A stretch of DNA of 64,000 nt from Caldicellulosiruptor hydrothermalis 108 (lineage in GTDB: Bacteria; Bacillota; Thermoanaerobacteria; Caldicellulosiruptorales; Caldicellulosiruptoraceae): assembly GCF_000166355.1 (NCBI RefSeq), contig NC_014652.1, positions 1,958,928 to 2,022,927 of the forward strand. The letters are read 5' to 3'. The position numbers and the translations under genes were made by a program. Under the pieces are notes generated by a model. It was not told the DNA's origin. It searched no databases and saw only the letters and a list, made by a program, of their open reading frames with translations. Shown one piece after another: positions 1-64,000 of the stretch. Position 1 is the first letter of the stretch. The number at the start of each line of letters is the position of its first letter.

Positions 1-1177
1 TCACATTTTTGAGGTTTTCAAAGACTTCCTTGGGTTCTATTATTTGTCCAACTAATGCCTGATTTAAATAAAAACTCAGAAGATCCCTTGGACTGTCATA
101 TATAGCCATCAGGGCTGTTTTATAATAGTTTATTGCACTTTCATATTCGATATCATCAATCTTCCCATTTTTGATATCCTCTATCTGCTGCAAAATCAGA
201 TTTAAAGCCTTTTCATAGTTTTCAATCTCAATTCCAGAGCTAATAATCATTACAGATTTGAACCTGTCAATCCTTGAAAATACGTAGTAGCACAAAGAAG
301 CTTTTTCGCGAACATTTTCAAAAAGTTTTGATTTTGGAGATGCTCCTAAAATTCCGTTGAGCATCAAAAGTTTGTAATAATCCTCAGATGTCACATCCAC
401 ATTTGTTCTTATCCCAAGGGCAATTTTGCCTTGATTTACTTCCATTTCTTCTGTTACATATCTTGTGTTTTCAAATGGAATGTTTACAAAAAAATCATTG
501 TGTATACTCTCTCTTTTTTCCTCTCCAAAAATCTCTAATGCTTTTGAAGTTGCCCATTCTTCATCATAGTCACCATAGACAAACACGTACATAGGCTTTT
601 TGGTAATAACCTCTTGGTATTGTGAAAAGAGCTTTTCTTTTGTGATGGTTTGCAAGTCATCAACATTTCCTTTTTCATAAAGAGCATAATTTTGCCCCTC
701 AAACATAATCTCTATACATCTGTCAATTGCATATTGAACCTTGTCGTTTATCCTGCTTTCAATCTCCTGTTTTAGATTGTTCTTCTCTTGCAAGATAGCA
801 TCTTCTTCAAAGCCACCACCATACTTTATCGGACCATATATGATGTCATGCAAAAACTGTAGCGCTTTTGTGTAAAGGTTTTCCCCTGCAAATCTATCGT
901 TTAAAAAGCTTATTGCAAATGAAATTGCCTGCAGGTCACCCTTTTTATCCACATCAATACTCAGCGTCGCACCATACATATTGTCCAAAAATCTATTTAT
1001 TTCTTTCATATCCTTGTACTTATTGTTCCCTCTTATTAAGACCATTGGAAATAGAGCATTTAAAGTATTTTTTTCTTTTTCAAGCCTGTCTATAAAGGTA
1101 ACTGAAATCCTGTTTATCTTGAACCTGTCATCACAAAACGCCATATAAAAATTGTTGTTTTTCTCCTTCCTTTGCAT
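1..1177 (-). CDS. M16-like peptidase homologue, YfmF type (partial, 3' end outside window)
   Basis: The first 392 codons are visible; the gene runs off the left edge. The start is the ATG at 1177, preceded by GAGGAG seven bases upstream. The N-terminal domain has the pitrilysin-like fold pattern NALFPMVLIRG followed by NRFLDNMYGATLSIDV, but no HxxEH zinc motif is visible, so this copy is probably not a peptidase. This matches the non-catalytic YfmF-type partner of M16 pairs that Firmicutes often encode next to a YfmH-type catalytic subunit, which would lie to the left. The family assignment is by sequence memory and moderately sure; the exact role is not shown here. Confidence 0.7.
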   Translation of the reverse strand, partial: MQRKEKNNNFYMAFCDDRFKINRISVTFIDRLEKEKNTLNALFPMVLIRGNNKYKDMKEINRFLDNMYGATLSIDVDKKGDLQAISFAISFLNDRFAGENLYTKALQFLHDIIYGPIKYGGGFEEDAILQEKNNLKQEIESRINDKVQYAIDRCIEIMFEGQNYALYEKGNVDDLQTITKEKLFSQYQEVITKKPMYVFVYGDYDEEWATSKALEIFGEEKRESIHNDFFVNIPFENTRYVTEEMEVNQGKIALGIRTNVDVTSEDYYKLLMLNGILGASPKSKLFENVREKASLCYYVFSRIDRFKSVMIISSGIEIENYEKALNLILQQIEDIKNGKIDDIEYESAINYYKTALMAIYDSPRDLLSFYLNQALVGQIIEPKEVFENLKNV

Positions 1178-1270
1178 CTTACCATCTCCTCAAAAGACAA
1201 CTTGCTAAAAACTTATTTTCTCAATTTTATTTTACCCTTTTTTACAAATCTATCAACAAGTTTGCCATCT

Positions 1271-1672
1271 TCATAGCTCAGAAATTATTATCTCTTCAAA
1301 CTTTAAAAGCAACTTCCTAAATAGCTCTACATACTCAAGTTTAATGTTTTGGTAAATCTCATAAGCCATTTTTTGGTTATATAAGTGAGAAGTCATATTT
1401 CTATCTGAAAGCATTTTAAGCCACTTGTCACCGTCTTCTATAATGCCATTTTGATATGCATACTTTATAACGGTCCGAGGATTGTTAATCTCCAAACCAG
1501 TATACTTCAAATATTCCCTCATGAGCTTCCATGAAAGTTCAAAGACAAATTCAAATCTCTGGATTGCCCCGTCCATAATAATATCCTTGTCCGGCTGTAT
1601 ACTTATACCTTCTTCTAATCTTTTTAAAGCAGTCTTAAAATCTTCATACTTCTCTACTATTCTCTCTTTCAT
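1271..1672 (-). CDS. HEPN-domain protein, HI0074 family (type VII toxin-like)
   Basis: A 133-residue helical protein of the nucleotidyltransferase-substrate-binding (HI0074) family. It carries an RX4HXY motif: R91, H96 and Y98 in RNMTSHLY. This is the HEPN RNase signature of type VII toxin-antitoxin toxins, whose tyrosine is AMPylated by the MNT partner. The start overlaps the end of the upstream MNT gene by 29 bp in another frame, indicating translational coupling. The toxin function is inferred from the motif and pairing; some HI0073/HI0074 pairs have no shown toxicity. Confidence 0.82.
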   Translation of the reverse strand: MKERIVEKYEDFKTALKRLEEGISIQPDKDIIMDGAIQRFEFVFELSWKLMREYLKYTGLEINNPRTVIKYAYQNGIIEDGDKWLKMLSDRNMTSHLYNQKMAYEIYQNIKLEYVELFRKLLLKFEEIIISEL

Positions 1673-1979
1673 ATATAATTACTCCTTCTTTTATGATACT
1701 TTCTTTGAGACTTTCTTTTGTAATGCTATTGAACGCAACAACATCAAACAGCAATATTGTATTAACTTCTTCTAATTCATCCTGGATTTTATAAATTGGA
1801 TTTTCACTCTCCTCTTCAAGCCAAATACATATATCTACATCAGAACCTCTTCTATAGTCTCCTCTTGCCCTCGAACCAAAGATACAAGCTTTTCTCACTT
1901 GCTTGTATTTCTTAAAAATTTCGATAATCTTATTTAAGATTTCTTCCTCTATTCCAAACCTTTTGGTTTCCACCTTCAT
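1644..1979 (-). CDS. MNT-type minimal nucleotidyltransferase (type VII antitoxin-like)
   Basis: A small polymerase-beta-like nucleotidyltransferase, 111 residues from the ATG at 1979; a GTG at 1985 is a possible earlier start. The ATG has AAGGTGA just upstream and is preferred. The active-site signature GSX10DXD is intact: G35-S36, then D47 and D49, with a third acidic residue, D79, in LLFDVVAF. In type VII systems this enzyme AMPylates and silences the HEPN partner, here the next gene downstream. The gene begins about 35 bp after gatB, right behind a terminator-like hairpin, so its expression may depend on readthrough. Confidence 0.82.
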   Translation of the reverse strand: MKVETKRFGIEEEILNKIIEIFKKYKQVRKACIFGSRARGDYRRGSDVDICIWLEEESENPIYKIQDELEEVNTILLFDVVAFNSITKESLKESIIKEGVIIYERENSREV

Positions 1980-1990
1980 TCTCACCTTTT

Positions 1991-2039
1991 CAAAAAATTT
2001 AAAAAAGAGGGAGCTTAAATTTTCTCAAGCTCCTCTCTT
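1991..2039 (-). terminator. Rho-independent terminator overlapping the gatB stop
   Basis: On the minus strand an imperfect stem (arms 2027-2039 and 2005-2016, one bulge) is followed by a T-rich run through 1991. The stem includes the last codons and stop of gatB. The MNT gene starts only about 12 bp beyond the T-run. Confidence 0.7.
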
Positions 2040-3457
2040 AAGATTTCATTCACAAGCTGTGGATTGGCCTTGCCTTTTGTTATCTTCATAACCTGCCCCA
2101 CCAAAAATCCAAACGCCTTGTCTTTGCCATTCTTGTAATCTTCTACTGATTTTGGATTGTTTGCTATTGCCTGTTTCACAGCTTCTAAAATTACGTTCCT
2201 GTCTGTTATCTGAACAAGCCCTTTTTCTTTTACAATAACTTCAGGATCTTTGCCCGTTTCGAACATCTCTTCAAAGACTTGTTTTGCAATAGTGTTGGAA
2301 ATTGTCTTGTTATCAACAAGGTTAATAAGGCTTGCAAGCTGATTTGGCTTAATTTTTATATTGTCAATTTCCTCAGGTTCTAATCCTTTGTCATTTAATA
2401 TCCTCATAATCTCTCCCATCATCCAGTTGCTTGCAGCCTTTATATTTTGGGTGTATTTTATGCACTCTTCAAAATAGTTTGCTATTGCTTTTGATGATGT
2501 AAGAACTCCAGCATCATACTCTGGAAGACCATATTCTTTTATATACCTTTCCTTTTTCTGGTCAGGAAGTTCAGGGATTCTCTTTCTAATCTCCTCAATC
2601 CAGTTGTCGTCTACAATTATAGGTGGAAGGTCAGGCTCTGGGAAATATCTATAGTCATGCGCTTCTTCTTTTGTCCTCATAGATAAACTTATACCTTTTG
2701 CATCATCCCAGCGCCTTGTCTCCTGAACAACAACTCCACCGCTTTCTAAAACCTCTATTTGCCTTCTTGCCTCATATTCTATTGCCCTCACAACAGACCT
2801 GAAAGAGTTTAAGTTTTTCATTTCTGTCCTTGTTCCAAATTCTTTTGAACCTTTTGGTCGCACAGACAGGTTCACATCTACTCTGAGCGAACCTTCCTGC
2901 ATCTTGCAGTCAGAAATCTCTGTGTATTGCAAAATTGCTTTTAGCTTTTCAAGGAAAATTCGTGTCTCCTCACTTGAACGTAAATCCGGCTCTGTAACAA
3001 TCTCAATCAAAGGAACGCCACATCTGTTAAAATCAACAAGACTTCCTTCTTCCCACTGGTCATGAAGAAGCTTTCCGGCATCCTCTTCTATGTGAATCCT
3101 CTTTATTCCTATTCTCTTCTTCTGCCCATTTACCTCAATGTCTATATAACCATTGTAACAGAGTGGCAAGTCATACTGTGAAATCTGGTAAGCCTTTGGA
3201 AGGTCCGGATAAAAATAATTTTTTCTGTCTTGCTTACTATATCTTGCTATCTGGCAGTTTGTCGCAAGCCCTGCCATTATTGCATATTCAACTGCTTTCT
3301 TATTCAAAACAGGTAAAACTCCCGGCATACCAGTACAAATAGGGCAGCAGTGGGTATTTGGCTCACCGCCAAACTCTGTTGTGCAGCTGCAAAATATTTT
3401 GGACTTTGTCGCAAGCTCAGCATGAACCTCTAAACCTATTACAACTTCATATTCCAT
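2015..3457 (-). CDS. gatB: Aspartyl/glutamyl-tRNA amidotransferase subunit B
   Basis: GatB, the kinase/tRNA-binding subunit of the GatCAB amidotransferase that converts misacylated Glu-tRNA(Gln) or Asp-tRNA(Asn) to Gln- or Asn-tRNA in the cytoplasm. At 480 residues it has the family's usual length. It opens with the GLEVHAEL signature, has a cysteine cluster (C-S-C, then C-C-P-I-C) in the first 45 residues consistent with the zinc site, and ends in the helical and YqeY-like tail. It follows gatA by 58 bp with its own GAGGTG ribosome site. A terminator overlaps its stop codon. Confidence 0.97.
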
Positions 3458-3515
3458 CTTCTTTTTTCACCTCTTGTTTAAAATAATGCTTTTGTTCAAT
3501 CTATAGGGTCCTGTA

Positions 3516-4976
3516 TTATAAATTCTGAGGTTTTAAGTTTCTATATCCGCTGTTTTGTTCATAGGTATATGCAACTCTTAATATCGTCTGTTCATCAAAT
3601 GCCTTACCTATAATCTGAAGACCTATCGGAAGTCCGTTGCTGTCAAAACCGCACGGAATTGATATTGCAGGAAGCCCTGCAATGTTAACTGGCACTGTGC
3701 ATATATCCGACATATACATCTCAAGCGGGTTTGAAACTCTTTCACCTATTTTAAAAGCTGTTGTTGGGCTTGTAGGAGTAATTATTACGTCATATTTCTG
3801 GAAAGCTTCATCAAATGCTCGCTTAATCAATGTCCTCACCTGAAGTCCTTTTTTGTAGTATGCATCATAATACCCCGCAGAAAGTGCATATGTGCCAAGC
3901 ATAATTCTTCTTTTTACCTCAGGTCCAAAACCTTCAGACCTTGTCTTTTTGTATAAATCAATTAGGTCGTCATAGTTTTGCGTTCTATATCCATATTTTA
4001 TTCCATCATACCTTGCCAAGTTTGAGCTTGCCTCAGACGAAGCAATAATGTAGTAAGTTGGAAGAGCATACTCAACAATTGGTATTGAAAACTCTTCATA
4101 ATCTGCACCCAAAGATTTTAAAAGCTCAAGAGCTTTTTCAACAGCTTTTTTTACTTCATCGTTAATTCCTTTTTCCATATATTCTCTTGGAACTCCAATC
4201 TTAAGACCTTTGACATCATTTACAAGAGCCTTCGTAAAGTCAGGAACATCAACTGGTGCTGATGTTGCATCATATGGGTCATGTCCGCAGATGATATTCA
4301 TAGCTAAAGCACAGTCTTCAACATCTTTTGTCAAAGGTCCTATCTGGTCAAGAGAGGATGCAAATGCAACAAGTCCAAATCGCGAAACTCTTCCATATGT
4401 TGGCTTCATGCCAACAACTCCACAAAGTGAAGCTGGCTGCCTGATAGACCCACCTGTGTCAGAACCAAGTGTGAAAAATGCTTCATCTGCTGCAACAGCT
4501 GCAGCAGAACCGCCGCTTGAGCCACCTGGTACCCTTTCTAAGTCCCAAGGATTTTTAGTTGTGTGGAAAGCAGAGTTTTCTGTTGATGAGCCCATTGCAA
4601 ACTCGTCCATATTGAGCTTTCCTAAAAGTGTCATGTCATTTTCTTTTAACTTTTTTACAACAGTTGCATCGTAAGGTGGAACAAAGTTGTAAAGGATTTT
4701 AGATGCACAGGTTGTTTTTATTCCATTTGTGCAAAGATTATCTTTCAAGGCAATTGGAAGACCGTAAAGCACGCCTACATCTTCGCCTTTTGCTATCTTT
4801 TCATCTATTTTCTTAGCATCTTCTAATGCCTCTTCTTTTGTAATTGTAATATATGCTTTCACTTTATCTTCTACCTGTTCAATTCTATCGAGTACACTTT
4901 GGACAACCTCTTGACATTTTACCTCTTTTTTCTTGATAAGATCAATTGCCTCGTGAGCAGTCAGTTTGTAGAGCAT
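3516..4976 (-). CDS. gatA: Aspartyl/glutamyl-tRNA amidotransferase subunit A
   Basis: GatA, the amidase subunit that releases ammonia from glutamine and channels it to GatB. The amidase-signature Ser-cisSer-Lys triad is intact: K78 in LPIALKDN, S153 in PGGSSGGS, and S177 in [10 protein letters not shown]. Length 486 matches the family. The start ATG has AGGAGG 11 bases upstream. It sits between gatC (30 bp upstream) and gatB in the standard C-A-B order. Confidence 0.98.
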
Positions 4977-5006
4977 CTTTTGTTTTGCCTCCTTACATAT
5001 AAAGAT

Positions 5007-5291
5007 TTATTCTACTATTTTTGGGACTTTTATGCAAACATCGTCATGAGATGGGGCATTTTTCAAAATCTCTTCACGTGGATATGAAGGTTTTACCTCA
5101 TCGCTTCTAAAAACATTGTAAAGGTTAAAAACGTGCGCAGTTGGTTCAATCCCTTCAGTATTTAGCTCAGAAAGCTTATTTGCAAATTCAATTATAGCAC
5201 CAAGCTCTTTTGTCATCTTCTCTATCTCTTCTTCTGTCAAAGTTAGTCTTGCAAGGTTTGCAACATATTCAACATCGTTTCTTGTAATCAT
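5007..5291 (-). CDS. gatC: Aspartyl/glutamyl-tRNA amidotransferase subunit C
   Basis: GatC, the 94-residue belt subunit that wraps the GatA-GatB interface. Typical features are the N-terminal VEYVANLARLTLTEEE helix and a C-terminal FRSDEVKPSYPREEIL segment. It is the first gene of the gatCAB operon; the start has AAAGGAGATGA upstream and a good promoter 50 bp away. Confidence 0.96.
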   Translation of the reverse strand: MITRNDVEYVANLARLTLTEEEIEKMTKELGAIIEFANKLSELNTEGIEPTAHVFNLYNVFRSDEVKPSYPREEILKNAPSHDDVCIKVPKIVE

Positions 5292-5341
5292 GCTTTATCT
5301 CATCTCCTTTTGTTTTTAAAGCTTTTTTGCTACTCTTCTTT

Positions 5342-5370
5342 ATTTTATAGTAAAAAAATCTCATTATCAA
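5342..5370 (-). promoter_or_regulatory. Sigma-A promoter of gatCAB
   Basis: Minus strand: -35 TTGATA (5365-5370), 17-nt spacer, -10 TAAAAT (5342-5347). It ends about 50 bp before the gatC start, with no other gene between. Confidence 0.7.
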
Positions 5371-5394
5371 GAAAAATAAGAAGGTTACTTATCT

Positions 5395-5454
5395 ACAAAA
5401 ATAAAGCCTCCTGCTAAGGTTCTTATTCCCTTTCATAGCAATTAAGGAGGCTTT
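5395..5454 (-). terminator. Terminator of the interrupted ABC-transporter operon
   Basis: Arms AAAGCCTCC (5403-5411) and GGAGGCTTT (5446-5454), with an inner stem TGCTA/TAGCA, then TTTATTTTTG on the minus strand. It lies 56 bp after the stop of the permease remnant and just before the gatC promoter. Confidence 0.6.
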
Positions 5455-5509
5455 TGAAATTGGTAAGTTAACAAAGTGTTACAGCAAAGATTTTATTTCC
5501 TAAAGAAAA

Positions 5510-5695
5510 TTAAAATTTAAGTAACAAACCTTGTAGATTTATTACGCCGCACAACATTAAGAACTTAACTTTTTCATTTTGCCAAAAAATTTTCAACACA
5601 AAAAATAAGAGTGAATCTAATACTAAATACCAAATCACTTTGTAATACCAAATCGGTTGTAAAAAGGCAAGTAGTAAGAAATTTAAAAATATATT
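5510..5695 (-). pseudogene. C-terminal remnant of an ABC permease cut by an IS
   Basis: Reading the minus strand from the IS edge at 5695 gives 61 open codons to a TAA at 5510-5512. The product is strongly hydrophobic, with segments such as NFLLLAFLQPIW and VIWYLVLDSLLFFVLKIFW, as expected of the end of a membrane permease. It is in frame with the N-terminal part at 6811-7167 if the element 5696-6810 is removed exactly. It has no start of its own, so it is presumably dead. Confidence 0.65.
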
Positions 5696-5754
5696 GAGGT
5701 TGTTGAATAAAAGATATAACCATATAGAGTAAACATAGTAACAAAAGAAAAAAG

Positions 5755-5809
5755 CCCCCTTGTGTTATAATTTTAATTTAAGAGAAAACCACAACAAAAC
5801 ACAAGGGGG
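5755..5809 (+). promoter_or_regulatory. Hairpin sequestering the transposase ribosome site, with -10 at its left arm
   Basis: A perfect 12-bp inverted repeat: CCCCCTTGTGTT (5755-5766) and AACACAAGGGGG (5798-5809). The right arm contains the AAGGGGG Shine-Dalgarno, six bases before the ATG at 5816. A TATAAT (5766-5771) starts at the end of the left arm, so transcripts begun there would lack that arm, while readthrough transcripts from outside would fold and hide the site. Confidence 0.65.
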
Positions 5810-5815
5810 AAAAAG

Positions 5816-6760
5816 ATGACTAAGAATATTAAAGCACAAAATAAGAAATTTTTAAAGCTGCTTTTTGTAATAAAAAAGGTTACTGAAGTTTTATCGAGGA
5901 AGATAAAGCAAAATAGAAGGGGACGACCGAGGAAATTTAATCTGTTTCAGATAATAGCTTGTTTGGTTTATAAAGTTAAAAAGGGGATAAAGAGTTTCAG
6001 AGAATTAGAATATCGAATAAATCAAGACACAGAGTTTAAGCAAGTAGTAGGTATAGAAGAAAGTCCGGACTATTCATATTTTGCAAAGTTGTCAAGAAAA
6101 ATAGAAAAAGAATACATGCAAGATATAAAAGACATATTAATAGCTAAGATAGAACCTGATATGAGTATAGCGATAGTAGACTCTACGCCGCTGAGAAGTG
6201 CCAAAAATGATTCAGAAGCAAAAATAGGTATACATATTACAATAGGATTTTTCAGGGGATACAAATTACATCTTTTGTGTACAGGTAAAGAAGAAGTAAT
6301 ACCACTTTTCTGGATTTTAACAGGGGCAAATGAACATGACTCAAGACAAGAAGAGCTTTTGTATAGGGCATGGGGTTATAACTGTGAGATTGTATTAGCA
6401 GATGCGGGATACGATTGTAGCAGATGGTTTAATATAGCAAATGAGCTTAAAGTTAAATTTGTTGCTGGGATAAACAAAAGAAACATGAAAGATAAAAACA
6501 ATGTTAAGAATGTTTTTAGAAGCAAGAACATAAGATTTTTAGAAACTGAAGAGGGTAAAAAGCTATACAAACAGAGAACAAAGATTGAAAGACTATTTAG
6601 CAAATTAAAAGGTGAATATAATCTTGAGAATGTGAGGCTCAAGGGATTTAGAAATTATAAAAGGTATATTGATTGGATACTAATTACTTTTCTATTTGAG
6701 CAACTTCTTAGAAAGTTAGAAGGTAAGAAGTTTTCTTTCGCTTATGAATGGAATCAATAA
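5816..6760 (+). CDS. IS4-like DDE transposase, copy 1
   Basis: A 314-residue DDE transposase. Catalytic residues are recognisable: the first Asp in VDSTPLRSAK, the second in LADAGYDCS, and Glu in the YKQRTKIERLFSKLK block, which fits the IS4 Y-(2)-R-(3)-E-(6)-K pattern. An RGRPRKF basic patch near residues 36-42 and a helical N-terminus precede the catalytic core. The other copy at 31310-32254 differs by one residue (Ile/Val in KKGIKSFREL), so both copies are recent and probably functional. Confidence 0.92.
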   Translation: MTKNIKAQNKKFLKLLFVIKKVTEVLSRKIKQNRRGRPRKFNLFQIIACLVYKVKKGIKSFRELEYRINQDTEFKQVVGIEESPDYSYFAKLSRKIEKEYMQDIKDILIAKIEPDMSIAIVDSTPLRSAKNDSEAKIGIHITIGFFRGYKLHLLCTGKEEVIPLFWILTGANEHDSRQEELLYRAWGYNCEIVLADAGYDCSRWFNIANELKVKFVAGINKRNMKDKNNVKNVFRSKNIRFLETEEGKKLYKQRTKIERLFSKLKGEYNLENVRLKGFRNYKRYIDWILITFLFEQLLRKLEGKKFSFAYEWNQ

Positions 6761-6810
6761 CTTTTGTTTATTTTATGTATTGTTGGTAATATTTTTTATT
6801 CAACAACCTA

Positions 6811-7167
6811 TAAAAAGTAAAATAAAAAACTTCTTGAAATTAAGTAGTTGATAAGTCTCATTATTATTACAAGTCCAAGTCTATAAAAATTTTGCGTATA
6901 AAAATGAACGAATGTAGGAAAATAAATATAGATGTTAGTATTTTTAGATATATATATCTTCAAAGTAAAGAATAATGTAATAGCTGAAAAGATCATCCAT
7001 CTATTTGCTAAATAATTTAATTTATTTAAATAATGGGTATCAATCAAATTTGGCATTATCCAAAATAATAATATCAATCCAAATACAATTATTACTCCAG
7101 AACGTTTAAATATCAACATTTGCATTCGTAGTTTATCTTTATATTCAACTAAAAGCAACTTTAACAC
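6811..7167 (-). pseudogene. N-terminal part of an ABC-2-type permease, truncated by an IS
   Basis: 119 codons from the ATG at 7167, encoding about three hydrophobic segments (VIIVFGLILLFWIMP, MIFSAITLFFTLKIYI, LGLVIIMRLINYLI). The reading frame enters the IS at 6810, where the first IS bases create a TAG stop. It starts one base after the stop of the ABC ATPase gene, so the two form an exporter pair. With the downstream remnant (5510-5695) the intact protein would have been about 180 residues. Function of the transporter is unknown. Confidence 0.75.
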
Positions 7168-7168
7168 T

Positions 7169-7810
7169 TTACTCTACACTCCTCTTAAGTTCAATCTCTC
7201 TGTCTATCAAACTTTTTATATACTCAACTTCATGCGATGTTAATATTATAGTCTTTCCACTACTTTTTATTATAGATAATATTTCAAATAAAGCCTTAAT
7301 AGAATCAGAATCCAAAAAATTAAATGGCTCGTCAGCTATTAACACCTCAAAATCCTTTAGCAAACCACAACACAGCATTACTTTTTGCTTATTACCACGC
7401 GAAAGTTGAGAAGGCAAATAATTCAAATATTCCTTTAAATTAAATACACTAACATATATATCTACGATTTCTCTTGCTTCTTCGTCTTTTAAACCATACA
7501 TTGAGGATATAAAATTCAAATGCTCTTTTACTGTTAAACCTTCATAAAAAATAGGTGTATCTGGTATATAACTGATTGGATAATTATGTAATTTTATCTT
7601 TTTTAAGCTTACGCCTTTAAATTTTAATTCACCACTCCATAAATTATCTAACTTTGCAATAATATTGAGTAGCGTAGTCTTTCCTGCTCCATTTGCTCCT
7701 TTTAAATAAACGAATTCATTTTCATATATTTCAAAACTCAGTTTATCTATAACCATTTTATTCCCAAATTTTTTTGTTAATTCAGCGGCAATATAAATTG
7801 GAAAAGACAT
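7169..7810 (-). CDS. ABC transporter ATP-binding protein
   Basis: A 213-residue ABC ATPase. Walker A is GANGAGKTT, the signature motif is LSRGNKQKV, and Walker B is FEVLIADEPFNFLD, followed by the H-loop in ILTSHEVEYI. The size and domain layout fit the short ATPases of ABC-2 exporters (antibiotic or peptide efflux type). It is translationally coupled to the permease fragment at 6811-7167, which is broken by an IS, so the exporter is probably inactive unless another permease is used. GGAGGG precedes the ATG. Confidence 0.9.
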   Translation of the reverse strand: MSFPIYIAAELTKKFGNKMVIDKLSFEIYENEFVYLKGANGAGKTTLLNIIAKLDNLWSGELKFKGVSLKKIKLHNYPISYIPDTPIFYEGLTVKEHLNFISSMYGLKDEEAREIVDIYVSVFNLKEYLNYLPSQLSRGNKQKVMLCCGLLKDFEVLIADEPFNFLDSDSIKALFEILSIIKSSGKTIILTSHEVEYIKSLIDREIELKRSVE

Positions 7811-8060
7811 TACAGTTACCCTCCAAAAAAGTTACTAAGTCTCTTCTCAGTTGTTCTTTCCATTTACATTTGTGAAAATCAAGAGAATATGCAACACCAG
7901 AGCAGCTATGACAATATACTGAGAAGTATGTTTTTGGATTTAATTATTGTATTTTACGGACAAAATTTTTGTACCAGGATCAAACTAATAAACAAAATAA
8001 ACAGGGGTAGGCAATTATTTACTTTTTGCCCACCCTAACTATTGTCATTGAATCATATTT
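7811..8060. other. Non-coding gap between ABC ATPase and small membrane gene
   Basis: About 250 bp. It contains one terminator (7990-8035). A short cysteine-containing open frame without a start codon overlaps the ATPase start and is not called a gene. Confidence 0.4.
7990..8035 (-). terminator. Terminator after the small membrane gene
   Basis: Minus-strand stem GGGTGGGCAA (8026-8035) with TTGCCTACCC (8005-8014), one G-U pair, followed by a T-rich stretch. It separates the peptide/small membrane unit from the ABC ATPase gene. Confidence 0.65.
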
Positions 8061-8231
8061 TTATTTCTGACTAAAAATAGTTTGATATATATAGGTAGCA
8101 GTTAAAACTGAAAGAATAAACAAAAGACTTACGTTTGTATCTTGGAATATAAAGAAAGCTGTAAACATAAAAACAAAGGTTATTGTTCCTATAATGGTTA
8201 AAGCGCCTTTCCAATCATTTTTTTGTTCAAT
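8061..8231 (-). CDS. Small two-helix membrane protein (ATT start?)
   Basis: An open frame of 56 residues not opened by a standard start. AGGAG (8241-8245) lies nine bases before an in-frame ATT at 8231, which could act as a rare start. The protein has a polar N-terminus (EQKNDWKGA) and two hydrophobic stretches, IIGTITFVFMFTAFFIF and LLFILSVLTATYIY, ending in a charged tail. It follows a frameshifted peptide-like gene and precedes an ABC ATPase gene, a position where immunity proteins are found; that role is inference. It could also be a decayed gene. Confidence 0.4.
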   Translation of the reverse strand: MEQKNDWKGALTIIGTITFVFMFTAFFIFQDTNVSLLFILSVLTATYIYQTIFSQK

Positions 8232-8257
8232 ATTGAATCACTCCTAAAATTTGAATT

Positions 8258-8627
8258 TTAATTAATTGTTTGGCCACCGCTGCATCTTTGCCAACATTTA
8301 TTGACATGGGAGTAAGATACATTAAGTGAATAGCCAGCGCCATTGAGTCCCACATTAGAAATCGAAGCAGAAGGTGCCAAAGATATCGTTCTCCAATTAT
8401 GATGAAAGTCCAAAAATATTTTGTTATAACCGTTTTACTATAAACAGAACTCACCGGTTCAAATTCATATTTTAATAGAACTTTTTTAGTCTTCTCTCTA
8501 AAATTCATCTTGCCTTCGTTTATTATTTTTTCTTTTTCAGATCGAGTAAGATTATTATCAGTTGTTACCTTTGTGGAAATTCTTTTTTTAAACCCAATAA
8601 TCTCAAAACTTCTTTCTTTAATTTCAT
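8258..8627 (-). pseudogene. Peptide-like gene with two apparent frameshifts
   Basis: A strong AGGAGG precedes the ATG at 8627 (MKLKKEVLRLLGLKK). That frame stops after 20 codons unless reading shifts by -1 at a run of seven A (TTTAAAAAAAGA near 8590). The next frame is open for more than 50 codons, rich in Lys/Glu. Near 8405, at ACTTTCATC, reading would have to shift again to give an AT-rich-coded tail (NVGLNGAGYSLNVSYSHV, then a C-x3-C pair) that ends at a TAA at 8258, just before the ribosome site of the next gene. An alternative single frame from a GTG at 8673 to 8227 gives 148 residues but overlaps that ribosome site. No family recognised. Confidence 0.35.
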
Positions 8628-8673
8628 TCAATAACCTCCTCGTTAATTTTTTTATCACACCTCCTATGCGCAC

Positions 8674-9024
8674 AATAGAGATTGTGACCGTACATCAAAA
8701 GTAAGATTGCTCTAATCTTAGTATATTCCTCTGTCTTACATAGCAGTATTTTCCACTCATTATCCGTATACTTTTGCTAAATATAGCTTTTGTGTTTTTT
8801 TCTTGTTCTATTATGATTTTTGCTACAATTAATCTTTTAACCACTTATTCCCTGTAGTTTTCTGTTAAAATTTTATACAACTACTTGCAACTTTGTCAAT
8901 GATCAATTTTGCTTTTTTTCGTCAAAGTAATTTCATTTTTTGAGTTTAGATCTCGATTAAATTAAAAATTCCCACCTCAATATATTTTTCTGTAGAAGAG
9001 TAAATATTTTGACATATTTAGTCC
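8674..9024. other. Leader and intergenic region
   Basis: About 350 bp with a strong minus-strand promoter (8872-8899). A 49-codon basic open frame (GTG 8844 to TGA 8695) lies between the promoter and the peptide-like gene. It has only a weak ribosome site and is not called with confidence. Confidence 0.35.
8872..8899 (-). promoter_or_regulatory. Promoter of the peptide-like/small membrane unit
   Basis: Minus strand: perfect -35 TTGACA (8894-8899), 16-nt spacer, -10 TATAAA (8872-8877). The leader to the first ribosome site is about 230 nt, unusually long. Confidence 0.65.
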
Positions 9025-9053
9025 AAAAAATAAAGGACTGCAAAGCGCAGTCC
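9025..9053 (-). terminator. Terminator of the 9096-9422 gene
   Basis: Stem GGACTGC (9047-9053 on the minus strand) with GCAGTCC (9035-9041) and a 5-nt loop, followed by TTTATTTTTT. Confidence 0.85.
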
Positions 9054-9095
9054 CTCTCCTTACAAAACACCTTTCAAGCATATACTTACCTCACC

Positions 9096-9422
9096 TTAGC
9101 TTGCCATCCTCTTTGTCAAAACCTCGCAAACCCTTTCTTCAATCCCAAGTAAATAAATCTTGAAATTATTTGTTGCAATCACTGTTCTTCTGTCACCTGT
9201 CTTGCTGGGGTATGCATCTTTAAAATCTGTCCACTTAACAATTCCGAAATGTTTTTTAGATGGGTCAATCAGATAAAAACCATTCTGACACACATGCAGC
9301 TTCATCCTGCCTTGATACTTAATATCAGGATGACCTTCAATGTACTCAACATCAAGCGGCTCACAGATGTCGCGTCCCAGCTCTTTTATCTGTTTTGGAA
9401 CACCTAAACCAAAAAGACCCAT
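9096..9422 (-). CDS. Conserved hypothetical protein
   Basis: A 108-residue soluble protein without signal peptide or membrane segment. It has GLFGLGVPKQIKELG at the N-terminus and a mixed alpha/beta composition with MKLHVCQNGFYLIDP and NNFKIYLLG stretches, which might form a small beta-barrel, but I do not recognise a family. It is a single-gene unit with its own promoter (9454-9483), a GGGGGGAG ribosome site and a clear terminator. Confidence 0.75.
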   Translation of the reverse strand: MGLFGLGVPKQIKELGRDICEPLDVEYIEGHPDIKYQGRMKLHVCQNGFYLIDPSKKHFGIVKWTDFKDAYPSKTGDRRTVIATNNFKIYLLGIEERVCEVLTKRMAS

Positions 9423-9453
9423 CTGTGCTCCCCCCTATTCATTTCCTAATTTT

Positions 9454-9483
9454 ATTATACCATTTTTGAAAATTGTTTAACAA
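9454..9483 (-). promoter_or_regulatory. Promoter of the 9096-9422 gene
   Basis: Minus strand: -35 TTGTTA (9478-9483), 18-nt spacer, -10 TATAAT (9454-9459), about 30 bp before the start codon. Confidence 0.65.
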
Positions 9484-9537
9484 CTTTAATTTATTTTCTG
9501 TATAAGCAAACTCAAATTCAATCCTTAGCTTCAATTC

Positions 9538-9579
9538 TCAAAAACAAAGAAGGGAAGAAGGACTGTAGCTTCCCTTCTT
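9538..9579 (-). terminator. Terminator of hppA
   Basis: Stem AAGAAGGGAAG (arms 9569-9579 and 9547-9557) with an 11-nt loop, followed on the minus strand by a T-rich run. Confidence 0.75.
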
Positions 9580-9609
9580 CCCTTTTGCCTCTATTTTCTC
9601 AATAAACCC

Positions 9610-11745
9610 TTATCTAAAGAGCGATACAAACACAAGAGTAATTGTTGATATAAGCTTTACAAGAACATGCAAGGACGGACCTGCTGTGTCTTTGCATGGG
9701 TCACCTACAGTATCACCAACAACTGCTGCCTTGTGCGCATCAGACCTCTTACCACCGTAGTTACCAAGTTCTATGAACTTCTTTGCATTGTCCCAAGCAC
9801 CACCGCCATTGTTGAGGAAAAGTGCCAAGATAACACCTGCAATAGTACCTATCATTAAAAATCCTGCTGCTGCCTCTTTACCAAGAAGTATTCCAACAAG
9901 TATTGGCGCAATAACAACTATCATACCAGGAACAACCATCTCTTTCAAAGCACCTTTTGTAACAATGTCAACACATTTTGCATAATCTGGCTTTGCTCTT
10001 CCTTCCATGATACCTGGGATTTCTTTGAATTGACGTCTTACTTCTAAAATAACATATTGTGCTGCTCTTCCAACCGCCCTTATTGCTGTTGAGCTGAAAA
10101 GGTAAACAACCATCGCACCGATAAATGCACCGATGAATACTTCAGGTTTTCCAATATCAACAGAGAACCAAGACTCAAGTGGTCTTCCCAGTATCTTTTT
10201 GACCTCATCAAGGTAAGCAGAGAAAAGTAAGAAAGTTGCAAGTGCCGCAGAACCAATAGCATAACCTTTTGTCAAGGCTTTTGTAGTATTGCCGCAGGCA
10301 TCAAGCCTGTCTGTAACATTTCTTACCTCTTCAGGTGCACCTGACATCTCAGTGATACCACCTGCATTGTCTGTAATCGGTCCAAATGTGTCCATTGCTA
10401 AAATGTATGCACAGGTTGAAAGCATACCCATTGTCGCAATTGCTGTTCCGTAAAGTCCTCCGTTTGCAAACCCAGGAAGTGCGTGCTGACCAAGCTTGTA
10501 TGCAATATAAATTGCAATTGAGATAAATATAACTGGCAGTGCCGTTGATTCCATACCAACAGACATACCTGTTATGATATTTGTTGCAGGACCAGTTGTT
10601 GAAGCTTTGGCTATCTCCTGAACAGGTCTGTAGTGATATGAGGTATAAAAGTCTGTAAGCCATACGAAAATATAGCTCAGTATAATTCCTGTAACTGCAG
10701 AACCATATAAAAGCCACCAGTTAACTTTCTGACCATTTGGAAGCTCTCCACTTAACATTGCCTTTACTACAAATATCAAAACAAGCAAGTTCAAAATCGT
10801 GGTCACAAAATATCCTTTATTCAAAGCCTTCATTGGGTCCTTACTCTCGTCTTTCGTGTTTACAAAGAAAAGTCCAATGACAGACGAAACAATACCTATC
10901 GCACGTGCAACAAGCGGGAACAAAATTCCCTTCCATCCGAACACCGGATACAGTGCAACACCCAATATCATAGCACCTATATTCTCAGCTGCTGTTGACT
11001 CAAAAAGGTCTGCACCACGACCTGCACAGTCTCCAACATTGTCACCAACAAGGTCAGCAACAACAGCTGGGTTTCTTGGGTCATCTTCAGGAATTCCTGC
11101 TTCTACCTTACCAACAAGGTCAGCGCCAACGTCAGCAGCCTTTGTATAAATTCCACCGCCCAGCTGAGCAAAGAGAGCCACAAACGATGCACCAAATCCA
11201 AAACCAACAATCAGCGAAGGTGCCTCTTTTATAAGATTTTCTTTTCCAGAAGCTCCTCCGTACAGTAAAAACAGTGTCGCAACACCCAAAAGCGACAGCG
11301 CGGTCACAGCCAACCCTGTCACTGCACCGCCACGAAGAGCTATCTGCAAGGCTCTGTTCAGGCCTTTTCTTGCACCTGCTGCAGCTCTGACATTAGAATT
11401 CACTGCAATATACATTCCCAAATACCCAGATATTGCTGAGCATAGTGCACCTGTTATAAAAGCAAAACCTATATGAAAAGCAATCGAAGCAGCCTGTGAC
11501 GAACCTTTTGAAAGGTTACCAAAATAGTTTGCAATGATGATTATAACAGCTACAATCAACGCAAGAATACCAATAGTTTTGTACTGCCTGTTTAAAAATG
11601 CCATGGCACCTTCTCTGATTGCACCTGCAATCTCCTGCATCTTTTCATTGCCTTTTTCTTGAGAAAAGATAAACCTGACAAGACCAATGATTACAAGAAT
11701 TGCAAATACAATAACTCCATAGATTAAAGCTATGTAGGCTCCCAC
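9610..11745 (-). CDS. hppA: Membrane-bound pyrophosphatase, predicted K+-independent H+ pump
   Basis: A 711-residue, about 16-helix membrane pyrophosphatase that couples PPi hydrolysis to ion pumping. Substrate-site motifs are intact: DVGADLVGKVE, EDDPRNPAVVAD, GDNVGD and, near the C-terminus, GDTVGDPCKDTAGP. The determinant motif reads GNTTKALTKG with Lys489. A Lys here marks K+-independent enzymes, where the K+-dependent ones have Ala, so it is predicted to pump H+ rather than Na+. The start is a GTG at 11745 with AAGGAGGG nine bases upstream. It is a single-gene unit with promoter, Rex-like operator and terminator. Confidence 0.96.
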   Translation of the reverse strand: MGAYIALIYGVIVFAILVIIGLVRFIFSQEKGNEKMQEIAGAIREGAMAFLNRQYKTIGILALIVAVIIIIANYFGNLSKGSSQAASIAFHIGFAFITGALCSAISGYLGMYIAVNSNVRAAAGARKGLNRALQIALRGGAVTGLAVTALSLLGVATLFLLYGGASGKENLIKEAPSLIVGFGFGASFVALFAQLGGGIYTKAADVGADLVGKVEAGIPEDDPRNPAVVADLVGDNVGDCAGRGADLFESTAAENIGAMILGVALYPVFGWKGILFPLVARAIGIVSSVIGLFFVNTKDESKDPMKALNKGYFVTTILNLLVLIFVVKAMLSGELPNGQKVNWWLLYGSAVTGIILSYIFVWLTDFYTSYHYRPVQEIAKASTTGPATNIITGMSVGMESTALPVIFISIAIYIAYKLGQHALPGFANGGLYGTAIATMGMLSTCAYILAMDTFGPITDNAGGITEMSGAPEEVRNVTDRLDACGNTTKALTKGYAIGSAALATFLLFSAYLDEVKKILGRPLESWFSVDIGKPEVFIGAFIGAMVVYLFSSTAIRAVGRAAQYVILEVRRQFKEIPGIMEGRAKPDYAKCVDIVTKGALKEMVVPGMIVVIAPILVGILLGKEAAAGFLMIGTIAGVILALFLNNGGGAWDNAKKFIELGNYGGKRSDAHKAAVVGDTVGDPCKDTAGPSLHVLVKLISTITLVFVSLFR

Positions 11746-11771
11746 TGCAATCCCTCCTTAAGTAAAATTTC

Positions 11772-11789
11772 TTGTCAATAATTTGACAA
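11772..11789. promoter_or_regulatory. Rex-like operator upstream of hppA
   Basis: A perfect 18-bp palindrome TTGTCAA-TAAT-TTGACAA, matching the layout of Rex sites (TTGTxAA, 4-nt spacer, TTxACAA). It lies between the predicted promoter (11807-11835) and the ribosome site, where a bound repressor would block transcription. Confidence 0.55.
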
Positions 11790-11806
11790 CCTTTAAAAAA
11801 GCGTAC

Positions 11807-11835
11807 AATATATTTTTATTCGACACAAAGCTCAA
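11807..11835 (-). promoter_or_regulatory. Promoter of hppA
   Basis: Minus strand: -35 TTGAGC (11830-11835), 17-nt spacer, -10 TATATT (11807-11812). It starts within 20 bp of the terminator of the tRNA operon. Confidence 0.55.
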
Positions 11836-11847
11836 AAAATCCTTCTT

Positions 11848-11886
11848 TAGAAAAACAAAAACCTGCTCACTTCTTTTGAGCAGGTT
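11848..11886 (-). terminator. Terminator of the tRNA operon
   Basis: Perfect 10-bp stem AACCTGCTCA (11860-11869) / TGAGCAGGTT (11877-11886), 7-nt loop, then TTTTGTTTTTCT on the minus strand. Confidence 0.9.
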
Positions 11887-11903
11887 TGATAATTTTCACA
11901 TAC

Positions 11904-11978
11904 TGGAGGCGCCACCCGGATTTGAACCGGGGAATCAGGATTTTGCAGACCCTTGCCTTACCGCTTGGCTATGGCGCC
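11904..11978 (-). tRNA. tRNA-Cys (anticodon GCA)
   Basis: 75 nt with encoded CCA. The acceptor GGCGCCA pairs with the 3' TGGCGCC. The anticodon loop reads CTGCAAA. Last tRNA of a five-gene operon transcribed Val-Asp-Phe-Gly-Cys. Confidence 0.95.
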
Positions 11979-12002
11979 ATATTTTTTTCTTATATAAAAT
12001 TT

Positions 12003-12078
12003 TGGAGCGGGAAACGGGACTCGAACCCGCGACATCTACCTTGGCAAGGTAGCGCTCTACCACCTGAGCTATTCCCGC
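12003..12078 (-). tRNA. tRNA-Gly (anticodon GCC)
   Basis: 76 nt with encoded CCA. Anticodon stem CTACC/GGTAG closes the loop TTGCCAA. Confidence 0.95.
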
Positions 12079-12091
12079 TCATCTTGAAAGA

Positions 12092-12167
<76 letters not shown>

Positions 12168-12182
12168 ACATTTATTTTTAGC

Positions 12183-12259
12183 TGGCGACCCAGAAGGGAC
12201 TCGAACCCTCGACCTCCAGCGTGACAGGCTGGCGCTCTAACCGACTGAGCTACTGGGCC
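12183..12259 (-). tRNA. tRNA-Asp (anticodon GTC)
   Basis: 77 nt with encoded CCA. The anticodon loop is CTGTCAC; acceptor GGCCCAG has one G-U pair. Confidence 0.95.
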
Positions 12260-12267
12260 ATTTTAGA

Positions 12268-12343
12268 TGGTGGGCAGTGCAGGGCTCGAACCTGCGACCC
12301 CCTGCTTGTAAGGCAGGTGCTCTCCCAGCTGAGCTAACCGCCC
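12268..12343 (-). tRNA. tRNA-Val (anticodon TAC)
   Basis: 76 nt with encoded CCA. The anticodon stem CCTGC/GCAGG closes loop CTTACAA. First gene of the tRNA operon. Confidence 0.95.
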
Positions 12344-12354
12344 GTTTTTTCAAC

Positions 12355-12374
12355 CGCCGCTTCAATCAGCGGCG
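12355..12374 (-). promoter_or_regulatory. GC-rich leader hairpin of the tRNA operon
   Basis: Arms CGCCGCT (12355-12361) and AGCGGCG (12368-12374) with a 6-nt loop, between the -10 and the first tRNA. No T-run follows, so it is not an ordinary terminator; a processing signal is possible. Confidence 0.5.
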
Positions 12375-12383
12375 ACATGTTTT

Positions 12384-12412
12384 ATTATACTTAAGATGCG
12401 TGGTTTTTTCAA
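12384..12412 (-). promoter_or_regulatory. Promoter of the tRNA operon
   Basis: Minus strand: -35 TTGAAA (12407-12412), 17-nt spacer, consensus -10 TATAAT (12384-12389), about 40 bp before tRNA-Val. Confidence 0.85.
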
Positions 12413-12510
12413 TAGTATTTTTTGGGCAAATTTTTATTAAATTCAGCCGTTTTAGCTCAAAATTTAGCTTCTTCTTACTATTGCTAAATAAATCTCGATT
12501 TTTCTCTTTA

Positions 12511-13365
12511 TTATTCACCATATTTAATTTTAAAAGCTTCTTCCTTGGAAAAATAGTATTTTTTCTCGCAAAAACTGCATACAATTTCGATGGTCTCATC
12601 TGAAATTTCTTCATCTTTTAAAAGCGGAATTATAGATTCCACCTTTTCTTTAGAACAGTCACACTTGTACACTGGCTGATGCTTAGCTAACACTTCATAT
12701 TCTATTTTGCCAAAAAGTTCTTTTACAATCTCTTCAATGCTTTTATTTTCAAGTACTGATGAGATGTTCGTAAAATTTTTCAATTTCTGCTCCAGGTCCA
12801 AAATAACTTTCTCATCTGTCTCAGGTAAAACCTGAATAATAAAGCCTCCTGCTGACTTTATACTTTCATCTCTGTCAATTAGAACACCAAGCGCAACAGC
12901 TGAGGGAATTTGTTCTGACAGAGCAAAATAGTGTGTTATATCCTCTGCTATTTCGCCAGATACAAGTTCAATTTGACCTATATAGGGTTCTTTCAATCCC
13001 AAATCCTTTATAACCGTGAGCGTGCCTTCTCCAATTGCTCCTTTTACATTTAACTTCCCTCTCTCATCAATCTCTGTGAGCACCTCTTTGTTTTTTACAT
13101 ATCCCTTTACATTCCCTTTTGAGTCAGAAACAGCAACCAAGCCTTTGAGTACACCTGAACATGATATTTGAACTGACACAGAATGATTTTCACCTTTTAA
13201 CATAACACCCATCATAGATGTTGCTGTCAATAACCTTCCTAAAGCTGCTGCAGGGATGGGTGGAAGGTTATGTATTTTGCGCGCATATTCTACTATATCT
13301 GTTGAGTCCATGATAAAGATTGCTATGTTTTTGTCTTTTGACAGAGCTCTCAAGATCTGTGCCAT
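12511..13365 (-). CDS. hslO: Redox-regulated chaperone Hsp33
   Basis: Hsp33, a cytoplasmic holdase activated by oxidation of a zinc-bound cysteine cluster. All four cysteines are present near the C-terminus: CDC (CxC) then, about 27 residues on, CSFC (CxxC). The N-terminal domain shows HNLPPIPAAALGRLLTA and a conserved SVQISCSG strand. The start is the ATG at 13365 (MAQILRAL) with GGAGGG nine bases upstream; a longer frame to 13389 is unlikely. About 284 residues, the usual length. It is the last gene before the tRNA operon on the same strand. Confidence 0.95.
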   Translation of the reverse strand: MAQILRALSKDKNIAIFIMDSTDIVEYARKIHNLPPIPAAALGRLLTATSMMGVMLKGENHSVSVQISCSGVLKGLVAVSDSKGNVKGYVKNKEVLTEIDERGKLNVKGAIGEGTLTVIKDLGLKEPYIGQIELVSGEIAEDITHYFALSEQIPSAVALGVLIDRDESIKSAGGFIIQVLPETDEKVILDLEQKLKNFTNISSVLENKSIEEIVKELFGKIEYEVLAKHQPVYKCDCSKEKVESIIPLLKDEEISDETIEIVCSFCEKKYYFSKEEAFKIKYGE

Positions 13366-13424
13366 ATAAATTCTCCCTCCGAAATTCAATTTATTGAGAG
13401 TTATATAAGTCTATTTTAATCCAA

Positions 13425-13459
13425 AAACAAAAAAGCTTCCAGCAAAACTGCCAGAAGCT
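13425..13459 (-). terminator. Terminator of the cold-shock gene
   Basis: Stem AGCTTC (13434-13439) / GAAGCT (13454-13459) extended by a short inner CAG/CTG helix, followed by TTTTTTGTTTTTGG on the minus strand. It begins at the csp stop codon. Confidence 0.75.
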
Positions 13460-13659
13460 CATTTTACTTTCCTTACATTCATAGCCTGATTGCCTCTTTC
13501 TGTCTTCACAATGTCAAACTCAACCGTCTGCCCTTCTGCAAGTGTCTTGTACCCCTCCATATTGATAGCAGAGAAGTGCACAAACACATCTTCGCCATTG
13601 TCAGCACTTATAAACCCATAACCTTTTTCGGGATTAAACCATTTAACTCTTCCTCGCAT
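13459..13659 (-). CDS. Cold-shock domain protein (Csp family)
   Basis: A 66-residue single cold-shock domain, an RNA chaperone. Both RNA-binding motifs are visible: RNP1 KGYGFI at residues 12-17 and RNP2 VFVHF at 25-29. [10 protein letters not shown] matches the family N-terminus. It has its own terminator and lies between a methyltransferase gene and hslO. Confidence 0.95.
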
Positions 13660-13728
13660 CTTTAAAAATCCACCTTCTTCAAAAATGATTTACACAGAAT
13701 ATTATTCTCTCTTTTGAGATATTATTAT

Positions 13729-14460
13729 TCACCAAATCTTCTTACACACATAGCACACTTTTGATGAAAATTTGGTTTTAAAAGGCAGCCTATAATCATA
13801 CACTTTCTTCAAGACCTCAAAACCGCAGTCTTTTAAGGTATTCTCAATAAATTCCTCGTCATATATAAACTGGTATACATCTTCCGAAACATTCTCACCA
13901 TTTTTTTCTCTTACTGAGAAATTTATTTTGAGATACCTTGAGCTCAAGCTAAACTTCCATCTCAAAAGTGTTCCTCCAATTTTTTTGACAATAAATCTTC
14001 TCTTGCCAAGCTTTTGTAGGTATTCTTTGGTATTTATATCAAAAATAAATATTCCATTTTTCTTCAAAATGGTATTGGCATTTTTAAAAAAGCCAAATAT
14101 CTCTTTCTTAGGAATGTGATTTACAACATCCACTGTGCACAGAGCAGCATCAAACTTCTTTCTGGACGTAAAATTCAAAAAATTCAGATTGTAAAGCTTT
14201 ATCCCTTTTAAAACGGCTCTTTTGAAAGCAAGCTCTATCATCTTTGAAGAAATATCAATTCCATAAAGTTTTTTAAAACTTCTCCTTTTTAAAAGAAATA
14301 GCAGTTTGGCATCTGCACACCCTATGTCCAATATCTTACAATCTTTTTTAACTCCAAAATTCAAAAAACTTTTTTCAATAAATCTGAGAATGTCTTTCCT
14401 ACTAAAAAACAATGACGAAAATTTTGAATAGTAAGCAGCTATTTTACTATACGAATTCAT
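13729..14460 (-). CDS. Class I SAM-dependent methyltransferase
   Basis: A 243-residue methyltransferase of unknown substrate. SAM-binding motif I is ILDIGCADAKLL at about residue 42, with the acidic end of strand 2 in LYGIDISSKMIE and motif II/III in FDAALCTVDVVNHI. Strongly lysine-rich and AT-rich codons. It starts 5 bp after plsY and is probably the last gene of the der-plsY unit. The substrate cannot be told from sequence alone. Confidence 0.85.
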   Translation of the reverse strand: MNSYSKIAAYYSKFSSLFFSRKDILRFIEKSFLNFGVKKDCKILDIGCADAKLLFLLKRRSFKKLYGIDISSKMIELAFKRAVLKGIKLYNLNFLNFTSRKKFDAALCTVDVVNHIPKKEIFGFFKNANTILKKNGIFIFDINTKEYLQKLGKRRFIVKKIGGTLLRWKFSLSSRYLKINFSVREKNGENVSEDVYQFIYDEEFIENTLKDCGFEVLKKVYDYRLPFKTKFSSKVCYVCKKIW

Positions 14461-14465
14461 TTTGT

Positions 14466-15074
14466 TTATTGAAGCTTAACCCTTTCCCCTACCTTTCTTT
14501 CTGTGCCATTTAAAAGCCTTTTAATATTTTCTCTGTGTCTTACGATTATAACCACTAAAATAATTAAAGCTAAAAACCAATACTCTCTTTCAAATATCAG
14601 AACTGCAAAGAAATACAAAATTGCTCCAACAATCACTGTCAAAGACATGTACCTTTTCAGTAGAAGAACAATAAGCGCTAAAGCAATCACAACAATGGTT
14701 ATGGTAGGTGTTGCAACAAGCGCAACACCAATTGAAGTTGCCGCTGCCTTTCCTCCCCTGAACCCGAAATAAAGTGGGAAAGTATGCCCCCAAATAACCG
14801 CAAATCCAGCTAAAGTAATACCAAGTACAACGTCATCTGGCATTACTATCTTTGCAAACAGGGTTGCAACAACACCTTTTAAAACGTCAATTGCAAAAAC
14901 CAAAATTGCAGGACCAATTCCAAGAGTCCTCAAAACATTTGTTGTTCCAGGATTTCCACTCCCATACTTTCTAATATCAATACCATTTACCATCTTGCCG
15001 ATTATGAGGGCTGGAAGAACGCTTCCCAGTAAATAACCCACCGCAAGGACAATCAAAATCTGAAGTGCTTTCAT
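14466..15074 (-). CDS. plsY: Acyl-phosphate:glycerol-3-phosphate acyltransferase
   Basis: PlsY, the membrane enzyme that transfers the acyl group of acyl-phosphate to glycerol-3-phosphate, the first step of phospholipid synthesis. Three conserved loops are present: GSVLPALIIGK, YGSGNPGTTNVLRTLG and FGFRGGKAAATSIG. Length 202 with about five membrane helices. Its start overlaps the end of der by 4 bp, showing coupling. Confidence 0.97.
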   Translation of the reverse strand: MKALQILIVLAVGYLLGSVLPALIIGKMVNGIDIRKYGSGNPGTTNVLRTLGIGPAILVFAIDVLKGVVATLFAKIVMPDDVVLGITLAGFAVIWGHTFPLYFGFRGGKAAATSIGVALVATPTITIVVIALALIVLLLKRYMSLTVIVGAILYFFAVLIFEREYWFLALIILVVIIVRHRENIKRLLNGTERKVGERVKLQ

Positions 15075-16393
15075 TTGTCCTGTTCCCCTTTCTCTCTAAT
15101 AAGAAATATTATCGGAACTCCAGTAAAGTCGAAGGTTTTTCTCAAATAATTCTCAATATACCGTTGATATGAAAAATGAAACAGGTCCTTGCTGTTCACA
15201 AAAATAGCTATTTTGGGCGGTTTTTCACCCACCTGAGTCATGTAATAGATTTTGAGTTGCTTTCCTTTGTCGCTTGGTGGCTGATAGATTGTGGTTGCTT
15301 CTGCTAAAACATCATTTAACTGACCGGTGGTTATTCTTCGTGTATAATTGCCATATACATATAATACTGTCTCAAGCAGCTTCTTGACTCTGAACCCTGT
15401 TTTTGCCGAAATAAAAAGTACCGGTGCAAATTTTAGAAAACTGAGCTTTTCTTCTATCTGTTTTTTGTACTCATCTGCAGTTTTTTCATCCTTCTCAACA
15501 GCATCCCATTTGTTGACTGCCACAATACAACCTTTCCCAGCCTCATAAGCATATCCTGCAACCTTTGCATCTTGTTCAGAAACATTTTCTGTTCCATCCA
15601 GTAAAATTATACAGATATCACTTCTTTCTATTGCCTGAAGAGTTCTCAGCATACTATACCTTTCCACGTTGTCATATATCTTGCTTTTTCGTCTAAGTCC
15701 TGCCGTGTCAATCAAAGTTATAGGAATGCCTTCAAATTCGAATGTAGAATCTATCGCATCGCGCGTTGTTCCAGGAATATCGCTCACAATAACCCTTTCC
15801 TCACCAAGAATATAATTTACAAGAGAGGACTTTCCTGTGTTTGGCTTCCCTATTATCGCCACCTTTATTGTACCTTCCTCTATTTCATTTATTCCCTCTT
15901 TATTTAAATAATTAACAACTGCATCTAAAACATCTCCAACTCCTGTTCCGTGCTCAGCAGACATAGCTATCGGGTCAGAAAGCCCAAGCTCATAAAACTC
16001 ATATATCATAGCCTGCTGCGAAATATTATCAATCTTATTTACAGCAAGAACAATTGGTTTTTTTGAGGTTCTGAGCATGTTGGCAACTTCTCTGTCTGCA
16101 TCAGTAAGACCAGTCTTGCCATCAACCATGAAAATAATAACGTCAGACATATCAATTGCAAACTGGGCTTGTCTTCTCATTTGTTTTAATATTATGTCTT
16201 CAGAATAGGGTTCAATTCCGCCAGTGTCAATCACATTAAAAGTGATTCCTCTCCATTCTGTCTCACCAATTATCCTGTCACGGGTAATACCCGGTGTGTC
16301 ATCCACAATTGCCCGTCTTTCGCCAATGAGTCTGTTAAAAAGTGTTGACTTACCCACATTTGGTCTTCCAACTATTGCAACTGTTGGCTTCAA
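15071..16393 (-). CDS. der: Ribosome-assembly GTPase Der (EngA)
   Basis: A tandem-GTPase protein that acts in 50S subunit assembly. G-domain 1 has GRPNVGKSTLF (residue 8 on), DTGGI and NKID; G-domain 2 has GKPNTGKSSLV, DTAGLRRKSKI and NKWD. A KH-like domain forms the C-terminal 100 residues. 440 residues, as usual. It overlaps the upstream DUF512 gene and downstream plsY by 4 bp each, so the genes form a tight operon. Confidence 0.98.
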   Translation of the reverse strand: MKPTVAIVGRPNVGKSTLFNRLIGERRAIVDDTPGITRDRIIGETEWRGITFNVIDTGGIEPYSEDIILKQMRRQAQFAIDMSDVIIFMVDGKTGLTDADREVANMLRTSKKPIVLAVNKIDNISQQAMIYEFYELGLSDPIAMSAEHGTGVGDVLDAVVNYLNKEGINEIEEGTIKVAIIGKPNTGKSSLVNYILGEERVIVSDIPGTTRDAIDSTFEFEGIPITLIDTAGLRRKSKIYDNVERYSMLRTLQAIERSDICIILLDGTENVSEQDAKVAGYAYEAGKGCIVAVNKWDAVEKDEKTADEYKKQIEEKLSFLKFAPVLFISAKTGFRVKKLLETVLYVYGNYTRRITTGQLNDVLAEATTIYQPPSDKGKQLKIYYMTQVGEKPPKIAIFVNSKDLFHFSYQRYIENYLRKTFDFTGVPIIFLIREKGEQDK

Positions 16394-17691
16394 TTCCTCT
16401 CACCACCTTTCAAAAGGTAATATAAAAGTTTTCTGCCATGATTTTGCACAGGATATACAGGCTTTTTTATTTCTTTGGCAACATCATCTATATGAACATC
16501 ATCCAAGAATTTATTTTCATGATTGAGAGCACATGCAGGGACCAAAACATAATCCCCAAGTTCTCTGCACTTTAGCTGGCTTATAATATCCTGGCCCGTT
16601 AAAAGCCCTGCAACAGTGACATTTTCACCAAAAAAATTATTGACAATAGCCACAACATCAACCTTTATATTTGGGTATTTCTGGTTAAAAGTTTCAATTA
16701 GTTCTTTCATAAACTTATATGCTGCCACAGATGTCACAAGAGTTATAAGTTTTTTTAATTTAACATTTGGTTTTAGTTTTTTTAAGCTACTTAAAAACTG
16801 TTTTTTAAAAAGGGCAAGAAGACCCACCCCATTTTCAATTTGTCTGAACTCTTCATAAAATCTATAATCAGGTATTTTCTCTTCTGCCTTTACATAAAAC
16901 TCATCTGAAGCAAATACAAGTTTGGTTCCAAATCTTCTTTCAAACTCTTTTTGCCATTTTGATATCTGCAAAAGAACCTCTTTTGCATCCTCTTTTGAAA
17001 AAGGCTCAAGCTCAAAAAGCCCCTCTCTATACTTGGTAAGTCCAACAGGCACAACTGCAATTGACCGAAGGTTTGGATAGAAGTTTGCAAGGCTTGATAT
17101 GGTCCTGTCAAGATTATCTTTATCGTTGATATTTTTCATCAAAACTATTTGAACATCAAATTCAATGTTGTGGCTTGACAAATATTCAAGTTGCTTTAAA
17201 ATCAAAGAAGCTTTGGGATTTTTAAGAATAAATTTTCGAAGCTGCGGGTCTGTTGTGTGCACAGAGATTTTCAAAGGGCTCAAGTGAAACTTAACTATTC
17301 TCTCAAAATCTTCTGTAGTCAGGTTGGTAAGGGTGATATAGTTACCACTTAAAACCGAAAGAACGGTGTCATCGTCTTTGACATATAAGGTATCTCTCAT
17401 TCCTTTGGGAAGCTGGTCAATAAAACAAAATATACATTTGTTTGTGCACCTTTTTACATTCTCATATTCAAATTCTATCCCAAGAGGCTTTACTTTTCTA
17501 TTTATAAGCCCTATTTTTTGGATATTGCCGTCTCTTATATATTCTATTACAAGACTTTCATCCTTGGAGTAATACATATAGTCAAGAAGATCATTAATTT
17601 TATTACCATTTATGCTCAAAATCATATCTCCTTCTACGATACCGCATTTATGAGCTAAGCTTTTTTCAGCTACTTTCGAAACCCTTAGCAT
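16390..17691 (-). CDS. DUF512 protein with PDZ and radical-SAM-like core
   Basis: 433 residues. A PDZ-like N-terminal segment (AHKCGIVEGDMILSINGNKI) precedes a cysteine cluster CTNKCIFCFIDQLPKGMR that resembles a radical SAM iron-sulfur site (CxxxCxFC). The C-terminal DUF512 part includes VTVAGLLTGQDI. This gene is commonly found next to der in Firmicutes, as here, with a 4-bp overlap; its substrate is unknown. Confidence 0.88.
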   Translation of the reverse strand: MLRVSKVAEKSLAHKCGIVEGDMILSINGNKINDLLDYMYYSKDESLVIEYIRDGNIQKIGLINRKVKPLGIEFEYENVKRCTNKCIFCFIDQLPKGMRDTLYVKDDDTVLSVLSGNYITLTNLTTEDFERIVKFHLSPLKISVHTTDPQLRKFILKNPKASLILKQLEYLSSHNIEFDVQIVLMKNINDKDNLDRTISSLANFYPNLRSIAVVPVGLTKYREGLFELEPFSKEDAKEVLLQISKWQKEFERRFGTKLVFASDEFYVKAEEKIPDYRFYEEFRQIENGVGLLALFKKQFLSSLKKLKPNVKLKKLITLVTSVAAYKFMKELIETFNQKYPNIKVDVVAIVNNFFGENVTVAGLLTGQDIISQLKCRELGDYVLVPACALNHENKFLDDVHIDDVAKEIKKPVYPVQNHGRKLLYYLLKGGERN

Positions 17692-17715
17692 CTTTTCACC
17701 TTTTCATATGCTTTT

Positions 17716-18513
17716 TTAATCTAAAAAGCCTTCCCGCGCTTTTGTTATATATTCCATACAAAACTCATCCTGCCCAGACAAAGTCTCAGAAGCATAAATG
17801 AGCTTCATTAAAACATCGTCAAGAGGGTCAGCAATACAGCTGTTGAGTCCAAAGTAGATTGCAATAGGCAAAAATGCTCTGTTTATCCACCTTCTTTTTG
17901 GCAAGCCAAAGGATATATTTGAAAGTCCGCATATGATATTCACATTCTCAAACTCATTCCTCAAAAGCCTGATTGTCTCAAGTACAATATCAACATATCT
18001 TTTATCCACAGAAACTGGCTGAACCATCGGGTCCAAAAAAATGTCCTCAAGCAAGATTCCTTCCTTGTCAAATCTGTCAACAAGTCGTTTTGCTATCTCA
18101 AGCCTCTCTTTTGGGTCTTCTGGAATGCCACTATCTTCCATCAAAAGTGCAACAACTTTCATGTTGTACTCTTTTATCACGGGCAGAGCTTTGTTTAAGA
18201 TTCCTTGCTCATATATGACAGAATTGAAAATTGCTCTTTGTCCTTTGTAGACTTTCATAACCTCAGAAATTACCTCTGGTCGTGGACTGTCAATTGAAAG
18301 TGGGGTGTCAACTTTGCTTTGAATGCTTTGAACCATCTTTTTTAGTATTTCCGCCTCAAGGTCAACAAACGCCCCAGCGTTTACATCTATATAATGAGCA
18401 CCTGCTTTTGCCTGCTTTTCTGCAAGGGATACTATGAAATTGTAATCTTCATTTTTTATAGCCTCTGCAACGTTTTTGACTGTTGAATTTATTTTCTCAC
18501 CAATAATTATCAT
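17716..18513 (-). CDS. Pterin-binding methyltransferase (AcsE/MeTr-like)
   Basis: A 265-residue TIM-barrel pterin-binding protein, of the DHPS/methyltetrahydrofolate methyltransferase superfamily. Signatures are IGEKINSTVKNV at the N-terminus, AGAHYIDVNAG, PLSIDSPRPEVI and ICGLSNISFGLPKR. These fit enzymes that move methyl groups from methyltetrahydrofolate to a corrinoid protein rather than folate synthesis. No corrinoid protein gene is next to it, so the methyl acceptor is unknown. It is 24 bp upstream of the DUF512 gene. Confidence 0.85.
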   Translation of the reverse strand: MIIIGEKINSTVKNVAEAIKNEDYNFIVSLAEKQAKAGAHYIDVNAGAFVDLEAEILKKMVQSIQSKVDTPLSIDSPRPEVISEVMKVYKGQRAIFNSVIYEQGILNKALPVIKEYNMKVVALLMEDSGIPEDPKERLEIAKRLVDRFDKEGILLEDIFLDPMVQPVSVDKRYVDIVLETIRLLRNEFENVNIICGLSNISFGLPKRRWINRAFLPIAIYFGLNSCIADPLDDVLMKLIYASETLSGQDEFCMEYITKAREGFLD

Positions 18514-18521
18514 CTAAGTTT

Positions 18522-18986
18522 TCACTCCTTTTTCTTAAGATACTCTTCTACCTTGTCCAGTTCAAAGCCATTGTAAATGTCGTTTAAAAGAAAATTTAGC
18601 TTGTGAAGCGCATCTAAAACCATCTCTTCAGAGATTTTATTTTCTCTTCTCAGCATTACAAGCTCATCTATGTCCATTATTCTGTAGCTGCCGTCAGGAT
18701 ATACCACAACATCAACAAGCAGATCTTCTGTGACAATCTTTTCTTCATCTTTCCGTGTATTAATGATATCACAATAGGTATAAATTAGTCTATCATCATG
18801 TCCATAGACTTTGCTAATTTTTATTCCTTTGTCAAAGTATATGCAAGAAGCTCCCCATTTGATATCCTCTCTTTTTTTGATTGGCAGCCACTTGGTGACC
18901 AATACTTGTTCGTCGAGGTAGACAATTTGGTCAGATGAGATATCTATCTCTTCTTCTGGGTAAAATCTTTTTCTTATAAGCCTCAA
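18522..18986 (-). CDS. DUF402 family protein
   Basis: 154 residues with the DUF402 pattern: KWGASCIYFDKGIKISKVY, an IYTYCDI strand, and the acidic VDVVVYPDGSYRIMDIDEL core. The family includes nucleoside phosphatases and FomD-like hydrolases, but the substrate here is unknown. The start is a TTG at 18986 with GGGGA upstream. First gene of the DUF402-to-plsY unit, with 8 bp to the next gene. Confidence 0.85.
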   Translation of the reverse strand: MRLIRKRFYPEEEIDISSDQIVYLDEQVLVTKWLPIKKREDIKWGASCIYFDKGIKISKVYGHDDRLIYTYCDIINTRKDEEKIVTEDLLVDVVVYPDGSYRIMDIDELVMLRRENKISEEMVLDALHKLNFLLNDIYNGFELDKVEEYLKKKE

Positions 18987-19005
18987 TTTTATTCCCCTTT
19001 TTCGA

Positions 19006-19033
19006 TTGATTTTTTTGAAAATTATTATATAAT
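19006..19033 (+). promoter_or_regulatory. Promoter of tRNA-Pro
   Basis: Plus strand: -35 TTGATT (19006-19011), 16-nt spacer, consensus -10 TATAAT (19028-19033), about 50 bp before the tRNA. Confidence 0.7.
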
Positions 19034-19085
19034 GATAAATAGAGGTTTGTAAACTTCATTTTAAAAAACATATAAAGCAAAAGGT

Positions 19086-19162
19086 CGGGATGTGGCGCAG
19101 TTTGGTAGCGCGCTTGGTTCGGGACCAAGAGGTCGCAGGTTCAAGTCCTGTCATCCCGACCA
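19086..19162 (+). tRNA. tRNA-Pro (anticodon CGG)
   Basis: 77 nt with encoded CCA. The anticodon stem CTTGG/CCAAG closes loop TTCGGGA; acceptor CGGGATG pairs with CATCCCG. Its 3' end lies 2 bp from the stop of the convergent sigK. Confidence 0.95.
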
Positions 19163-19164
19163 TT

Positions 19165-19902
19165 TTATATGCCATTATTCAGATTCTGAAGCTCCCCATA
19201 GAGTTTTTGAAGTGCCTTTTTCTCTATTCGTGAGACGTATGAGCGGGAGATGCCAAGCAGGTTTGCAACCTCCATCTGTGTTCTTTCTATGCCATTTTTA
19301 AGCCCGTATCTGAGCTCAATGATCTTTTTTTCGCGACCTTTTAAAATTTTGTCAAGCTTTTTCAAAAGATTTTTTATCTGGATTTTTAAATCAACCTGCT
19401 CGTCTATATCGTCCTGGTCGTTTTGCAAAACGTCCATGAGCGTTATCTCATTTCCGTCCTTGTCGCTGCCAATCGGATTTTCAAGTGAAAGCTGGGACAA
19501 AAATTTTTTGTTCTGCCTAAGATACATCAGTATCTCGTTCTCGATACATTTTGCTGCATATGTGGAAAGCTTTGTGCACTTAGCTGTAGAATAAGTCTCA
19601 ATTGCTTTTATAAGGCCAATTGTCCCAACAGAAATGATATCATCTGTTAAATTTGGGAATGAAAATGTGTATTTTTTTGCTATATGCGCAACAAGACGCA
19701 GATTTTTTTCAATGAGAATATTTCGCGCCTCTTTGCAGCCTTCCCACATCTTGTTCAGATACATTTCTTCTTCTTCAGAAGACATCGGTTGGGGGAATGA
19801 GCTCTGGTTTTCGATGTAAAACATTGTCAAGAGCCCCGCCACACTTTTTAAGGTCAGCATATAGTTTATGCTCATTCCCCCATTTTGTTGCATGTCCACC
19901 AT
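19165..19902 (-). CDS. sigK: Sporulation-type RNA polymerase sigma factor SigK
   Basis: A sigma-70 family factor close to SigK: FPQPMSSEEEEMYL followed by ARNILIEKNLRLVAHIAKKY (region 2), ISVGTIGLIKAIETYS, and a region 4 helix-turn-helix LLGISRSYVSRIEKKALQKLY. The family usually starts about 26 residues before FPQP, favouring the ATG at 19875, but neither that nor the longer start at 19902 has an ideal ribosome site. The hydrophobic pro-sequence-like N-terminus (LTLKSVAGLLTMFYI) resembles pro-SigK. The gene is intact, with no interrupting element. Confidence 0.88.
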   Translation of the reverse strand: MVDMQQNGGMSINYMLTLKSVAGLLTMFYIENQSSFPQPMSSEEEEMYLNKMWEGCKEARNILIEKNLRLVAHIAKKYTFSFPNLTDDIISVGTIGLIKAIETYSTAKCTKLSTYAAKCIENEILMYLRQNKKFLSQLSLENPIGSDKDGNEITLMDVLQNDQDDIDEQVDLKIQIKNLLKKLDKILKGREKKIIELRYGLKNGIERTQMEVANLLGISRSYVSRIEKKALQKLYGELQNLNNGI

Positions 19903-19908
19903 TAATTT

Positions 19909-21138
19909 TTAATTTTCTACCTTCTTTCTTAGCATTGCAAACTCTACAACAGGCCTGTCGAATTTTATTTTTGTAAGCTGCTGGGCATGAGGAACAACAT
20001 CTAAGGAATTTCCTTCAAGGTCATAAATTCTATCTATCCTTTGTATAAAATATGTCCCGTTTGGAAGCATAACCTCAACAGTATCTCCTTTGAAAAACCT
20101 ATTTCTTTGCTCAACCACAGCCCAGCCGTCATTTAGCACCTCTTTGACAATTCCCACAAATTCATATTCTCTAACATATTTGCTTGACTCAAACCTATAG
20201 TCGTCATGATCTGGCTTTCCAAAATAAAAGTTTGTTGTGTAACTTCTGTGAGAACACTTTGCAATTTCTTCAAGCCACTCTTTTTCAGGTTCAAAATGTT
20301 CAGGGTCTTTTATAAACTTGTCAATTGCTTTTCTGTACACACTTACAACTGTTGCAACGTAGAAACTACTTTTCATTCTCCCTTCAATCTTAAAAGCGTC
20401 AATACCTGCAAAAGCAAGCTTGTCAATGTGCTCAACCATGCAAAGGTCTTTTGAGTTAAAAATATACGTGCCATCAACATCTTCAAACACCTCAAAATAC
20501 TGGCCTGGTCTTTTTTCTTCCATGACATAATATTTATACCTGCACGGATGAGCACACTCGCCTCTGTTTGCGTCTCTGTATGTCATATACGCACTTAGAA
20601 AACACCTGCCTGAATATGAAATACAGACCGCTCCATGAACAAAAGCCTCAAGCTCAAGGCTCTCGGGGATATTCTCTCTTATTTCTTTGATTTCATCTAA
20701 AGACAGCTCTCTTGCAAGCACAATTCTTTTTGCACCAAGCTCGTACCAAAAACGAGCAGACTCATAGTTTGTTGTATTTGCCTGAGTGCTTATATGAATT
20801 GGTATCCCAAGCTTTTTAGCTTTCATGAATATCCCTGGGTCGGACACAATTATTCCGTCAAATTCAAAGTTTTTTATAATGTCAAAAAATTCATCTATTT
20901 TCTTAATATCTTCATTCCTTGCGAATATGTTAGCTGTAAGATACACCTTTTTACCATGTTTGTGTGCAAAATCAATGCCTTCTTTCATCTCATCAAAATC
21001 AAAATTGCCCGCATATTTTCTAAGTCCAAATTCTTTACCACCAATATACACACTGTCTGCCCCGTACAAAATTGCAGTTTTGAGCTTTTCCAAATCGCCC
21101 GCAGGTGCAACAAGCTCAGGCTTTTTTATCTTCATCAT
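19909..21138 (-). CDS. trhP: U32 family protein, tRNA uridine-34 hydroxylase type
   Basis: A U32 peptidase-family protein of 409 residues from the ATG at 21138 (GGAGG 11 bases upstream; a GTG at 21156 is an alternative). Signatures are PELVAPAGDLEKLKTA, the VHGAVCISYSGRCFLS motif and an iron-sulfur-type cysteine set continuing GECAHPCRYKYYV. It lies directly downstream of a YrrM-type methyltransferase and mltG, the same order as yrrL-yrrM-yrrN-yrrO in Bacillus. This supports a TrhP role in making 5-hydroxyuridine at tRNA position 34. Confidence 0.85.
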   Translation of the reverse strand: MMKIKKPELVAPAGDLEKLKTAILYGADSVYIGGKEFGLRKYAGNFDFDEMKEGIDFAHKHGKKVYLTANIFARNEDIKKIDEFFDIIKNFEFDGIIVSDPGIFMKAKKLGIPIHISTQANTTNYESARFWYELGAKRIVLARELSLDEIKEIRENIPESLELEAFVHGAVCISYSGRCFLSAYMTYRDANRGECAHPCRYKYYVMEEKRPGQYFEVFEDVDGTYIFNSKDLCMVEHIDKLAFAGIDAFKIEGRMKSSFYVATVVSVYRKAIDKFIKDPEHFEPEKEWLEEIAKCSHRSYTTNFYFGKPDHDDYRFESSKYVREYEFVGIVKEVLNDGWAVVEQRNRFFKGDTVEVMLPNGTYFIQRIDRIYDLEGNSLDVVPHAQQLTKIKFDRPVVEFAMLRKKVEN

Positions 21139-21167
21139 CTTCTCAAAAACCTCCACAAACCTTTTTT

Positions 21168-21806
21168 CTACTTCCTTACGGCTATCAACACTCCATCGCT
21201 GATAGGAAGAAGTGTCATTACAAAGTCAGGGTCATCTTCTATCATTTTTATGAACTTGTTCATTCTCTTTGCAATTGTTATCATCCTTCTCTTAAGATAT
21301 CTTCTTCCCACAACCATTCCCTTAAAAAGCACGTTGTCACATATAAGGAGGCAATTTTTAGCCATCTTCTCCTTGGTAAGGTTGAAATAATCAATGTACT
21401 GAGCTTTTGCGGCATCAAAAAATATCATGTCAAACTCACCTTCAATTGCCTCTAAAACCTCTTCCGCCTCACCACCAATAACAACTATTTTGTCCTGTGC
21501 ACCAAACTCTTTTATATTTTTCTTAGCCTCCATGACCATGTCAAAGTCCATCTCTATTGTAATAATCTTTGCTTCAGGACAGCCAAGGTGCATGGACAGC
21601 GTTGAAAATCCCACTGCAGTGCCAATCTCCAATATTCTCTTTGGTTTTTTCAGCATTGAAAGTATCGTTAAAAGGCGCGATACCTCTTTTGAAACTATTG
21701 GTATATTTCTCTTTTGAGCCTCCTTTTCAATCTTAGAAAGTCTTGGATCCATATTTGTAAGCTTACTTCTTATAAACTGGTTTAAAATGTCCTGCGATAT
21801 ATCCAT
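21168..21806 (-). CDS. trmR: tRNA 5-hydroxyuridine methyltransferase (YrrM/TrmR type)
   Basis: A 212-residue class I O-methyltransferase. Motif I is ILEIGTAVGFSTLSM, followed by IITIEMDFDMVMEAKKN and FDMIFFDAAKAQYIDYF, where the aspartates bind metal and substrate. In Bacillus this enzyme methylates 5-hydroxyuridine made by the neighbouring TrhP to give 5-methoxyuridine at the wobble base. Here trhP follows after 29 bp, and mltG ends 2 bp upstream. Confidence 0.87.
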   Translation of the reverse strand: MDISQDILNQFIRSKLTNMDPRLSKIEKEAQKRNIPIVSKEVSRLLTILSMLKKPKRILEIGTAVGFSTLSMHLGCPEAKIITIEMDFDMVMEAKKNIKEFGAQDKIVVIGGEAEEVLEAIEGEFDMIFFDAAKAQYIDYFNLTKEKMAKNCLLICDNVLFKGMVVGRRYLKRRMITIAKRMNKFIKMIEDDPDFVMTLLPISDGVLIAVRK

Positions 21807-21808
21807 TT

Positions 21809-22816
21809 TTATTTTTTCCCTTCTTCTATTTGTTTTTGAGCCTTCAAATGGTCTTCAAATGTCTTTGAAAATATATGAGTTCCATCCTTTTTGGCAACAA
21901 AAAATAGATAATCTGTTTTTGCAGGAGCTAAAGCTGCAAGAAGACTTTTTCTGCCAGGGCTGCAGATAGCAGAAGGCGGCAGTCCTTTTTTTAGGTATGT
22001 ATTGTACGTAGATTTTATCTTCACATCTTGCAAAGAAAGAACCTCTTTGTGAACAGGTAAGACGTATTCTACCGTTGCACAGCTTTCAAGTTTTATGCCT
22101 CTTTGTAACCTGTTTAAAAACACACCAGCAATAATCCCTCTTTCGCTATCTTTTTTTGCCTCTTTTTCAACAATTGAAGCAAGTATAACTGTTTGAATAT
22201 CATCTAAATTTGTTGTCTTTTTATCCTTTATGCTTTCATACACTTCTAAAAATCTATTTAGCATCATTTTAATAATATCCTTTTCTGAAGTGCCAGGATA
22301 TACTTCATATGTATCGGGGAACAAAAACCCTTCAAGCTTGTACTTTACTTCTTTTGAACTGTATTTATACTTAAAATTAAAGTCATAACTATTCACAGTT
22401 TCCAAAAACTTGTTTTCATCTACAAGTCCAAGACTTTGAAGTTTTTTGGCAATTTGCTCAACTGTAAACCCTTCTGGAATAGTAAACTTAATAGCAACTT
22501 TTGGAACAAAACCTTTTTCAAGAGCTCTGCAAAGCTCTCTATATGTCATATCAGACGAAAGTTTGTATTTTCCTGCTGCTAATTTGTAGTTGTTGAGTTT
22601 GACATAAAACATAAAAAAGTATGGGTTTCTTATAATCCCATTTTTCTTCAAAATCATAGCAACATCTTTTGTTGACGTATTCTGTGGAATCTCAACCACA
22701 GCTTCGATTACTTTTTCTCTTTGAGGTTTGAGTGATACATAAACAAGTGAGACCATTAAGACTAAGAAGAGTAATACAACCAAATAATATTTAAAACTTT
22801 TTTGCCATAATCTCAT
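21809..22816 (-). CDS. mltG: Endolytic murein transglycosylase
   Basis: MltG, a membrane-anchored lytic transglycosylase that cuts nascent glycan strands. One N-terminal membrane helix (YYLVVLLFLVLMVSLVYV) is followed by a LysM-like region (IPEGFTVEQIAKKLQ) and the YceG catalytic domain with EGFLFPDTYEV, the catalytic Glu in ASIVEKEAKKD, and the PSAICSPGRKSLLAAL tail motif. 335 residues, typical length. First gene of the mltG-trmR-trhP unit. Confidence 0.95.
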   Translation of the reverse strand: MRLWQKSFKYYLVVLLFLVLMVSLVYVSLKPQREKVIEAVVEIPQNTSTKDVAMILKKNGIIRNPYFFMFYVKLNNYKLAAGKYKLSSDMTYRELCRALEKGFVPKVAIKFTIPEGFTVEQIAKKLQSLGLVDENKFLETVNSYDFNFKYKYSSKEVKYKLEGFLFPDTYEVYPGTSEKDIIKMMLNRFLEVYESIKDKKTTNLDDIQTVILASIVEKEAKKDSERGIIAGVFLNRLQRGIKLESCATVEYVLPVHKEVLSLQDVKIKSTYNTYLKKGLPPSAICSPGRKSLLAALAPAKTDYLFFVAKKDGTHIFSKTFEDHLKAQKQIEEGKK

Positions 22817-22879
22817 AGTACTATTTACCCCAAAACTTTTCTTTGGTTTTCATGCTCATATTATACCACAATGAAAACC

Positions 22880-22914
22880 CAAAAAGAAAAAGAGCCGTCA
22901 ATAAACAGGCTCCT
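22880..22914 (-). terminator. Terminator of typA
   Basis: Short stem GAGCC (arms 22908-22912 and 22892-22896) with an 11-nt loop, then TTTTTCTTTTTGGG on the minus strand. It overlaps the last codons of typA. Confidence 0.65.
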
Positions 22915-24748
22915 TTTCTTCTTTTTTGATTCTTGCCTCCATCTTCTTTCGCATCTCATGATTTAAAATCTTTTTCCTAAGCCTTAAGCTCTTTGGTGTC
23001 ACTTCCAAAAGTTCATCCTCTGCCAAAAACTCTATACACTCTTCAAGCGAAAGCTCAACAGGCGGGGTGAGTCTCAAAGCTTCATCAGCTGTTGCTGAGC
23101 GCATATTTGTTAGGTGTTTTTTCTTGCAAACATTCACAACAATATCTTCTGGGCGCGAACTTTCACCAACAATCATACCTTCATACACCTGAGTTCCTGG
23201 GCCAATGAAAAGCCGACCTCTCTCCTGGGCATTGTAAAGACCATATGTTACAGCCTCTCCAGTTTCAAAAGCTATAAGTGCTCCTCTGTTTCTTTCTGGA
23301 ATATCACCAGCATGTGGCATATAGTCATAAAACACATGGTTCATAATGCCATTACCCTTGGTATCTGTCAAAAACTCAGACCTAAAACCTATAAGTCCTC
23401 TTGCAGGTATTATAAACTCAAGGCGCATAAATCCATCGTTTAAGATAGTCATATTTTGAAGCTGTGCCCTTCGCGGACCCAATTTTTCCATGACAGTGCC
23501 CATAAACTCTTCTGGAACATCAATTATCAAATATTCATACGGCTCATAAAGCTCACCATTTACAATCTTTGTTATAACCTGCGGCTTTGAAACCTGAAAC
23601 TCATAGCCCTCTCTTCTCATAGTCTCAATTAAGATTGCAAGGTGAAGCTCCCCTCTTCCTGACACCTTAAATGAATCGGGTGAGTCGGTCTCCTCAACTT
23701 TCAATCCTACATTTCTCTCAAGCTCCTTAAAAAGGCGCTCTCGTAAGTGCCTTGATGTTACATACTCACCTTCTTTTCCTGCAAAAGGTGAGTCGTTTGT
23801 TGAAAATATCATGGAGATTGTTGGCTCATCAATCTTGACAAACTCCAAAGGTTCTGGATTTTCCACATCTGCCACTGTCTGCCCAATGTTTATTCCTTCA
23901 ATTCCTGCAATTGCAATGATATCACCAAATTTTGCATCAAAACACTCAACTCTTTTGAGCCCCTCAAACTGGTAAAGCTTTGTAACCCTTGTCTTTTGTA
24001 GCACACCTTCTTCTTTTGTGCAAACTGCAACCTGCTGACCAACCTTTACACTTCCTCTTACAACCTTACCAATTGCAATCCTTCCCAAGTAGTTGTCATA
24101 GTCGATTGATGTCACAATCATTTGAAAAGGTGCATCAATATACCCAGAGGGGGCGGGGATATTTTTTACTATCATCTCAAAAAGTGGCTCTAAATTTTTG
24201 CTCTCATCATCCAAATCAAACTTGGCAATCCCCTCTTTTGCTGATGCAAAAACATATGGAAAGTCAAGCTGGTCTTCGTCTGCTCCAAGTTCAATAAACA
24301 GGTCCAAAACCTTGTCCAAAACCTCATATGGCCTTGCAAAAGGCCTGTCAATTTTATTTATAACAACAATTGGTTTGAGCTTAAGCTGAAGGGCTTTTCT
24401 TAAAACAAACTTTGTCTGGGGCATCGGACCTTCATAGGCATCTACAACCAAAAGCACACCATCTGCCATGACAAGCGACCTTTCAACTTCACTTCCAAAG
24501 TCTGCATGGCCCGGTGTGTCTATGATATTTATCTTTATGCCTTTGTATATAACGGCAGTGTTTTTTGCCATTATGGTAATTCCTTTTTCTCTTTCAAGCT
24601 GGTTTGAATCTAAAACTCTTTCTTCAACCACTTGATTTTCACGGAATATTCCACTTTGTTTTAGCATGCTATCTACAAGGGTTGTTTTACCATGGTCAAC
24701 ATGGGCAATTATAGCAACGTTTCTGATGTCGTCTCTTTGGGTTAGCAT
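22898..24748 (-). CDS. typA: Ribosome-associated GTPase TypA/BipA
   Basis: A 616-residue translational GTPase involved in ribosome assembly and stress growth. The N-terminal G domain has AHVDHGKTTLVDSML (G1), the switch region around EREKGITI, DTPGHADFGSEVERS (G3) and NKIDRP (G4). EF-G-like domains III and V and the BipA-specific C-terminal domain follow (RGLIGFRSEFLTDTKGNGI, LTNMRSATADEALRL). It is a single-gene unit with AAAGGAGG before the ATG. Confidence 0.98.
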   Translation of the reverse strand: MLTQRDDIRNVAIIAHVDHGKTTLVDSMLKQSGIFRENQVVEERVLDSNQLEREKGITIMAKNTAVIYKGIKINIIDTPGHADFGSEVERSLVMADGVLLVVDAYEGPMPQTKFVLRKALQLKLKPIVVINKIDRPFARPYEVLDKVLDLFIELGADEDQLDFPYVFASAKEGIAKFDLDDESKNLEPLFEMIVKNIPAPSGYIDAPFQMIVTSIDYDNYLGRIAIGKVVRGSVKVGQQVAVCTKEEGVLQKTRVTKLYQFEGLKRVECFDAKFGDIIAIAGIEGINIGQTVADVENPEPLEFVKIDEPTISMIFSTNDSPFAGKEGEYVTSRHLRERLFKELERNVGLKVEETDSPDSFKVSGRGELHLAILIETMRREGYEFQVSKPQVITKIVNGELYEPYEYLIIDVPEEFMGTVMEKLGPRRAQLQNMTILNDGFMRLEFIIPARGLIGFRSEFLTDTKGNGIMNHVFYDYMPHAGDIPERNRGALIAFETGEAVTYGLYNAQERGRLFIGPGTQVYEGMIVGESSRPEDIVVNVCKKKHLTNMRSATADEALRLTPPVELSLEECIEFLAEDELLEVTPKSLRLRKKILNHEMRKKMEARIKKEEKEPVY

Positions 24749-25058
24749 TTTGGTGTTTTAGAAGCCTCCTTTGAAAGTTTAATAGGGAGCTTTATTAATT
24801 TTAAAATAATCTGCTTTTTAAAGTCAAGGAAATTAGAAAGTTTGATATTGAATAGGGTGAAAATATCTACCGCAGTGAAAAGTTTTATAATAATACTAAA
24901 TAGAAAAAACTTGAATAAGAAGAAAATATTATCGCTTTCTTGATTTTAATACAAATGTAGCCCTTGCGTGAAGAAACATCAATGAACATTTACGCAAGGG
25001 CTAATAATAATTACAATTAAGATATAGTATCATCATTATTATTTCCTATTTCCTAAAT
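24749..25058. other. Intergenic region with a long inverted repeat
   Basis: About 310 bp between typA and the binding-protein gene. It holds an inverted repeat AGCCCTTGCGT (24959-24969) / ACGCAAGGGCT (24995-25005) with a 25-nt loop, probably ending the binding-protein transcript, although the T-run after it is weak. Nothing else coding is seen. Confidence 0.5.
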
Positions 25059-26420
25059 TTAATATCCAAAAATTTGGTTATAATCTTTTATAGCTTTATT
25101 TATCTTTTCTTCTGCTTCTTTTAACGCTTTATCAATAGAATAGTTTTTTACGATTACTTTTTCTATACTCTCTTCAATAATCTGACGCGCTTCTGGAAAC
25201 ACACCGATCAAAGCACCACGAGTTGCATAATTTATAGGAGTCGCATGTAGTTGGTCGATCGCAGTTTTGAACTGAGGAAATTTCTTCAAATGTTCATTCA
25301 TTTCTTTTAACGAATAGACTCCTCTATTTATTGGGAAATATCCAGTATTTCGATGCCAATATAACTGAGATGTTGTTGATACTAAAAATTTTACAAAATC
25401 CCACGCTGATTTTTGATATAGATCTTCCCGATTTTTCAAAATCCATAGTGAAGCACCACCTATTATTACTCCACCATTTTTAGTATTATTTAAAGCTGGA
25501 ATAAAGCCTGTCCCTACTTCAAATTTCTTTCCTGCCCCGTCTAATATAGTTTTTAATGAAGCAGTAGAAGCAACTATCATACATGTCTTACCTGAGATAA
25601 AAGCATTGATAGTGTCATCATAGTTGCGCCCAAAATTTCCTGCTACTCCTTTATCAATTAGCCTTTTCCACCATCTTAAAATATTTTTTCCTGCTTCACT
25701 ATTAAATACTACCTTTGTTGCCCTCTTTTCTCTTCCATTCCCATTGTTCACATATAAAGCTCCTTGCTTTGCTAACAACTGTTCAAAATACCAACCATAA
25801 ATAGCCATTGAAAAGCCATACCGTATTACTTTGCCTTTTTCATCTTTTTTTAGAAGTTTCATCCCATATGTTTCGACATCATTAAAAGTTTTCGGAGGTT
25901 TGTTAGGATCAAGGTTTACTTCTCTAAAAGCTGTTTTATTGTAATAAAGGATAGGAGTTGAAGAGTTAAACGGCATTGACCACAACGTATTTTCTACTGT
26001 ATAATATGCCAAAAGATTGGGTTCAATTTGTTTTAGATTAAACCTATCTGCGTCTACAAATTTTTGCATTGGAACGACCCAACCACTATCTAACATAAAT
26101 CGTGTTCCAATCTCATAAACCTGAACAATATCAGGACCTCTTTTTGCAGCCTGGGATGTTTTCAATTTTGTAATCATGTCATCATAGGAACCTTGATATT
26201 GGGCTACAACTTTCACATTTTTTTTCTTTAAGTTATATTCATCCACTAAATGTTGAAGCGTTTTGCCTAAATTGCTTCCCATCGAATGCCAAAATATTAT
26301 TTGGCCGGGGGATGAAGATTTAGAATACACAGGTTTAAAATTAAATACCAGAAGATTTACTATCATGAGTATAGACATTACAGCAAAAAAACAAGATTTA
26401 AGCTTTTTATTCCAACTCAT
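25059..26420 (-). CDS. ABC transporter substrate-binding protein (glycerol-3-phosphate/sugar type)
   Basis: 453 residues from the ATG at 26420 (GGGAGG upstream; a TTG at 26426 is also in frame). It is a family 1 extracellular solute-binding protein like UgpB: IIFWHSMGSNLGKTLQHLVDEYN, then QVYEIGTRFMLDSG. An N-terminal signal (FFAVMSILMIVNLLVFNF) is present, but there is no lipobox cysteine after it, unusual for a Gram-positive. The matching permeases are at 28319-30072 on the same strand; an IS now lies between. The Ugp assignment comes from the phosphate-type neighbours and PHO boxes. Confidence 0.88.
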   Translation of the reverse strand: MSWNKKLKSCFFAVMSILMIVNLLVFNFKPVYSKSSSPGQIIFWHSMGSNLGKTLQHLVDEYNLKKKNVKVVAQYQGSYDDMITKLKTSQAAKRGPDIVQVYEIGTRFMLDSGWVVPMQKFVDADRFNLKQIEPNLLAYYTVENTLWSMPFNSSTPILYYNKTAFREVNLDPNKPPKTFNDVETYGMKLLKKDEKGKVIRYGFSMAIYGWYFEQLLAKQGALYVNNGNGREKRATKVVFNSEAGKNILRWWKRLIDKGVAGNFGRNYDDTINAFISGKTCMIVASTASLKTILDGAGKKFEVGTGFIPALNNTKNGGVIIGGASLWILKNREDLYQKSAWDFVKFLVSTTSQLYWHRNTGYFPINRGVYSLKEMNEHLKKFPQFKTAIDQLHATPINYATRGALIGVFPEARQIIEESIEKVIVKNYSIDKALKEAEEKINKAIKDYNQIFGY

Positions 26421-26521
26421 TTTCAATTACCTCCCTATTCATTTTTGAAATAAGTAGCCTTTTGCAAAAACGCTCAAGATGAGCGTTATCAAGCTTTACA
26501 TAGAATCAAAAAAGACTGGTC

Positions 26522-26584
26522 ACCCTCCTCATAATTGTAGTAAAATATGATTATATAAAACAAATTTTCTACTATGAGGAGGGT
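26522..26584 (+). promoter_or_regulatory. Hairpin sequestering the transposase ribosome site
   Basis: Perfect 12-bp arms ACCCTCCTCATA (26522-26533) and TATGAGGAGGGT (26573-26584), with an inner GTAG/CTAC and AAAA/TTTT extension. The GAGGAGGG Shine-Dalgarno, seven bases before the ATG at 26591, is inside the right arm. A TATAAA (26554-26559) sits in the loop. Confidence 0.65.
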
Positions 26585-26590
26585 TCCAAA

Positions 26591-28021
26591 ATGTTCAACA
26601 CCAAACCTAAACAACTTTCTTTCATAGACCTATTCTCCCACCTAAAGGCTTTGGCTCTCTACAAGCCTGAAAGCCTCTTGGGCTTGTTCAATAAATTCAT
26701 TGACTTGTCACATTATATACCTTCTTCTTTCTACAATGCCTACTACAAATATTTCGGTAAGCATAGATACTTCTCTTTAGAATCTATGCTTTGTTGCTTC
26801 CTCGTCCAAAAATTGCTCAAACTCAATACTTTAACTCAGCTTCGTGCTGTCTTACTCAACTCATTCGAACTTCGCTCATTTTGTAATCTTCATGGCAATG
26901 TCCCTTCTATCTCTACTCTCTCTCGCTTTAGAAAAATATTTGCAAGTGAAATCCATAAACTTTTTCAAAATATCTCTATCCATGCACATAATATTTCCAT
27001 CCAACAATGCCCTCAAGATTCTTCAATCTTAATCTTCGACACAACAGGTATTGTCCCAAAGGTTCGTGAAAACAATCCTAAATTCATTCATCTACTGCTG
27101 AAAAATACCTCAAAAGCTAACCCTGAACTTCCCTCTGAAAAAGTCTACTCTCTCGTTTATTCTTCTTTGCCTAAAACTGCTAACGCTAATTCTAACATCC
27201 GTCTTATGTTTGTAAATGGCCATTTCTGCTGGGCTTTAAAATTTGCAGTCATTACCAACGCTCTCGGTATCCCTTTAGCTTTAGTACCTCTGTTTAACTA
27301 TGATTCCCCTTCCTCTGACCCACAAGAAGCAAAAGCTATCTCCGACTCTAAAGGTTTAATTCCTTCGCTCGAAACTTTATTCTCTTATATCCCCAAAAAT
27401 TTCTCCACTTTCATCGCCGACAGTGCTTTGGATTCCCACAACATATACTCCACTTTAAAAAATACCTTTAACTTCTCCAAAATCGTTATTCCACTAAATA
27501 CAAGAGCTTCTAAAAATACTACACCTACATCAGACCCCAATATCGTTATTTCTGAAGATGGTATCCCTATCTGCAAAAAGTTCAACAAACCTTTTAAACC
27601 CGAAGGCAAATGTCAGGGTAAAAATCGCTCTTTGCGCCTTAAATGGACTTGCCCTATGTCACAATACAAAGATGGCAAACGCATCTGCTCTTGCCCTCAG
27701 CCTTGTACTACCTCTAAATCGGGTAGAATGTTCTATACATACCCAGATAACTTTCGCTCTTTCCCAGGTATCAACAGAAATTCACAAGAGTTTTTTGACC
27801 TCTACAAAAAACGTGTCGCTGTAGAGCAGACTATTTACCACCTGAAATCCTACATGGGCTCTGATACTATCTCTACTTATGACCATATTTCTATTTTCTC
27901 TGATTTCTTGCTATCTGCCATTACTTTCTCGCTCTTGTTTATTCTCGCTCACAATATCAAACTCTATTGCTCTAAATTGACTATCAAAAAACTTAACAAG
28001 CTCAAAAAACTTATCGCTTAA
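26591..28021 (+). CDS. DDE transposase (IS4-like)
   Basis: 476 residues. Candidate catalytic positions are the Asp in ILIFDTTGIV, the Asp in TFIADSALDSHN and the Glu in YKKRVAVEQTIYHLK; the last block fits Y-(2)-R-(3)-E-(6)-K of the IS4 family. A cysteine-rich insert (CPMSQYKDGKRICSCPQPC) near residues 365-385 looks like a zinc knuckle. Codons are C-rich at third positions unlike its neighbours. The frame is intact. It is transcribed against the flanking Ugp-like operon. Confidence 0.88.
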   Translation: MFNTKPKQLSFIDLFSHLKALALYKPESLLGLFNKFIDLSHYIPSSFYNAYYKYFGKHRYFSLESMLCCFLVQKLLKLNTLTQLRAVLLNSFELRSFCNLHGNVPSISTLSRFRKIFASEIHKLFQNISIHAHNISIQQCPQDSSILIFDTTGIVPKVRENNPKFIHLLLKNTSKANPELPSEKVYSLVYSSLPKTANANSNIRLMFVNGHFCWALKFAVITNALGIPLALVPLFNYDSPSSDPQEAKAISDSKGLIPSLETLFSYIPKNFSTFIADSALDSHNIYSTLKNTFNFSKIVIPLNTRASKNTTPTSDPNIVISEDGIPICKKFNKPFKPEGKCQGKNRSLRLKWTCPMSQYKDGKRICSCPQPCTTSKSGRMFYTYPDNFRSFPGINRNSQEFFDLYKKRVAVEQTIYHLKSYMGSDTISTYDHISIFSDFLLSAITFSLLFILAHNIKLYCSKLTIKKLNKLKKLIA

Positions 28022-28318
28022 TACTACTATTTTTTAAATCTATTTCTTACAAAAAATTTCTGGTTTTGTTTTTACTTAACCTTCTAAAACAAGGAGTTAA
28101 GAAGGCTTAGGATATTATTGTCTTTTTTGAAGTTGTTAATTTTTGTCATATGTTTGTTGCTGATTATTTTTGTTGGTATTGATAATATTTGGTTTTCACT
28201 TCTCTTTTCTTTTTGTATCTTGATTGTATTTCATGTTAGTATTGGTGCCTTTTACCTTCAATCACCACCTATTTTGCAAACGCCTACATTTTTGAAATAA
28301 GAAAAATTTCTCCAATTA

Positions 28319-29146
28319 TTAACTCTTTAAAGCACCTGCTGTCAGTCCTTTGATAAGTTGATCATGCCCAATGATAAAAATTAGTAAAGTTGGTAGTATT
28401 ACTACTATCACTCCAGCTGCAATTAAACCTATGTTCTGTTGTTCTGCCGCTTGCAGCATACTTATTCCTATTTGTACAGTTCTTATTTCATCCTTGTCAG
28501 TTACTAAAAGCGGCCACATATATTGATTCCAAACACTTACGAATGAATATATCATAAATGATCCTATTGCCGGCTTTGAAAGGGGTACTAAGATTTTAAA
28601 AAGATAATCAAAATTGGAGCATCCTTCTACTTTAGCAGCTTCATAAAATTCAAATGGTATGGTCTTAAAATACTGTCTTATAAAAAATATTCCAAAAGCT
28701 GAAACACTGTTGGGAAGAATTAAGGCAGCATAGGTATTTAAAAGTCCCATTTGGCGAATTATCAAATAATTACCAATAAAAATTGTCTGAGCGGGCATCA
28801 TTACGGTAGATAAAATCACAAGAAAAAGAAAATCTTTTATCTTATATTTGTAAAATGAAAGTGCAAAAGCACATGTACACGCCAATGCTACTTGTAAAAA
28901 TGTAGATGAAACAGATACTAACAAACTGTTAATAATAAACCTCACCAAAGGAGTTAGAACGAATACTGATCTGTAGTTCTCCAAAGTAATACTCTTAAAA
29001 GAGAACCGAGGAGGATAAGAAAGTATATTAGCCACCGGTTGAAGACTCATGTAAAAAATATACACTATAGGAAAGCAAATAAAACCTGTTATAAAGACAT
29101 TTGTTGCCAAAAGTTGTATATCCTTTACCTTCATTTTTCTTTTCAT
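28319..29146 (-). CDS. ABC transporter permease, UgpE type
   Basis: A 275-residue binding-protein-dependent permease with six predicted helices. The EAA loop is visible: EFYEAAKVEGCSNFDYLFKILVPL. The N-terminal LLATNVFITGFICFPIVYIFYMSLQP is typical of the MalG/UgpE class. It overlaps the upstream UgpA-type gene by 4 bp. Downstream, an IS separates it from the binding-protein gene. No ATPase gene is in this cluster; a shared MsmX/UgpC-type ATPase elsewhere would be needed. Confidence 0.92.
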   Translation of the reverse strand: MKRKMKVKDIQLLATNVFITGFICFPIVYIFYMSLQPVANILSYPPRFSFKSITLENYRSVFVLTPLVRFIINSLLVSVSSTFLQVALACTCAFALSFYKYKIKDFLFLVILSTVMMPAQTIFIGNYLIIRQMGLLNTYAALILPNSVSAFGIFFIRQYFKTIPFEFYEAAKVEGCSNFDYLFKILVPLSKPAIGSFMIYSFVSVWNQYMWPLLVTDKDEIRTVQIGISMLQAAEQQNIGLIAAGVIVVILPTLLIFIIGHDQLIKGLTAGALKS

Positions 29147-30072
29147 TGGTAAAACACCTTCTTTTCCAGTACTTTAAACTGAATAATGGTAAGCAATAGT
29201 AACAACACAAACAATATAATAGATTCAGCACATGCTTGAGCAAATTTAAAATTGAAAAAGGCATCTTGATATATTAGATACACTAAAAATTTTGTCGAAT
29301 TTACTGGACCGCCTCTTGTTAATATATGAACTACCGTAAATTGCTGAAATGAGTCTATTACATTTATAACAAGAGTAAAAAACAGCGATGGTGTAAGGAG
29401 GGGTAAAACAATTTTTGTTAACTTTTTCGCAAAATTTGCTCCATCAATTTCTGCAACCTCATATAACTCTTGAGGAATATTCTGAAGTCCTGCAAGTAAA
29501 AACAGAAAATTAAAGGGAATGTTCTGCCATGCATTTATTAATACTATAGAGTATAGAGCTACTTTGGGGTCTGTCAACCACTCAATTTTGGAAAAGCAAA
29601 ATGATTCTAACACATAGTTAATAATGCTTACAGTGGGATTAAATAAAATTCCCCACACAATAGCAGCTGAAGCTGATGAAAGAGAAATAGGTAACGTGAA
29701 GGAGATTTTAAAAAACTTCTTGAAATATTTGTTGTTATCAACGCTTAATGCTAATACTAAACCTCCAACAATAGAGAACATTGTATTAACTACAACATAC
29801 TTTGATGTAACTAAAAGACTATTTAAAAAATCCGGAGAGGTAAGTAAATTAATATAGTTTGCAAATCCTACAAACTTCTTTACATTAGCATTAAAGTCAG
29901 TAATACAAAAACTTGTGTACAACGTTTTTAAAAATGGTAAAAATACAAAACTCGTCAATAAAATAAAAGTAGGAGATACTAAGAGAACAAATTCCCAAAT
30001 TTCTTTCATGGATCTTTTCCTTCGCTTTTTTACTTTAATCCCTACCAACTCTTTCTCATATGCATATTCCAT
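29143..30072 (-). CDS. ABC transporter permease, UgpA type
   Basis: A 309-residue permease of the MalF/UgpA class. The EAA loop reads ELYEVAEIDGANFAKKLTKIVLPLL. Six helices follow a basic N-terminus (VKKRRKRSMKEIW). First gene of the transporter operon; a four-repeat PHO box (30128-30166) and a -10-like element lie just upstream, diverging from the glycerophosphodiester phosphodiesterase gene. Known Ugp systems import glycerol-3-phosphate and glycerophosphodiesters under phosphate starvation. Confidence 0.92.
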   Translation of the reverse strand: MEYAYEKELVGIKVKKRRKRSMKEIWEFVLLVSPTFILLTSFVFLPFLKTLYTSFCITDFNANVKKFVGFANYINLLTSPDFLNSLLVTSKYVVVNTMFSIVGGLVLALSVDNNKYFKKFFKISFTLPISLSSASAAIVWGILFNPTVSIINYVLESFCFSKIEWLTDPKVALYSIVLINAWQNIPFNFLFLLAGLQNIPQELYEVAEIDGANFAKKLTKIVLPLLTPSLFFTLVINVIDSFQQFTVVHILTRGGPVNSTKFLVYLIYQDAFFNFKFAQACAESIILFVLLLLLTIIQFKVLEKKVFYQ

Positions 30073-30112
30073 CTCACTCTGGTTTTTCCCCCTTCGTAAA
30101 TTTTCTGATATT

Positions 30113-30166
30113 AATTTACTACATCCTCTTTAAATTATTATTAAGAAGCTGTTAAGTCTTTGTTAA
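30113..30166 (-). promoter_or_regulatory. PHO box and promoter of the Ugp-like operon
   Basis: Minus-strand hexamers TTAACA, TTAACA, TTAATA, TTAAAG start exactly every 11 bp across 30166-30128 (5-nt spacers). A -10-like TAAATT (30113-30118) follows after 9 nt. This matches PhoP~P direct-repeat binding sites of Gram-positives. Confidence 0.75.
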
Positions 30167-30186
30167 ATATTGTACCAAATATTTAC

Positions 30187-30240
30187 TTAATCTAAATTTA
30201 ACAATATTTAAACTTCTATTTAACATACGTAAAGTATGAT
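30187..30240 (+). promoter_or_regulatory. PHO box and promoter of the glycerophosphodiesterase gene
   Basis: Plus-strand hexamers TTAATC, TTAACA, TAAACT, TTAACA start at 30187, 30198, 30209 and 30220 (11-bp period). A -10 TATGAT (30235-30240) follows after 9 nt. Confidence 0.8.
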
Positions 30241-30291
30241 TGAAACAAGGTAAATTACTTTTCTATCCAAAATTCAAAGGAGGCATATAAA

Positions 30292-31014
30292 ATGCAGATA
30301 TTTGCTCATCGAGGAGCAAGCGCATATTTCCCCGAAAATACTCTCGTTGCTTTTGAAAAGGCAAAGGAAATGGGAGCAACAGGAATTGAAACAGACGTCC
30401 AAGTAACGAAAGATGGTGTACTTGTTCTAATTCATGACGAAAAAGTCGATAGAACAACTGATGGAGTTGGATATGTAAAAGATCTTACGTTTGCTGAAAT
30501 TCAAAAACTTAATGCAGGATACTATATGAAATACTCTTCATGTAAAATTCCAACAGTGGAAGAAGCTTTAGAATTAGCTAAAAATCAAAATCTTGTTATT
30601 AATTTTGAGTTAAAAGAATCTTGCTTAGCTTTTTTAAATACAGAAGAAAAACTTATAAACACTATACATAAATATGATGTGAAGGAAAATGTCATTATTT
30701 CAAGCTTTCACTTATCATCTCTTATAAGGTGCAGGAGTATTGACCCCCAAATCAAACTCGCATATTTGACAACAAAAGTTTTAAAGCTTGGTTCTCTTAA
30801 ATCACTCGGCATCGAAATTGTACATCCAAATTATTTTATTACCACTCGGAAATTTGTCTCACATCTTAAACAACAAAACTTTAGAATCAATGTATTTACA
30901 GTTAATAAAAAGAAATATGTTGAAAGATTGCTGAAATTAGGTGTTGATGGGCTTATAACAGATGTACCAGATATTGTTATAGAGACTATAAAAAACTTTA
31001 AAGGATATACATAA
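30292..31014 (+). CDS. Glycerophosphodiester phosphodiesterase (UgpQ/GlpQ type)
   Basis: 240 residues forming a GDPD TIM barrel that cuts glycerophosphodiesters to glycerol-3-phosphate and an alcohol. Active-site residues are visible: H6-R7 in AHRGAS, E33 and D35 in IETDVQ, H48 in LIHDEK, and later the lysine-containing INFELKES. There is no signal peptide, so it acts in the cytoplasm on imported substrate. Divergent from the Ugp-like permeases, which probably bring that substrate in. It has AAAGGAGG before the ATG and a PHO box. Confidence 0.95.
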   Translation: MQIFAHRGASAYFPENTLVAFEKAKEMGATGIETDVQVTKDGVLVLIHDEKVDRTTDGVGYVKDLTFAEIQKLNAGYYMKYSSCKIPTVEEALELAKNQNLVINFELKESCLAFLNTEEKLINTIHKYDVKENVIISSFHLSSLIRCRSIDPQIKLAYLTTKVLKLGSLKSLGIEIVHPNYFITTRKFVSHLKQQNFRINVFTVNKKKYVERLLKLGVDGLITDVPDIVIETIKNFKGYT

Positions 31015-31187
31015 ACTGTTGAATAACTTAAGAGGAGCTAAAATTTTTATCTAATCGCTCAGATGAAGATAAAGAAAATCTGGAATAGAACTGATGGATA
31101 AACTCAAATATTAAGGAGTCAATCTGGAAAACTAAGAGTTATGATATCGCTATTACCCATTACACCCGTGATTGCAAAAGCAAAAGT

Positions 31188-31219
31188 GGGTTGTCACCTC
31201 TTTTGTTATGTGACAACCC
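31188..31219. terminator. Bidirectional terminator
   Basis: Perfect 10-bp stem GGGTTGTCAC (31188-31197) / GTGACAACCC (31210-31219) with a 12-nt loop and T-rich ends on the plus strand. It lies between the convergent phosphodiesterase gene and the metallophosphoesterase gene, whose stop was about 20 bp away before the IS inserted. Confidence 0.75.
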
Positions 31220-31309
31220 TTTCGTGTTTTTATAGAAACTGTTTATTTTATTATATCTTTAGGTTGTTGAATAAAAAATATTACCAACAATACATAAAAT
31301 AAACAAAAG

Positions 31310-32254
31310 TTATTGATTCCATTCATAAGCGAAAGAAAACTTCTTACCTTCTAACTTTCTAAGAAGTTGCTCAAATAGAAAAGTAATTAGTATCCAATCA
31401 ATATACCTTTTATAATTTCTAAATCCCTTGAGCCTCACATTCTCAAGATTATATTCACCTTTTAATTTGCTAAATAGTCTTTCAATCTTTGTTCTCTGTT
31501 TGTATAGCTTTTTACCCTCTTCAGTTTCTAAAAATCTTATGTTCTTGCTTCTAAAAACATTCTTAACATTGTTTTTATCTTTCATGTTTCTTTTGTTTAT
31601 CCCAGCAACAAATTTAACTTTAAGCTCATTTGCTATATTAAACCATCTGCTACAATCGTATCCCGCATCTGCTAATACAATCTCACAGTTATAACCCCAT
31701 GCCCTATACAAAAGCTCTTCTTGTCTTGAGTCATGTTCATTTGCCCCTGTTAAAATCCAGAAAAGTGGTATTACTTCTTCTTTACCTGTACACAAAAGAT
31801 GTAATTTGTATCCCCTGAAAAATCCTATTGTAATATGTATACCTATTTTTGCTTCTGAATCATTTTTGGCACTTCTCAGCGGCGTAGAGTCTACTATCGC
31901 TATACTCATATCAGGTTCTATCTTAGCTATTAATATGTCTTTTATATCTTGCATGTATTCTTTTTCTATTTTTCTTGACAACTTTGCAAAATATGAATAG
32001 TCCGGACTTTCTTCTATACCTACTACTTGCTTAAACTCTGTGTCTTGATTTATTCGATATTCTAATTCTCTGAAACTCTTTACCCCCTTTTTAACTTTAT
32101 AAACCAAACAAGCTATTATCTGAAACAGATTAAATTTCCTCGGTCGTCCCCTTCTATTTTGCTTTATCTTCCTCGATAAAACTTCAGTAACCTTTTTTAT
32201 TACAAAAAGCAGCTTTAAAAATTTCTTATTTTGTGCTTTAATATTCTTAGTCAT
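31310..32254 (-). CDS. IS4-like DDE transposase, copy 2
   Basis: 314 residues, identical to copy 1 apart from Val in place of Ile in KKGVKSFREL. DDE residues and the YREK block are intact, as is the ribosome-site hairpin (32261-32315), so this copy should be as active as copy 1. It is transcribed on the same strand as the gene it interrupts. Confidence 0.92.
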   Translation of the reverse strand: MTKNIKAQNKKFLKLLFVIKKVTEVLSRKIKQNRRGRPRKFNLFQIIACLVYKVKKGVKSFRELEYRINQDTEFKQVVGIEESPDYSYFAKLSRKIEKEYMQDIKDILIAKIEPDMSIAIVDSTPLRSAKNDSEAKIGIHITIGFFRGYKLHLLCTGKEEVIPLFWILTGANEHDSRQEELLYRAWGYNCEIVLADAGYDCSRWFNIANELKVKFVAGINKRNMKDKNNVKNVFRSKNIRFLETEEGKKLYKQRTKIERLFSKLKGEYNLENVRLKGFRNYKRYIDWILITFLFEQLLRKLEGKKFSFAYEWNQ

Positions 32255-32260
32255 CTTTTT

Positions 32261-32315
32261 CCCCCTTGTGTTTTGTTGTGGTTTTCTCTTAAATTAAAAT
32301 TATAACACAAGGGGG
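32261..32315 (-). promoter_or_regulatory. Ribosome-site hairpin of IS copy 2
   Basis: The same 12-bp arms as in copy 1: CCCCCTTGTGTT (32261-32272) and AACACAAGGGGG (32304-32315). On the minus strand the arm nearest the start codon carries the Shine-Dalgarno. Confidence 0.6.
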
Positions 32316-32337
32316 CTTTTTTCTTTTGTCACTATGT

Positions 32338-33486
32338 TTACTCTATATGGTTATATCTTTTATTCAACAACCTCATTATATCTTTTAAACGTGTCAAAGA
32401 AACAAAACCTTTTTGAAAACTTGGACCTTCAAGCTCCTCTAATAAAGAACTATCACCAGAAGGTGTGTTTGGATGAGCACTCCAGCGAGGCCAGGTATTA
32501 ATGTTAGTATTAAGCGCATTTTTCCTCGCTTCTTCCCATACCTTTTGGTCACAAGGCACATCTTTTGTTGTATAAGTTAACTTCCAATCCTTTATTTCAA
32601 AAATAGTATAACGCATAGGATACGTAACTGTAGAAGCGCAAGTAAAATATGCGATACTCTTTTCCATCTTATAGCGCGTACTGATGTGTCGATGACCTGA
32701 TAACACTACGGCTACTTGAGGGAATTTTTCTAATACTTCTCGAACCTGTTTGCTATTATACAATACAAACTTATTAAAATTATTTTCACCTGTTTCTTCT
32801 GCTTTAGTGTATGGAAGAAGTTGATGATGAAGCATTACTATTGTAAACTTACTTTTGTTATTCTGAAGGTCTTTCTCTAAAAATTTAAGTTGTTTGTTAT
32901 CAATATAGCCTCCCCAATCACCAATCATTGTGGAATCAAGACCAATCAGGTGAACTCCTGGTAATGGATCTAAACTCCACCAACGGTTGGGTCCACTAAA
33001 ACCGTGTCCTTGAAAAGTCCAAATCATTGTACTACGGGTTACCGAAGGTCCCATATTTTTGAGATGTGAATCAACCACACTTACATCATGATTTCCCAAT
33101 ACAACATAATATGGTACTTGTAACCTATCCAAAATTTCTTTAACTTTGTCAACATTCCATGGCTCCGCGTCTTTTGTGAGATCTCCCAGTACACAAACAA
33201 ATTTAATATCCTGAATTTTGTTTATTTCCTTAACAGTGCTTTCCAGTAAACTTACAGAATCTTTAAACATTTTAACTTCGTTAGTAGGAGACTTGCTACT
33301 TTTAAACACTGAAATATGGGGGTCAGAAATAACAGCAAACTTAAAATTTAATGTTTTTTTAGAAATACTTGATAATCTTTGTAATTTCTCAGACCTTGCA
33401 ACTCCTTTTATATGGATGATATAAAAAGTTAAAAACAAAAGTAAGCATATACTTATTACACTTAGAAGTAATTTTCTTAACCTCAC
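32338..33486 (-). CDS. Membrane-anchored metallophosphoesterase (3' end rewritten by an IS)
   Basis: 382 residues with an N-terminal membrane anchor (LLLSVISICLLLFLTFYII) and an extracytoplasmic calcineurin-like phosphoesterase domain: VISDPHISVF, VLGDLTKD, VLGNHDVSV, MLHHQLLPY and LSGHRHIST supply the metal ligands. The substrate is unknown, but the PHO box and neighbours suggest phosphate release from phosphoesters. The last dozen codons come from the IS at 31260-32374. Removing it restores a frame ending KDIIK and a TAA, about 372 residues, so the catalytic domain is unaffected. Confidence 0.9.
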   Translation of the reverse strand: MRLRKLLLSVISICLLLFLTFYIIHIKGVARSEKLQRLSSISKKTLNFKFAVISDPHISVFKSSKSPTNEVKMFKDSVSLLESTVKEINKIQDIKFVCVLGDLTKDAEPWNVDKVKEILDRLQVPYYVVLGNHDVSVVDSHLKNMGPSVTRSTMIWTFQGHGFSGPNRWWSLDPLPGVHLIGLDSTMIGDWGGYIDNKQLKFLEKDLQNNKSKFTIVMLHHQLLPYTKAEETGENNFNKFVLYNSKQVREVLEKFPQVAVVLSGHRHISTRYKMEKSIAYFTCASTVTYPMRYTIFEIKDWKLTYTTKDVPCDQKVWEEARKNALNTNINTWPRWSAHPNTPSGDSSLLEELEGPSFQKGFVSLTRLKDIMRLLNKRYNHIE

Positions 33487-33524
33487 AACCCTGCACCTCC
33501 TCCTCTCTTTTTATTACGGCATAT

Positions 33525-33578
33525 ATTATATTGGTGTTTCTTTAAATTTAATTAAATTACACGTTAAATCTTTGTTAA
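33525..33578 (-). promoter_or_regulatory. PHO box and promoter of the metallophosphoesterase gene
   Basis: Minus-strand hexamers TTAACA, TTAACG, TTTAAT, TTAAAG at 11-bp steps across 33578-33540. A consensus -10 TATAAT (33525-33530) follows after 9 nt. Confidence 0.8.
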
Positions 33579-33628
33579 GAATTTATCTAATACAATAACT
33601 GTATTATATTACAAAAAAGACCGGATTT

Positions 33629-33682
33629 TTAAACTTATTTTTACATTAATTTAATGCCAAATTAACAAAAAAGTTATATAGT
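33629..33682 (+). promoter_or_regulatory. PHO box and promoter of the 5'-nucleotidase gene
   Basis: Plus-strand hexamers TTAAAC, TTTACA, TTAATG, TTAACA start at 33629, 33640, 33651 and 33662. A -10 TATAGT (33677-33682) follows after 9 nt. Confidence 0.8.
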
Positions 33683-33719
33683 ATTAGTTAAAAGAAACTT
33701 TACGAAAGGAGAGAAAAAG

Positions 33720-35366
33720 ATGAAAAAGAAAAATGTATGTATATTGAAACTCCTACTTATACTTATTACAATGTTATCAGTTATTTTAACGTATATTCCT
33801 ATATCTTCTGCCGTTTCTACGAAAATAATAGACATTGTAGAAATAACTGATTTACACGGCTATTTATATAATACTGTCAAAATGCAAGATGGGAGTACTC
33901 TCAAACAGCAGATTGGAGCTATTTTGGCCAACGAAATTAAAAAGATAAAAAATAGTAATCCAAACACAATAATCTTAGCAGCAGGCGACATGTTTCAAGG
34001 AACTCCGGTTTCAAATATACTAAAAGGTAAACCAGTTATAGATATGATGAAAAATATTGGATTTGATGCCATGACTATAGGTAATCATGAATATGATTGG
34101 GGTATTGATGCAGTAATCGACATAAAAAGAAAGACTCTCAAAAATTCTAATATACCAGTTTTGGGTGCTAATATATATGACAAAAATACTAAAAAGATTG
34201 TAGATTACTGTCAACCTTACATCGTAATCAATAAAGGTAATATAAAAATTGGGATTATAGGAGTAGTTGACAATAAAGAATTCCCTAACATTATATTGCC
34301 GGCTTATATCAAAAACGTTGAATTTAAAGACCCTGTATTTATAGTAAACAACCTCGCAAGAAAATTGAGAAGTGAAGGAGTTAAAATAATTATAGTACTT
34401 GCTCATATGGGTGGCTATATGAATAACAATGTTTTAACAGGTAACATTGCTGAATTTGCTAAAAATGTAAAAGGAGTAGATATCATTCTTGGAGGGCATA
34501 CTCATTCAATTGTAAATACGAAAGTCAATGGTATTCCTGTTTGTGTTGCTAATTGTCAAGGCAAGGGATATATTCGCATAAAGCTAAAATTAGAAAATGG
34601 TATACCTAAGATACTGTCGCAAGACTATGTTGATATAACTCCTTTATTTAACATTAGCAATCCCCCTATAGATAAAGAAGTTTTAGAAATTATCGAAAAA
34701 GCAGACAAACAAGTGGGTCAGCAGTTTAGCAAGGTCATTGGAACAGCAGTGGCAGATATAACTCGTGAACAGAGAGCAAAGCCATATGGTGACTCTGCTT
34801 TAGGAAACTGGGCTGCAGATGCCATCAGAGAATTTGCTCACACAGATTTTGCATTTACAAATAATGGAGGATTAAGAATTGACCTCAAAAAAGGACCTAT
34901 TACTCTTGGCGATATTTACCAATTAATGCCTTTTGATAATACTATCGTTATACTTAAAATGAAAGGAAGTCAGATCAAAACTATATTAGAAGAAGCAGTG
35001 CAAGATAATGGAAAAGGAATTCAGGTATCTGGATTAACATTCAAATATGATATGAAAAAACCATCCATGAATAGGGTTTATGATATGAAAATGTCAAATG
35101 GAACACCTATTGAAATGGATAAAGTATATACTGTTGCTACAAACAATTTTATGGCAACTGGGGGTGATGGATTTAAGGGTTTCACAGACCCTTCAGTTGC
35201 AAAAACTTATACTGATACTTATAAACTTTTGAGAGACGTTTTTATTGAGAAGATCCAAAAACAAAAAGAATTAAAACCATCACTTGAGCGACGAATATTC
35301 TCCTCCGATGAGATATCTTCAAGCTTGCATGAGTATTTAAATGAATCTATGCTGATTATGAAATAA
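33720..35366 (+). CDS. Secreted 5'-nucleotidase/UshA-family phosphoesterase
   Basis: 548 residues. A signal peptide (LLLILITMLSVILTYIPISSA) exports it. The N-terminal metallophosphatase domain has EITDLHGYL, AAGDMFQGTP, IGNHEYDWG, LAHMGGY and GGHTHSI. The C-terminal 5'-nucleotidase domain carries GNWAADAIREFA, TNNGGLRID and NNFMATGGDGF. It probably releases phosphate from nucleotides outside the cell. GGAGAG lies seven bases before the ATG, and a PHO box is upstream. No cell-wall anchor is seen, so the product is either free or loosely attached. Confidence 0.94.
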   Translation: MKKKNVCILKLLLILITMLSVILTYIPISSAVSTKIIDIVEITDLHGYLYNTVKMQDGSTLKQQIGAILANEIKKIKNSNPNTIILAAGDMFQGTPVSNILKGKPVIDMMKNIGFDAMTIGNHEYDWGIDAVIDIKRKTLKNSNIPVLGANIYDKNTKKIVDYCQPYIVINKGNIKIGIIGVVDNKEFPNIILPAYIKNVEFKDPVFIVNNLARKLRSEGVKIIIVLAHMGGYMNNNVLTGNIAEFAKNVKGVDIILGGHTHSIVNTKVNGIPVCVANCQGKGYIRIKLKLENGIPKILSQDYVDITPLFNISNPPIDKEVLEIIEKADKQVGQQFSKVIGTAVADITREQRAKPYGDSALGNWAADAIREFAHTDFAFTNNGGLRIDLKKGPITLGDIYQLMPFDNTIVILKMKGSQIKTILEEAVQDNGKGIQVSGLTFKYDMKKPSMNRVYDMKMSNGTPIEMDKVYTVATNNFMATGGDGFKGFTDPSVAKTYTDTYKLLRDVFIEKIQKQKELKPSLERRIFSSDEISSSLHEYLNESMLIMK

Positions 35367-35392
35367 ATTTTGAACTATTTGGACCAAACCGA

Positions 35393-35425
35393 AAGAGGGA
35401 CTGGTTTAAAAAACCAGTCCCTCTT
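35393..35425. terminator. Bidirectional terminator between 5'-nucleotidase and rpoD
   Basis: Perfect 15-bp stem AAGAGGGACTGGTTT (35393-35407) / AAACCAGTCCCTCTT (35411-35425) with a 3-nt loop, flanked by A/T runs. Confidence 0.85.
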
Positions 35426-35487
35426 AAAATTCTATCACTTTTACCAAGGAACAACAAATATTTATACCATGTAATCCCCTTTCACTA

Positions 35488-36741
35488 TTACTCCAAAAAA
35501 TCCTTAAGTTTCTTACTCCTGCTCGGATGTCTGAGTTTTCTCAAAGCCTTTGCCTCAATTTGACGAATTCTTTCACGTGTCACGTTGAATTCCTTGCCAA
35601 CCTCTTCTAAGGTGCGGGCCCTGCCATCTTCAAGGCCAAATCGGAGCTTTAAAACCTTCTTTTCTCTTTCGTTCAAAGAATCCAAAACCTCTAAAAGCTG
35701 CTCTTTGAGCATTGAATATGCAGCTGCTTCAGATGGTGCAAGAGCATCATCATCAGGGATAAAGTCACCCAAGTGGCTGTCTTCTTCCTCACCGATTGGT
35801 GTCTCCAATGAAACGGGCTCTTGAGCAATTTTAAGAATTTCTCTTACCTTTTCAACAGGCATGTTCATCTCTTTTGCTATCTCTTCAGGTGTTGGTTCTC
35901 TTCCCTTTTCCTGTAAAAGCTGACGTGATACCCTTACAAGCTTGTTTATTGTCTCAACCATGTGAACAGGAATTCTTATAGTTCTTGCTTGGTCAGCTAT
36001 AGCCCTTGTGATTGCCTGGCGAATCCACCATGTTGCATATGTTGAAAATTTATAACCCTTTCTGTAGTCAAACTTCTCAACTGCTTTTAAAAGTCCTAAA
36101 TTTCCTTCCTGGATGAGGTCCAAAAACAACATTCCACGTCCAACATACCTTTTTGCAATACTTACAACAAGCCTTAAGTTTGCTTCTGCAAGCCTCTTTT
36201 TTGCCTCTTCATCGCCCTGTTCAATCCTCTTTGCAAGTTCAATCTCCTCTTCAGGGGTCAAAAGTGGAATCTTGCCAATTTCCTTCAAATACATCCTAAC
36301 AGGGTCATCTATAGCAATACCTTCAGGTAGATTTTCCAAGTCGTCTTTTAAGAGCTCCTCCTCTGATACTCTGTCGTCAACCACGTCAATTCCCATGCTC
36401 TCTAAGGTATCATATATATTTTCAACCTGGCTTGCATCAAGTTCTACCTTGTCAAGAATCTCCTGTATTTCAGAATATGTCAGAAAACCTTTGCTCTGAC
36501 CAAGAGATATAAGTTCTCTGACCTTCTCTCTTATAAGACTCTTTTTTTCTTCGCTCATTTTCTTACCTTCCGATTTGTTTTCTGTGCTCTTTTTAGCAGG
36601 CTGTTTTTCTTGATTTTCATTTTTCTGTGATGCAAGCAATTGTTTTTCAACCTCTTGCTGCTGTTCGCTTCCAGTCTCTTTATTTATATTTTGGTCATTG
36701 AGGTTTTTCACCTCATTGTTTTCCATGTTCTGCTCTGTCAT
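35488..36741 (-). CDS. rpoD: Primary RNA polymerase sigma factor (sigma-A)
   Basis: 417 residues. An unusual Gln/Glu/Lys-rich N-terminus (first 70 residues) is followed by region 1.1-like [14 protein letters not shown], region 1.2 [16 protein letters not shown], region 2 ([38 protein letters not shown]), region 3 and region 4 with the helix-turn-helix [20 protein letters not shown]. It starts 3 bp after dnaG, the usual dnaG-rpoD operon. Confidence 0.98.
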
Positions 36742-36744
36742 CCC

Positions 36745-38508
36745 TTAAATTCCCTCCTTTCCGTCTTTGATTTTTCTAATTAGCATTTGCAACTTCAATA
36801 CCTTTTCATAATCTCCTCTCTTTTGTGCCTCCAACATCTCACGTCTTAACCACAACATTCTATTATTGTTTGTTTTTAGTTCTTCTATCGCTCTCTTGGC
36901 AGCTTCTTCTGTTTCGAATCCTTTTGAGGAAAAGCTTGTGAGTTCTGACAATACTTTCTCATCATTAACAAATGTCAAAAGCATCGAATAGGTCAATTCC
37001 ATCCCCTCATTAATTAAGTTTTTTATTGAACTGAAAAGTATTTTTATATCCTCGGTGCAAAAATCATCCTCGGTAACAGCATTTCTGATGCTTTCTGACT
37101 TGTTAGCCCACTCCACATAGATAGATAAAAGGTCTATATCATTTTTTTTGATTCTCTCTTCTTCAGTTAAATTACTTTTTTGCTGAACTTGTTTAAAATG
37201 TTGAATACTTTCTATGCGTTTTAGTTTTATATTTTCATTTTTGGTAAATTCCTTTAATATCGCATCTTCATCAATTTGTGTGAGCTGGGATAGCTTCTTT
37301 ATATATTCCTGCCTTTCAACCTCATTTGAAATTGGCATTAAAACCTTTTCAAAGTATTCTCTCACAAACCTGAACTTCTGATCAGATTTTGACAAATCAT
37401 AATTAGAAGATATCTGCTTTATTTTAAAATCTATCACGAACATAGCATTTTGTTTCTTTAGTAAAAACGCATCCTTTCCAAACTTTTTTATATACTCGTC
37501 AGGGTCTTTTGCATTTTCAAGCTCCATAACCTTTACCATAAGCCCATTTTGGTAAAGTATATCACCACTTCTAAACGTCGCATTTTTTCCCGCCTGGTCA
37601 CTGTCTAAGCAAAGAACAACCTCATTTTTGTACCTGCGCAGAAGGAAACTGTGATCCTGTGTTAGGGCTGTGCCCAAAACCCCTACAACATTGTCTATAC
37701 CTTCCTGATGAAGCGAAATAACATCCATATACCCTTCGACAACCACAAAGTCTTTTTCCTTGCTTCCCTTTGCAATGTTAAGACCATATAAAACCTTCGA
37801 TTTTGAAAATATAAGAGTATCTGGAGAATTCATGTATTTAGGTGCTTGTGAGTCGTCAATTATACGACCACCAAACCCAATTACTCTATTCATCGTATCG
37901 AATATAGGAAAAATCAGCCTTCCTTCGAATCTACAATAATTCTTTCCATTTCTCTCAATAAAAATTCCACTTTTATCAATAATCTCTTTGGAATACTTTT
38001 TTGAGAGCATCTCATACAAGTTGTTATTCTCAGGGCAAAATCCAAGTCCGAACTGCTTTGCAGTTTCTTTTCTTATCCCCCTTTTCAAAACATACCTTGC
38101 AGCATCGATGTTTTCTCTTAAATACAACTGCCTCTGAAAATATTCAAAACAGTCATGGTGAAGAGAAATAAGCTCTTCTTTTTGTTTTGCCAAAACTCTG
38201 TCTTTTGCTGACAGAGACTGAGAAAAATCTACATCAATTTTAGCCTTCTCTGCTAAAACCTTAAGTGCCTCTGTGAAAGTCAAATTTTCTATGCGCATTA
38301 CAAAATGGATAGCATTACCGCCAACTCCACAGCCAAAACAGTGAAATATCTGTTTTGCTGGTGAGACATAAAAAGAGGGCGTTCTCTCTTGATGAAAAGG
38401 ACAAAGCGCTCTGAAGTTCACCCCCACTTTTTTAAGCGGTACATACATTGAGACAACATCAACAATGTCGACTTTGCTTAGGACCTGTTCTACAACTCTT
38501 TCCAGCAC
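36745..38508 (-). CDS. dnaG: DNA primase
   Basis: About 587 residues. The CHC2 zinc-finger CPFHQERTPSFYV followed by HCFGCGVGG is near residue 35; the TOPRIM core shows VVEGYMDVISLHQEG and LCLDSDQAGKNA; a helicase-binding C-terminus follows. I choose the GTG at 38508 (VLERVVEQV), with AAGGTGA eight bases upstream; the open frame to 38598 would overlap dgt and has no family match. Operon with rpoD. Confidence 0.96.
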   Translation of the reverse strand: MLERVVEQVLSKVDIVDVVSMYVPLKKVGVNFRALCPFHQERTPSFYVSPAKQIFHCFGCGVGGNAIHFVMRIENLTFTEALKVLAEKAKIDVDFSQSLSAKDRVLAKQKEELISLHHDCFEYFQRQLYLRENIDAARYVLKRGIRKETAKQFGLGFCPENNNLYEMLSKKYSKEIIDKSGIFIERNGKNYCRFEGRLIFPIFDTMNRVIGFGGRIIDDSQAPKYMNSPDTLIFSKSKVLYGLNIAKGSKEKDFVVVEGYMDVISLHQEGIDNVVGVLGTALTQDHSFLLRRYKNEVVLCLDSDQAGKNATFRSGDILYQNGLMVKVMELENAKDPDEYIKKFGKDAFLLKKQNAMFVIDFKIKQISSNYDLSKSDQKFRFVREYFEKVLMPISNEVERQEYIKKLSQLTQIDEDAILKEFTKNENIKLKRIESIQHFKQVQQKSNLTEEERIKKNDIDLLSIYVEWANKSESIRNAVTEDDFCTEDIKILFSSIKNLINEGMELTYSMLLTFVNDEKVLSELTSFSSKGFETEEAAKRAIEELKTNNNRMLWLRREMLEAQKRGDYEKVLKLQMLIRKIKDGKEGI

Positions 38509-38594
38509 ATCATGTTCACCTTCGCGTTTTTTAAGACAATTTAATTTTATTTCGACAAATTTTTTAAAATACCTTTTAGCATTTTTAATAAAAA

Positions 38595-39596
38595 TCAAAG
38601 CTTATTCCACGGTGACGGTAAGAATAATTCATAAAACTTTCGCATAGCATACCTGTCTGTCATTCCGGCTATATAGTCTACTATTGCCTGTTCCTTGCCA
38701 AATCTGTCGATATTCTTTTTCACATCGTCAGGCAAAGCATCACAATTCGACATAAAATACTCATAAAGAGCTTGTATAATATATTTGGCTTTACTTTCAT
38801 CCTTTTTTGCTTCGGAACCAATATACACATTTTCAAACATGAAACTTCGCAAAGTTTGCATAGCATAAAAAACATCTTCACTCATGGAGATTTCTGGCTT
38901 GTCCATACTATTTTTTATTATATCCCTAATTAATGTATTAATTCTCTCTCTCTTAGAATATCCCAGTATTTTAAGACAATCTTTCGGTAAGTCATCTTCT
39001 TTCAATATACCTGCTCTCATAGCATCGTCAATGTCATGGTTGATATAGGCAATTCTGTCTGCAAACTGGACAACTCTGCCCTCTAAAGTAGCGGGCGTTC
39101 TGCCCCAGACATGATTCAAAATACCATCTCTTACTTCAAATGTAAGATTAAGCCCATCTTCACCTTCCAGAAAATCAACAACCCGCAAACTCTGAACATT
39201 GTGTGAAAATCCAGTTGTGGTTATCTTGTTTAAGATATCCTCACCTGCATGCCCAAATGGTGTGTGACCTAAATCATGACCAAGCGCTATTGCTTCTGTC
39301 AAATCTTCGTTGAGTCTCAGTGCTCTTGCAATTGTCCTTGCAATCTGTGCAACCTCCAAAGCGTGTGTTAGCCTTGTTCTGTAATGGTCACCTTCTGGAG
39401 ATATGAACACCTGTGTTTTGTGTTTTAGCCTCCTGAAAGATTTGGAATGTATTATTCTATCTCTATCTCTTTGAAACTCTGTTCTCACATCGCATTTCTG
39501 TTCTGGCTTTTGTCTCCCTTTTGTATTTTTTGAAAGCATTGCATAGGGAGAAAGAATCTTTTCTTCCAAACTCTCTTGATACTCTCTTACTTTCAA
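38595..39596 (-). CDS. Deoxyguanosinetriphosphate triphosphohydrolase-like protein
   Basis: A 333-residue HD-domain protein of the dGTPase family. The metal-binding HD motifs appear as HYRTRLTHALEVAQIARTI and GHDLGHTPFGHAGE, with a third ligand in YINHDIDDAMRAG. The RDRDRIIHSKSFRRLKHKTQV block is typical. It precedes dnaG-rpoD, a common order in Firmicutes. The start is a TTG at 39596. dNTP hydrolysis is inferred from the family. Confidence 0.94.
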   Translation of the reverse strand: MKVREYQESLEEKILSPYAMLSKNTKGRQKPEQKCDVRTEFQRDRDRIIHSKSFRRLKHKTQVFISPEGDHYRTRLTHALEVAQIARTIARALRLNEDLTEAIALGHDLGHTPFGHAGEDILNKITTTGFSHNVQSLRVVDFLEGEDGLNLTFEVRDGILNHVWGRTPATLEGRVVQFADRIAYINHDIDDAMRAGILKEDDLPKDCLKILGYSKRERINTLIRDIIKNSMDKPEISMSEDVFYAMQTLRSFMFENVYIGSEAKKDESKAKYIIQALYEYFMSNCDALPDDVKKNIDRFGKEQAIVDYIAGMTDRYAMRKFYELFLPSPWNKL

Positions 39597-39711
39597 CCTC
39601 TCACCGGACCTTTTAAAAGTCCCATTTTTTACTTGTTTTATTTATACCAAACTTATTATAATATCTAAATTCTCTACAAACTCAAAATTCCCTTCTTTAA
39701 AATGAAAAATT

Positions 39712-39747
39712 CAAAAAGAAGAAGGCTGGCATTATCCTCCAGCCTTC
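39712..39747 (-). terminator. Terminator of the tig-clpP-clpX operon
   Basis: Stem GAAGGCTGG (39721-39729) / CCAGCCTTC (39739-39747), 9-nt loop, then TTCTTTTTG on the minus strand. Confidence 0.85.
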
Positions 39748-39785
39748 CATTCTAATTATCAGTTTTTACATTTCAGATTTTTGTG

Positions 39786-41087
39786 TTATGAGACGTTTCC
39801 TCTTCTTTCTTGAAGACGCTGTTTTAGTCTTGGCCTTTTCTGGGCTTTCTTGTTTTCATTTATTATTACAATAGGTTTGTCTTCTTTTAAGACAGCAGCT
39901 TTTGTAATAATAACCTTTTCTATCTTATCATTTGACGGAATCTCAAACATCACATCAAGCATAATTTCTTCCATTATAGCTCTAAGACCTCTTGCACCTG
40001 TGTTGCGTTCAATGGCCTTGTCAGCAATTGCTTCTAATGCATCTTTTTCAAACTCTAACTCAACACCATCCATTGCAAAGAGTTTTTGATACTGTTTTAC
40101 AAGAGCATTCTTGGGTTCTGTCAGTATCTTTATCAAAGCTTCCTTGTCAAGTGCATCCAATGTAACTATTATTGGCACACGTCCTATAAATTCAGGAATC
40201 ATTCCAAACTTAAGAAGGTCCTGAGGCATTATTTGTCTCAATATATCCCCAATCTTCTTTTCTTTTTTGCTTTCAACCTTTGCGTTAAAACCAAGTGTCT
40301 TTTCGCCAATTCTCTTTTCAATTATCTTTTCAATACCTTCAAACGCACCACCACAAATAAACAGGATGTTTGTTGTGTCTATCTGTATAAATTCCTGATG
40401 CGGATGTTTTCTTCCACCTTGTGGTGGTACAGAAGCAATGGTCCCTTCCAATATTTTGAGCAGTGCCTGCTGAACACCTTCGCCTGAAACATCTCTTGTG
40501 ATAGAAGGATTGTCAGACTTTCTTGCAATCTTGTCAATTTCATCTATATAGATTATACCACGTTCTGCTCTTTCAATATCATAGTCAGCATTCTGTATGA
40601 GCCTGAGCAGGATATTTTCAACGTCTTCACCAACATAACCTGCCTCTGTCAAAGTTGTTGCATCAGCTATTGCAAACGGGACATTTAACATCTTTGCAAG
40701 AGTCTGAGCAAGGTATGTTTTACCAGACCCTGTTGGTCCAAGCATCAAAATGTTGCTCTTTTGAAGTTCAACATCGTCTTTTTTAGTGTCGTGGTAGTAT
40801 ATTCTTTTGTAATGATTATATACAGCAACAGACAAAATCTTTTTTGCATGGTCCTGACCAACAACGTATTGGTCTAAAAACTCTTTTATCTCCTTTGGAG
40901 TTGGTAGTCTGTCGTCAAATTCATTATATTCTTCTTCTTCAAAATCCTCTGAGATTATTTCAGAACAAAGTTCGATACACTCATCACAGATATAAACACC
41001 AGGACCAGCAACAAGTCGTCTTACTTCATCCTGTGACTTCCCACAGAATGAACATCTCAGCTGTTTCTTTTCTTCAAACTTAGCCAA
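39786..41087 (-). CDS. clpX: ATP-dependent Clp protease ATP-binding subunit ClpX
   Basis: 433 residues. The N-terminal zinc-binding domain [11 protein letters not shown] and CDECIELC recognises substrates; Walker A is [12 protein letters not shown] and Walker [14 protein letters not shown]; the ClpP-binding IGF-like loop is in KKIGDI. It unfolds tagged proteins for ClpP. The start is a TTG at 41087 with GAGGTG upstream, 29 bp after clpP. Confidence 0.98.
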
Positions 41088-41116
41088 TTTTGAATCACCT
41101 CAAATTAAAGAAGGAT

Positions 41117-41704
41117 TTATGGGCGCCTTTCAATCACTTTGTCAATGATACCGTATTTTAAAGCCTCTTCTGCTGTCATGAAAAAGTCACGGTCTGTATC
41201 ACGTTCAATTACTTCAATTGGCTGACCGGTCCTCTCTGACAAGATTTTATTTATTCTATTTTTTATTTTCAAAATCCACTCTGCATGGATTTTTATATCT
41301 GTTGCCTGACCGCGAACACCACCAAGCGGCTGATGTATCATTATCTCGCTGTTTGGAAGGGCAAACCTCTTACCTTTTGCGCCTGCCGCAAGAAGGAATG
41401 CGCCCATTGATGCTGCCATCCCAACACAGATTGTTGAAACATCAGGTTTTATATATTGCATTGTGTCATAGATTGCAAAGCCCGCTGTAACAGACCCACC
41501 AGGTGAGTTTATATAAAGGTAAATGTCTTTGTCAGGGTCTTCAGCTTCTAAGAAAAGAAGCTGAGCAACTATAAGTGATGCAATATCGTCTGTAATCTCA
41601 CCGCTCAAGATTACTATTCTATCCTTTAAAAGCCTTGAATATATGTCATATGCCCTCTCACCACGGTTAGTCTGCTCAATAACTATTGGAACAAGTGCAG
41701 ACAT
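41117..41704 (-). CDS. clpP: ATP-dependent Clp protease proteolytic subunit
   Basis: 195 residues from the ATG at 41704 (GGAGGG seven bases upstream; a longer frame to 41755 has no support). The catalytic Ser is in [12 protein letters not shown] and His in [12 protein letters not shown]. The peptidase pairs with ClpX, encoded next. Part of tig-clpP-clpX. Confidence 0.98.
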
Positions 41705-41755
41705 AATTTTTCCCTCCTTTTTTAAAAAACAAAATTTAGAAGCTAAAAACTTCAT

Positions 41756-43072
41756 TTAATTTTCCTGATTTTCGCCTTGAGGCTCTTCACTTATAATTTT
41801 AGCATTTTCGTAAATAAAATCTATAGCCTTATTTAGGATTATACCCTCTTTTATATATTCAATATCATCTTCAGAAAGTCTTTCTTTGAGCTTATCAACT
41901 TCCAAATTATACATCTTTGCAAGTCTTTCAAGCTCTTTTTGAAGCTCTTCATCTGTTGCCTGGATATTCTCTACCTTTGCAATCTTTTCTAAGATGAGGT
42001 TATTTCTCACAGCCTTCTCTGCTCTTTCTCTAAACTGGCTTCTAAATTCCTTGTCAGTCTTTCCTATAGCTTGCAGGTATCTCTCGTATGTCATGCCAAA
42101 GTACTGAAGGTTTCTTGCAACATCTTCAACATAATAATTTATCTGATTTTCAATCATTGGTTCGGGAATATCTATTGAAGTATTTTGGGCAATTTTTTCT
42201 AAAATCGCATCAATCATCTCGTCTTTTGCTCTTTGGTCATTTTTCTCTTTAATTCTGTTTCTGATGCTTGCCTTCAGTTCTTCTAATGTCTCAAATTCAC
42301 TGACATCTTTTGCAAACTCATCATCAAGCTCAGGAAGTTCTTTCACCTTTATATCCTTCACTTTTACCTTGAAAGTTGCCTTTTTACCAGCAAGCGAAGG
42401 TTCTTGATAATCCTCTGGGAATGTTACCTCTATTTCCTTTTCCTCACCCTTGTTCATACCAATAATCTGCTCTTCAAACCCCGGTATAAATGCGTTAGAA
42501 CCTATTGTAAGCTCATAATCTTGAGCAGCACCACCTTTAATCGGCTCTCCATCCACAAACCCTTCAAAGTCGATCGTGACAATATCGCCTTGCATAACTT
42601 CCCTTTCAACAGGAACAAACCTTGCATTTTCCTCTCTCAAGTGTTCAAGCTCGTGTTCCACCTCTTCCTCAGCAACCGGATATTCAATCTTTTTGATTTC
42701 AATTCCTTTGTACTGGCCAAGCTCAAATTCAGGTTTTACATATACTTCAGCCTTGTATATGAAGCTCTTTCCTTTTCCAACCTGAACAATATCCACTTCT
42801 GGCTTTGAGACAACTTCAAGCTTGCTCTCTTCAATTACCTTTGGATACGTTTCATTTAAAACATAGTCAATAGCATCATCATAAAATACCTCTTCGCCAT
42901 AAGCTCTTTCAATTAAAGACCTTGGAGCCTTGCCAGGTCTAAAACCTGGAATTTTAAAATATTTTGCGTTTTTTAAGTAAGATTTTTGAAGACCTTCTTC
43001 AAACTTTTCAGCCTCAACCTCAACCTCAATGATTGCCTTGTTTGTACCCTTTTTCTCAATCTTGAACTCCAT
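41756..43072 (-). CDS. tig: Trigger factor
   Basis: 438 residues. The ribosome-binding loop GFRPGKAPRSLIE lies near residue 45, the FKBP-type PPIase domain covers roughly 150-240 (GDIVTIDFEGFVDGEPI), and a helical C-terminal chaperone domain ends in an acidic tail. It acts on nascent chains at the ribosome exit. First gene of the tig-clpP-clpX operon. Confidence 0.97.
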   Translation of the reverse strand: MEFKIEKKGTNKAIIEVEVEAEKFEEGLQKSYLKNAKYFKIPGFRPGKAPRSLIERAYGEEVFYDDAIDYVLNETYPKVIEESKLEVVSKPEVDIVQVGKGKSFIYKAEVYVKPEFELGQYKGIEIKKIEYPVAEEEVEHELEHLREENARFVPVEREVMQGDIVTIDFEGFVDGEPIKGGAAQDYELTIGSNAFIPGFEEQIIGMNKGEEKEIEVTFPEDYQEPSLAGKKATFKVKVKDIKVKELPELDDEFAKDVSEFETLEELKASIRNRIKEKNDQRAKDEMIDAILEKIAQNTSIDIPEPMIENQINYYVEDVARNLQYFGMTYERYLQAIGKTDKEFRSQFRERAEKAVRNNLILEKIAKVENIQATDEELQKELERLAKMYNLEVDKLKERLSEDDIEYIKEGIILNKAIDFIYENAKIISEEPQGENQEN

Positions 43073-43260
43073 TCTAATCCTCCCTCAAAAAGATTTATTT
43101 TAAATTTTTCATTGCTGTCGGTCTAATAAAAAGTTATATTTTAACTATGATATTGTAGCATAAAAGTTTTTATTTTAAAAGTGGATTTTGAAAAGTTTGC
43201 TTCCCAACTTGTATGCGAACAATTTTTTAATTCAAAATGGAATATAATGGAATTATTTTA

Positions 43261-43289
43261 TTGTATGCACAAGTTGAAAGGTATATAAT
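43261..43289 (+). promoter_or_regulatory. Promoter of the fucose/arabinose isomerase-like gene
   Basis: Plus strand: -35 TTGTAT (43261-43266), 17-nt spacer, consensus -10 TATAAT (43284-43289). TTGTATGC at the -35 recurs 52 bp upstream at 43209, a possible operator pair. Confidence 0.7.
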
Positions 43290-43344
43290 TTAATTATAAA
43301 ACCATTTCCGATTTAAAATGAACATTTGGGAGGGAATATTTAAG

Positions 43345-44829
43345 ATGATTCAAAACATACCTGAAGTAAAACTTGGAATTGTGGCAGTCAGCAGAGACTG
43401 TTTCCCAGTCACACTTTCCGAAAAGAGAAGAAAAGCAGTCGTTGAAGAGTGCAAACGTCTTGGCATTGACATCTTTGAGGCAAAGACAACAGTAGAAAAT
43501 GAAAACGACGTTTTAAAAGCCTTAGACGAACTTAAAGCAGCAGGTGTAAATGCTCTTGTTGTGTATCTTGGAAACTTTGGCCCAGAAGGACCTGAAACAA
43601 TGCTTGCACAAAAGTTCGACGGACCTTCCATGTTTGTCGCAGCAGCTGAAGAGACACAAGAAAATCTGTTTGACGGTCGTGGCGATGCTTACTGTGGTAT
43701 GCTAAACGCTTCGTACAACATAGGTCTTAGAAAGCTCAATCCTTACATTCCTGAGTATCCTGTTGGAGATAGCAGCGAGGTTGCAAACATGATTGCACAT
43801 TTTGTAGATGTTGCAAGGGTTGTGATAGGAGTAAAGAACCTTAAAATCTTCAGTTTTGGACCACGTCCACAGGATTTCCTTGCATGTAACGCACCAATAA
43901 AGCCTCTTTATGACCTTGGTATAGAGATAATGGAAAACTCTGAGCTTGACCTGTTTGAGGCTTTCAACAACCACAAAGACGATCCACGTATACCTGAGAT
44001 TGTAAAACAAATGCAAGATGAGCTTGGCACTGGCAACAAACACCCAGGAATTTTGCCAAAGCTTGCTCAATATGAGCTCACTTTGATGGACTGGTATGAA
44101 AAATATCGCGGTAGCTGTAAGTTTGCAATATTTGCTAACAAGTGCTGGCCAGCTTTTCAGACACAGTTTGGGTTTGTTCCATGCTATGTAAACGCAAGGC
44201 TTGCATCAAGAGGTATTCCAGTTGCATGTGAGGTTGATATATACGGGGCACTGAGCGAATATATAGTGACACTTGCAACACAGCTTCCCGCAACAATCCT
44301 TGATATAAACAACACAGTGCCAAAAGATATGTACGAGGCAAACAAGGACAAGTTCAAAGATTACAAGCTAACAGACCTTTTCATGGGATTCCACTGTGGA
44401 AATACTCCAATTTGCCACATGAAATATGCAGAGATGAGATACCAGCTCATTATGCACAGACTTTTAGAACCTGACAAAGAACCCGACATCACACGCGGAA
44501 CACTTGAAGGCGCAATAAAACCTGGTGAAATAACAATATTCAGGCTTCAGTCAACAGCCGATTGTTTGCTCAGGTCGTACGTTGCACAGGGTGAGGTAAT
44601 TGACGTTGACCCGCGTTCGTTTGGTGGAATTGGTGTGTTTGCAATAAAAGAAATGGGAAGATTCTACAGATACGTTCTGATTCAAAAGAGATTCCCGCAT
44701 CACACAGCAGTTGCATTCAAACATGTTGGAAAAGTTCTATTTGACGCAATGAAAATGCTGGGTGTTGATGACATATCGTTCAATCAACCAGCAAATATGC
44801 TCTACAAGGACGAAAATCCGTTTAAATAA
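43345..44829 (+). CDS. L-fucose/L-arabinose isomerase family protein
   Basis: 494 residues from the ATG at 43345, with GGGAGGG ten bases upstream; the ATG at 43318 has no ribosome site. It belongs to the fucose isomerase-like family (COG2407): VKLGIVAVSRDCFPV at the start, ALVVYLGNFGPEGPE, and a metal-site region near the C-terminus with FMGFHCGNTP. Substrate is unknown; possibilities include L-fucose, L-arabinose or a 6-deoxy sugar. It converges on rhamnose isomerase with a shared terminator. Confidence 0.85.
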   Translation: MIQNIPEVKLGIVAVSRDCFPVTLSEKRRKAVVEECKRLGIDIFEAKTTVENENDVLKALDELKAAGVNALVVYLGNFGPEGPETMLAQKFDGPSMFVAAAEETQENLFDGRGDAYCGMLNASYNIGLRKLNPYIPEYPVGDSSEVANMIAHFVDVARVVIGVKNLKIFSFGPRPQDFLACNAPIKPLYDLGIEIMENSELDLFEAFNNHKDDPRIPEIVKQMQDELGTGNKHPGILPKLAQYELTLMDWYEKYRGSCKFAIFANKCWPAFQTQFGFVPCYVNARLASRGIPVACEVDIYGALSEYIVTLATQLPATILDINNTVPKDMYEANKDKFKDYKLTDLFMGFHCGNTPICHMKYAEMRYQLIMHRLLEPDKEPDITRGTLEGAIKPGEITIFRLQSTADCLLRSYVAQGEVIDVDPRSFGGIGVFAIKEMGRFYRYVLIQKRFPHHTAVAFKHVGKVLFDAMKMLGVDDISFNQPANMLYKDENPFK

Positions 44830-44840
44830 TGTGGATATAA

Positions 44841-44892
44841 AAAGGGCTGCAGCCGGTTTTATGTAACCTACCCGCAAGCTGCAGCCTTTTTT
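44841..44892. terminator. Bidirectional terminator
   Basis: Stem GGCTGCAGC (44845-44853) / GCTGCAGCC (44878-44886), with A-run before and T-run after. It serves the converging isomerase genes. Confidence 0.85.
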
Positions 44893-44897
44893 GTTTT

Positions 44898-46178
44898 TTA
44901 TATCCTACTTTTCAACACCTTATCCTCGTATTCCTTTACTTTGTCAAGCCAGCTGCTTCCAACAGGGACATTACTTTCATAGCAGAACTTGTTCCACACA
45001 GCACCAAATGGCAAAGTTTTGAACTCTTCCAAAAGCGCAAGCCGTTTCCCAAAATCCCCTTCATTTTCAGCTTCATTTAAAAGATGTGTTGGTTCAAGCA
45101 AAGCGTACAGAATTGATTTTAAAGCAGCTCTTGCGCCTGTCACCCAAGCAGTAATCCTGTTTATGCTTGCATCAAAAAAGTCCAATGCAAAAAACACCCT
45201 GTCAAAAGCATCTGCCCTTTTTACTTCCTGCGAAACAGACAATACCTCATCGTTCAGCACAACAACATGGTCACTGTCCCATCTCATACCACGGCTCAAA
45301 TGCAAAAGCACCTTCTTTGAAAATGCTAAAACTGATGAAATCTTGTCAGCCACACTTTCTGTCGGATGGAAATGTCCAAGGTCAAAACAAATTGCTATAT
45401 CGTGCTTGCTTGTAAAAACATAGCCCATGTAAAACTCATGAGAACCAACAACAAATGCCTCAGACCCAATTCCGAAAAGCTTGCTCTCAACAGAATCAAC
45501 AAGATAAGTTTTGTCAACCGACGCAGCAAATATCTCATCTAAAGACTCTTTCAAAATCTTCCTGTGCTCATACCTCTTTGCTGTAAAGTCTTTCGACCCA
45601 TCAGGAATCCAAATGTTGTTTATACAAGTCTTTTTTAGTTCTTTCCCTATTTGGGATGCAATTTCTCTTGATTTTACACCATGCTTTATCCAGAACTTTC
45701 TGACACCTCTATCTGTGCTTGAGAGCGTGTATCCTGACTGTGCCTTTGGATGGGCAAAAAATGTGGGATTAAAATCAAGCCCTATATCCTTTTCTTTTGC
45801 CCACTTGAGCCACTTTTCAAAGTGGTCAATTGAAAGCTCATCCCTGTCAACCTTTTTTCCATTTGTCTCAGCATATATAGCGTGAAGATTTACCTTATGC
45901 TTACCAGGAATGAGACTCATAGCAAACTCTAAATCAGACCTGAGTTCATCTCCGTTTCTCGCCCTGCCAAAATAGTTTCCTGTTGCTAAAATTCCGCCAC
46001 CGCCCATGCCTTTTGTTGCTTCTTCAAACCCTGTCACATCATCGCCCTGCCAGCAATGAAGCGAAATACTAATTCCCTTCATCTTTTCTAAAACTTCATC
46101 TGTGTCAACACCATATTCTTTGTAAACCTCTTTCGCCCTTTCGTAATCGGCAAGAATCTTTTCATAACTTAAGCTCAT
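44898..46178 (-). CDS. rhaA: L-rhamnose isomerase
   Basis: 426 residues. The family pattern SISLHCWQGDDVTGFE is at residue 36, with IYAETNGKKVDRDEL, LDFNPTFFAHP, and metal ligands in FDLGHFHPTESVADK. It converts L-rhamnose to L-rhamnulose. GGGAGGG precedes the ATG, 24 bp after the DeoR-type regulator. It is the last gene of an unusually long operon that also encodes a 2-oxoacid dehydrogenase complex. No rhamnulokinase gene is in the window. Confidence 0.95.
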   Translation of the reverse strand: MSLSYEKILADYERAKEVYKEYGVDTDEVLEKMKGISISLHCWQGDDVTGFEEATKGMGGGGILATGNYFGRARNGDELRSDLEFAMSLIPGKHKVNLHAIYAETNGKKVDRDELSIDHFEKWLKWAKEKDIGLDFNPTFFAHPKAQSGYTLSSTDRGVRKFWIKHGVKSREIASQIGKELKKTCINNIWIPDGSKDFTAKRYEHRKILKESLDEIFAASVDKTYLVDSVESKLFGIGSEAFVVGSHEFYMGYVFTSKHDIAICFDLGHFHPTESVADKISSVLAFSKKVLLHLSRGMRWDSDHVVVLNDEVLSVSQEVKRADAFDRVFFALDFFDASINRITAWVTGARAALKSILYALLEPTHLLNEAENEGDFGKRLALLEEFKTLPFGAVWNKFCYESNVPVGSSWLDKVKEYEDKVLKSRI

Positions 46179-46202
46179 AAAAAACCTTCCCTCCCTTTTC
46201 CT

Positions 46203-46970
46203 TCAATATAAAATCTCAACACCACTTTCACGGGCAGCCTTTTCAATGTCTTCAGGAAGCTCTCTTTCGCAAACCCAAATGTCAATCTCATCAAGCCTTG
46301 CATACGAAAACGGCATGTTTTTACCTACTTTTGAAGTGTCCATAAGCATAACTACTTTCTGACTCCGTTCAATTATCCTTCTTTTGAGATCACCTTCATA
46401 TGCATTTGATACACTAAATCCTGTTTCAAGACAAAAACCTGAAGCACTCATAAAAGCAATGTCAATGTTCATTTTGTCAAGAGAGAATATAGCATTTGGC
46501 CCAGATACTGACAATGTGTTACTGTTAACAATTCCTCCCAACATCACAACAAAGATATTTTTCTTTTTCGCCAGTTCAAGTGCAATGTTAAGCCCGCTTG
46601 TGATGATTGTGAAATTGTCACTATCGAGTATTTTGGCAAGACACATGATGGTGGAACCTGCGTCAAAATATATTGATCTGTTTTTTTCAACAAGTCCTTT
46701 TGCAATATTTGCAATCTTCATTTTTGCTTCAATATTTTCCTGAGCACGTTTTGAATATTCGTCTTCCTGGCCAGTCAGTTGCCACAGCTTCTTTGTGCTG
46801 ATAGCACCACCATGCGTCCTAATGAGGTGTCCTTCCTTTTCAAGTGCAATCAAATCACGTCGTAGCGTCATGGTAGATACGTCTGGAAAAAACTCTTTGA
46901 GTTTTTGAAGCTGGATTTCCCCTTTTTGTTCTAATATAGCCAGGATTTTTTGCCTTCTGAAATCATTCAC
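46203..46970 (-). CDS. DeoR-family transcriptional regulator
   Basis: 255 residues. An N-terminal winged helix (QKILAILEQKGEIQLQ, DVSTMTLRRDLIALEKEG) is followed by a sugar-phosphate-isomerase-like effector domain with IYFDAGSTIMCLAK, GGIVNSNTLSVSG and LMDTSKVGKNMPFSYA. Regulators of this kind respond to phosphorylated sugars. It is co-transcribed with rhaA and is the best candidate to control this operon. The start is a GTG. Confidence 0.93.
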   Translation of the reverse strand: MNDFRRQKILAILEQKGEIQLQKLKEFFPDVSTMTLRRDLIALEKEGHLIRTHGGAISTKKLWQLTGQEDEYSKRAQENIEAKMKIANIAKGLVEKNRSIYFDAGSTIMCLAKILDSDNFTIITSGLNIALELAKKKNIFVVMLGGIVNSNTLSVSGPNAIFSLDKMNIDIAFMSASGFCLETGFSVSNAYEGDLKRRIIERSQKVVMLMDTSKVGKNMPFSYARLDEIDIWVCERELPEDIEKAARESGVEILY

Positions 46971-47009
46971 AACACCACATCCCGAAAACTCATCTTGGAT
47001 TTAAAAGTA

Positions 47010-49481
47010 TTATATACCAAGTCTATTTGTCCTTAAAATCTCATTTGTTGTGAAGTTGTTCTTTGGCACATGACCTTTGAGCGGCATAATCCTCTCATGG
47101 ATTGCGTCAATAATCCAGTCAGCTTGCGGGAAGAAATAGTTTTCAAATTCGTATGCAGGGACAATCCAGTTTTTAGAACCAACTACAACAGGTGGCGCGT
47201 CAAGATAGTCAAATGCGAGGTCGGCAATTGTTGTTGCCATGTCTTTCAAAATTGAGCCCCTTGCACATGCGTCAGAAGCCAGCACAATTTTCCCTGTTTT
47301 TTTGACAGATTCAATCACCTTCTCATAGTTAAAAGGTACGAGCGACCGCGCATCAATGATTTCAGCACTAACACCATACTTTTCTTCCAAGATTTTGGCT
47401 GCATCAAGTGCTCTGTACAGCGTTGCTCCAACTGTCAGGATTGTAATGTCCTTACCTTCTTTTTTGATATCAGGTTCGCCAATTGGAACCTCATAATATC
47501 CTTCCGGTACACCTTCTTTGTGGAAAAGCTCTCCAATGTCATATAGTCTCTGGCTTTCAAAAAATATCACTGGGTCTGTAGAAGACAGTGCGCTGTTCAT
47601 AAGACCTTTTGCATCATAAGGTGTTGCTGGGAATACAACTTTAAGTCCAGGAATGTGAGAGACAATAGAAGACCAGTCTTGTGAGTGTTGTGCACCATAT
47701 TTTGAACCAACAGAAACCCTCACAACAACAGGCATCTTCAATGTCCCTGCGCTCATTGCCTGCCATTTTGCAAGCTGATTGAATATCTCATCCCCTGCTC
47801 TTCCGATAAAATCACAGTACATTATCTCCACAACAACCCTGCCACCACACATCCCATATCCAACTGCAGACCCAACTATTGCACCTTCTGAGATACAGGT
47901 GTTAAACAGTCTGTGGTATGGGAGCGACTCTGTAAGTCCTCTGTAGACCGCAAAAGCTCCACCCCAGTCGCGCAAGTCTTCCCCGTATGAGATAAGTGTT
48001 GGGTCTGTATAGAACTTGTCAAGCAGCGCTTCAAATATTGCATCTCTGAGATTGAACACCTTTGCCTTTGGAACAGGTTTTCCGTCAACAATTCCTACTC
48101 TTATTTTGTTTTTTATCTGTTTTACGCGCGGATTTTCTTCTTTTGGAATCAAAACCTCAGGAGTTCTGTCTTCCATCTTCTCAATCTTCTGGTTTGAGAA
48201 CATATATCTTGCTATACCATCAGGGTCTTTCACAAGATTTATTCTTGGCGAAACATTTTCATCAACAGCAAGAGCACATATCCTTGTTATAAGCTCTTTC
48301 ACATAGCTTTGAATCTCCTCTATCTTTTCTTCTGTCACAACACCTGCTTTGATTAACTCATCCTTATAAGTTACAATTGGGTCTTGAGCTGCCCATGCCT
48401 CAATCTCCTCTTTTGTCCTGTAAGAAGATGAGTCAGATGGAGAGTGGCCTGTGAGCCTGTATGTGACAATGTCCAAAAGTACCGGGCCTTGTTTTTGTTG
48501 CAGCAGGTATTTCTTTCTCTTCATTGCATCAATTACAGCCAGTGGATTGTAGCCATCAACACGCTCAGCATGCATCTGCTCAGGGTTAACACCTGCTCCG
48601 ACTCTTGCAAGCATGTCATATCCCATTGTCTCGCCGCGTGTCTGCCCGCCCATAGCATATTGATTGTCCATAAAATTGAAGATTATTGGAAGACCACCTC
48701 TGTATTCATCATCCCACAATTTTTTGTATTGGTCCATTGAAGCAAGGCACATAGCCTCCCATACAGGTCCACACGCCATCGAACCATCGCCAATATTGAC
48801 AACAACAATGCCATTTTTCTTATTGATTTTCTTAAACAAAGCTGCTCCTACTGCAATGTCAGCAGACCCGCCAACAATTGCATTGTTCGGGTAAATTCCA
48901 AATGGTGGGAAGAACACATGCATAGACCCGCCAAGACCTTTTTGGAAGCCTGTTTCTCTTCCAAATATCTCGGCAAGCGTGCCATACAAGAAAAAATTGA
49001 CTGCAAGTTCTTTAATGCTTGAGATATTTTTTAAGTTTTCTTCCACAACTCTAAGTATTGCTCCATCAAAATAGCTCTCCATGATTTTTAAAAGCTCATT
49101 GTCACTGAGCTTTTCAATTGTTGAAAGGCCTTTTGCTATAACCTCTCCATGACTTCTATGTGAACCAAATATAAAGTCATCTTTATCAAGCACAAAAGCC
49201 TGGCCAACCGCTGCTGCTTCCTGACCAATCGACAGGTGTGCCGGTCCCGGATAGTCATACTTTATTCCATTGTACTCCCCAGTTGTTTTTATTAAAGAGA
49301 GCATTGTTTCAAATTCGCGGATTATAAGCATGTCTCTGTAAATTCTAATCAGCTGGTCATCCGAAAAGTTTTGTCTCTCCTCTTCTAAGGTTTTGTTATA
49401 CTGGTTTACAGGAATATCAAAAAATTTTATCCAGCCACTTTTTCTTACCTCGTTCGGGTCAATAAACTGTGACTTTGGCAT
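47010..49481 (-). CDS. 2-oxoacid dehydrogenase E1, fused alpha and beta
   Basis: About 823 residues. The first 440 form an E1-alpha with the thiamine-diphosphate site [16 protein letters not shown]; the remainder is an E1-beta ([32 protein letters not shown]). Fusion of both subunits is less common than separate genes. It decarboxylates a 2-oxoacid and loads the acyl group onto the lipoyl arm of E2. Substrate is unknown; pyruvate, acetoin or a branched-chain acid are candidates. GGGGAGG lies 12 bases before the ATG at 49481. Confidence 0.92.
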
Positions 49482-49507
49482 CTTTAAAATCAACCTCCCC
49501 TACAAAT

Positions 49508-50878
49508 CTAAAGTTCAAATATGACCTCTCTTATGATTTCGCTAACCGTCGGATGTGGAAATACAATATCCTTTATATCTTCAGCCCTCAGTTGTGATTC
49601 AATCATCACACCAACACCGTAAATTATTTCTGAGCTGTAGTTTCCTATCATGTGACAGCCAAGTATTGTTCGTTTCTTTCTATCAATCAATATTTTGTAA
49701 AGCCCGTCAAATTCTTCATTTTCGGCAACAAACCTCCCACTGTAAAGCATGGGAAGCTTTACAACTTCATATTCCAAAGCTTTTTCTTTTGCCGACTCTT
49801 CGCTCTCGCCCACCCATGCAACCTCCGGGTTTGTATATACAACAGAAGGAATAGAATCATAGTTCACTTTTACTTTTCTCCCCAGCATATTCCATACAGC
49901 AACCTCTGCTTCTCTGTATGCTGTGTGAGCAAGCATGAGCTTTCCATTTACATCCCCCGCAGCATACACCTCTTGAACATTTGTCTTCATTCTCTCATCT
50001 GTTTTTACACACCCTTTTTCAACCTCAACTCCTATGTTTTCAAGTCCAAACCCTGTTATATTTGGTCTTCTTCCGACGCTCAGCAAAACTTTCTCTGCCT
50101 CTTTTTCGAAAATCTTTCCATCTTTTTCATACACCACTTTTCGGTCATCAATTTTAGTAACTCTTGCTGAAAGTTCAAACTCAACTCCCTTTTTCTTGTA
50201 TGCTTCAAGCAGTATATTCGAAATTTCCCTGTCCATGCTGCCGCCAATGTGGTCAAGCATTTCAATCACAGTCACTTTTGAACCTGCCGAATTGAAATAT
50301 GACGCCATCTCAAGCCCAACAATTCCCCCACCAATCACAACCATCGATGCTGGCACACTTTCAATCTCAAGAATTTCTCTGTTGGTCAGCACAAAACCTC
50401 TTTCAAGCCCCTCTTTCACGCCCTCAATTGGTGGAATGAAAGGCGAAGAACCGGTGGCAATCAAGAGCCTATCTGTGGCAAATTCTTTATCGCCCACCGC
50501 TACAATATATCCTTTGCTGTTTCTTCCCAAAATCTCTCCATGGCCGCTGAGTATTTCAGCACCGCTTTTTCTGAGCTTACTTTTTATTCCTGTCACAAGA
50601 GTTTTTATTACTTTGTCTTTTCTTTCAAGAACCTTTTTGTGGTTTAATGTAATATTTTGTATTTCAACTCCATATTTAAAACCTTGTTTTGCGCTGTCTA
50701 AAATCTTTGCACTGTACAGTAGTGTTTTTGTAGGAATACACCCCTCGTTGAGACAAACACCGCCCAAATACCTTTCTTCTATCAAGAGCGTTTTGAGTCC
50801 TCCTTTTGAAGCTCTTTCTGCTGCCAGATACCCCGCAGGTCCACCACCTATGATTATTAGGTCGTATTTCATCTGCAT
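49508..50878 (-). CDS. lpdA: Dihydrolipoyl dehydrogenase (E3)
   Basis: 456 residues. FAD-binding IIIGGGPAGYLAAERA, redox-active pair CLNEGC in GGVCLNEGCIPTKT, NAD site VVIGGGIVGLEMASY, and the C-terminal His in FPHPTVSEII. It reoxidises the dihydrolipoyl arm of E2 with NAD+. It lies between E2 and E1 with 14-bp or so gaps. The ATG at 50878 has GAGAGGG five bases upstream. Confidence 0.97.
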   Translation of the reverse strand: MQMKYDLIIIGGGPAGYLAAERASKGGLKTLLIEERYLGGVCLNEGCIPTKTLLYSAKILDSAKQGFKYGVEIQNITLNHKKVLERKDKVIKTLVTGIKSKLRKSGAEILSGHGEILGRNSKGYIVAVGDKEFATDRLLIATGSSPFIPPIEGVKEGLERGFVLTNREILEIESVPASMVVIGGGIVGLEMASYFNSAGSKVTVIEMLDHIGGSMDREISNILLEAYKKKGVEFELSARVTKIDDRKVVYEKDGKIFEKEAEKVLLSVGRRPNITGFGLENIGVEVEKGCVKTDERMKTNVQEVYAAGDVNGKLMLAHTAYREAEVAVWNMLGRKVKVNYDSIPSVVYTNPEVAWVGESEESAKEKALEYEVVKLPMLYSGRFVAENEEFDGLYKILIDRKKRTILGCHMIGNYSSEIIYGVGVMIESQLRAEDIKDIVFPHPTVSEIIREVIFEL

Positions 50879-50898
50879 TTTCACCCTCTCTAAATAAT

Positions 50899-52260
50899 TC
50901 AGAGTGCCAAAAGCAAATCAAAGTTTTCTAAAAGCTCCTTTAAATCTTTCAAAAACCTTGCTGCATCGGCTCCATCTAACGCTCTGTGGTCAAATGTTAG
51001 TGATAGCCCCATTGCAGGATAGAATTTTATATGTCCATCTTCTTCCTTAGGCCTTTGAACAATTGAATTTACACCTAAAATCCCTGTCTGAGGAGGATTT
51101 AGGACAGGTGTGAAACTTTCTATGCCAAAGCTTCCTAAGTTAGTGACAGTGAATGTCGCTCCTTTTAAAAGATCTGGTGATATGGTTCCCTTTTTGCAAA
51201 GAGCAATTAGCTCCTTTGCTTCTTTTGAGATTTGGCTCAAACTCTTTTGGTTACAATTGAATATCGTTGGCACCATAAGACCACGCTCTGTGTCAACTGC
51301 AAACCCAAGATGAACATTCTTGAAATATCTCATTTTATTATCCAAAAAATGGCTATTGAGCGACTTGTGTTTTGGTAAAATCCTTGAGACAGCAAAAAGG
51401 ATTATATCGTTTATTGTGATATCCTCAAGTCCCAGTTTTTCTCTGTTTTCTTTTACCTTTTTCCTAAACTCAAGAACTTTAGATGCATCAAATGATGTAT
51501 GTAATGTCAGCTGAGCTGTTGTGGTAAGTGATAGATACATAGCCTTTGCGATAGCCTTTCTGATGTTAGATAGCGGCACATCTTCATATTCTACATTCTG
51601 CCCAGAAGACTCAGAAGTTTTTGAGACATAGCTTTCCTGCTTTGCCCTTTCAATGTCAAAAGTTGTAATTCTACCACCAATGCCAGTTGGCTCTAAAACT
51701 TTAGCATCGTCAATTTCTTTTGTTTCCTGCTTTGCCGCACTTGTAAAAACAGGACCTGACTCAAAAAGCTTTAAAATGTCTCTTTCAATTATTCTTCCGT
51801 CCGGTCCTGAAGGTTTTGCAAACCTAAAATCAACATTTAATTTTTCAGCTAAGTTCTTTGCCCTAGGCGAAATTTTTATTTTTCCTTCAGTTTGTAAAGA
51901 AGCGTTTGGAATTTTTTCTTCAGTTTCCATCGGCACCTCGTGGTCAGATGCCTGTAAATCCAAAACCTCATCTTTTTTAGATTCCAAAGATGCCTTTGGA
52001 TTGAACTTTTCTACTTTCTCGCCATGTTCACCAATCACACACACATTTGTCAAGACAGGAACCTCTTCACCCTCTTCAAAGAAAATGTCAAGAAGCACAC
52101 CACTTACCTTTGCTTCCTCATCAAAGCTTGCCTTGTCAGTCTCGTAAGAAAATAAAAGGTCGCCAACCTCCACCTTATCGCCCTTTTTCTTGTGCCACTT
52201 TGTAATTATACAGCTTTCAACAGTCTGCCCCTGCTTGGGCATTATCACAGGCACCGCCAT
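50899..52260 (-). CDS. 2-oxoacid dehydrogenase E2 (dihydrolipoyl acyltransferase)
   Basis: 453 residues from the ATG at 52260 (GGAGG eight bases upstream). One lipoyl domain occupies residues 1-76 with the lipoylated Lys in YETDKASFD. A peripheral-subunit-binding segment (ISPRAKNLAEKLN, GPDGRIIERDI) is followed by a second similar tail (GIGGRITTFDI), so the linker looks partly duplicated. The catalytic domain ends with the DHRALDGADAARF active site. First gene after its own promoter (52352-52380). Confidence 0.95.
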   Translation of the reverse strand: MAVPVIMPKQGQTVESCIITKWHKKKGDKVEVGDLLFSYETDKASFDEEAKVSGVLLDIFFEEGEEVPVLTNVCVIGEHGEKVEKFNPKASLESKKDEVLDLQASDHEVPMETEEKIPNASLQTEGKIKISPRAKNLAEKLNVDFRFAKPSGPDGRIIERDILKLFESGPVFTSAAKQETKEIDDAKVLEPTGIGGRITTFDIERAKQESYVSKTSESSGQNVEYEDVPLSNIRKAIAKAMYLSLTTTAQLTLHTSFDASKVLEFRKKVKENREKLGLEDITINDIILFAVSRILPKHKSLNSHFLDNKMRYFKNVHLGFAVDTERGLMVPTIFNCNQKSLSQISKEAKELIALCKKGTISPDLLKGATFTVTNLGSFGIESFTPVLNPPQTGILGVNSIVQRPKEEDGHIKFYPAMGLSLTFDHRALDGADAARFLKDLKELLENFDLLLAL

Positions 52261-52351
52261 ATCAAAAACCTCCATTTGAGCTGTTTGTTTGTTTCAATAT
52301 GTTTGATATATTTTTTCATCTATCATGTTAACTTTTTTCATCTCCAATTTA

Positions 52352-52380
52352 ATAGTATCATTTTGTTTGTTTTTTGTCAA
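52352..52380 (-). promoter_or_regulatory. Promoter of the E2-E3-E1 section
   Basis: Minus strand: consensus -35 TTGACA (52375-52380), 17-nt spacer, -10 TACTAT (52352-52357). About 25 bp downstream is GTTAACATGATAG, which shares CATGTTAA (other strand) with the SDR leader. Confidence 0.75.
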
Positions 52381-52408
52381 TGTTATTTTGATTTTTGTCT
52401 TTTTAATT

Positions 52409-53284
52409 TCATATTTTGCGGATATTTTCAATTATATCTTTTGCATCCTCTGCCATATATGAACTTCTCACAAGAGGACCTGACATAACAAACTTAAATC
52501 CTATTGAAATTGCAAATTCTTTGTACTCTTCAAAGACATCTGGATGAACAAACTCAACAACAGGATGGTGATTTTTGGAAGGGGATAGGTATTGTCCTAT
52601 TGTTACAAAATCACACTCTGCTTTTCTTAAGTCTTCAAGCGCCTTTTTAACTTCATCTTTTGTCTCACCAAGTCCAACCATGATACCCGATTTTGTAAAT
52701 ATATTCTTATCAATCTCTTTTACCATCCTCAAGACATCAAGCGACCTTTTATAACTTGCCAAAGGTCTTACGCAGGGATATAACCTTTCGATGGTCTCTA
52801 TGTTGTGTGCAACAACATCGGGTGAAGCTTCTACAACTTTTGAAACTGATTCAAAACTACCTTTAAAGTCAGGAATTAGAACCTCAATCTTTGTGTGTGG
52901 GCTTTTTCCTTTTATGCTTCTTATGCACTCTGCAAAGTGAGAAGCTCCACCATCTGGCAAATCATCCCTTGTAACAGAGGTTATAACAACATACTTTAGT
53001 CCCAATGCACCTACAGCATTTGCAACCATCTTAGGCTCATCACTATTTAACTTCACAGGTTTCCCTTTCTTGACATCACAAAATGTGCAGTTTCTTGTGC
53101 ATACATCTCCCATAATCAAAAATGTAGCAGTTTTTTTTGAAAAACACTCATAAATGTTTGGACACTGAGCTTCTTCACACACCGTGTGAAGAGAAAACAT
53201 TTTTAAAATTTCTATGACATCATCTATTTTTTGATCTGCCTTTACTCTTATCTTCAGCCAATCAGGCTTTTTTAGATAGCTCAT
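52409..53284 (-). CDS. lipA: Lipoyl synthase
   Basis: 291 residues. LipA inserts two sulfurs into protein-bound octanoate. The auxiliary cluster cysteines are in CEEAQCPNIYEC, the radical-SAM site in CTRNCTFCDV, and the conserved C-terminal Ser in PLVRSSYMA. Its start overlaps lipB by 4 bp. Encoded with E2, its presumed client. Confidence 0.98.
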   Translation of the reverse strand: MSYLKKPDWLKIRVKADQKIDDVIEILKMFSLHTVCEEAQCPNIYECFSKKTATFLIMGDVCTRNCTFCDVKKGKPVKLNSDEPKMVANAVGALGLKYVVITSVTRDDLPDGGASHFAECIRSIKGKSPHTKIEVLIPDFKGSFESVSKVVEASPDVVAHNIETIERLYPCVRPLASYKRSLDVLRMVKEIDKNIFTKSGIMVGLGETKDEVKKALEDLRKAECDFVTIGQYLSPSKNHHPVVEFVHPDVFEEYKEFAISIGFKFVMSGPLVRSSYMAEDAKDIIENIRKI

Positions 53285-53991
53285 CTTTCCATACCTTCTT
53301 GTGTTTGAATTTTTAGCAAATTGAAAAGCTCTTCTTTGTCCAAGATATTCAAACTCCTGCCGAAAACCTTTCCAAAATAAGTCTGAACCTTATCAACCAC
53401 ATCTTCAAACAGAATTGTACTTCCAATCAGTCTTTCTAAGGATGTAACGCCTCTATCTTTCAGTCCGCACGGGATAATCCACGAAAAGTGTTCAAGATTT
53501 GTATTTACATTGAAAGCAAACCCGTGCATGGTTACCCACTTTTTAACTGCTATACCTATAGCAACTATCTTGTCATTGCCAACCCAAACACCCGTGTATT
53601 TATCTTCATCCCTGCGCGCTTCAACTGCATATTGGTCTTTTAAAAGCCTTATAAAAACCTCTTCTAAAAGATACACAAACTTTTTTATGTCTCTATCTGT
53701 CAAAGCCAAATCAAAAATTGGATACCCAACAAGCTGACCAGGACCGTGGTATGTCACATCCCCACCACGGCTTACCTCAAACACCTTGACACCCATTTTC
53801 TCTAAAAATTCCTCTGACACAAGGATGTTTTTCCTACTGCCACGTCTTCCTATTGTGATAACAGGTGGATGTTCAAGCAGCAGCAGTATGTCACCAATCT
53901 TTTTTTCAACCCTCAAAGACCAAATGCTCTCTTGAATTGAAAGAGCTTCCTGATAGTCTACCTTTTCTAAATAACAAACATTTATACACAC
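53281..53991 (-). CDS. lipB: Octanoyl transferase
   Basis: LipB transfers octanoate from acyl carrier protein to lipoyl domains, the step before LipA. The active site is recognisable: RGGDVTYHGPGQLVGYP and the catalytic Cys-Lys region IIPCGLKDRGVTSLE. I prefer the GTG at 53991 (AAGGAAG nine bases upstream), giving 236 residues; a TTG at 54027 is also possible. It overlaps lipA by 4 bp and follows the zinc alcohol dehydrogenase gene. Confidence 0.95.
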   Translation of the reverse strand: MCINVCYLEKVDYQEALSIQESIWSLRVEKKIGDILLLLEHPPVITIGRRGSRKNILVSEEFLEKMGVKVFEVSRGGDVTYHGPGQLVGYPIFDLALTDRDIKKFVYLLEEVFIRLLKDQYAVEARRDEDKYTGVWVGNDKIVAIGIAVKKWVTMHGFAFNVNTNLEHFSWIIPCGLKDRGVTSLERLIGSTILFEDVVDKVQTYFGKVFGRSLNILDKEELFNLLKIQTQEGMER

Positions 53992-54036
53992 TTTGCATAT
54001 CTTCCTTTCATCCTTGCCAATATCCAATTTTAACTG

Positions 54037-55302
54037 TCAAATCTTTTTAGCATTTTCTAAAAGAAAATCTTCTGCCTCTTTGCACCAAAGACCATTATTT
54101 CTTTCAACAATCTTTGCAAGCTCTGCAAAAAGAGGATTTTCTTTGCCTTTTTCTTTGAAATCTTCTATTGCCACAAGGTCAAGCTCTATGTTTGTGTATA
54201 TAAGCTTTTTCCCGCCAGGGATTTTGGGAAGATTTAGAGTTGTTTGCGCCACACAATTAAGTCCTCCAATATGAGTAATCATTGCAGCGGGGTTGACGAT
54301 ACCTTTTGCCATCAAATCAAGCGCTTCAATCATGTCATCGGTATTGCCACCACTTGTTCCAACAACGTGAGTTGAGTTGTAGTGGACATTGTAAAAGTTC
54401 AAAAGTGCTGAAAAATTGGGGTCGCTCGGTCCTGCAAAAAAGTTTAGGCACCCATCTCTTGCAAGAATCCTGTCTGCAAGTTCAACAAGTTCTCTGACTG
54501 GTGCAAAGACAAAAACATCGTCAAAGCCTCTGCCATCAGTAAATGAAAGAAGATAATTCTCAACATTATCTATATTGGCAGTATTGACATAATAAAGGTC
54601 AACACCATGCTTTTTAGCATCCTCTTGAGTATATATTGAGGCTGCTCTATCTAACCTTTCCTGGTTTATATCTGTCACAACAAGCAGCTTTGGTGGTTTA
54701 GGTCCGTGCACAGCATAGTCAATAGCCCCAAGCCCCATTGGACCAGCACCTGCTAAGATTGCCATAAAACCGTTTTCTAATGTACCCATTTTGTGTATAT
54801 ACTTGCCGGGCTGGGTATGATAGCTTGCATGAAATGCACCAATAATGCACGACATTGGCTCTGCCAGTGAGCCGTAAAAGAATGCATCACCCTCATACTT
54901 TAAAAGACAGTTTTGATCCATCACCTCATTCGGAATAATGATGTATGTCGCATCACCACCAATGTACTGGAACGAATATCCCGGTGCTGCATACGGATTA
55001 TCTTTGAGGTTCAGCGCAGGCTGAACCGTGAATTTGTCACCTGGCTTGAACTTATCCTGCCACTTTTTACCCACTTCTATTATCTGCCCGCAAAATTCAT
55101 GGCCTATTATAACCGGGTTTTTATCTATGTCTTTTGGTACTCTTTTGTGCTCACTTCCTTGAATTGCTGCCTTGTAAGATGACATGCAAAGACTATCAGA
55201 AATTACTTTTGCCAGGATTTCGTCTTCTCTTATTGGTGGAAGCTCGAATTCTTCAAGTCTCAAATCGTTTTTTCCATATAATCTCACAGCTTTTGTCTTC
55301 AT
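54037..55302 (-). CDS. Zinc-dependent alcohol dehydrogenase family protein (sugar-phosphate/polyol type)
   Basis: 421 residues of the medium-chain dehydrogenase family. The zinc-site Cys is in SDSLCMSSYKA, followed by IIGHEFCGQIIEVG; the NAD(P) site is ILAGAGPMGLGAIDYA. It most resembles polyol or sorbose-phosphate reductases (SorE-like); the exact substrate is unknown. It starts the lip/odh/rha run and is separated from the SDR by a regulatory region containing palindromes. Confidence 0.85.
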   Translation of the reverse strand: MKTKAVRLYGKNDLRLEEFELPPIREDEILAKVISDSLCMSSYKAAIQGSEHKRVPKDIDKNPVIIGHEFCGQIIEVGKKWQDKFKPGDKFTVQPALNLKDNPYAAPGYSFQYIGGDATYIIIPNEVMDQNCLLKYEGDAFFYGSLAEPMSCIIGAFHASYHTQPGKYIHKMGTLENGFMAILAGAGPMGLGAIDYAVHGPKPPKLLVVTDINQERLDRAASIYTQEDAKKHGVDLYYVNTANIDNVENYLLSFTDGRGFDDVFVFAPVRELVELADRILARDGCLNFFAGPSDPNFSALLNFYNVHYNSTHVVGTSGGNTDDMIEALDLMAKGIVNPAAMITHIGGLNCVAQTTLNLPKIPGGKKLIYTNIELDLVAIEDFKEKGKENPLFAELAKIVERNNGLWCKEAEDFLLENAKKI

Positions 55303-55336
55303 TTTTATATCCTCCTTTACAAATCAAAATCTTACC

Positions 55337-55357
55337 TATAACATCAGGGTTGTTATA
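55337..55357. promoter_or_regulatory. Palindromic operator candidate in the dehydrogenase leader
   Basis: Perfect inverted repeat TATAACA (55337-55343), 7-nt spacer, TGTTATA (55351-55357), about 35 bp before the start codon of the alcohol dehydrogenase. Confidence 0.45.
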
Positions 55358-55429
55358 AGATAATGATAATACATCTTGGCTAAAAAATCAATAAAGTCAA
55401 AAATAAATCAAATTGATATAGACACAAAC

Positions 55430-55479
55430 ACAACATGTATTGTATAATTTATTTTAGATAGAGCAAAAAGACAACATGT
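55430..55479. promoter_or_regulatory. Paired ACAACATGT repeats around the SDR promoter
   Basis: ACAACATGT occurs at 55430-55438 and 55471-55479, 41 bp apart and bracketing a -10 TATAAT (55443-55448). The pattern suggests a repressor or looping site. Confidence 0.4.
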
Positions 55480-55508
55480 TAAAACAATATCAAAGGGGGT
55501 ACTATAAT

Positions 55509-56288
55509 ATGAGCTGCAAACGATTAGAGGGACAGGTTGCGATTGTTACAGGAGCTGCCCAGGGGCTTGGCGAGGCTTTAGCAAGAAGACTTGACAAGGA
55601 AGGTTGTAAGGTTGTTGTTGCAGATATAAATTTGGAAGGTGCTCAAAAAGTTGCAAGCGAGCTATCCGAAGCTATTGCTGTAAAGTGTGATGTTACAAAC
55701 GAACAAGATGTCGAAGCAATGGTCGACAAGACAATTGAAACTTTTGGCCAGCTTGATTTGATGGTTGCAAATGCCGGAATACTGATTGCAAAGCCTATTA
55801 CAGAATTTTCACTTGCTGAGTGGAAAAAGGTAATCGATGTAAACCTCATTGGATATTTCTTGTGCGCAAGAGCCGCAGCAAGGGTTATGATTCCACGCCG
55901 AAAAGGAAATATAATCCAGATAAATAGTAAGTCCGGAAAGAAAGGATCATACAAAAACTCTGCATACTCTGCATCAAAGTTTGGTGGAATTGGTCTTACA
56001 CAGAGCTTAGCACTTGAGCTTGCAGAGTACGGGATAAGAGTAAACGCAATATGCCCGGGAAATCTGCTTGATTCACCTTTGTGGGTAAACAGCCTTTATG
56101 AGCAGTACTCCAAAAATCAAGGACTTACACCAGAACAGATAAGAGAAAAGTATTTGAGCCAAGTACCACTCAGGCGCGCCTGCACATATGACGATGTTGC
56201 AAATGTGCTCGTATTTTTAGCATCTGATGAGGCAAGCTACATGACAGGGCAGGCTATAAATGTAACAGGTGGTCAGGAAATGAGATAA
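55509..56288 (+). CDS. Short-chain dehydrogenase/reductase (sorbitol-6-phosphate dehydrogenase-like)
   Basis: 259 residues from the ATG at 55509 (AAAGGGGG ten bases upstream). NAD site TGAAQGLGEALA, structural NAG in VANAGIL, catalytic Ser in QINSKSG and Tyr-x3-Lys in YSASKFG. The C-terminal GGQEMR and overall pattern resemble sorbitol-6-phosphate 2-dehydrogenase (SrlD), or the SDR half of RhaE-RhaW-type enzymes. It is co-transcribed with the PHP protein gene, 28 bp downstream. Confidence 0.9.
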   Translation: MSCKRLEGQVAIVTGAAQGLGEALARRLDKEGCKVVVADINLEGAQKVASELSEAIAVKCDVTNEQDVEAMVDKTIETFGQLDLMVANAGILIAKPITEFSLAEWKKVIDVNLIGYFLCARAAARVMIPRRKGNIIQINSKSGKKGSYKNSAYSASKFGGIGLTQSLALELAEYGIRVNAICPGNLLDSPLWVNSLYEQYSKNQGLTPEQIREKYLSQVPLRRACTYDDVANVLVFLASDEASYMTGQAINVTGGQEMR

Positions 56289-56316
56289 ATCTTTAAAAAG
56301 GAGAAAGATTTGAAAC

Positions 56317-57618
56317 ATGGCACAAGTTGAGTTTGAGCTTGAAAAAGAACTAAATCATGAAGATAAGGAGAGAAGACTTGAATCTCTTTTAAAGTTTTTT
56401 GAGCTTGTCAGGCAAGGCAAGATTTCATTGCTACCAAAAAGTAGTGTCATTAACAATCACATACATACATTCTACTCATTTTCACCATACTCTCCTTCAA
56501 AGGCAATCTACATGGCGGCAAAAAGCGGTCTTCCGACAGCAGGTATAATGGACCATGACACCATAGCAGGCAGTGAAGAATTTATCTCTGCCGGGAAAAT
56601 AGCAGGTATTGCAACAACAATTGGTGTTGAGTGCAGAGCTGACTTTTCAAAAACCTTGCTTTCTGGCAAAAAGATAAATAATCCTGACCAGCATTCTATT
56701 GCTTATGTTGCAATTCATGGAATTCCACATAACCAAATTGAAACTGTAATGAACTTTTTCAAGCCGTATATCGAAATAAGGATGAAAAGAAATAGGCTGA
56801 TGGTGGAAAACATCAATAGTCTTCTTTCAAAGTATGAAATTGCTTTGGATTTTGAAAAGGATGTTGTGAGTATTTCAAAATATAAAGAAGGTGGCACTGT
56901 CACAGAAAGACACATACTTTTTGCTCTTGCAAAAAAACTCATCGAAAGAGTTGGCAAGGGAAAAAAATTGATAAATTTTCTTAAAGATGAATTGAAAATT
57001 GAGATTAGTAAGAAGGTAGAAGGTTTTCTCAGCGATGAGCAAAACCCTTTTTATGAATATGACCTGTTAGGTCTTCTCAAGAGCGATTTTACTCCAAAGT
57101 TCTATATAAATGCCACAGATGAGTGCCCTGACATAAAAGAGGTTGTAGAGTTTTCACATAAGATAGGTGCAATAATTGCATACGCATACCTTGGTGATGT
57201 TGTTGAATCTGTCACAGGCGATAAAAGAAGTGAAAAATTTGAAGATGATTATCTTGAGCTTTTGTTTGAGGTTTTGGATGAGCTTGGCATAAAAGCAGTG
57301 ACATACATGCCGTCAAGAAATACTCTTTCTCAGCTCAAAAGAGTAAAAAACTTATGTGAAAAATATGACTTTCTTCAGATAAGCGGTGAAGACATAAACT
57401 CACCCCGCCAAAGTTTTATATGTGAAGCATTAAAACAGGATGAGTTTAAACATTTGATAGATACTACATGGGCTTTGATTGGACATGAAATAATGGCAAC
57501 AGAGGACAAAGAACTTGGATTTTTTTCAGATAAAATGCAAGAAAAATTTCCAAATTTAAGAGACAGAATTGAATATTTTAAAAATATTGGTCTTAAAATG
57601 TGGTCAAAATCAGATTAA
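56317..57618 (+). CDS. PHP-domain metal-dependent hydrolase
   Basis: 433 residues. The PHP metal site appears as NNHIHTFYSFSPYS and GIMDHDTIAG, with a later EDINSPRQ. PHP proteins are metal-dependent phosphoesterases, but no substrate can be assigned. It is paired with the SDR in one plus-strand operon in the sugar region. GGAGAAAG precedes the ATG. Confidence 0.88.
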   Translation: MAQVEFELEKELNHEDKERRLESLLKFFELVRQGKISLLPKSSVINNHIHTFYSFSPYSPSKAIYMAAKSGLPTAGIMDHDTIAGSEEFISAGKIAGIATTIGVECRADFSKTLLSGKKINNPDQHSIAYVAIHGIPHNQIETVMNFFKPYIEIRMKRNRLMVENINSLLSKYEIALDFEKDVVSISKYKEGGTVTERHILFALAKKLIERVGKGKKLINFLKDELKIEISKKVEGFLSDEQNPFYEYDLLGLLKSDFTPKFYINATDECPDIKEVVEFSHKIGAIIAYAYLGDVVESVTGDKRSEKFEDDYLELLFEVLDELGIKAVTYMPSRNTLSQLKRVKNLCEKYDFLQISGEDINSPRQSFICEALKQDEFKHLIDTTWALIGHEIMATEDKELGFFSDKMQEKFPNLRDRIEYFKNIGLKMWSKSD

Positions 57619-57677
57619 AAATGATACTTTTTACCATATTAAAAGGCAACAAGCAGTTGTGCCTACTTGTTGCCTTC

Positions 57678-58727
57678 TTATTTTGCCATTTTCTTTAATA
57701 GTTCTTTTCTATATTTTTCACTCTCCCAGTTTTTGATATATTCCATTTCATTCTGTGACATAGTTTTTATAGTAAGACTAAACTTGTTTATTTTAGTTAT
57801 CACATAAAGATAAGCAAGCAAAGTCTCTTCAGTTGCAAGCGCTTCTGAATAGGCTGCATTGTATATAACTCTGCCTCTTTGTAAATCTATTTCTATCTTT
57901 GGATTTTCTGCATACAGACTTGAGTTTATATAAACAAGCTGGTCAGGATAAAGAGGATATTTTTCAAATAGTTCAAATTCAAACTTTTCTGACTTTATAA
58001 AATCCAAGATAAACCTTGTTCTGCTCTGGTATCTGTTATCACCAATTTGTTTTAGCACACAAGAAGGATATCGTCCTCTTATTTTGAACCACCTTTTTAT
58101 CAAAAGGTTAACCCTTTCATGCACCTCATAGACTTCTTTCAAATTATCTGAAGACACAATAAGTCCATGATTTTCCATGAAGATTACCTTTGGCCTTTTA
58201 TCTTCAGCTGGCAGGCTTCTAAGCTGGTTTGCAATTTCAATGGTCAATGAAAAACCAGGATTGATATAAGGTATCCAGATAAAGTTAAAATTTTTATCTT
58301 TAAATATTTGGTAGCAAAGCTGCCTGCCTTCACATGAACAAGCCAAGATATTAGCATATACAGAATGAGAGTGGATGACGTATCTATCAAGTACAGAGTG
58401 AAACCCTACTTCCACTGATGGTCTTAAAACTTTCCCAGAAAAACTTAAACTACTTTTTTGAGCAATTTCAAGACTTTCTTTTTCGTAGTCTTTGTTCTGT
58501 GAAAGATTTACATTCTCATAAAAGCTTTTTATTTTTTGATAGTCTACAATTACATACCCGTCTTCTTCTGTCACTTGGTCAAGCCTAAAACCAGAGGCTT
58601 TTATTGCCATATACTGAGAATCAAGCTTTACAGAAATATTTCCCCCGCCACCCTGAACATAGTCAATCTTTCTGCCAATTTTCTGGCACAGCCATACAAG
58701 CTCTTGTAAGGTTTTATTTCTTTCCAT
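57678..58727 (-). CDS. Class II aldolase/adducin family protein
   Basis: 349 residues. The aldolase domain shows GGGGNISVKLD, RPSVEVGFH, the zinc His pair IHSHSVYAN, and MENHGLIVSS. A further 130 residues continue past the usual 220-residue fold; this long form resembles the N-terminal aldolase part of bifunctional rhamnulose-phosphate aldolase/dehydrogenases (RhaE-like). If so, the separate SDR at 55509 could supply the second activity. Metal ligands are intact. Confidence 0.82.
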   Translation of the reverse strand: MERNKTLQELVWLCQKIGRKIDYVQGGGGNISVKLDSQYMAIKASGFRLDQVTEEDGYVIVDYQKIKSFYENVNLSQNKDYEKESLEIAQKSSLSFSGKVLRPSVEVGFHSVLDRYVIHSHSVYANILACSCEGRQLCYQIFKDKNFNFIWIPYINPGFSLTIEIANQLRSLPAEDKRPKVIFMENHGLIVSSDNLKEVYEVHERVNLLIKRWFKIRGRYPSCVLKQIGDNRYQSRTRFILDFIKSEKFEFELFEKYPLYPDQLVYINSSLYAENPKIEIDLQRGRVIYNAAYSEALATEETLLAYLYVITKINKFSLTIKTMSQNEMEYIKNWESEKYRKELLKKMAK

Positions 58728-58752
58728 CTCATCATCCCTTTCAAAATATTTT

Positions 58753-60039
58753 TCACAGTTTAAATGCTCTTTCTATCTCTTCAATTTCTTCTTGGCTTAT
58801 TAGCACAACATCACCCAACCTCTTTGCATCTATGATAGCCTTTGCAGTAAACTCCAGCACCTCAAGTTTGTCAAATGCATCTAAAAGGTCTTTACCAACA
58901 ACAATTACACAGTCATTTTCAACAATCACAGCTGGAGTCTCCTTAGAAAACACATCTGCAGTCATTTTTGGCTGCATAAACGATGAACCAAACGGAATTT
59001 TCTTAACGTTTCTGAGAGAAATATAAGTTTCGGGTATTGTTTTTGAATCAAACTCATTTTCTGTCACTGCAAAAGCCATTATGTTTGGCGGATGAGCAAT
59101 TATTATCGCGTTGACATCAGGATGCTTTTCATAGATATACTTGTGCAACAGCACTGACCTGCTCGGCCTTTTCCCAGCCTCCTTGTACCCATTTTCTATT
59201 CTTACAATATCCTCTGGCTGGATGTATTTTCTATCCACCATGTATGGTGTGATAATAAAAGAATTGCTGCTAAGCCTTTGGGAAAATGTTCCTTGCGTGC
59301 TTGTAAAAAGTCTCTGGTCATATGCCCTGTGGATAAGTTCACACATCTTCTTTCTTGACAGTCTTTCGAAACTTGAATATGTTTTTGGAATGAACTCATC
59401 CATTTGAATATCCTGTTTTGCTTTTGAAATCTCAATGTCTTTGGGTCTGAGTGGTTTTGGCTCACCAATAAGCTTTGCTCTTATCTCAAGCTGAGCACAA
59501 AAATCAAGCGTTTCAAACGCCATAAACGCTTTGAAAAGGTTTTCTGCACCTACAACAATCCCGTGGTTTGCCAAAACAGCTGTTGATACCCCTTTTTTGA
59601 ATGTATCAGCTATCTTTTGACCAAGCTCAGTGCTTCCCGGCAAAGCATAGTCAACAAGCTCAACTTCGCCGCATATGAGATGAACATTCGGAATCAGTTT
59701 TGTATTTGGAATTTTGCGTGCAAGCGAAAATGCCATAATCGCCGGTGGGTGCGCATGAATTATTGCTTTTATATCAGGCCTTGCCCGGTATATCATTTCG
59801 TGAAACGGAAGTTCAACAGAAGGCTTGTGCTTGCCAATAATCTCTCCATCTTCTTTTACCTGGACGATGTCGCTACTTTTTAAACTTCCTTTGTCTATGC
59901 CAGAGGGTGTAATCCAGATATCGCCGTTGTCGTCTTTAATTGATATATTGCCACCAGACGTTGTTGTCATACCATAGCCGTATATCCTTTCCATTATCAT
60001 AACTATCTGGTCGGCTGGATGTAGTAGTTCAAAATTCAT
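58753..60039 (-). CDS. Tandem class II aldolase protein with a degenerate second domain
   Basis: 428 residues containing two aldolase/adducin domains in a row. The first keeps all zinc ligands: E76 in PSVELPFH, H95 and H97 in HAHPP, H159 in ANHGIV. The second, from about residue 225, repeats the fold (RRAYD-like helix, TQGTFSQRLSS, IIAHPPNIMAF) but lacks the first His, and has S in place of the Glu and D in place of the NHG His, so it should not bind zinc. The role of the second half may be structural. Substrate unknown. Confidence 0.85.
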   Translation of the reverse strand: MNFELLHPADQIVMIMERIYGYGMTTTSGGNISIKDDNGDIWITPSGIDKGSLKSSDIVQVKEDGEIIGKHKPSVELPFHEMIYRARPDIKAIIHAHPPAIMAFSLARKIPNTKLIPNVHLICGEVELVDYALPGSTELGQKIADTFKKGVSTAVLANHGIVVGAENLFKAFMAFETLDFCAQLEIRAKLIGEPKPLRPKDIEISKAKQDIQMDEFIPKTYSSFERLSRKKMCELIHRAYDQRLFTSTQGTFSQRLSSNSFIITPYMVDRKYIQPEDIVRIENGYKEAGKRPSRSVLLHKYIYEKHPDVNAIIIAHPPNIMAFAVTENEFDSKTIPETYISLRNVKKIPFGSSFMQPKMTADVFSKETPAVIVENDCVIVVGKDLLDAFDKLEVLEFTAKAIIDAKRLGDVVLISQEEIEEIERAFKL

Positions 60040-60175
60040 AATTTACGCTCCTCTCCACAACTGATATTTGTGCAATTTTGTTTTTATGTTTAATTGTGCT
60101 TGATTTTTGAAGCTGAAGTTAAATAGTTTTGTTTTTATGTGTTTTTATATTTGATTTTGATGTCTTTTATTAATT

Positions 60176-60204
60176 ATTATAATACAACTCAGATATTTTG
60201 TCAC
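60176..60204 (-). promoter_or_regulatory. Promoter of the tandem aldolase gene
   Basis: Minus strand: -35 GTGACA (60199-60204), 17-nt spacer, consensus -10 TATAAT (60176-60181). The leader to the start codon is about 130 nt. Confidence 0.7.
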
Positions 60205-60337
60205 TATGATTTATTTAAAATTTAAACTAACCAAATTGTTAATTTAATCTACAAATTGTTATGAGATTATTAAAAATATACAAAAATTATTTCAAAACAA
60301 ACCACTGCCAGAAAGCTTCACGACAATAATATTTCTC

Positions 60338-60366
60338 TTGCGCAGAGATTTTTCGTGTGCTATATT
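60338..60366 (+). promoter_or_regulatory. Promoter of the APC permease gene
   Basis: Plus strand: -35 TTGCGC (60338-60343), 17-nt spacer, -10 TATATT (60361-60366). A hairpin CTTTTGAA/TTCAAAAAG lies just before the ribosome site. Confidence 0.6.
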
Positions 60367-60430
60367 TTTAGCTAAATGCGACAAAGCTTATGCAGCTTTT
60401 GAAATAGCTTCTTCAAAAAGGGGGCGCAAG

Positions 60431-61741
60431 ATGGAAAGTAATATTCTTCTTAAGAAAAATCTAAACATCTGGATGGCACTGTCCTTAGTTGTGGGAATGG
60501 TAATTGGTTCAGGGGTATTTTTCAAAGCAACACCTGTTGCAAAGTACTCTGGAAGTTTTGCTTTTATTTTTTTTGCATGGCTTTTGGGTGGAGTTATGTC
60601 ACTGTGCGGTGCCCTTGTTGCTGCTGAGTTTTCAGCAAGATATCCTCACACAGGCGGGCTTTATGTCTATCTTGAAAAGATTTATGGAAATGAAATTTCT
60701 TTTTTGTTTGGCTGGATGAACACTCTAATTTATACACCGGCCATACTCTCTGCATTATCTGTTTTGTTTGCAGACCAAGTATCAAGTATGTTAAATGCAA
60801 ATCAGATGGTACATGATATTTTAGTTTTGAGTATCTTGACAGCAATAGTTATAATCAATGTTATAGGCAACAAATATGGTGGAGCTCTTCAGCTTTTGGC
60901 AACAGTTTTAAAACTAATACCCCTTTTTCTGATTATTCTTTTTGGTCTCATAAGACCTATTGAAGCTGAAAATTTTGCATCTTATGGACATTTTACAAAA
61001 AATTTCGGACTTGCAGTTTTATCTACACTGTGGGCTTACGATGGCTGGCTCTCTGTGCCAAATGTTGCTGGAGAGATGAAAAATGCCAAAAAAAATCTGG
61101 TTTTGGTGCTCATATTCGGAATGTTATTTGTCATAGTGGTTTATCTTCTTGTAAACATTGCTTACATTAATGTCATTGGAATTGGAAAGCTTGCAACAGC
61201 TGAAAACGCTATAAACCTTATTTCTGAAAAGTTATTCGGTCAAATTGGAAAGGTTCTAATATCACTTGGTATAATTATTTCCATTGTTGGAACCTTAAAT
61301 GGTTTTGCCCTGACAGGTATAAGAATTCCTTATGCCATGGCAACAAATCAGCGATTTATTGTAAACAATGTATTTTCAAAGCTTCATCCTCGTTTTGCAA
61401 CACCTGTGAACTCAAGCATACTTGTTTATATTCTCTCGCTCTTGTATATTTTCACACGAAGCTTTAACAGGCTCACAGATCTTGCCATGTTTTCAACGTG
61501 GATATTCTATGTTCTGTTTTTTATTGGAATATTTATCAAGCGAAAAAGAGAAGGAAAAAACAAGGAAGGGTACAATACATTTTTGTATCCTATAACCCCA
61601 CTTGTTGCTATCTTCAGTGGTTTGTACATTCTTGTAAACAACATATTCTTAAACCCTACAGACTCAATTTTTTCTATTTTAATTACTTTACTTGGCCTGC
61701 CTGTATATTTTCTATTTGTGAAGAAGAAAATAAAAAAATAA
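60431..61741 (+). CDS. APC-superfamily amino acid/amine permease
   Basis: 436 residues, about twelve membrane helices. The first helix motif is GMVIGSGVFFKATP, followed by ARYPHTGGLYVYLEKIYG, the substrate region used by amino-acid permeases (LAT/APC type). Substrate not determinable. I start it at the ATG at 60431 (GGGGGCGC upstream): a promoter with -10 at 60361 rules out the longer frame to 60338. It stands alone next to the aldolase genes, so linkage to the sugar region is unclear. Confidence 0.9.
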   Translation: MESNILLKKNLNIWMALSLVVGMVIGSGVFFKATPVAKYSGSFAFIFFAWLLGGVMSLCGALVAAEFSARYPHTGGLYVYLEKIYGNEISFLFGWMNTLIYTPAILSALSVLFADQVSSMLNANQMVHDILVLSILTAIVIINVIGNKYGGALQLLATVLKLIPLFLIILFGLIRPIEAENFASYGHFTKNFGLAVLSTLWAYDGWLSVPNVAGEMKNAKKNLVLVLIFGMLFVIVVYLLVNIAYINVIGIGKLATAENAINLISEKLFGQIGKVLISLGIIISIVGTLNGFALTGIRIPYAMATNQRFIVNNVFSKLHPRFATPVNSSILVYILSLLYIFTRSFNRLTDLAMFSTWIFYVLFFIGIFIKRKREGKNKEGYNTFLYPITPLVAIFSGLYILVNNIFLNPTDSIFSILITLLGLPVYFLFVKKKIKK

Positions 61742-61776
61742 GGCTCTTCGTGAGGGCATCCACACAAAGAGCCTTT
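61740..61776. terminator. Bidirectional terminator
   Basis: Stem AAGGCTCTT (61740-61748) / AAGAGCCTT (61767-61775), then a T-rich run. It serves the converging permease and UPF0182 genes. Confidence 0.8.
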
Positions 61777-61780
61777 CCTT

Positions 61781-64000
61781 TTATTTTATATTTTTCATCA
61801 TTTCATCAAGTTCTTTGAACTTCCTCCCAAATTCTTCCCAGTTGCCTTCCTGCAAAGCTTTTTTAGCATCCTCAAATATGCCTTTTAATTTTGAAAGCTG
61901 CTGCGAAAAGTTCTGAAGCTCCTGAGTACCTTGTTGCTGCTGCGGCGTTTGTAGCTCTTGGGTAGTCTGTGCAAGCTGCTGTCCAATCAGCTGTGAAAGA
62001 GCATCACTTAAGCTGCTTCCCATTACAACTTTGCCGTTGCAGGCAGCAATCACTCTTTTTACCTCTGGCAAAGCTGATGCGTTGTCAGATGCAATATATA
62101 TGGGTTCGATATATAAAATCTTCTGGTTTATAGGTAACGCCAACAAGTTTCCTCTTATTACCTTAGAACCTCCCTGATTCCAAAGAGACAAATCTTTTGA
62201 GATTTGCGGGTCCTGGTCAATCATATTCTCTACCTGGAGCGGGCCATATACAGTTGAGCCTTTCGGAAACTTGTAAAGCACAAGCTTGCCATAATTTTCC
62301 TGGTCACTTTTGGCTGCAAGCCATGCAATCATTGTATTGTATTTTAGCGGGGTAAATGGCACCATCAAAATCATTTCTTCTTGTTGCGAATCTGGAAGTT
62401 TCATTACACTGTAATACGGCGGAATGTAGTCAATGGACCCGTCAGGCGTTTTGTGCTTCCCAAAATCCCACAAGTCTTCTTTGTTGTAGAACACATTAGG
62501 ATTGGTCATGTGATATCTTTTCAAGATGTTTGCCTGGACAGTGAAGATATACTCCGGATATCGTATGTGCTCGGCAATATCCTTTGGAATGTCTCCTCTT
62601 TCAAAAAGGTGAGGATATATGCTTCTGTAGACATTTACAATCGGGTCGTTTTTGTCCACAATGTAGAATTTCAAGGTACCATTGTACGCATCAATTAAAA
62701 CCTTTACAGAGTTTCGAATGTAATTAAAACCTTCTTCGGTTGGCTCTGAATATGGAAAATAACCTGTCTTTGTATACGCATCTAAAACCCACACTAAACG
62801 GCCTTTCCCATCAATCAGGATATACGGGTCAGAGTCAAACTCCAAAAACGGTGCAACCTTTTTTGCTCTTTGAACAATGTTTCTGTTTATAAGAAGTTTG
62901 CTGTTTGAATTTATCGCAGAGGAAACAAGAAGCCTAAAATCTTTGTATACATATGAAAATATCAGCCTGTTTAGCGGTGTGAGTTTTATTCCGCCCTGAC
63001 CAGTGTATCTGTAGAGCTTGTTTGAATCACCTTCCGGGTAATCTATCTCATCAACCTTTGTGTTGACTATTACATACGGGTCTGTCTTTTCTCCATAGTA
63101 TATGCGCGGCTGGGTAACCTTTGGTGCACCATCTAAGCTTTTTACCGGAATATCCTTTATAATGAACTTTGGCTGACCTTCTGGTGGCACCTCTGTCATA
63201 AGACTCATAACAACGCCGTAACCATGGGTATACTGGAATTTCTGGTTTATATATGTCTTTGTAGGAATGCCCTCGTAGTTTATCTCCCTTGCAGAGATAA
63301 ACACCGATTTTATCCTGCCGTTTATGGTGTATTTTGCAATGTCTGCGTCATTGAAGATATAATATTGTTTAAACCGCTGAATCTGGTTTTGTATATCCAA
63401 GGTAGTTGGAAAATCTGTTATCCTTATATTTTCAACTGTTGCTTTATTTTGCTGCAAATCTTTTGCTGTTATATTATTTGATGTGTCCACAGGAAAATAT
63501 CTCTCTTCGATGTTTTCTAAATTGTAAGCAAGACGTGTAAACTTTATATTCTTCTCTAAAAATGGCCTTTCATATACCTGTTCGTTTGGTGATACAACAA
63601 AGTACTGAAAACCTGCTGAAATTATGGTCCCCAAAACTGCCCATCCAACATAAGAAAGCATAACTTTTCCGATGTTTGTGTACTTTCCTTTTGCAAAAAA
63701 GTAAATACTCAGCACAATAACTGCAGCCAAGACTATATAGGAGATCTTAAAGTAGTTCATTCTAATATAATAGTCTGTGTATCCAACACCGACAACCTCT
63801 CCAAAGAAAGAGTATAAAAGCCCTTCCATTTCATACTTTAAAGTGAATATTTTGACAACAAATATGAGTATAAGATTGAAAAATATATGAGACCTGACCT
63901 TTTTGTCAGATAGAATATCCCACGAACTTGTTCTGCTAACAAATGAAGCTGTGTAAAGAAGCAAATATAGCACCACAGTGTATATACATACAAATATCAT
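61781..64000 (-). CDS. UPF0182 family membrane protein (partial, N-terminus outside window)
   Basis: The visible 739 residues lack the family's first roughly 150 residues; the ATG at 64000 is coincidental with the edge. Membrane helices occupy the first part (including IVLAAVIVLSIYFFAKG and a VGWAVLGTIISAGF segment), followed by the large extracytoplasmic domain with FTRLAYNLENIEERYFP, TRPRIYYGE-like QPRIYYGEKTDPYVIV, and GQGGIKLTPLNRLIFSY. The C-terminus is Gln/Lys-rich and coiled (GNWEEFGRKFKELDE). Function unknown. Confidence 0.92.
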   Translation of the reverse strand: MIFVCIYTVVLYLLLYTASFVSRTSSWDILSDKKVRSHIFFNLILIFVVKIFTLKYEMEGLLYSFFGEVVGVGYTDYYIRMNYFKISYIVLAAVIVLSIYFFAKGKYTNIGKVMLSYVGWAVLGTIISAGFQYFVVSPNEQVYERPFLEKNIKFTRLAYNLENIEERYFPVDTSNNITAKDLQQNKATVENIRITDFPTTLDIQNQIQRFKQYYIFNDADIAKYTINGRIKSVFISAREINYEGIPTKTYINQKFQYTHGYGVVMSLMTEVPPEGQPKFIIKDIPVKSLDGAPKVTQPRIYYGEKTDPYVIVNTKVDEIDYPEGDSNKLYRYTGQGGIKLTPLNRLIFSYVYKDFRLLVSSAINSNSKLLINRNIVQRAKKVAPFLEFDSDPYILIDGKGRLVWVLDAYTKTGYFPYSEPTEEGFNYIRNSVKVLIDAYNGTLKFYIVDKNDPIVNVYRSIYPHLFERGDIPKDIAEHIRYPEYIFTVQANILKRYHMTNPNVFYNKEDLWDFGKHKTPDGSIDYIPPYYSVMKLPDSQQEEMILMVPFTPLKYNTMIAWLAAKSDQENYGKLVLYKFPKGSTVYGPLQVENMIDQDPQISKDLSLWNQGGSKVIRGNLLALPINQKILYIEPIYIASDNASALPEVKRVIAACNGKVVMGSSLSDALSQLIGQQLAQTTQELQTPQQQQGTQELQNFSQQLSKLKGIFEDAKKALQEGNWEEFGRKFKELDEMMKNIK

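Follow-up and report, generated by a model that had tools for sequence, protein, structure and literature searches.

The class II aldolase FucA of Escherichia coli (1fua, 1dzv) is a single-domain protein that forms a homotetramer with four equal sites, each of which is built by two adjacent subunits (PMC11274987). The residues donated by the neighboring subunit include Y113', M114', V202' and F206' (PMC11274987); the group on which Y113' acts is the C4 hydroxyl (PMC11841055). Bacillus thuringiensis DrdA, a 5-deoxyribulose-1-phosphate aldolase (6btd, 6btg), is also a single domain and is described as a Mn-dependent tetramer (PMC6079011). Rhamnose clusters encode a further class II aldolase, the rhamnulose-1-phosphate aldolase RhaE or RhaEW, and in RhaEW the aldolase is fused to a dehydrogenase (PMC3870299). 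An inactive form of the fold is found in adducin (8iah), an animal actin and spindle protein that assembles into heterotetramers of unlike domains; its alpha and beta subunits are separate chains and have no active partner domain (PMC12599920). The protein examined here also combines unlike domains, but unlike adducin it carries an active and an inactive half on one chain.

Deoxyhypusine synthase has a fold unrelated to that of class II aldolases. In trypanosomatids, this catalytic enzyme and its dead paralogue form one working tetramer, the two are encoded by separate genes, and the reported activation is 3000-fold (PMC3663545).

The tandem gene resides in a window of 64,000 nucleotides, the whole stretch of Caldicellulosiruptor hydrothermalis 108 DNA that was analyzed (NC_014652.1, positions 1,958,928 to 2,022,927). 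Its layout, in window coordinates, is as follows.

58753..60039, minus strand: tandem class II aldolase gene (open reading frame and translation; ATG start, 428 amino acids)
59419..60039, minus strand: half 1, residues 1-207, complete metal site (FucA-type structural match, Z about 26)
58756..59418, minus strand: half 2, residues 208-428, metal-less full-length aldolase domain (folded alone, pLDDT 91.3)

A profile search of the genome placed two stretches of Pfam Aldolase_II (PF00596) on the protein, one in each half, scoring 161 bits for half 1 and 97.3 bits for half 2. Both are far above the cut-off of 22.2, and thus the two-domain match is not due to chance. Profile score and fold (Z 26 and 24.4) together assign both halves to the class II aldolase/adducin family, but only half 1 carries the Glu and three His of a FucA-type metal aldolase. 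Half 1 shares with E. coli FucA the fold (Z 25-26), the E-H-H-H set, N29 and S71, and has Ser in place of FucA T26. DrdA is the best PDB sequence match, also to half 1. The overall arrangement differs from these single-domain enzymes in that two unlike domains, one of them metal-less, are fused, and it differs from RhaEW in that the aldolase is joined to a second aldolase rather than to a dehydrogenase.

Among the 25 of 30 NCBIfam matches listed, no model reaches its own cut-off on the tandem protein. It falls below the equivalog cut-offs for L-fuculose-phosphate aldolase (184.2 versus 264 for NF005302; 110.6 versus 400.25 for TIGR01086) and for the rhamnulose-1-phosphate aldolase RhaD (62.7 versus 170 for NF002963). 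The methylthioribulose-1-phosphate dehydratase model for MtnB (TIGR03328) is a near miss at 133.7 versus 137.05, a score that sums the stretches of both halves. An open-access literature search for class II aldolases with a tandem or pseudo-domain found no paper on this protein, and a search combining rhamnose with locus tags returned the gene cluster only, with no description of the tandem protein. ‘L-fuculose-phosphate aldolase’, as derived from domain content, is an unsafe name for a tandem family that occurs in Clostridia and Paenibacillus. The tandem is a known fold in a new arrangement, namely a widely conserved fused aldolase with one metal-less half.

The contrast between the two metal sites had been noticed in an earlier note on this DNA, which listed E76, H95, H97 and H159 as kept in the first domain and Ser, Ile/Ala, Asp and a single remaining His in the second. 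Translation and alignment with E. coli FucA (sequence from NC_000913) bear out both lists: FucA E73, H92, H94 and H155 align with E76, H95, H97 and H159 of half 1, and the corresponding half-2 residues are S295, I314, H316 (the one that is kept) and D376. We compared these positions in 83 rows, comprising the window, 80 loci (the best 80 of 200 matches), one genus member and genome G359; one row has no sequence at half-1 E76, H95 and H97.

59812..59814, minus strand: half-1 E76 codon (FucA E73); E in 82/82 rows with sequence
59749..59757, minus strand: half-1 H95-A96-H97 codons (FucA H92, H94); both H in 82/82 rows with sequence
59563..59565, minus strand: half-1 H159 codon (FucA H155); H in 83/83 rows
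59155..59157, minus strand: half-2 S295 codon, in place of the catalytic Glu; S in 81 and A in 2 of 83
59092..59100, minus strand: half-2 I314-A315-H316 codons; position 314 is I in 66, V in 16 and L in 1, position 316 is H in 83/83
58912..58914, minus strand: half-2 D376 codon, in place of the third His; D in 75, E in 4, Q in 3 and K in 1 of 83

The metal site of half 1 is complete in every row with sequence; half 2 retains just one of the four positions, H316, throughout the 83 rows. We looked for alternative metal ligands in half 2 and found no convincing conserved set; even D376 is replaced by E, Q or K in 8 of the 83. A salt bridge between R294 and D376 in place of the metal was considered and set aside, as the pairs exhibit no clear covariation (R-D 65, K-D 9, R-E 4, R-Q 3, R-K 1). 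Homologues with both sites complete were likewise sought, and none occurs in the 83 rows, so the loss of the metal site is not recent in this lineage.

The tandem is present in 10 of the 12 genomes of the genus. Among 398 evenly sampled genomes of the phylum, it was found in eight members of the genus and in G359 (67% identity). When an alignment of half 2 was used to scan 84,980 species genomes, 200 relatives were identified, and the best 80 were fetched. Carriers among these 80 belong to Clostridia, Caldicoprobacter and Paenibacillus, and include one Calditrichales genome. In all 80 loci both halves lie within one open reading frame (contig ends cut L062 and L072), and a free-standing half 2 occurs in none of them. 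The search for viral carriers gave one pattern match and no relative. Because the replacement pattern is present in all 83 rows, the change in half 2 is, on the evidence of these alignments, older than every tandem member seen.

Half 2 has nevertheless not decayed. Between nine genus members its dN/dS is 0.019-0.055, compared with 0.038-0.070 for half 1; 33 columns are invariant in 67 half-2 sequences with identities down to 57%; and mean column entropy is equal for the two halves (1.10 and 1.09 bits over 207 aligned pairs). By these measures half 2 is conserved on a par with half 1 among its relatives. The low dN/dS and the fixed replacements rule out a recent pseudogenization. In a phylogenetic tree, half 1 and half 2 each form one supported clade, with stem branches of 1.56 for half 1 and 3.02 for half 2, after which the rate of change in half 2 is about as low as in half 1. 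A topology that makes the two halves each other's closest relatives, with single-domain aldolases outside, is not rejected (p-AU 0.293), and it is possible that the halves arose by duplication.

Structure prediction agrees with the view of the earlier note that the second domain is still full length. The AlphaFold2 model of the full tandem is confident as one unit (pLDDT 91.9, pTM 0.89). Because comparisons made with the full-length model mainly aligned half 1, half 2 was modeled separately, which gave a predicted complete aldolase fold that superposes on E. coli FucA (1dzv) with Z 24.4 and an rmsd of 2.3 over 187 residues. The dN/dS and invariant columns of half 2 give good support to the view that it is kept for a function. 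This much of the earlier proposal of a ‘structural or regulatory’ role holds, and the pattern of conservation points to a more specific role that half 2 may have, the supply of parts to a neighboring site.

The evidence for such a role comes from positions that in FucA act across the subunit interface.

58762..58764, minus strand: F426 codon (FucA F206'); F in 83/83, while half-1 Q209 is Q in 44/83
59011..59037, minus strand: half-2 loop I335-P-E-T-Y-I-S-L-R343, in the region of FucA Y113'; P336, E337, Y339 and R343 each in 83/83
59674..59694, minus strand: half-1 loop 116-122, variable at 118-122; P117 conserved in 82/83

F426 aligns with FucA F206 and with F210 of Streptococcus pneumoniae FucA, a match found in two profile alignments, and the half-1 structural alignment (residues 4..209 against FucA 1..206) agrees with the pairing of Q209 with F206. 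The last helix of half 2 is not superposed on FucA, and the alignment there reaches FucA residue 192. FucA V202 corresponds to I422 in half 2 (I in 67 and L in 15 of 82) versus S205 in half 1 (S in 51%, otherwise also Y, N or A). In the half-1 loop, position 118 is N in 54, T in 17, D in 4, S in 4, E in 2, G in 1 and C in 1, and position 120 is H in 24, K in 20, N in 9, Y in 9 and other residues in the remainder. When the 207 aligned pairs are ranked by the excess of half-2 over half-1 conservation, H120/Y339 comes first, V119/T338 second, L121/I340 fourth, Q209/F426 fifth and N118/E337 twelfth. The four FucA neighbor residues 113, 114, 202 and 206 rank 25, 94, 16 and 5 of 207 (Mann-Whitney p 0.0099, for residues tested after half 2 had been looked at and columns that are not independent). 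A loop-plus-tail set of eight positions gives p 2.5e-5, although this set was chosen after seeing the conservation and its columns are also not independent. Taken as a set, residues that act in cis show no significant excess of conservation in half 1 (p 0.12), because the residues that replaced them are fixed in half 2.

The single-domain relatives provide a reference for both losses. Of 38 single-domain genes, 33 have the loop Glu (37 of 42 by rows; 16 of 19 groups at 80% identity), and in the tandem this Glu is found in 83/83 of the second halves and 2/83 of the first. The metal His residues are complete in all 38 single-domain genes with sequence (42/42 rows), in half 1 wherever there is sequence, and never in half 2. 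In this reciprocal pattern, each half has lost what the other half could supply across an interface. Several details temper the comparison with FucA. Different alignments place Y113 on I335 or on I340, so that the loop alignment is uncertain by a few residues, and Y339 lies near the FucA Y113 position without being proven equivalent. The single-domain relatives have no Tyr in the Y339 column, M114' exhibits no asymmetry between the halves, and an alignment with RhaD gave no useful alignment of half 2 for the neighbor Glu. Most of the aligned single-domain relatives do not conserve FucA F206, and as a result F426 speaks for kinship with a FucA-like tail rather than for a universal residue.

Taken together, these observations lead us to propose, with about an even chance of being right, that the tandem is an asymmetric fused FucA-type aldolase whose dead half 2 completes the live site of half 1. 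Two chains would form a ring of four domains in which the two kinds of half alternate, a pseudo-tetramer with the usual layout of the class II aldolase tetramer. Each half-1 metal site would then face a half 2, which would lend its neighbor residues: the C-terminal Phe F426, I422 and the invariant PE-x-Y...R loop. The opposite interface would be dead, with half 2 metal-less and the neighbor-facing residues of half 1 drifted. Half 2 would thus act as a pseudoenzyme, fused to its partner, and two active sites in each assembly would be completed by it.

A pocket belonging to half 2 itself is fixed as well, including T248, T251, S293, R294 and D269-R-K. This exceeds what a donor of residues would need, and keeps alive the idea that half 2 binds a ligand. 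It could be a metal-free regulatory domain whose rebuilt phosphate pocket senses a sugar phosphate or another anion and tunes half 1, a reading we consider unlikely but worth retaining. The pocket is fixed and yet chemically altered, in that T248 (FucA T26), T251 (FucA N29) and S293 (FucA S71) are each found in 83/83, as are R270 and K271, while R294 (FucA S72) is R in 74 and K in 9, and the former Glu position, S295 (FucA E73), is S in 81 and A in 2; the long stem of half 2 followed by slow change would also fit a new role that was kept. The ligand, however, is hypothetical, the contributions that half 1 would make to the pocket (118-121, S205, Q209) are not conserved, and the fixed residues may simply fill the vacated metal site. 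A broader version, in which the rebuilt metal-free site handles sugar phosphate so as to regulate or process the substrate of half 1, would make the tandem a widespread, unrecognized two-site enzyme of Firmicutes, possibly in deoxysugar metabolism; we regard it as rather doubtful.

Conservation at the former active site also bears on another alternative, that half 2 is a structural partner whose fusion steadies the ring and whose lost site has no further meaning. The complete predicted fold would suit this, and a fused ring could help in thermophiles, which both the host of the window and Caldicoprobacter are. Many carriers, however, are gut metagenome bins rather than thermophiles, and conservation peaks precisely at former active-site and neighbor-facing positions, with E337, Y339, R343, F426, T248 and T251 invariant, which makes a purely structural role distinctly improbable. 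Least probable, and very unlikely in our judgment, is a new catalytic site in half 2, using other ligands or no metal, that would render the tandem bifunctional. Class II aldolase folds do adopt other chemistry, for example in pyruvic oxime dioxygenase (PMC11841055), and H316 (83/83) and H299 (82/83) persist beside D376 and C377. But the usual catalytic Glu is absent, and the variation of D376 together with that of C377 (S in 13/83) is unlike that of strict ligands.

Whatever half 2 contributes, the default expectation for the tandem, by homology, is retro-aldol cleavage of a phosphorylated ketose, and gene context offers some guidance to the substrate.

57678..58727, minus strand: P0002, RhaE-like single class II aldolase, 25 bases downstream of the tandem gene (PF00596)
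44898..46178, minus strand: L-rhamnose isomerase RhaA, same cluster (above the cut-offs of NF002203 and TIGR01748)

The best NCBIfam matches of P0002 are aldolase/SDR models, all under cut-off. The tandem, P0002 and a full RhaA share one distribution in the genus, being present together in 10 of 12 genomes. One of the other two genomes has no RhaA match, and the second, G008, has a 55-position RhaA remnant with a stop (G008:C1:1981141-1981305); the tandem and P0002 are absent there too, which would fit a loss of the cluster. A review of Caldicellulosiruptor reports strong upregulation of the Csac_0865-0876 cluster on rhamnose, and a correlation between lack of the cluster and failure to use this sugar (PMC4187192). 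We infer that this cluster corresponds to the rhamnose cluster of the window.

Other genes of the window are worth recording. A FucI-like isomerase (43318-44829, plus strand; Fucose_iso_C, 503 amino acids) is encoded in the rhamnose cluster, and in L052 a 76% relative of it adjoins the tandem gene in divergent orientation. Inside the cluster, a pyruvate-dehydrogenase-like set occupies 47010-54027 (minus strand), with a fused E1 of 827 amino acids and with E3, E2, LipA and LipB assigned by reading the sequences; in L101, relatives of E2 and E3 are found close to the tandem. An SDR (55476-56288, plus strand) scores above cut-off with NF009050, a model for sorbitol-6-phosphate dehydrogenase. Both it and P0002 match aldolase/SDR fusion models under cut-off, and together they look like a split form of RhaEW. 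A PHP-domain protein of 433 amino acids is encoded at 56317-57618 (plus strand). In the stretches fetched for the 80 loci, genes near the tandem include relatives of P0002 (18 loci), PHP (12), SDR (11), ADH (6) and RhaA (5). A phosphofructokinase family gene lies directly upstream of the tandem gene in L049 (L049:6004-7248; PF00365), and genes of the same sequence cluster do so in L050, L051 and L061 (PF00365 was run in L049).

Among 40 tandem genomes, hand-picked from the 80, partly related and including other phyla, 27 have RhaA, 18 have P0002, 14 have the FucI-like isomerase of the window, 35 have RhaA or the FucI-like isomerase and 5 have neither isomerase. The FucI-like isomerase is present in 8 of 13 tandem genomes without RhaA versus 6 of 27 with it (Fisher p 0.031). 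In the phylum sample outside the genus and without G359, RhaA or the FucI-like isomerase was found in 33 of 389 genomes, five weak FucI-like matches being left out. A plant-fiber lifestyle may be the cause of the isomerase excess in carriers.

Could the tandem be the sole rhamnulose-1-phosphate aldolase? This candidate role is weakened because RhaE-type proteins already lie near rhaA in carriers. P0002 is present in the window and in 5 of 5 loci that have both RhaA and the tandem. Among 11 further RhaA regions, from carriers without a P0002 match, a RhaE/RhaEW-type PF00596 protein is near or beside rhaA in four (L161, L163, L164, L170). PF00596 gave no match in the one or two open reading frames tested in each of L162, L165, L166, L167 and L168, and L160, L169 and G411 fell outside this test. 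No Pfam family matches the 718-amino-acid open reading frame tested in L165, which may be antisense. By homology and context, the chemistry of the tandem is likely to be retro-aldol cleavage of a ketose phosphate, and the ketose may be a 6-deoxyketose.

If, as we propose, half 2 completes the active site of half 1, the family would represent a natural experiment in active-site sharing, wherein a symmetric homotetramer has given way to a metal-holding half fused to a residue-lending half. It would provide a two-site enzyme in which half 2 offers a separate handle for engineering, and a direct view of the class II aldolase residues that act across the interface.
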